The position numbers were made by a program, and so were the translations under genes. Shown piece by piece: positions 1 to 20,915 of a stretch of DNA of 20,915 nucleotides; position 1 is the first letter of the stretch; the number at the start of each line of letters is the position of its first letter. The DNA lies in the IMG/VR virus record IMGVR_UViG_3300030451_001853, positions 1-20,915 of that record. One strand, given 5' to 3'. The notes below the pieces were generated by a model. The model had not been told where the DNA came from, did no database searches, and worked only from the letters and a program-made list of their open reading frames with translations. The stretch comes from a virus.

Positions 1-1142
1 TAGCCACCCGACAGACCGCCCGCTTCTGTTACATACAGGTATCCGTTGAGCATCTTTACGACCGCATAGCCCGTTTCGTCCTTACCGCGACCGCTGGGGT
101 CAACAGCCATCACAGAACCCGTATAGGGTATGTATTCGCCCACGACTTGCATCGGGCGGTAGAACCTATCGCCAGCCATGCCGACGTTTGGCACGCTCCC
201 ATCCCATTCAAGCTGGGGGTCTCTAGCCCATATGAGGTTCTCTGGGGCGCGCTCCGCATCAAGCGACATCACGATCAAGTCGGATACCTTCAGCGGGAAC
301 TTCTCGACGTCGGACAGCGAGGCGTCCAGCATAAACTGGAGGGCAAACCCCGCAGAGCCATACGATATCTTTCGTTCCTCCAAATCGATCTCGGAGAAGC
401 GGGTAGGTTCGGTAGACTTACCTTCGCGCGTAGCGTCCACACAGAGGCTGCTAATTGCCCCGTTATATCTGTTTTGGCTTGTCTGAGGGGTAACATACTT
501 ACAAGGCCATATACGTGTCCTGTAGCCCCGCTCAGAGAGATGTTTATAAATGGTGTCTTCGGTCTGGGGTGTGCCTAGAAAGAGAATCTTTGACGTGTCC
601 TCTGGCTTGAGGATCGCGTCGAACTCCTTGACCTGCTCGGACAGCTTGTCGCGCATGGTCTGGGTAGCAGAGTTGTTGGGAACCTCAACGTCGTCGGCTA
701 CTATGATGTCGGCACGGCTACCTGTTAGTTGCGACGTAATTCCGAGAGACTTGACGGAAGGTGCGTGACTAGCTGGTGCAAGTCCGACGTCGAAAGAGAT
801 TTTAGAGAATCGCTGCTTATCGTTGGGAATGAGGTGCTTGAGGATTGGCAGCTCATGAATGATTCTAAGGGTGAAAGTTGAGAAGTCATCTGCTCGTGTT
901 TTTGAAGCAGAGACAACCAGAATATTTTTTCTGGGGTCGAGGAGGAGTTGGTGAACAACGTAAGCAGAGCATATCCAGCTTTTTCCAACCCCTCGAAAAC
1001 CTTGTATAACTGCTCGCTTGTCTCCGTGCTGCATGTATTCAGCAATTTCATATTGTATCTTGGTTGGGGCTGGTAGGTTAAGAGACTTCCAAACGACGTA
1101 TAGAAAGTTTCGGAAATCTTGGAACTGTTCGGGTATCTCCAC
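1..1142 (-). CDS. terL: Terminase large subunit (T7 gp19 type), partial at left edge
   Basis: This is the ATPase/nuclease motor that packages DNA through the portal. The frame is open without a stop from a GTG codon at 1142 to the window edge, giving about 380 residues (T7 gp19 has about 586), so the C-terminus is missing. Seen: Walker A GFRGVGKS at residues 48-55, Walker B ADIIVADDVE at about 144-153 with its acidic pair, a coupling motif LFLGTP at about 187-192, and the first nuclease aspartate in AVDPSGRGKDET (D348). The GTG is chosen because the next upstream stop in frame is only three codons away and no ATG lies between. It starts 3 nt after the small terminase stop, as expected of a packaging pair. 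The first 600 nt are visibly more GC-rich than the rest of the window. The family call is secure; the exact start is less so. Confidence 0.95.
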   Translation of the reverse strand, partial: MEIPEQFQDFRNFLYVVWKSLNLPAPTKIQYEIAEYMQHGDKRAVIQGFRGVGKSWICSAYVVHQLLLDPRKNILVVSASKTRADDFSTFTLRIIHELPILKHLIPNDKQRFSKISFDVGLAPASHAPSVKSLGITSQLTGSRADIIVADDVEVPNNSATQTMRDKLSEQVKEFDAILKPEDTSKILFLGTPQTEDTIYKHLSERGYRTRIWPCKYVTPQTSQNRYNGAISSLCVDATREGKSTEPTRFSEIDLEERKISYGSAGFALQFMLDASLSDVEKFPLKVSDLIVMSLDAERAPENLIWARDPQLEWDGSVPNVGMAGDRFYRPMQVVGEYIPYTGSVMAVDPSGRGKDETGYAVVKMLNGYLYVTEAGGLSGG

Positions 1143-1144
1143 GT

Positions 1145-1387
1145 CTAATGACTATTACCGCCTACCACTACAGGGTCAACGTTTTCGTCACGGAATGGCA
1201 GGACTTCAACAAGTTTAGCTAGTGGGTTATCGTCGGTTACCTGTGCCGAGATGTTGTTGTCCTTGAGAAACTGACGTGCTGCACTTAGGTCAGCAGCGGT
1301 CGCCTCGCCGTCTTGGATGCGTCGGATAAATTCATCGATCAAGAGGTCTTGAAGCCCCTCCATCTTTTGGTTTCTTGTTTCGCTCAT
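1145..1387 (-). CDS. terS: Terminase small subunit (T7 gp18 / DNA maturase A type)
   Basis: Small 80-aa protein that in T7-like phages recognises concatemeric DNA and recruits the large terminase. Seen: a compact acidic helical sequence with the pattern LIDEFIRRIQDGEATAADL followed by ARQFLKDNNIS, which I recognise from small terminases of marine T7-like phages. Length is close to T7 gp18 (89 aa). Its ATG overlaps the stop of the upstream 52-aa membrane protein (ATGA), and the large terminase begins 3 nt after its stop, so the three are probably translationally coupled. The assignment rests on motif memory plus position directly before terL. Confidence 0.85.
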   Translation of the reverse strand: MSETRNQKMEGLQDLLIDEFIRRIQDGEATAADLSAARQFLKDNNISAQVTDDNPLAKLVEVLPFRDENVDPVVVGGNSH

Positions 1388-1542
1388 TTCTCGTTTCTCT
1401 TGTTGTGGAAATCAAAGAGTATTTTTACCTTCTCTGTGATCGACTCTATGTTGTAGTGCATCCGTGCCAAGACAATAACAAGCGTCACGAATCCGACCGC
1501 TACAGGCCACAAAGCGGTAATCCAATCAATCGTTTGTTGCAC
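1384..1542 (-). CDS. Small membrane protein, spanin- or holin-like (52 aa)
   Basis: Encodes 52 residues from a GTG start. Seen: a short N-terminal segment, one clear transmembrane helix at about residues 10-28 (ALWPVAVGFVTLVIVLARM), then a charged amphipathic C-terminus (IESITEKVKILFDFHNKRNEK without break). A good ribosome binding site AAAGGA lies 8 nt upstream, which decides the GTG start. The gene overlaps the end of the 54-aa protein by 17 nt in another frame, and its TGA overlaps the ATG of the small terminase. T7 carries holin 17.5 and spanins 18.5/18.7 around the small terminase gene, so a lysis role is likely. Single TM plus charged tail fits a minimal inner-membrane spanin or a holin partner; I cannot decide which. 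Confidence 0.72.
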   Translation of the reverse strand: MQQTIDWITALWPVAVGFVTLVIVLARMHYNIESITEKVKILFDFHNKRNEK

Positions 1543-1690
1543 TTCTTAGTTCCTTTACTATTTTGATTATTAGATAGGTCAGAGTTGTTAGACCAACTGC
1601 AATCGCAACAATCGTGTTGATGTCGCTTAGGGTCACAGTGCCGAGTAGACCTACTGTGCCTATTGCGCTTGGGATGTGTTGGCTGTTCAT
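1526..1690 (-). CDS. Holin-like small membrane protein (54 aa)
   Basis: Fifty-four residues. Seen: a weakly hydrophobic Gly/Thr-rich N-terminal half (residues about 7-20), a strong transmembrane helix at about residues 25-43 (NTIVAIAVGLTTLTYLIIK) and a basic/polar tail KIVKELRSATND. Size, topology and position directly after the tail fibre and before the small terminase match T7 gene 17.5, a class II holin that permeabilises the inner membrane. The ATG lies 2 nt after the tail fibre stop, so translation is probably coupled. No sequence-level identity to 17.5 is claimed; the holin call is from topology and synteny. Confidence 0.7.
   Translation of the reverse strand: MNSQHIPSAIGTVGLLGTVTLSDINTIVAIAVGLTTLTYLIIKIVKELRSATND
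1551..1556 (-). promoter_or_regulatory. Ribosome binding site for the 52-aa membrane protein
   Basis: AAAGGA on the minus strand, 8 nt before the GTG at 1542 and lying inside the end of the 54-aa reading frame. It is the evidence that the GTG is used and that the two overlapping frames are both translated. Confidence 0.6.
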
Positions 1691-1692
1691 GG

Positions 1693-2688
1693 TTAGGATA
1701 GTTGTGTGATGGTCACTTGCGAGTAAACATTTTTGAGGCTATCTCCAGTTTCTGCATCAAAGCTTGTAAGCACTCCAATACCAAATCCAGAATTGTCTCT
1801 TGTTGATTCAGATTGATGCTGTATTTCAAAGACTTTTGATCCAGTGATTGTTAGCACCGCGCTTCCTGCTGATACCGTTTGAGTAGCGGCAGAATTGTTA
1901 TAGGCATAGGCCATTTCTCCGTAGTAATTTATGGTATCAGTGATGTTCTTTAGTTTTGCTTGGTGTGTATTTACTCTGTATGCAGGACATGACCATGTTA
2001 TGTGATATGAACCTGCTGCTAGGGTAAATTGGTTGTTGCTCAACGTAACAATATTATCTGGATCAACTTCAGTATTTAGCGTTCTTGTTTGCCAAGCGTC
2101 GGTTGTGAATGTCCCACCACCCGTCGCACTAGTATTTTCATCTTTCAGAGTTGCTACCTTAATAGAGGCGTTGGTTCCGTTTTGGCCGTTTTGGCCGTTC
2201 GTTCCATCATTCACAGTGACTGATCCTTTTGTAACTCCGTCTGATCCGATAAAGTTGATTGTGTTGACCCCTGCGTTTGCGCTTGAGGTCACAGATGAAA
2301 TACTCACACCTGCTGCACCAGTTGCTGGGTAGCCTGTAAATGGCGCATTTTCAATTACCTCTTGGGCTGCAAACAAACCTTGCTGATACGCAGAATCTAA
2401 GTCGCTTTCTGCAAGTCTTGATCCGTTCTGAAAGTCTACGAGCTGGTCTGTTCCTGTGTCTCGGTAGATTCGTATCTTGTTGATACCGTCACTACCTGTG
2501 CTTGGTGCACCACTTAACGTAGCTGTGTTGCTTGATACGGTAACAGTCAGCGAAGTAGTGCTGAACGTTGAGCCGTCGTCGGTTGATGTAAGGACTTTGA
2601 GATGTCCTTCACTGATGAATTTGATATCAAAGCCTGTGAAGCTATTGCCTGTCAGACCTTGCGTATACTCTTTGTAGCTATTAGGCAT
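1693..2688 (-). CDS. Tail fibre protein: T7 gp17-type anchor, collagen-like linker, C1q-like tip
   Basis: 331-aa host-recognition fibre. Seen in order: residues 1-115 resemble the T7 tail-fibre N-terminal domain that anchors the fibre to the gp11/gp12 tail (note YKEYTQGLTGNSFTGFDIKF and RIYRDTGTDQLVDFQNGS, then a helix ending in AAQEVIENAP). Residues about 150-173 contain a short collagen-like stretch GTNGQNGQNGTN (four Gly-X-Y triplets). Residues about 190-331 are beta-rich, with AGSYHITWSCPAYRVNTHQA and a final VYSQVTITQLS, a pattern I associate with C1q/TNF-like jelly-roll trimer tips. It is much shorter than T7 gp17 (553 aa). The anchor is secure; the tip fold is inference. Only a 45-nt A/T-rich leader separates it from the gp16-type gene, and no good ribosome binding site is seen. 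Confidence 0.88.
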   Translation of the reverse strand: MPNSYKEYTQGLTGNSFTGFDIKFISEGHLKVLTSTDDGSTFSTTSLTVTVSSNTATLSGAPSTGSDGINKIRIYRDTGTDQLVDFQNGSRLAESDLDSAYQQGLFAAQEVIENAPFTGYPATGAAGVSISSVTSSANAGVNTINFIGSDGVTKGSVTVNDGTNGQNGQNGTNASIKVATLKDENTSATGGGTFTTDAWQTRTLNTEVDPDNIVTLSNNQFTLAAGSYHITWSCPAYRVNTHQAKLKNITDTINYYGEMAYAYNNSAATQTVSAGSAVLTITGSKVFEIQHQSESTRDNSGFGIGVLTSFDAETGDSLKNVYSQVTITQLS

Positions 2689-2733
2689 TTGTTGTGGGGG
2701 TTGTAATTATTATTATTTTAGTTGTTTTGTTAA
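2689..2733 (-). promoter_or_regulatory. A/T-rich intergenic leader before the tail fibre gene
   Basis: The 45 nt between the gp16-type stop and the fibre ATG are strongly A/T-rich on the minus strand (runs of AAT and TTAA), followed by a CCCCCAC stretch just before the start codon. It is one of few real gaps in the module and could hold a weak promoter or an unstructured ribosome entry region. No terminator hairpin and no Shine-Dalgarno sequence is seen. The regulatory role is inferred only from position. Confidence 0.25.
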
Positions 2734-5700
2734 TTAAAAGTTCATAACAGAGGGTATCACTCGCTCCTGTAGCATTTCTAAGTATTCCTCTACAGACATT
2801 TTTTGACCGCGATAATTTATGAAGTAGCCTTCAGTAAACTCTAACTTTAACAAGTCTCGTTTTGCTCGCGCTCTATATTTTAGAATGATGTCTTGTAGTC
2901 GCTCTAAGCCCTTGTTGGACTTCTGCGAAACGTTTGCATCGATAGCACCAATGCGGTTGACGATCTCATTCCTCGGATCGCCGAAAGTGATTTCGCCATC
3001 CTTGTATAAATCGTCCCATCGTTCTTTTTCTATCTCTTCGACCAATGCCTCTATAAGATTATTACCTCTGAACTCAACTTCGTATGCGACGTGATCTGCA
3101 TATCGCTGATAGAGCGTCTCGCCCGTCTCTTCGTTTACAAACTTTTTGAGCTCAAGGTTACCAACTCTTGTAGGTAATTTAGTAATAAAGCCCCCACGTT
3201 TGGCATCGTCATTTATGATTTCGTCAAGCTCTGGTTCGTATGGGCTGGGCATTCTTTGCTTACCATAACGGAAGACAATTGTAGAGGCGTTTTGTTCTGG
3301 CCTTTGACTTGGACGTCCTAGCTTGTCTCGGAAGACGTTTGGAGTTTCCGTAGACAGCGCGTTTGCAAATATATTACTGAACGTATCTCCTTGAGACTTA
3401 TCGTAATACACAAGATCGTCTTGCCTGTTGATGCCTCGTATTTGAGCAGGAATAGGAACAAGACTCGCTGCGAATTGTCCTAATGTTTGCTTTCTAATTG
3501 CTTCAGCTGTATCTGGGTCATCCGACCTCGGCAGCAAGATATCGATGAGTTGTCTATAGCCTGTTGTAAACGGCATGTCAGTAAGTGCTGATCTAGCCGA
3601 CCTTCCGATAGTAGCCAATAATGTTTGGTTGTCTGTGAGCGCGCCTTGTTCTGCTAAAGCGGAATAGGCTTGCATATCAGCAGTTATCGATGCGATAAGC
3701 CGAAGGGGTTCAAACAGACGATAGTCACGCATGTATGTGCCGTCGTCATCTTCACCAATAAGCTTGTAGGCTTGGAACTTAGATTCACGCTTTGCGTCAT
3801 TAGTTAGGTGAGCACCCGATCCTGTTATCTGACCGCTCTCTGCCATCTTCCAGAACAAGATGTATAAGCCAGCAGCTAGCATGGTTTTGCCTACATCATT
3901 AAGATACTGTTCGGTTCTTAGTTCTTCGGTTACTCGTAGCTCTTCTCTCTTTGCATCTCTACTTGCTTCTAGCCTTTTGATTTGCATCTCTGAATTGGAC
4001 TCGTCTTTGAGCAGTCGATCAATCTTTGTAAGATCAGCTTCAAGGTTTCCTATCTTTGCATTGTATTTACCAAAAATAGAACTCACACGACCTTCGCCTT
4101 GTCTGGTAGCTAACGCTGCTAGACCGAAAGATTTCGCGAGTGGTTCTGCTACTGGACTGAGGGCAAAGTCTACCGTTCTTGCAGTCGCGCGTATTGGCGT
4201 GCTAATGATTGCAAAGAACAAACGAAAGAGATTACTAAATACAACACCACGTCCTGTGTGTTTGTTTATTAGATTTACCAGACGTTCAGCTTCGGTTAGT
4301 TGTATGTCGCCATCGTATAGGTCGCGACGTTTGAACAGATTGCCTCTTACTTCGTTGGCAATATCTCTGTATTCACTCTGTTCATAGTTGAACACTTTCA
4401 TGCCGTTCTTTTCCATGAAAGCGGCATCCATGTAAGCTTTGATGAACTCTTGTTGGTTTGTAGCCCCTTCTCGTATCGCTCTACGCAACCCTTCGGCACG
4501 TAGCTTGCCCATGAGCATTGCACGCTCAAAGGGGACGTCGATTGTTCCTAGCATAGTCTGACCGAGAAAGATCAACTCTGCGGCTGCTTGTGCTGGCGGT
4601 GATCCTGACACTTTTCGCATGAAGCCTCCTAAAGCTCCTTCAGCATCGGGAGTTACTTGTGCAGCTCTTCTTTGAAGAGTGTTTCCTCCTTGCATTCGAC
4701 GTGAGCCTCCGAACGGAGTTCCTTCAGCAGCCTCATCGTATCTGTTTGAGTCCTTGTAAAAGAGAGAAGACTGGCCGCGTGTTCTTACTGTTCGAGCCAT
4801 CCCCTTGTATGTATCCAAACGGAACATAGTCATCACTGTGTCGTAGAACGCAAGAATAGATGAGTTTGCAAACTTTAATCTTTCAATAATGGTCGCATCT
4901 TTAAGGCGTGCTGCTTTAATGATGTTCTTTGGTATGTCACGAATTGGATCAGACAGCGTATACCACATGGCACTTGGAATGCCCGACGTAGCGGTTGTCA
5001 TTTGATCCAAGAAGGCCGCTGTTCTAAAGGTTAGATAACCGTTGATTAGATTACCAACAGCCCCTTGCGTATACTTTGAAGTGTTGACGATCTTATCAAT
5101 CTCAAATGCAAGCTCGTTAGCTTGTAGGTCGCGTAGTTGTTTCTTGAGGAGTGCTTCCCGTTCTTTGAGTTTATTTAGATAACTCTCTTGCTTTTCTGGG
5201 TTGAATAACGCTAGCTCCTTTTTCCTCTTTGGGTGCATCCCAATCTGTTGGTTGATTGCAGATACGTCTTCGCCAGCAACTAAGGCTGATAGCAAGGCGT
5301 TACGTTCTTCTAGCTCTGCTATCTTTGCTACGTCCTTTCCAGCTCCCTTGTAGAAAGCTATACGTGCTTCTAGGTCTTTTTCTTCTTCACTTTTTGCGCG
5401 TCTTGGACGCCCTGTCGCGCCACCCTCTATAACTTCATCATTCAAGAAAGCATCAAACTCACTGCGTAGACGCTTTAATTCTTTTTCAAGACGGCGCACG
5501 GCACGCTGTGAAGCTGTTAGTTTATCTTTACGAGTTTTGCGAGGCTTCTTTGGTTTTGGCTGTTCGGCCTCTGGTGTCGGTTCGGCCTCTGGTGTCGGTT
5601 CGGCCTCTGGTGTCGGCGTTGGTTCTTCCGTAGCAGGAGCATCTGGAGTATCAACGTCTATATCGACTTCTTCTTCCTCTGGGAATAGCTTTCTGTATAG

Positions 5701-7575
5701 GTCTTCAATGCCCTCAAAGTTTTTATCGTTCTTAAATATTTGTAACTTTGTTTTGAGTCTTTGAAAGTTTCTAAGCTTCTCTTGACGCTCTAGAGTTATT
5801 ATCTCTTTGAAGTTCTCAATCCCTCTGTCATCTCTACGTGTCTGAAGGACGTTAGCATCAATGTAGTCTAACTCGTAGAACTCTTCAGCGAGCTTTGCGT
5901 AGTCATCTAGATCAGCAAGTAAGTTATCTAATGCTTCAATGTCATCGTAGTTTGCAACGAGACGATCAAGGTTGTCTTCAAACTCTGCGGTAGCTCCTTT
6001 AAATGCGTCGCTGACTTTGTTTGTGATCGTGATGGCCACACCGTTTTGGCGATTCTCTTTGAGGGAGCGCACTTCATCAATAATTCCTTGAAAGGTATTT
6101 CTTCGGCCGCCTTCTTCTCCACCAGTAGGTGTAGGGGGCGGTGGGTCTTGTGGAGGAGGTGGGTCAGCGGGTGTCGGCTCTGGCGTCGCTGGGGCTTCTT
6201 GTTCTGCTCTTCTTTGAAGCTCTTCGATAAGCTCTTTCCTTGTGGCAGTGGTATCTCGAAAATCATTAGCATTAGCACCAAATGGGTTGTCTCCTAGCTC
6301 TTCACCCGAAAAAGATAACTGCTTCATGCCATCGGCGTCAGTGACGTGAAAGATACGACCCGCAGATGCTGTGTCACTCGACCCGATGAATACCTGCTTT
6401 CCGTTAATTGTTAATTCGTAAACAGGATAGGTGTCTCCTGCTGCTTTAACTTTCTTAGGCTTAAAATTATTTTCTGGTTGTGGAGCAGGGGTAGGTTCTG
6501 CCTCGCCCTCATCTCGGCGGCGTCTTGCTTCAATGACTTCGTCAACACGATTGCGTTGCTTTTCGTCCATAGACGCTTGTTGCTCAGAGGCTTGCTCGTA
6601 TCCGTCTAGCTCCTCAGTCACAGAGTCATGGACTGCTTCAATGTCGCGTAGTTCTTTGCGCTTCTGTCTGAGGGTTCTAGTTATTGCAGTTCGTGCTCTT
6701 CGATTGTCTTTTACCTTTCCAAGACGATCAACAAGTTTGTCTATGTCAGTTTTGAGATCACCCGTCATGTTGACTTTGGATAAAGCTACAGCTTCTCTCC
6801 ATCTTCCAAACAACACACCGCTGCGGGTAAGTCCTTCGTCAAGAGCTGTAAGACCCCCGCCGCCTATGACTGAACCGATGCCTGTTCCCATTCCTAACTG
6901 AGCGGCTCTATCTGTCCACGTTAAGTCTTTGTTGAACTCGCTGTCAGAAGCAAACAACGCATTGAATGCTTGCTCAATAGATACGGACACAGCACCAACA
7001 GTTGCACCTTGCACTGCAAAGCTTCCTGCTTTGAGCTTGATGCCCTTAGTGGCCATCTCTGGATCAAAGTATTTCTTGAGGAACTTAATCCGTTTGCCTT
7101 GTCGGACAACTGGGTTTAAAAGAAGACCTGTTGCAAGTATTTCACCGCTGTTGATGCCTTCTTGTATCCCAACGCTTTGGCGATACTTTTGTGATAAATA
7201 GTTACCTGCAAGCGCAAAAGCACCTTCTGTAGCTACAGCCGATAAGGCAGCTGGGACTGTTCCAACACCAGTTGATCCTGCGGCTACTTGACCAGCTTGA
7301 ACTACACGTCTAGCGTTCCTAAAGTTCTTTAGGTATTTCATCGCCTTTGTGGTGGTGTATATACCGCCCATAGAGACGCCAATCTCAATACCCATTGCTT
7401 TAGCGGTCTCGTCCCAAGCACTTTCGCCGTAGCCTTGCTCTTTAGCTATCTCGCCTAACAGAGAAAATGTTTCTCCGTTCATATCGTCATAACTGACATC
7501 GGGCAGAACTGAAGATGCAGGAGAAGATTGGATTCCTATAGAATCCTGCATTGCTTTAATTTGTTCTGGGGTCAT
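2734..7575 (-). CDS. Large internal virion/ejection protein (T7 gp16 position), 1613 aa
   Basis: By position (last internal protein before the fibre) and size this is the gp16 counterpart, which in T7 is ejected to form the channel across the cell envelope. T7 gp16 has 1318 residues and an N-terminal lytic transglycosylase domain; I see no such domain or ESGG-type catalytic motif here. Seen: a helical, Gly-rich hydrophobic N-terminus (about 45-250), a coiled coil (about 275-350), three Pro/Glu-rich linkers (about 360-372, 460-490, 638-670) that isolate a small domain at about 373-458, a long charged coil (about 690-800), hydrophobic helices near 840-885, 1115-1145 and 1230-1245, and a C-terminal part with SGQITGSGAHL, RLFEPLRLIAS, SLVPIPAQIRG and PNVFRDKLGRP that resembles a large polyvalent protein-associated domain (LPD38-like, from memory). 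It starts 1 nt before the end of the intergenic junction with the gp15-type gene. Confidence 0.8.
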   Translation of the reverse strand: MTPEQIKAMQDSIGIQSSPASSVLPDVSYDDMNGETFSLLGEIAKEQGYGESAWDETAKAMGIEIGVSMGGIYTTTKAMKYLKNFRNARRVVQAGQVAAGSTGVGTVPAALSAVATEGAFALAGNYLSQKYRQSVGIQEGINSGEILATGLLLNPVVRQGKRIKFLKKYFDPEMATKGIKLKAGSFAVQGATVGAVSVSIEQAFNALFASDSEFNKDLTWTDRAAQLGMGTGIGSVIGGGGLTALDEGLTRSGVLFGRWREAVALSKVNMTGDLKTDIDKLVDRLGKVKDNRRARTAITRTLRQKRKELRDIEAVHDSVTEELDGYEQASEQQASMDEKQRNRVDEVIEARRRRDEGEAEPTPAPQPENNFKPKKVKAAGDTYPVYELTINGKQVFIGSSDTASAGRIFHVTDADGMKQLSFSGEELGDNPFGANANDFRDTTATRKELIEELQRRAEQEAPATPEPTPADPPPPQDPPPPTPTGGEEGGRRNTFQGIIDEVRSLKENRQNGVAITITNKVSDAFKGATAEFEDNLDRLVANYDDIEALDNLLADLDDYAKLAEEFYELDYIDANVLQTRRDDRGIENFKEIITLERQEKLRNFQRLKTKLQIFKNDKNFEGIEDLYRKLFPEEEEVDIDVDTPDAPATEEPTPTPEAEPTPEAEPTPEAEQPKPKKPRKTRKDKLTASQRAVRRLEKELKRLRSEFDAFLNDEVIEGGATGRPRRAKSEEEKDLEARIAFYKGAGKDVAKIAELEERNALLSALVAGEDVSAINQQIGMHPKRKKELALFNPEKQESYLNKLKEREALLKKQLRDLQANELAFEIDKIVNTSKYTQGAVGNLINGYLTFRTAAFLDQMTTATSGIPSAMWYTLSDPIRDIPKNIIKAARLKDATIIERLKFANSSILAFYDTVMTMFRLDTYKGMARTVRTRGQSSLFYKDSNRYDEAAEGTPFGGSRRMQGGNTLQRRAAQVTPDAEGALGGFMRKVSGSPPAQAAAELIFLGQTMLGTIDVPFERAMLMGKLRAEGLRRAIREGATNQQEFIKAYMDAAFMEKNGMKVFNYEQSEYRDIANEVRGNLFKRRDLYDGDIQLTEAERLVNLINKHTGRGVVFSNLFRLFFAIISTPIRATARTVDFALSPVAEPLAKSFGLAALATRQGEGRVSSIFGKYNAKIGNLEADLTKIDRLLKDESNSEMQIKRLEASRDAKREELRVTEELRTEQYLNDVGKTMLAAGLYILFWKMAESGQITGSGAHLTNDAKRESKFQAYKLIGEDDDGTYMRDYRLFEPLRLIASITADMQAYSALAEQGALTDNQTLLATIGRSARSALTDMPFTTGYRQLIDILLPRSDDPDTAEAIRKQTLGQFAASLVPIPAQIRGINRQDDLVYYDKSQGDTFSNIFANALSTETPNVFRDKLGRPSQRPEQNASTIVFRYGKQRMPSPYEPELDEIINDDAKRGGFITKLPTRVGNLELKKFVNEETGETLYQRYADHVAYEVEFRGNNLIEALVEEIEKERWDDLYKDGEITFGDPRNEIVNRIGAIDANVSQKSNKGLERLQDIILKYRARAKRDLLKLEFTEGYFINYRGQKMSVEEYLEMLQERVIPSVMNF
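5563..5616 (-). repeat. Three perfect tandem 18-bp repeats in the gp16-type gene
   Basis: The unit ttcggcctctggtgtcgg (plus strand) occurs three times without mismatch at 5563-5580, 5581-5598 and 5599-5616. On the coding strand it encodes a repeated six-residue Pro-Thr-Pro-Glu-Ala-Glu linker. Perfect DNA identity, not just protein similarity, suggests recent slippage expansion, so the copy number may vary between relatives. Confidence 0.9.
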
Positions 7576-9786
7576 TTATCTTGGACTTATTATACTTAGT
7601 TTTTGAAGAAACTCGTCTTGATCGTTTAGAATTTCTTCTGCGTCAGCTCTATCGAATACACCATAGTCTTTCCAGTATTCTATTGCGTCTTCTTGTTCGC
7701 GGGTGGCATCATCACCAGCGATAAACCCATCGATAGCAAGCTCTAAACGACTTCTTACTTCACTACCAAGACCTACATCGCTGTAAGTCAACCCTGTATC
7801 TTTTAAGAGTTTAGGATTAAAGCTTTCAATCGTAGGAAAGCCATACTGTATTAAGCTGCCAATAAGCAAATCTCTTTTGTTACTCGGTCTTCTAGCTGTC
7901 CCCTCAAGAGCAATAATAGATGCTCGGTCTTTCAAAGCATCTGCTCTATTTGGATTTTCGGGGTTTAACGACTCATACTTATATTTTCTTTTGTCAGCTA
8001 TGTCAGTAGCCTCTGTAATTTCTTCAACAAGATTAGCAGCTTCAAGACCTTCCTTAGTGAGTGTTCTGAATTGTCGTTCAGCGTTATCACGATCAACAAG
8101 ATCGTTGAACAACTTATCTGAAGATGTTTCTAATTCTTTGTCAAACGACGCACGGTCATAGCGTATTATGTTTAAACCTTCATCGTCGTATATGGCTGAC
8201 CTATCCCAGAGACGTTGAGCTTCACTTAACATGGCAGCTTCAAAGGAAGCTATCTGTGAAGAGGTATATCGTCCGTCTACAAGAATCGACTCTTTTCCTT
8301 TTATGTATCCATTTAAGACTCGACTAAATGAAGAATTTTCTGGATCAGACCAGCTTGTTCTAGCAATTGCATTGCTTATTGGCTTTGCAAAAGATGCTAT
8401 GGGTAATGGATTACCACCATCATCTAATAACAATAATTCTAAGGCAGCTTGGTGTTCGGCACGCGTTCTTCTTGGATTTGCTAAGATAGTCCGCTCAATG
8501 ATCGGATCGAGTCTTCTTGTATCGGCTGGTGTCACTAAAGCAGACGGTTCTGTAGCAATACGTCGTGGATCGCCCAGAGTTTCAATTACCTGCCCAAGCC
8601 CATTTATCTTGCGTTGATTTTTCTCGTCAACTTGTAGTTCGGCTATCTTTCGCATAACTTGCGCGCCTTTTTGATTAGCCGTTCCTGTTAGCTCAAAGCC
8701 CTGTAGACCTGCGTCTATGTATGCGTCGTCATAGCCAATTGTTTTGAGGGTTGCACGTAATGAAGCTAATATATTTTCATCACTACTAGTCTGTAGAAGA
8801 GCATACAAACCCTCACCTTGATTATCTATAAGTTGTAGAAACTTACCAATACTCTCATCGCTTTTACTTTCAGCAGTGTTTATTTCTCTTTCTAAAGTCT
8901 TGAGAAGCGTTCTATCTAACTTAGCTCCTTTAAATATCTCAAACTCACCTGCTTGTTTTAGTAACTCTCTAGCTCTTTCTGGATCGTCGTTTAACAAAGC
9001 GTCGGCTATACCGTTGCGAACTACATCCTCGTATATAGACTTTTTCTCTTTGTTGTTCTCAAGGTTTCTAGCAGCAAGGTTGTCCTTAGTGACTTGAAGG
9101 GCAGTGGTCATATCAGACACATACTTTCCTTCAGCATCCCGCGTATCTAATATCTGCGCGCTATCGGTAAGATACTCAGCACGAACAGCTACCTTTTGAT
9201 TCTCTTGAAATTTAACTTCGGCTTGTTCAATCAGAGGCGTGACTGTTGCGGAAAACAAAGCATTGTGCGCCTCGGCTGTATATCTGTTGCCTTTGAAGTT
9301 CTCACCAATAACGTCATACATCTCAACCTTACGGGCATCTAACTTACGCTTAAAATCTAGGATGTCTGTGTCTTCAGTGTTATTAGTCATCTCATCGATC
9401 TGACTAACAATCTCTGCCTTCTTTGTGGCGTAATATCTTTTAACTAAACCGTAGTTGTAGGCTTTGTTATAACCAAAGATGCTCAAGGCATCCTTATCGT
9501 TCCCCGCAATAAGCTCTGCGACTTGTGTATCGTTCAGTTTGGCTATGTCGGTTTCTGCGCGCCTCACATTGAAATCAACAACATTACCGTAAAGGTTTAC
9601 GCCTTTTTCTAAGTTAGCTGCAAACTCTAAAGCTTGGTTTGTCTTTGGCGTGCTTTGAACCACGACGTTGTAGTTGCCCCCTCTAGGCACTGCTGGATTG
9701 AGGGCGGTTTGTCCAAGGTTGAGGCTTACTTGTTCGCGCTCTCCTCCTACGCCGAAGAGGTCTTTAAGAGTTGGTTTCTTTGCCAT
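7576..9786 (-). CDS. Internal virion protein (T7 gp15 type), 736 aa
   Basis: Predicted core/ejection protein that stacks above the portal inside the capsid and is injected with the DNA. Length (736) is very near T7 gp15 (747). Seen: a polar N-terminus MAKKPTLKDLFGVGG, followed by almost entirely alpha-helical, charged sequence with many Glu, Lys, Asn and Ala, without cysteine-rich, transmembrane or enzymatic motifs. It sits between the gp14-type and gp16-type genes, 2 nt after one and abutting the other. Assignment is by synteny, length and composition; sequence similarity to T7 gp15 is not obvious by eye. Confidence 0.8.
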   Translation of the reverse strand: MAKKPTLKDLFGVGGEREQVSLNLGQTALNPAVPRGGNYNVVVQSTPKTNQALEFAANLEKGVNLYGNVVDFNVRRAETDIAKLNDTQVAELIAGNDKDALSIFGYNKAYNYGLVKRYYATKKAEIVSQIDEMTNNTEDTDILDFKRKLDARKVEMYDVIGENFKGNRYTAEAHNALFSATVTPLIEQAEVKFQENQKVAVRAEYLTDSAQILDTRDAEGKYVSDMTTALQVTKDNLAARNLENNKEKKSIYEDVVRNGIADALLNDDPERARELLKQAGEFEIFKGAKLDRTLLKTLEREINTAESKSDESIGKFLQLIDNQGEGLYALLQTSSDENILASLRATLKTIGYDDAYIDAGLQGFELTGTANQKGAQVMRKIAELQVDEKNQRKINGLGQVIETLGDPRRIATEPSALVTPADTRRLDPIIERTILANPRRTRAEHQAALELLLLDDGGNPLPIASFAKPISNAIARTSWSDPENSSFSRVLNGYIKGKESILVDGRYTSSQIASFEAAMLSEAQRLWDRSAIYDDEGLNIIRYDRASFDKELETSSDKLFNDLVDRDNAERQFRTLTKEGLEAANLVEEITEATDIADKRKYKYESLNPENPNRADALKDRASIIALEGTARRPSNKRDLLIGSLIQYGFPTIESFNPKLLKDTGLTYSDVGLGSEVRSRLELAIDGFIAGDDATREQEDAIEYWKDYGVFDRADAEEILNDQDEFLQKLSIISPR

Positions 9787-9788
9787 TA

Positions 9789-10442
9789 TTATCCGAAGGT
9801 TGTTGGAGCTTTAAAGGGTGTGTAATTGAAGGGTTGCATGTTAAATGCAGAGTTAGGATCAAAGGGCGTAGCTGGCAATGCTGATGAAGTCGCCGCGGTA
9901 GAACCTGTAGAGCTTGTGAATAGCCCCGCTTCTTGTCCAGCCGCTGCAAAGGTCAAACCTGTCTGCGCGCCACTAAGAATAGCTCCTAGATAGTTGGGCT
10001 GTTCTATTGGTTTATTGATTGCTAGTTGATTCATGTAAGAGCGTTGTGTTGCATTATCAATTCCAAACATCAGACCTTGTTGTCTAAACTGTGCTTGCTG
10101 TGCTTCGGCAAAGTTAAATTGTGCTTCTTGTCGAGTCAGATCATTTATTAGTGCATCCACGCTAATACCAGCTACCCCAGCTTGTCCTGCGCTTACACGA
10201 GCTTTTGCTCTTGCTTCTCTGGCTTTAGTTTGCGCTGCTGCGATACGCTGCGCTTGTGCTATGCGCTCTTGAGCTTGGCTCATACGCATTGAAGAAAACT
10301 CTTTTAATAGCCTATCGTTTTCGGCTAGAGCAGCCCTACGTTGGACTTTTGCTTGAGTTCTGGCAGCTTGGCGTTGCCCGATGATGGACAAACCTGCTTG
10401 TGCGCCACCTAGGGCGACGGCTGCAATTGTTGGACTACACAT
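9789..10442 (-). CDS. Internal virion protein (T7 gp14 type), 217 aa
   Basis: Predicted ejection protein that in T7 forms the outer-membrane pore of the injection channel. Seen: MCSPTIAAVALGGAQAGLSI at the N-terminus (the C-x-P start and hydrophobic Gly/Ala stretch typical of gp14 proteins), a long Ala/Gln/Arg helix at about residues 24-120, a second Gly/Ala hydrophobic stretch near 150-175 (YLGAILSGAQTGLTFAAAG), and a Pro/Phe-rich low-complexity tail. T7 gp14 has 196 residues. The ATG overlaps the end of the gp13-like gene by 8 nt. The function is well supported by order and N-terminal pattern. Confidence 0.85.
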   Translation of the reverse strand: MCSPTIAAVALGGAQAGLSIIGQRQAARTQAKVQRRAALAENDRLLKEFSSMRMSQAQERIAQAQRIAAAQTKAREARAKARVSAGQAGVAGISVDALINDLTRQEAQFNFAEAQQAQFRQQGLMFGIDNATQRSYMNQLAINKPIEQPNYLGAILSGAQTGLTFAAAGQEAGLFTSSTGSTAATSSALPATPFDPNSAFNMQPFNYTPFKAPTTFG

Positions 10443-10878
10443 TTTCTGATTTGATTATAAATTCGATAAAGGGTTGATTTGAAATTTCAATGTTTCGTAT
10501 GAAGTATGCACCGCAAAAACGAAGCCAGTTGATGGCCATCGTGTTGTCTTTGTGGACAAAGTTATGGACACATTTGTAGGGTTTTGACAAAGCTCTCACG
10601 TATGAGCGAGACGCCTTGATAAATTGGTATGCGTTGTCTGATACTCCATGAGTTCCTAGACACCATATATAAGCTAGATTCATGACTTGGCCAGCTCCAA
10701 ACATGGCGATAGGCTCTTCATATTCATCGAGAGCGGTAAGAGTTACATCGTCTTGCTCTAATGCAATTTGCATAGCCTCAGAAGGCGTATGTCCCATAGC
10801 ATTAACTTCCAACAAATCAATGTCCCTTATAAAAGGACACATTGCTTCTATATGATCCTCAGTTGCCTTGACGACCAT
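10435..10878 (-). CDS. gp13-like virion/assembly protein, GNAT-like fold (147 aa)
   Basis: Counterpart of T7 gp13, a protein needed for virion assembly. Seen: MVVKATEDHIEAMCPFI at the start, a central NLAYIWCLGTHGV, YVRALSKPYKCVHNFVHKDN, then INWLRFCGAYF and a final beta strand QPFIEFIIKS. The arrangement (strand, helix, W-x-G, helix, N-W/F-V, I-x-W/F-L-x-x-x-G-A) matches T7 gp13 (138 aa) and the general shape of a GNAT acyltransferase. I chose the ATG at 10878 and not the TTG at 10992: the longer version would overlap the gp12-type gene by 86 nt and adds a non-conserved leader. Transferase activity should not be assumed. Confidence 0.85.
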   Translation of the reverse strand: MVVKATEDHIEAMCPFIRDIDLLEVNAMGHTPSEAMQIALEQDDVTLTALDEYEEPIAMFGAGQVMNLAYIWCLGTHGVSDNAYQFIKASRSYVRALSKPYKCVHNFVHKDNTMAINWLRFCGAYFIRNIEISNQPFIEFIIKSENV

Positions 10879-10906
10879 ACATTTACCGTGAACGCCTACG
10901 GTTTCG

Positions 10907-13771
10907 TTAGGCGATTCGGTTTGATCGACTGTGAACAAATGATTCAAATTCTGCGCTTTGGAAGTTGGAGGGTAAGGCACTCGCGTTCTCAACAGTGATG
11001 GTTGTATCTTCCGCTTTTGTAAATATAGGAAAGCGGTATGAGCCTGTGTCTAGGTTTAAGGAACCAATAGTAGATGACCCAACTACGGTAGGTGTAAATA
11101 TATTTTCAAACGTATCTCTAAACTGAGGTGTAACCTTAATTTTAAAAAAGGACGTTTTACTAAAGTTTATTGCGCCATTTCGTAGCATAAGTTTTGCTAT
11201 AGGAGATGGAGACTTACCTTGTCCTGCCTGTGCTTTGAAGAGTTGCTCAGAGAAGGTGTATTTCATGGTGTAGGGTATACCTACGAATACGTTTGTATCT
11301 GCTGACACTGCTTGTGCGAGAGTAACAGTAGCTCCTATGTTAGTAGCACTGAGCTTGAGTCCGTCTGTTGTGTAAACCTCTACAGAGTTGTTTGTGGGTG
11401 TATAAGGAAGGGTGATTGTATTGTTACCGTTTGTAACTGTAGATGCCACTCGCATATCTAGGTAAGTAACAAAGCCAGCAGCATCCGTAAGACCAGACTC
11501 TAGAGGCATCTCAACTAGATTAGTTTCTCCGTTGTTGGTTGTGATTGCGTAGAGGGTGGAATCAATAAACTCAATGCCTCGTATCTCACCCGTAAAGGTA
11601 AACTTAGACCACGCACTCAATACTTTCTGGCTGTTGTTCCAGAAGTAGTTGTAGATGTATAGCGAACCTTTTTCATCACCACTCAGTAATACAAGCATGT
11701 CCTCTGAGGTAGTCCCTTTCATATCAATTATGTTTTTAGGAACGTATGCAGGAACGTGTTCGGTGACCTCTGTAGAGTCGTAATTATCCGTAGTTGCATT
11801 TACGGTGAACTCCCGCATACCTGTAAAGTTACCGCGAGTAAACGGGAAGTAGATGTAAGAGCCTAATGGTAATGGGTCTACTTGGTCTTCAAAACTGAAG
11901 TTAGTAATTGGAGTGATGCTAACAGTCTTTGGTGTGAGTATATCACCACCCTTAAGAACGAACTGTCCGTTCTCCGAAAATATTATAAGGTTCTCTTGAA
12001 ATCCCTTAGCTGATTTAAGATTAGTGACTCGGCTACTCGACACTGACACGTCGATTGGGTCTGAGTCTAATAAAGTTGTAACTGAAGTGCGTCCAAAATT
12101 AAACACCATGTCACCAGAATCGTCTAACGCCCCAAGACCACTTTCTGAAATTATTACGTTTTCGTTTGATAAAAATCCCAGCCTATTCTTAAAAAAGAAA
12201 ATATTCTTAATCGTTTGAGCTACAAAAGAAGGGAGAGGATTGCTATTATCGTCCCCAACTATCCTTTCAGAGAATTTAGTTTCTTGAAGAGTAAAACTAT
12301 TTTCACCTGTGCTTATGAGAGAAACAGGAAGGGTTGAGCTTGATACGCCTGAACTAACTGAAGGAGCAACAGTTTCTACCCAACTGCCTTTGCCAACCTT
12401 ACTATCTATGCCCCCACTGTCTGTAGAGATACCTGTATTGGTTTCAAATTTTACGTAGTAATCGTCTTCGCTTAACTCAACATCTCCTCTAATTTTTACA
12501 ACAAAACCATCTGGAGCAAATAGAGGTAAATCAGATATAGAATTAACCTCTTTATAGATAACGCCTAGACCTTCATTGGCTAAACCATCAAATCCAGATA
12601 TTTGAAAATCAGTGCCGTCTTTGCGAACCATTTCTATCAGATTATTAGTCCTCTTTGTGTGAAACGCAGCACCAAATTTTGAGTCAATATCGTCAGCCCC
12701 TCCATTGTTGTGTAATTTTTCTATTATAGTTTCTGTCGATAATTGAGTTCCAGTGGCATTAGAAGAACTAGCAGAAGTGATTACTGCTTCAACAGTTGAG
12801 CCAGCACCAGCTACATTAGCATCAACAATGTTTGCCTCGTATCCGCTTGCAGTAGAAGGTGCGTAGTAACCATCATAAACATCTTGGTAAGCACCGCTAC
12901 TATATGTTCCTACTCCTTCAAACAAACCTGCATTAGTGATTGTAGCATTTCCAGAAGCCACCCCGTTTGTAGCGGAAAAAGTTACATCTTGTGCTGTTAG
13001 AGTTGTTACTCCTGTGAGTTGAAGGGTTGGGGTTCCAGAATAGTCTTGCCCTCCGTTTTGAACAGACGCGCTAGCTATATACCAGTCACGTCTATATCGG
13101 CTCTTGCCTCGACTGGCTGAACCAGTTCGAGTTTGAGTATAAGCCCAAGTTACATTAGCTGTTGCACCACTACCAATCGTTATAGTTGCAGCACTATCTG
13201 AAGTTATCTTAATGCCATACTCTTTTTCGTAGTCAGCTTGTTTGATGAATATCAAAGCCTTTCTTTCTAAGGCAGGAGTGGTCTTTACCTGATTATTAGT
13301 GTCATTTTTTAAGCTGACAGATTTTGAAGTATTAAGCAAAAAAGTCCTATCAGCTATCGTTAAAGCCTTTAGAATGTCTTTTGGGTTTGCTGTGTGTAGA
13401 TACTTAAACTGTGAATCGCTTATCGTATATCCACCAGTAATTGAATTAATTGATGCTTCAGTTCCATCTAATACATTGAAAGCTCGCATCTTACAGCTTG
13501 TGTGATTATCGTTAGAGTCATACTCTTTGTAGATAATAACAACGTATTTTTCTGCATCACTACGATTGATAAAGTGAACGAAGCTATCGTCACCGATAGC
13601 ACTTGTAAGTAACTTAGCAATGTGCCTAGTATTAGGGCGTTTCATTAGTCCACTAGCAATAGAACTAAGAGCGTTTTCCTGCTCCTCACATTGACCAGCA
13701 AAGCGTGTTGCGTCTGGCTGCTGAGATACACCTTGAATAAGGTTAGGAACAGATGTATTTACTAAAGGCAT
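10907..13771 (-). CDS. Tail tubular protein B / tail nozzle (T7 gp12 type), 954 aa
   Basis: Forms the distal nozzle of the short tail. Seen: N-terminus with LIQGVSQQPDATRFAGQCEE (compare the GISQQPD start of T7 gp12), FVHFINRSD near 64-72, NPLPSFVAQTIKNIFFFKNR and GFLSNENVIISE in the middle, and near the end LNLDTGSYRFPI, all landmarks of the family. Length is 954 against 794 in T7; much of the excess lies at residues about 195-342, a Gly/Ser/Thr/Ala-rich beta-like block containing NGGQDYSGTPTLQLTG. The ATG overlaps the gp11-type stop (TAATG), indicating coupled translation. Identification is very secure. Confidence 0.96.
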   Translation of the reverse strand: MPLVNTSVPNLIQGVSQQPDATRFAGQCEEQENALSSIASGLMKRPNTRHIAKLLTSAIGDDSFVHFINRSDAEKYVVIIYKEYDSNDNHTSCKMRAFNVLDGTEASINSITGGYTISDSQFKYLHTANPKDILKALTIADRTFLLNTSKSVSLKNDTNNQVKTTPALERKALIFIKQADYEKEYGIKITSDSAATITIGSGATANVTWAYTQTRTGSASRGKSRYRRDWYIASASVQNGGQDYSGTPTLQLTGVTTLTAQDVTFSATNGVASGNATITNAGLFEGVGTYSSGAYQDVYDGYYAPSTASGYEANIVDANVAGAGSTVEAVITSASSSNATGTQLSTETIIEKLHNNGGADDIDSKFGAAFHTKRTNNLIEMVRKDGTDFQISGFDGLANEGLGVIYKEVNSISDLPLFAPDGFVVKIRGDVELSEDDYYVKFETNTGISTDSGGIDSKVGKGSWVETVAPSVSSGVSSSTLPVSLISTGENSFTLQETKFSERIVGDDNSNPLPSFVAQTIKNIFFFKNRLGFLSNENVIISESGLGALDDSGDMVFNFGRTSVTTLLDSDPIDVSVSSSRVTNLKSAKGFQENLIIFSENGQFVLKGGDILTPKTVSITPITNFSFEDQVDPLPLGSYIYFPFTRGNFTGMREFTVNATTDNYDSTEVTEHVPAYVPKNIIDMKGTTSEDMLVLLSGDEKGSLYIYNYFWNNSQKVLSAWSKFTFTGEIRGIEFIDSTLYAITTNNGETNLVEMPLESGLTDAAGFVTYLDMRVASTVTNGNNTITLPYTPTNNSVEVYTTDGLKLSATNIGATVTLAQAVSADTNVFVGIPYTMKYTFSEQLFKAQAGQGKSPSPIAKLMLRNGAINFSKTSFFKIKVTPQFRDTFENIFTPTVVGSSTIGSLNLDTGSYRFPIFTKAEDTTITVENASALPSNFQSAEFESFVHSRSNRIA

Positions 13772-14361
13772 TATAGCAGTTCGTAATTTCTATTGAGTCC
13801 AATTCTGGAAGCAGCATCAAAGTTGTCAAATATAGTTCTGTCAGAGCTACCGTAATCGGATTCTTCTAGACGAGATCGCGCTACGAACTCATCGCGTGCA
13901 ATCAAAGCTTCTAGCTCACGGCTTCCGACCATACGGCCTTGGAAGACGCGAGAAGCTCTTAGCGTTATATAACGTCTCGCTGTTTCGGGTAATGAAGTAA
14001 AGTCAAGAAGACGCACAAGGTTTACCTTGAGGTCATTAGAGAAGGTCGAGCTGTTTGACTTGCGATCAAACAAAGTCGAGCCACGTTGAACGATATCAAC
14101 AGATTTGTCTGTCGTATCTATTTGAATAACGTCACTAGGGACAGAAATAGCCCCGCCGTTTGCTGGCAGTGTGACGTCTATTTCCGTGTTGAAATGCCAA
14201 CCCTCAGTTTGAACTTCCCTGCTGATTTCATCCAGAACAGATATAGCTGTGGCCGCCGAAACGGGTAAGGCGTTGGTGTCGCTTATGCTATTCACTGGAC
14301 TTTCTCCAATGTGACCTAGCATAGAATTTACTGCTTCAAGTTTAGTTGTAAGAGTAGGCAT
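13771..14361 (-). CDS. Tail tubular protein A / adaptor (T7 gp11 type), 196 aa
   Basis: Ring protein joining portal and nozzle and carrying the fibres. Seen: AVNSMLGHIGESPVNSI near the N-terminus, REVQTEGWHFNTE near 50, LFDRKSNSSTFSNDLKVNLV in the middle and ARRYITLRASRVFQGR near 130, then acidic/basic helix ending in a short loop; these follow T7 gp11 closely and the length is the same (196). The ATG at 14361 is preferred over an upstream in-frame GTG at 14382 that lies in the terminator stem. There is no Shine-Dalgarno sequence: the start codon follows directly after the terminator U-tract, so expression needs read-through or reinitiation. Confidence 0.95.
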   Translation of the reverse strand: MPTLTTKLEAVNSMLGHIGESPVNSISDTNALPVSAATAISVLDEISREVQTEGWHFNTEIDVTLPANGGAISVPSDVIQIDTTDKSVDIVQRGSTLFDRKSNSSTFSNDLKVNLVRLLDFTSLPETARRYITLRASRVFQGRMVGSRELEALIARDEFVARSRLEESDYGSSDRTIFDNFDAASRIGLNRNYELL

Positions 14362-14365
14362 ATAT

Positions 14366-14395
14366 AAAAAAAAGACCCCCACCCCCGAAGGGGTG
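14366..14395 (-). terminator. Intrinsic terminator after the capsid gene
   Basis: On the minus strand a 6-bp stem CACCCC / GGGGTG closes a TTCG tetraloop, followed by GGGGTC and eight T residues. It stands 20 nt after the capsid stop codon and 5 nt before the gp11-type ATG. T7 has its main late terminator in the same place (between genes 10 and 11), which lets capsid be made in excess over tail proteins. Confidence 0.9.
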
Positions 14396-14415
14396 AGAGC
14401 CAGTTGAGGGATAGA

Positions 14416-15561
14416 TTAGGCAGTAACCTTGACAGCTACAGCGCACTCTGGGCGAAGGACACCATGACCCATTGCATAACGGGCAACCATGAGTGTTCCT
14501 TGACGCTCAATTTGGTATTCGGATTGAACCGAAAGATCAAGAAGCTTGACCGTTCCGATTGCTTCACGAGTTCCAGCGAGGATGCCGTATTGGGCAGACG
14601 CACCAGAACCGCTCTTCAGTTTGCTGAAGTCAGTGTTGTATCCAACACCGTTAGTGGTAGAACCAGCAACGTTGTCGTCGTGGACGTCGTTACGTGTTCC
14701 AGCAGTTGTGCCAGATGCAACAGCACCATCGTCGTTGTCAGCGTTGGTTTGGTCGTTAGAACCACCAGTGCCAGCAGCAGAGATGTTGCCTTCGTCAGCG
14801 ATTGACTGGAAGTTGTTCGACTTGAAGAGGCTGATGCCAGCAACTTGTGGAACTACACCCGTAGCAATCGATCCAACACCACCCGCGTCGCGGTTGATAG
14901 CTGGAGAGACTACAGCAGAGCTGTCAGCTGTGATTAACTGATAGTAAGTGCGAGGCGCAAGGATCGCGAAGCGTCCATCCTCTGGGGCGTTATTTTCGTC
15001 CAGAGTTGTAGCTACGGAATACAGAGCGTCGATTACTTCAGCAGCACTGTCAAGACCACCAGAACTAGCGTCAATGACAGTTCCAGCAGCGGTTTGACCC
15101 GATATATTTGCATCGGCATTTGCAGCAGCGAAGAGAGTCTTCAGAGTTGCAATGTCGAAGCGTTTAGCAAGTGCCTTGCCTAACTCAGACGAGTATACAC
15201 TTCGGATGTCGAAGTGGTTTTGTAGCTCGTCAAATTCAGCAACAAATGTTGAAGCGATAAGCATGTCGTCGATGCTTATGATCTTCTCTGTTTGTTGGAA
15301 CTCTGTTAGGGCTGTAGCAGCATTTGCATACAGTGATTGACCAGCAGCGTGATAACGAGCACTAGCAATTCCCGAAACTGGGAAGCTAGATTGCTTGCCG
15401 TTAGAGATTGTGCGAACGGTATGAAGGTCTTTCATAACCGTATTAGTCTCAAACGCAGTAAGAATCTCGCCACTGAACAATTTTAAGAACAGTTCTGTTT
15501 TGTCAGAACCGCCCAGTTTTGCACCCACGCGGGATGCTGGATTGGCAGTTGTAAGAGCCAT
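14416..15561 (-). CDS. Major capsid protein (T7 gp10A type), 381 aa
   Basis: HK97-fold shell protein. Seen: KTELFLKLFSGEILTAFE near residue 21, VRTISNGKQSSFPVSG near 48, a QTEKIISIDDMLIAS motif near 90, HFDIRSVYSSELGKALA near 115, and a C-terminal block with EAIGTVKLLDLSVQSEYQIE and ARYAMGHGVLRPE; each aligns by eye with T7 gp10A. It is longer than T7 gp10A (about 345) mainly because of a polar Asn/Asp/Gly/Thr-rich insertion at about 257-307. A strong AAAGGA site precedes the ATG and a terminator follows, the arrangement of a highly expressed gene. No room exists for a gp10B-like frameshift extension. Confidence 0.97.
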   Translation of the reverse strand: MALTTANPASRVGAKLGGSDKTELFLKLFSGEILTAFETNTVMKDLHTVRTISNGKQSSFPVSGIASARYHAAGQSLYANAATALTEFQQTEKIISIDDMLIASTFVAEFDELQNHFDIRSVYSSELGKALAKRFDIATLKTLFAAANADANISGQTAAGTVIDASSGGLDSAAEVIDALYSVATTLDENNAPEDGRFAILAPRTYYQLITADSSAVVSPAINRDAGGVGSIATGVVPQVAGISLFKSNNFQSIADEGNISAAGTGGSNDQTNADNDDGAVASGTTAGTRNDVHDDNVAGSTTNGVGYNTDFSKLKSGSGASAQYGILAGTREAIGTVKLLDLSVQSEYQIERQGTLMVARYAMGHGVLRPECAVAVKVTA

Positions 15562-15566
15562 AATTG

Positions 15567-15574
15567 TTCCTTTT
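15567..15574 (-). promoter_or_regulatory. Strong ribosome binding site of the capsid gene
   Basis: AAAAGGAA on the minus strand, about 5 nt before the capsid ATG, inside an A-rich unstructured leader. It is the clearest Shine-Dalgarno sequence in the structural module, fitting the high demand for capsid protein. Confidence 0.7.
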
Positions 15575-15670
15575 GTTGAGTTTAATTAGGTTAGTTTTTG
15601 TCCTTCCGAATAGTTGCAACTACGTTGTCCCGCTCACGGGGCATAGATGTCTCTAGTCTTGAGACGAAAG
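15575..15670 (-). promoter_or_regulatory. Capsid gene leader with three dyad symmetries
   Basis: Largest non-coding stretch in the window, directly upstream of the capsid gene. Seen: GTCTC / GAGAC with a 7-nt loop at 15649-15665; CCCG / CGGG with a 4-nt loop at 15629-15640, extendable past one mismatch; and a perfect 12-bp palindrome TAGTTGCAACTA at 15611-15622. T7 has promoter and RNase III signals at the equivalent place, so a phage promoter, a processing site or an operator is plausible. No consensus T7 promoter is visible. A 17-codon ATG frame (15591-15644) also exists but has no support. Confidence 0.45.
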
Positions 15671-15790
15671 TTATTTCTTCTTCTTCTTGCGAATACGAAG
15701 AGATTTGAGGTCAGCTCCTGTGATCTTGTCGCGAGGCGCGGCAACAGCAGCTAACTTCTTTTGTTTGGAAGAGTATTTATGTTTTGGCAT
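15671..15790 (-). CDS. Very small basic phage protein (39 aa, MPKHKYS family)
   Basis: Thirty-nine residues beginning MPKHKYSSKQKKLAAVAAPR and ending in a run of lysines (RIRKKKKK). The N-terminal pattern M-P-K-H-K-Y-S followed by A-P-R-x-K-I-T-G-A-D is one I recall from small uncharacterised proteins near the capsid gene of marine phages. It starts 1 nt after the stop of the 83-aa protein and ends just before the capsid leader. High positive charge suggests nucleic-acid or acidic-surface binding; the actual role is unknown. Confidence 0.75.
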   Translation of the reverse strand: MPKHKYSSKQKKLAAVAAPRDKITGADLKSLRIRKKKKK

Positions 15791-15791
15791 T

Positions 15792-16043
15792 TTACTTTTT
15801 GATTTTAAGGCTAACTCTAGCTTTCTTTGTATTTGCTACAAATTGTTTCCCCTTTGATCCTTCTCGCTTTTTCTTTCGAGCAGTCTTTGCGCGTTCAGCT
15901 TTGGATAAGCTTTTAGCTTTAGCCATCGGAAGGCAACGGTCGGGATTCTTTTTGTTTTTAGAAGTTCCGCAAGCTCCCTTGATCGAACCGTCTGTTCCGA
16001 TTCTGACCCAGTTTTGACGTCTCCACTTTGCGAGCTCACCCAT
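15792..16043 (-). CDS. Small Lys/Arg-rich protein (83 aa)
   Basis: Unknown function. Seen: an N-terminal part MGELAKWRRQNWVRIGTDG with tryptophans, a CGTSKNKKNPDRCLPMAKA segment with two cysteines, then a strongly basic tail rich in KAERAKTARKKKREG-type sequence. The W-V-I-G then G-x-C-G then C-x-P-x-A-K-A pattern recalls small uncharacterised phage proteins (DUF5872-like, from memory, not checked). The ATG overlaps the stop of the upstream 52-aa gene (TAATG). Possible DNA- or RNA-binding or virion-associated protein; no catalytic motif seen. Confidence 0.78.
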   Translation of the reverse strand: MGELAKWRRQNWVRIGTDGSIKGACGTSKNKKNPDRCLPMAKAKSLSKAERAKTARKKKREGSKGKQFVANTKKARVSLKIKK

Positions 16044-16201
16044 TACTTTTTCTTTCTAATCTTCAACCCTTTGCGCTTGGAGCCTTTCGCATAGTTAGGG
16101 TCTTTACAGTATTTGCTTGCTGCCATGTTTGCGTAAGCAGATGGATACTTATCGAAGGTGCGCTTTGCCCAAGCAATCCCTTTTGGACATATCTTGGCCA
16201 T
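16043..16201 (-). CDS. Small basic Cys-containing protein (52 aa, MAKICPKG family)
   Basis: Fifty-two residues: MAKICPKGIAWAKRTFDKYP, then SAYANMAASKYCKDPNYAKG and a basic end KGLKIRKKK. Two cysteines (C5, C32) and aromatic/Pro spacing suggest a small folded unit with a charged tail. I recall near-identical small proteins in marine podovirus genomes, always unannotated. A good AAAGGTAGG purine stretch precedes the ATG. Stop and next start overlap as TAATG, tying it to the 83-aa gene. Function unknown. Confidence 0.8.
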   Translation of the reverse strand: MAKICPKGIAWAKRTFDKYPSAYANMAASKYCKDPNYAKGSKRKGLKIRKKK

Positions 16202-16202
16202 A

Positions 16203-16361
16203 CTATTTACCTACCTTTCTCATAGCTAAGGCGTGCGCTTTGCTAAACGACATGCCTTTTTTCATTTCTTCCTCCATGAGCTTCATGTGCTTAGAAGAAT
16301 GATGCTTCTTGTGTCGCTTCATAGAGAGTTGTTGTCGTTTGGTAAGAGCGGCTTTTTTCAT
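16203..16361 (-). CDS. Small basic His/Lys-rich helical protein (52 aa)
   Basis: Fifty-two residues starting MKKAALTKRQQLSMKRHKKH, followed by HSSKHMKLMEEEMKKGMSFS and KAHALAMRKVGK. The pattern Q-x-x-x-x-K-H-K-x-H-H-(T/S)-x-K-H-M and K-G-M-S-F-x-K-A-H is characteristic of a small uncharacterised family I know from many phage structural modules. It would form two amphipathic helices. It lies one base before the next gene of the basic cluster. Function unknown; the repeated His may bind metal. Confidence 0.82.
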   Translation of the reverse strand: MKKAALTKRQQLSMKRHKKHHSSKHMKLMEEEMKKGMSFSKAHALAMRKVGK

Positions 16362-16371
16362 GCCTAAAGGC

Positions 16372-16461
16372 TTAGTAGCCCATTTTCTTTTTCTTTTTCT
16401 TACCTATAGCAAGTTGCTTACGTTTCATTTTCATACATTTATCGCATCCACAGTTTTTCAT
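16372..16461 (-). CDS. Micro-protein with CxCxxC motif and lysine tail (29 aa)
   Basis: Only 29 residues: MKNCGCDKCMKMKRKQLAIG then six lysines and MGY. Cysteines at 4, 6 and 9 form a C-x-C-x-x-C cluster; with three cysteines in one chain a metal site would need a partner or a dimer. The ATG lies 2 nt after the stop of the 80-aa gene, with GGAAG about 10 nt upstream. Too short for standard callers. Support is position in an unbroken chain of small basic genes and the non-random composition; function unknown. Confidence 0.6.
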   Translation of the reverse strand: MKNCGCDKCMKMKRKQLAIGKKKKKKMGY

Positions 16462-16463
16462 AA

Positions 16464-16706
16464 TTAACACTTCCATCTGCGGAGGGCTAAAGCTTTACGA
16501 GTAGGAGACCCGTCTGGTTTCTTCATTGCGCCTTTTACGCCACGCATACGAGCACAGAACGAGCGTTTACGCGCTCCCCCTTGAGGCTGTGGGGCTTTGA
16601 GATTAGAGCCTGTTTTTCGATTGTAATATTCACGACCCTTCTTGGTGAGACCGCCTTTCGACGATTTGTGTTCTTTACGAAGGCTTACGCCTTTACGCTT
16701 ACTCAT
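16464..16706 (-). CDS. Small basic phage protein (80 aa, DUF6321-like)
   Basis: Eighty residues. Seen: GGLTKKGREYYNRKTGSNLK, APQPQGGARKRSFCARMRGV, then KPDGSPTRKALALRRWKC at the end. This pattern (Y-N-R-x-T-G-S-N-L-K-x-P, S-F-C-A-R-M, R-K-A-L-x-L-R-x-W-x-C) is a distinctive and widespread phage/prophage family that I recall as DUF6321; function unknown. Two conserved cysteines and strong basicity are consistent with a structured nucleic-acid-binding or virion protein. The start overlaps the end of the lipoprotein gene by 8 nt. Confidence 0.88.
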   Translation of the reverse strand: MSKRKGVSLRKEHKSSKGGLTKKGREYYNRKTGSNLKAPQPQGGARKRSFCARMRGVKGAMKKPDGSPTRKALALRRWKC

Positions 16707-16893
16707 TCTCCAAGTCGTTTATATAGTGAAGCATGTCTCCGATCAGCTCGCGCTGTTCAACATTAAAGTCTAGGCTGTTCAGTCTTTCGAGGAAGGTTGG
16801 CACTTTGCTTTGACGAACCGTTACGCACCCAGTCATCAATATCATTAGTATGCTTATTGCGGCGACGGCGAAATATTTCTTTCTCGTATGCAT
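16699..16893 (-). CDS. Small lipoprotein, candidate outer-membrane spanin (Rz1-like), 64 aa
   Basis: Signal peptide with basic n-region MHTRKKYF, hydrophobic core AVAAISILMILMTG and a lipobox ending in T-G-C (cleavage before C22), leaving a mature lipoprotein of about 43 residues with acidic helix ending DMLHYINDLENE. Most of the gene overlaps the upstream 66-aa membrane protein in another frame, the hallmark of embedded Rz/Rz1 pairs. The mature part is not proline-rich as in lambda Rz1. Ribosome binding is uncertain: AAGGA abuts the ATG and GGGAGG lies further up. The lipoprotein signal is good; the spanin role is inference. Confidence 0.7.
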   Translation of the reverse strand: MHTRKKYFAVAAISILMILMTGCVTVRQSKVPTFLERLNSLDFNVEQRELIGDMLHYINDLENE

Positions 16894-16963
16894 TCCTTAT
16901 GTCAAAGAAAAGCCTCCCCAGTTTTGGGAAGGCTATTAGAAGCTGAACGATTACCGTTATCAC
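16763..16963 (-). CDS. Small membrane protein, candidate inner-membrane spanin partner (66 aa)
   Basis: GTG-started, 66 residues. Seen: N-terminal hydrophobic/amphipathic segment ITVIVQLLIAFPKLGRLFF, then FDIRNAYEKEIFRRRRNKH and a polar basic tail with DDWVRNGS. AAGGA lies 3 nt before the GTG, and the GTG overlaps the stop of the holin-like gene (GTGA). The embedded lipoprotein frame suggests an i-spanin/o-spanin pair, but lambda- or T7-type i-spanins are longer (about 140-150 aa), so this would be a minimal version. The alternative is an unrelated membrane-associated protein. Confidence 0.62.
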   Translation of the reverse strand: MITVIVQLLIAFPKLGRLFFDIRNAYEKEIFRRRRNKHTNDIDDWVRNGSSKQSANLPRKTEQPRL

Positions 16964-17148
16964 TTGTCCTTGGCTTTGCCTACATTTAATGCTAGCCAGT
17001 CAACGATCTTGTAGGCTTTGGCAACCCATGTGTCGTCGGTTGGTGTAGGTGTTAATGCTGCTATTGAAGAAGCAGCTGCAACAAGGCTAGTTAATATAGC
17101 AATTAGCGAGCTTGAGTTTTCGATTAGGTAGTTGATCATGGTATTCAT
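16960..17148 (-). CDS. Holin-like small membrane protein (62 aa)
   Basis: Sixty-two residues. Seen: a hydrophobic helix at about residues 14-32 (LIAILTSLVAAASSIAALT), a TPTPTDD turn, then VAKAYKIVDWLALNVGKAKDK, an amphipathic tail. I recall the pattern N-x-T-P-T-P-x-D-D followed by K-x-Y-K-I-x-D-x-x-A-L-N-x-G-K-A-K from many small phage proteins in marine and enterobacterial phages, sometimes called holin-like. AAGGA is found about 9-10 nt upstream. Followed by an overlapping membrane protein and lipoprotein, it looks like the first gene of a lysis cassette placed between scaffold and capsid. Confidence 0.72.
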   Translation of the reverse strand: MNTMINYLIENSSSLIAILTSLVAAASSIAALTPTPTDDTWVAKAYKIVDWLALNVGKAKDK

Positions 17149-17164
17149 ATAAGATTATTCCTTA

Positions 17165-17950
17165 TTAAAAGACGTTTGATGCAGCGAGTCTCTTCTCGAC
17201 TGTATCGCGGAAAGCTGGGTCTTTTGAGTAACGTGGGTCACTCATAGCCTCAGTGACTTGAGCGGCTGACATGAAGGGCTTTACGCCGTCTCCACTAGTC
17301 GAGCCTTGTGTGAGATTAGGCGGGCTACCACCGCCGCTGAGAAACCTTGCATACATGCCTTGAACGGCCATCTTTGCTTGCTCTACAGAGCCGCTGGTAA
17401 CTATCTCGTCATAGGCATCAATGTCAGAATCACTCAGATTCTCCTGCGCCCACTCAGTCATAGCTTCGTAGTTCTCACGGCCTCCAACGGCTTGCTGGAT
17501 GTCCAGAGCTTGTGACGTCACCATAGCTTCTTGTCCTGCTATGTAGGCATCTACGAAGGAACTCGGTATGCCAGCCTTCTCTAGCTCCACATACATCTTG
17601 TCAGTTAGTTCGCCGCTTTCGGCAAACTCTTCTTGAGCCTTGACGATAGCGTCGTTGATAGCAGGAGCTGGTTCTTCTTCGCCTTTCGACTTGGAACGTT
17701 CAGCGTTTCTAGACTGCTGCTTTTCTAGCTCCTTGTAAGCTTTTGCTAGGTCTTCTGGAGACTTAAATTTTTCATCTAACCATTCTGGTCGATCACCCTC
17801 AGAAGACTCTTCAGTGGCCTCCTGCTCTACTTGTTCAGCTTCTGCTGAAGCAGCCTTGGCTATTTCTTCTTCCAAAGCTGCGTTCTTTTCGGCCGCTTCT
17901 TGTTCGGCGGCTGTTGGTTCGTTTATGTTTATTTGCTGTAGTTCAGCCAT
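17165..17950 (-). CDS. Scaffolding/assembly protein (T7 gp9 type), 261 aa
   Basis: Internal scaffold for procapsid assembly, released before DNA packaging. Seen: Glu/Ala-rich acidic N-terminus (about 1-52), the family landmark RPEWLDEKFKSPEDLAKAY at about 53-72, a helical middle with low complexity, and the C-terminal DPRYSKDPAFRDTVEKRLAA typical of the capsid-binding helix. Position between portal and capsid and the 1-nt gap to the portal gene agree. T7 gp9 has about 307 residues. Secure call. Confidence 0.93.
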   Translation of the reverse strand: MAELQQININEPTAAEQEAAEKNAALEEEIAKAASAEAEQVEQEATEESSEGDRPEWLDEKFKSPEDLAKAYKELEKQQSRNAERSKSKGEEEPAPAINDAIVKAQEEFAESGELTDKMYVELEKAGIPSSFVDAYIAGQEAMVTSQALDIQQAVGGRENYEAMTEWAQENLSDSDIDAYDEIVTSGSVEQAKMAVQGMYARFLSGGGSPPNLTQGSTSGDGVKPFMSAAQVTEAMSDPRYSKDPAFRDTVEKRLAASNVF

Positions 17951-17951
17951 C

Positions 17952-19490
17952 TTATTCCTCGCTTACTGGTTGGTTTTGCTGTTGAGCTTGTATTTGATCT
18001 GAAATTGCTTTGACGCCAGCTGGAGTGGCTTTCTCTAGTAACGAGGCTTGTTGTTGCGCTTGCATTTGGGCGGCCATTTCTTCTTGTGTTTTGACTAGAC
18101 CAACCGTCTTGATTCCCAGAGAAGTAGCACGGCGTTTGAAGTATTCGCCCACGTTGACATACTGCGCGACGGCCTCTGCGCCCACCACTTGTGAAGCACC
18201 TGCAAGAAATAAGTCGAGTTTTTGTAAATCGTGTCCACGGCCGAGGGCTTCTACACCCGTTATGATTACAGGATTTATGACGTCCTTTGGAAGCTTTGGC
18301 AAGCGTTTCTTTTTGTTCATTACCTCCATCAATCTAGTGACCATTGGTAGCTGAAGCTCAGTCGCTAGGAGCGAATACAAACCGCCGAGCGACGACTCTA
18401 GCTCCATACTTAACATACGGATTTCTTCAGCTGTGACACGATCCGCATTACGAACAACACCACTAGTAAGAAGGAAGGCATGACCCAAACGATCTTTGAT
18501 GCCATTCATCGTTTCCTGCGCTACGCGGAAATCATTAAATTTATTAAGCTGTAAGACGCTCACGTCTTGAGCGTTGCCCTGTGTGATAGCTCCATTCGGG
18601 CTGTCTGCAAGTGTGCGCGCCCGTGTCGTTCCGTTTGGATTGACAAGAAAGAGGACTTTAGCAGCGGCAGCTGCCCCTTCAACAATAGCCCTTGTCAGTG
18701 CTTCAAGACTCTGGATGTCTCCAAGGTATTCTTCTACATAAGAGCGGCCGTAAGACTCACCGTCGATACGGCTAAATCTAAGAGCTATAAAAGGGTTCTT
18801 GTCGAGCGCATAGCTTCCTTCGCTCTCTGGAACGCGCTCCCCTTCAATATCTTGATACACATGCCAGCCATTCTCATGGCGACATACAGCAGTATATAGT
18901 TCAACCTCTTGATCCATATTGCCATCGCTAGGAACAAGTGCTTTCATTTGTTCTGTAAGAGCTGAGTAAGCAATAGTCTCTTTGGTGGCTATGTGAACAA
19001 CACGCCCCATCGGGTCGCGCTCAACCACATAACGATCTAAATGGAAGACACGAATACCACCCTCATCGGGCATGTAGAGAAGAACGTTCCCAGTAATAAT
19101 TAGATGCTTTAACGCTTCGTGCAGCGCGGATCGATAGCTTTCACGGGACACTTCGTCCATGACTGCTTCTTCTACTTTTTGTAAAGAAGCTTCGATGCTG
19201 CTAATAACTTCTTCGGGTGTGCCTTCTTGCCTCATTCCGTAGTTATCAACATTTAGCCTAAATAAAGGAGCGTTGGGCGGGAGTAAGGCCAACAGTAATT
19301 TAGAAGCGAGGTTGTTTACCCCTCGTGCCGCAACGCTCGCAAAAGGTGTCTCTAATCTAGAATGGGAACCAAACCCTTCTTCGGGCATGACATACGGCAG
19401 TGTCAGTTTTGAACAGCTGCGCGCACGATCTATATATTGATAACGATTCCCTTCAAGAGAGCCATATATCTGTTTGGCAGTTTTGTGCAT
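17952..19490 (-). CDS. Portal / head-tail connector (T7 gp8 type), 512 aa
   Basis: Dodecameric ring at the unique vertex, through which DNA enters and leaves. Seen: RARSCSKLTLPYVMPEEGF near residue 22, ARGVNNLASKLLLALLPPNA at about 55-74, GNVLLYMPDEGG near 118, IDGESYGRSYVEEYLGDIQS near 240, RVTAEEIRMLSMELESSLGG and LYSLLATELQLPM near 355-385, and a Gln/Ala-rich C-terminus. All align by eye with T7 gp8 (536 aa). Its ATG is 3 nt after the small acidic protein. Secure call. Confidence 0.97.
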   Translation of the reverse strand: MHKTAKQIYGSLEGNRYQYIDRARSCSKLTLPYVMPEEGFGSHSRLETPFASVAARGVNNLASKLLLALLPPNAPLFRLNVDNYGMRQEGTPEEVISSIEASLQKVEEAVMDEVSRESYRSALHEALKHLIITGNVLLYMPDEGGIRVFHLDRYVVERDPMGRVVHIATKETIAYSALTEQMKALVPSDGNMDQEVELYTAVCRHENGWHVYQDIEGERVPESEGSYALDKNPFIALRFSRIDGESYGRSYVEEYLGDIQSLEALTRAIVEGAAAAAKVLFLVNPNGTTRARTLADSPNGAITQGNAQDVSVLQLNKFNDFRVAQETMNGIKDRLGHAFLLTSGVVRNADRVTAEEIRMLSMELESSLGGLYSLLATELQLPMVTRLMEVMNKKKRLPKLPKDVINPVIITGVEALGRGHDLQKLDLFLAGASQVVGAEAVAQYVNVGEYFKRRATSLGIKTVGLVKTQEEMAAQMQAQQQASLLEKATPAGVKAISDQIQAQQQNQPVSEE

Positions 19491-19493
19491 AAA

Positions 19494-19721
19494 TTATTCT
19501 TCGGGTTCTGGGAATACTACGGACTCTACGGCTGTAGCTTGTTCAAGGTCGTCGAGGTCATACTCAGTAACATCTAAAGCCCACTGACCATCAGCCGTAG
19601 CGACTGGCTTAGTCAACCAGCGAGTTCCCATACCACAAGTCCAGTAGGAGAAGTTGTTGTCTTTGCCTTCTTCATCGGCTCGCTCTAGGGCGGCTTCTTC
19701 GGTTGGGAATATAAGATACAT
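19494..19721 (-). CDS. Small acidic protein upstream of portal (75 aa), unknown function
   Basis: Seventy-five residues, strongly acidic (many Glu/Asp, ending VESVVFPEPEE). Starts MYLIFPTEEAALERADEEGK; the M-Y-L-I-F-x-T-E-E-A-A pattern recalls a small uncharacterised family found just before the portal gene in marine T7-like phages. No membrane segment or known domain. The ATG overlaps the stop of the LamG-like protein (TAATG), and the portal starts 3 nt later. Function unknown; translational spacing suggests co-expression with the portal. Confidence 0.8.
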   Translation of the reverse strand: MYLIFPTEEAALERADEEGKDNNFSYWTCGMGTRWLTKPVATADGQWALDVTEYDLDDLEQATAVESVVFPEPEE

Positions 19722-20914
19722 TAGTAGACGTCGTATTGATTGTTAATGTTAGCTTCGATGGCTGGACGGTTGGCTGTTTGATTGGAATCATAGATAATTA
19801 TTTCTTTGAGTGAACCATCAATTTTACTACCGTGTCCACCAATCGCTGATGCTTTAAAAGCAGTTGAATTTGAAAAAGTGCTAGACGCTGTTCCATTTAT
19901 AAAAAATGCACCCGTGTCGGATGCTCTTATAAATGAAAGCAAAGTATCTTGATCAGCAGATATAGTAGTGTTTAATGCAGGCTGGTTTGCTGATCCTGAT
20001 GAAGCCCTAAAAAATCCAGCTGTAGCTGATCCTTTTCCAAAACCTGATGAATCAGCACCAGCTGCTGTAGACAATATTCTATCCTGTCCCGCTGCATCAT
20101 CAAAGTTTGCAACTGAGAAAATAGAAAAATCGCTTTCATTTAGTGCAGTAAAATCTAACTGGTCATCTGACCCATCAAAGTCTAGTTCATTTAACAAAGT
20201 TCCAGCATTAACAATCTTAGGCTGCTTGGAAGCAGTTGCTTGCACAGCATTAGTGCCATTACCTGACTGGTCATACCAAGTCTCTACAAAGCCGTCCACT
20301 GTGTTGTCATACGCAGGGATACCAGAGATGCTGTAGTGTTCACCGATGTTAGCTTCAATGGCTGTGCGGTTGTCTGTTTGGTCGGAGTTGTAAACTATAA
20401 ACTCCTGAATAGTCCCATCAAAATTGTCAGTGAATGCAGTTCCAAATCGCTGTCCAATTTTTAGTTCGGCACTTGCACTAACTCCACTAAAAGATGCACT
20501 TGTAGTGGTAAAGGAACCTCCATTGAGTCCTACTGATATATCAGTAGTGTGCAGATTCGTAGTAAGGTTTTTTTGTGTTGCCGCTGATACTCCCGCCTGT
20601 GCGCCATTGATTTCTGTACGAATTAAATTTGAGGTATATTGTGCAAAAAATCTATCAGTTTGCGAAGAACCAAAAGCAAACAATCCGTTAGAACTTAACG
20701 AATCTGGATTATTAACGCAAAATATTGTTTTTGAAGAGCTGGCAAATCCAGTTCCTGCACTTAATACATCATCACTACCATCAAATTCTAATTCTGGAAC
20801 TCCTGATGAATCTACAACTAAGGAACCATCACTTACAATCTGAGGTTGGTTATCATCAGTACTTTGAGTTGCGTGATTACCTGTTGCTGTATCTCCTGCT
20901 TGGTTGGTTACACT
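19721..20914 (-). CDS. LamG/concanavalin-like repeat protein, partial at right edge
   Basis: Open frame of at least 397 residues; the start lies outside the window. It contains two tandem beta-sandwich modules: the motif LEFDGSDD / LDFDGSDD recurs, as do Q-P-Q/K-I-V strands before it and a closing strand IQEFIVYNSDQTDNRTAIEA versus LKEIIIYDSNQTANRPAIEA. WYDQSGNGTNA links the modules. This is typical of LamG/laminin-G-like carbohydrate-binding domains seen in phage and marine bacterial surface proteins. Position at the head of the structural module suggests a virion-surface or receptor-binding protein; a virion location is inference. A TTG at 20683 is not the start because the frame remains open and conserved upstream. 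Confidence 0.82.
   Translation of the reverse strand, partial: SVTNQAGDTATGNHATQSTDDNQPQIVSDGSLVVDSSGVPELEFDGSDDVLSAGTGFASSSKTIFCVNNPDSLSSNGLFAFGSSQTDRFFAQYTSNLIRTEINGAQAGVSAATQKNLTTNLHTTDISVGLNGGSFTTTSASFSGVSASAELKIGQRFGTAFTDNFDGTIQEFIVYNSDQTDNRTAIEANIGEHYSISGIPAYDNTVDGFVETWYDQSGNGTNAVQATASKQPKIVNAGTLLNELDFDGSDDQLDFTALNESDFSIFSVANFDDAAGQDRILSTAAGADSSGFGKGSATAGFFRASSGSANQPALNTTISADQDTLLSFIRASDTGAFFINGTASSTFSNSTAFKASAIGGHGSKIDGSLKEIIIYDSNQTANRPAIEANINNQYDVY
19746..19821 (-). repeat. Copy 1 of a 600-nt-spaced internal repeat in the LamG-like gene
   Basis: About 76 nt resembling 20346-20421 at exactly 600 nt distance, without gaps (roughly three quarters identical by eye). It encodes the closing E-I-I-I-Y-x-S-x-Q-T strand of the second LamG-like module and marks an internal duplication of about 200 codons. 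Confidence 0.75.
20346..20421 (-). repeat. Copy 2 of the 600-nt-spaced internal repeat in the LamG-like gene
   Basis: Partner of 19746-19821, encoding the E-F-I-V-Y-x-S-x-Q-T strand of the first visible LamG-like module. Both share the near-identical stretch gatgttagcttc / aatgttagcttc and ccatcaa end. Confidence 0.75.
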
Positions 20915-20915
20915 T

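Follow-up and report, generated by a model that had tools for sequence, protein, structure and literature searches.

Tailed phages are generally thought to neutralise their packed DNA with ions and polyamines, and the proteins that they package along with it, such as the internal proteins of phage T4 and the T7-type ejection proteins, are small or head-internal. A further point of comparison is ascovirus P64, a large cationic virion protein of two-cysteine modules that condenses viral DNA (PMC6163548). The six small basic proteins described here, p1 to p6, would resemble P64 by functional analogy as modular cationic virion proteins, with no homology claimed, and they differ from it in that P64 has Arg/Ser-rich repeats and a vs2C-ad motif, neither of which is found in the block (no Pfam match to vs2C-ad, PF08793, and no Arg/Ser repeats in the six sequences). 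We likewise saw no sequence similarity to the T4 internal or T7 ejection proteins, and the DNA under study carries its own separate internal virion protein genes besides the block.

The window, i.e. the whole stretch of DNA that was analysed, is a virus record 20915 bases long. Its late genes lie on the minus strand in a T7-like order: portal, scaffold, lysis-like genes, the basic block, capsid, tail tube A and B, internal virion proteins and terminase. On that strand the block occupies 16706 to 15671, with the lysis-like genes on one side and the capsid gene on the other, and its frames measure, in transcription order, 80, 29, 52, 52, 83 and 39 codons:

17165 to 17950, minus strand: scaffold (head assembly) gene, phrog_1052 (E 1e-57), net charge -30
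16464 to 16706, minus strand: p1, 80 aa, DUF6321 domain protein, net charge +23, Cys51 and Cys80
16372 to 16461, minus strand: p2, 29 aa, three Cys followed by a Lys run
16203 to 16361, minus strand: p3, 52 aa, His/Lys-rich, without Cys
16043 to 16201, minus strand: p4, 52 aa, YPSAYAN module with two Cys
15792 to 16043, minus strand: p5, 83 aa, W...WVRIGTDG...C...C module
15671 to 15790, minus strand: p6, 39 aa, K-x-Q-x-K-L-A-x-V-A...KITxADL motif and Lys tail
14416 to 15561, minus strand: major capsid protein gene, phrog_267 (E 6e-66), directly downstream of the block

All six consecutive frames proposed in an earlier note on this DNA are present at this place, with gaps or overlaps of 0-10 bases; gaps of 2, 10 and 1 bases separate p1 from p2, p2 from p3 and p3 from p4, while p4 and p5 overlap by 1 base (TAATG) and 1 base lies between p5 and p6. 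If started at an ATG 15 bases upstream (16476), p2 would have 34 aa. The note was also right that T7 has no counterpart at this site, where just 93 bases separate its genes 9 and 10A. The scaffold-capsid interval of T7-like phages is an insertion hotspot (L003, L211, L212, L213), measuring 93 bases in T7 and 262 in Syn5 and holding hliP and psbA in P-SSP7 and hli, DUF6321 and psbA in S-TIP37. Sigma-70-like promoter sites are fewer than in shuffled sequence and were uninformative. A terminator-like hairpin of 10 pairs (16911-16934, minus strand) lies ahead of the block, within a 66-codon spanin-like frame.

Taken together, its charge ranking, its intact frames in relatives and its low pooled dN/dS show that the block is more than chance. 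The proteins are strongly Lys/Arg-rich as claimed, with pI values of 10.2-11.6 and net charges of +23, +11, +13, +14, +22 and +13 (p1 to p6; about +96 in sum), and they account for six of the seven highest net-charge densities among the 222 ORFs of at least 25 aa found in six frames of the window. Cysteine counts are 2, 3, 0, 2, 2 and 0, so that the paired cysteines described earlier hold for p1, p4 and p5; the lysine-run tails are found in p2, p4 and p6. Four contigs whose capsid protein is about 94% identical (L008-L011) keep all six frames intact, and the pooled dN/dS of the block is 0.034 against L011 and 0.073 against L008 (simple NG86 method on short genes, with p2 and p6 taken alone offering too few substitutions to judge). 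The frames are therefore kept in close relatives and selection on them is purifying, contrary to the frame loss or dN/dS near 1 that the earlier note had named as grounds for abandoning the idea. The dS of p1 is about 1.3 in near relatives and at most 0.54 for the other block genes, which suggests that p1 has been exchanged by recombination. In contigs with 61-62% capsid identity, p1, p4 and p5 retain 90-91%, 90-92% and 81-84% identity and the scaffold about 50%; p1, p4 and p5 thus evolve more slowly than the capsid protein, at a distance where most synonymous sites have reached saturation.

The block is a portable, co-inherited set of genes. It precedes the capsid gene in the window and in L008-L011, but in L016, L019 and L020 p1, p3, p4 and p5 lie directly after the capsid gene, and L024, L025 and L033 keep p1, p4 and p5 there. 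Several relatives keep p1 alone after the capsid gene, and the two p1-only loci that we inspected (L023, L028) carry a further small basic protein, similar to one of S-CBP4; P-SCSP1k also has p1 just after the capsid gene. L149 and L176 have p4, p5, p6, p3 and p1 in an order unlike that of the window, together with a short peptide, with a Lys run and Cys, that may be the counterpart of p2. The set of L176 lies between a terminase large subunit and a portal of another family, both of them identified. Among 242 loci, sampled with p1, p5 and capsid queries so that proportions reflect linkage and not abundance, p4 directly precedes p5 in 106 of the 113 loci with p4, usually with a 1-base overlap, and the reverse order p5-p4 was not seen. 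Two close relatives have an extra basic protein of 52-54 aa that was not seen in the window (L011:2044-2208, L008:1961-2119); in one of them it lies upstream of p1, and in the other it separates p1 from p2.

At the family level p1 is a full member of DUF6321 (Pfam PF19846; E 3.8e-24, 85.5 bits against a cut-off of 28.5), with its SFCAR...WKC core and paired Cys. The best-known members of this family are C-terminal domains of large cyanomyovirus proteins, whereas p1 stands alone. DUF6321 occurs in 531 GenBank phage records, mostly of cyanophages and also of pelagiphages, Methylophilales phages and Vibrio phages; it carries no assigned function, and no paper in the literature searched names it. 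The AlphaFold2 model of p1 (pLDDT 87, pTM 0.64) has three helices (22-32, 45-55, 70-77), and its fold found no real match in the PDB, where the sole hit was meaningless (E 7.8). A bacterial origin was considered and rejected: 55 loci in genome collections are mostly on short MAG contigs, which we provisionally take as phage or contamination. A widespread small basic module, GLYANIHAKRKRI...GSGEKMRKPG, adjoins the DUF6321 genes of cyano- and pelagiphages (L002:4209-4400, L005:3705-3854, L038:4743-4919).

For p4 (phrog_27331, E 3.7e-24) and p5 (phrog_23735, E 3.5e-25) the window proteins themselves gave no Pfam match to DUF5872 at E up to 1. Remote p4-type genes match PF19197 (DUF5872) at positions 1-47 and p5-type genes at positions 55-115, every match exceeding the cut-off of 27.5 bits, so that the p4-p5 pair is best described, at the family level and by way of these remote relatives, as a split DUF5872. 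The two halves come in the same order as the genes, and the difference is that in the window they are separate coupled genes; a single Pfam domain would then be spread over a coupled gene pair. The sole paper naming DUF5872 in the literature searched lists it in the algal giant virus CpV-BQ1 (PMC12085832). Our structure model of p5 is moderate (pLDDT 76). Of the remaining members, p2 was seen in close relatives alone (intact in L008-L011) and matched no family in Pfam and PHROG searches, and p3 belongs to phrog_31838 (E 1.1e-8) and is conserved in L020 and P-SCSP2. The profile approach found p3 relatives, whereas tblastn against GenBank phages gave no match. About 20 contigs have p6 near other modules, and its homologs in P-SCSP2 and L190 have DANKDGKISREDF, an EF-hand-like loop that is degenerate in the window p6.

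The cysteines of these modules are kept or lost together. In p1, Cys51 and Cys80 are both present in 62 and both absent in 6 of 68 sequences, and the two Cys of p5 (65 sequences) and of p4 (38 sequences, two of them with shifted Cys positions) are similarly all-or-none. This suggests that the two Cys of each protein act as a pair, although some of the signal may reflect few independent losses, and in p1, p4 and p5 the pair probably holds the small fold together. We considered a zinc ribbon and rejected it; since two Cys per module make an incomplete zinc site, they more likely form a disulphide or contribute to a shared metal site. Variants of p1 with SFAAR...WGF have both Cys replaced.

In other phages the same modules occur fused in single proteins. 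Using HMMs built solely from single-gene members, with fused proteins excluded and scores tested against 1600 shuffles, we found p5-p4-p1 in one 398 aa protein of L239 (E 2e-4, 5e-11 and 2e-26) and in S-SCSM1 ORF29 (p5, p4 and p1 at 16.8, 17.2 and 75.6 bits, the best of the 1600 shuffles reaching 7.0 bits), with partial sets in proteins of S-P4, Syn19 and ACG-2014f. Searching BFVD by structure, with the models of p1 and p5 as queries, recovers the same fused proteins. Similar to the block, the T4-like cyanophage structural protein T4-GC 119 (S-P4, Syn19) has p4 and p1 modules, joined in one polypeptide, to which S-SCSM1 ORF29 adds p5; they differ in their length (387-529 aa), further Cys modules, acidic linkers and location in the terminase/neck region. 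An 868 aa protein (L193:1604-4210) joins DUF6321, NUDIX and DUF2213, and its gene sits between portal/head-morphogenesis genes and a capsid-like gene.

The fused proteins also connect the families to virions. S-SCSM1 ORF29 is labelled ‘virion protein’ in its record, and such labels appear to follow the virion proteome of that phage, which comprises 45 proteins (PMC9602691). S-CREM2 ORF137 (108049-109521) has a C-terminal DUF6321 at 412-490 (65 bits) and gave four unique peptides in CsCl-purified virions (PMC10665884 Table 3). Virion association is therefore supported through orthologous fusion proteins that mass spectrometry detected in virions of two cyanophages, with the limits that these are fused myovirus proteins and that CsCl preparations can carry contaminants; the separate podovirus proteins would be virion components by extension. 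They give just 0-3 tryptic peptides of 7-30 residues each, so that standard virion proteomics would easily miss them. Since the genes of the fused proteins adjoin terminase and neck genes, these could be neck or tail proteins. Next to the S-CREM2 DUF6321 protein, the Lys-rich 237 aa ORF136 (L269:502-1215) gave eight peptides in virions (PMC10665884).

The earlier note had proposed a joint role for the six proteins, and this is well supported by the near-obligate p4-p5 linkage, the movement of the set between head gene clusters and the p5-p4-p1 fusion. Its suggestion of a capsid-interior cement is weakened as regards the icosahedral shell: the P-SCSP1u shell shows only capsid protein (PMC10575957), and its close relative P-SCSP1k carries p1, so that ordered shell cement would be unlikely here too. 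DNA condensation, which it also named, is plausible. We suggest, with a probability of about 0.5, that p1 to p6 are small cationic proteins of the virion with a function like that of ascovirus P64. Made late, along with the products of the head genes, they would pass into the head as it assembles and bind non-specifically to the DNA packaged there; once bound they would lower repulsion or organise the DNA near the shell and portal, and they may be ejected with it. The cationic character, the head-gene setting, the detection in virions and the joining to a protein with a putative role in head assembly all fit head-entering DNA-binding proteins. Against this, PDB searches gave no match by sequence, nor by fold for p1, and no DNA-binding fold was recognised; full neutralisation of a genome would also require very many copies. 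Simple charge neutralisation would not require motifs such as YPSAYAN and SFCAR to be conserved so strongly; this suggests specific contacts and leaves room for contacts with portal, terminase or scaffold.

Such contacts are the whole function in the strongest competing explanation, in which the proteins are head assembly or neck accessories acting on the acidic scaffold, capsid, portal or terminase while the particle is assembled, with any DNA binding incidental. We consider this an appreciable minority possibility. The charges of the scaffold (-30) and capsid protein (-14) are in keeping with it, as are the clustering of the genes with scaffold, capsid, portal, TerS and TerL, the joining of DUF6321 to NUDIX and DUF2213 at a head gene position in L193, and the highly specific sequence motifs. 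However, head clusters whose portals belong to different families carry the set, and this portability speaks against tightly co-evolved contacts; moreover, the P-SCSP1u shell has no ordered extra protein (PMC10575957).

Somewhat less probable still is a role in host takeover, in which the proteins, either carried in the virion or produced inside the cell, would bind host RNA, ribosomes or DNA. Highly basic and conserved proteins would suit this role, and cyanophage virions have been proposed to bring regulatory proteins into the host (PMC10665884), but the genes lie in the late head cluster and not in an early region, and the module set recurs in phages of different hosts. PADLOC had no match for the block proteins and NCBIfam none near its cut-off, which also speaks against takeover, and the known unrelated function that the earlier note saw as a possible refutation was found for none of the families. 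Lysis-associated cationic peptides extending the upstream holin/spanin cassette are highly improbable, for although in the window the block has a holin-like gene and a nested spanin-like pair as neighbours, it lies away from these lysis genes in L020, L025 and L176, inspection by eye shows neither a signal peptide nor a membrane segment, and the fused forms are virion proteins.

More tentatively than the head-entering, DNA-binding role itself, the families may belong to a modular virion system for organising DNA, whose small cationic modules, most of them with two cysteines (DUF6321, the DUF5872 halves and others), come from a shared pool and are deployed as operons of separate genes in podoviruses and siphovirus-type phages and as single fused proteins in T4-like cyanophages, with DUF5872 also in algal giant viruses. 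As far as our searches reach the unit is new, its families being known but uncharacterised. Were these proposals true, DUF6321, with its 531 sequenced phages, and DUF5872 would gain testable roles, and the picture of neutralisation by ions and polyamines would have to be revised to include dedicated basic virion proteins of very abundant marine phages.

Some neighbouring genes deserve mention. The holin-like gene (16960-17148, minus strand) is followed by a nested pair resembling inner and outer spanins (16763-16963 and 16699-16893, minus strand), the second of which carries a lipobox-like MTGC; in L008 another, membrane-like protein of 134 aa lies between scaffold and p1. A 1613 aa protein (2734-7575, minus strand) without a PHROG match occupies the place of the T7 internal core protein, and upstream of the portal region an open frame (19721-20914, minus strand) contains repeated segments that may resemble concanavalin-like lectin domains.
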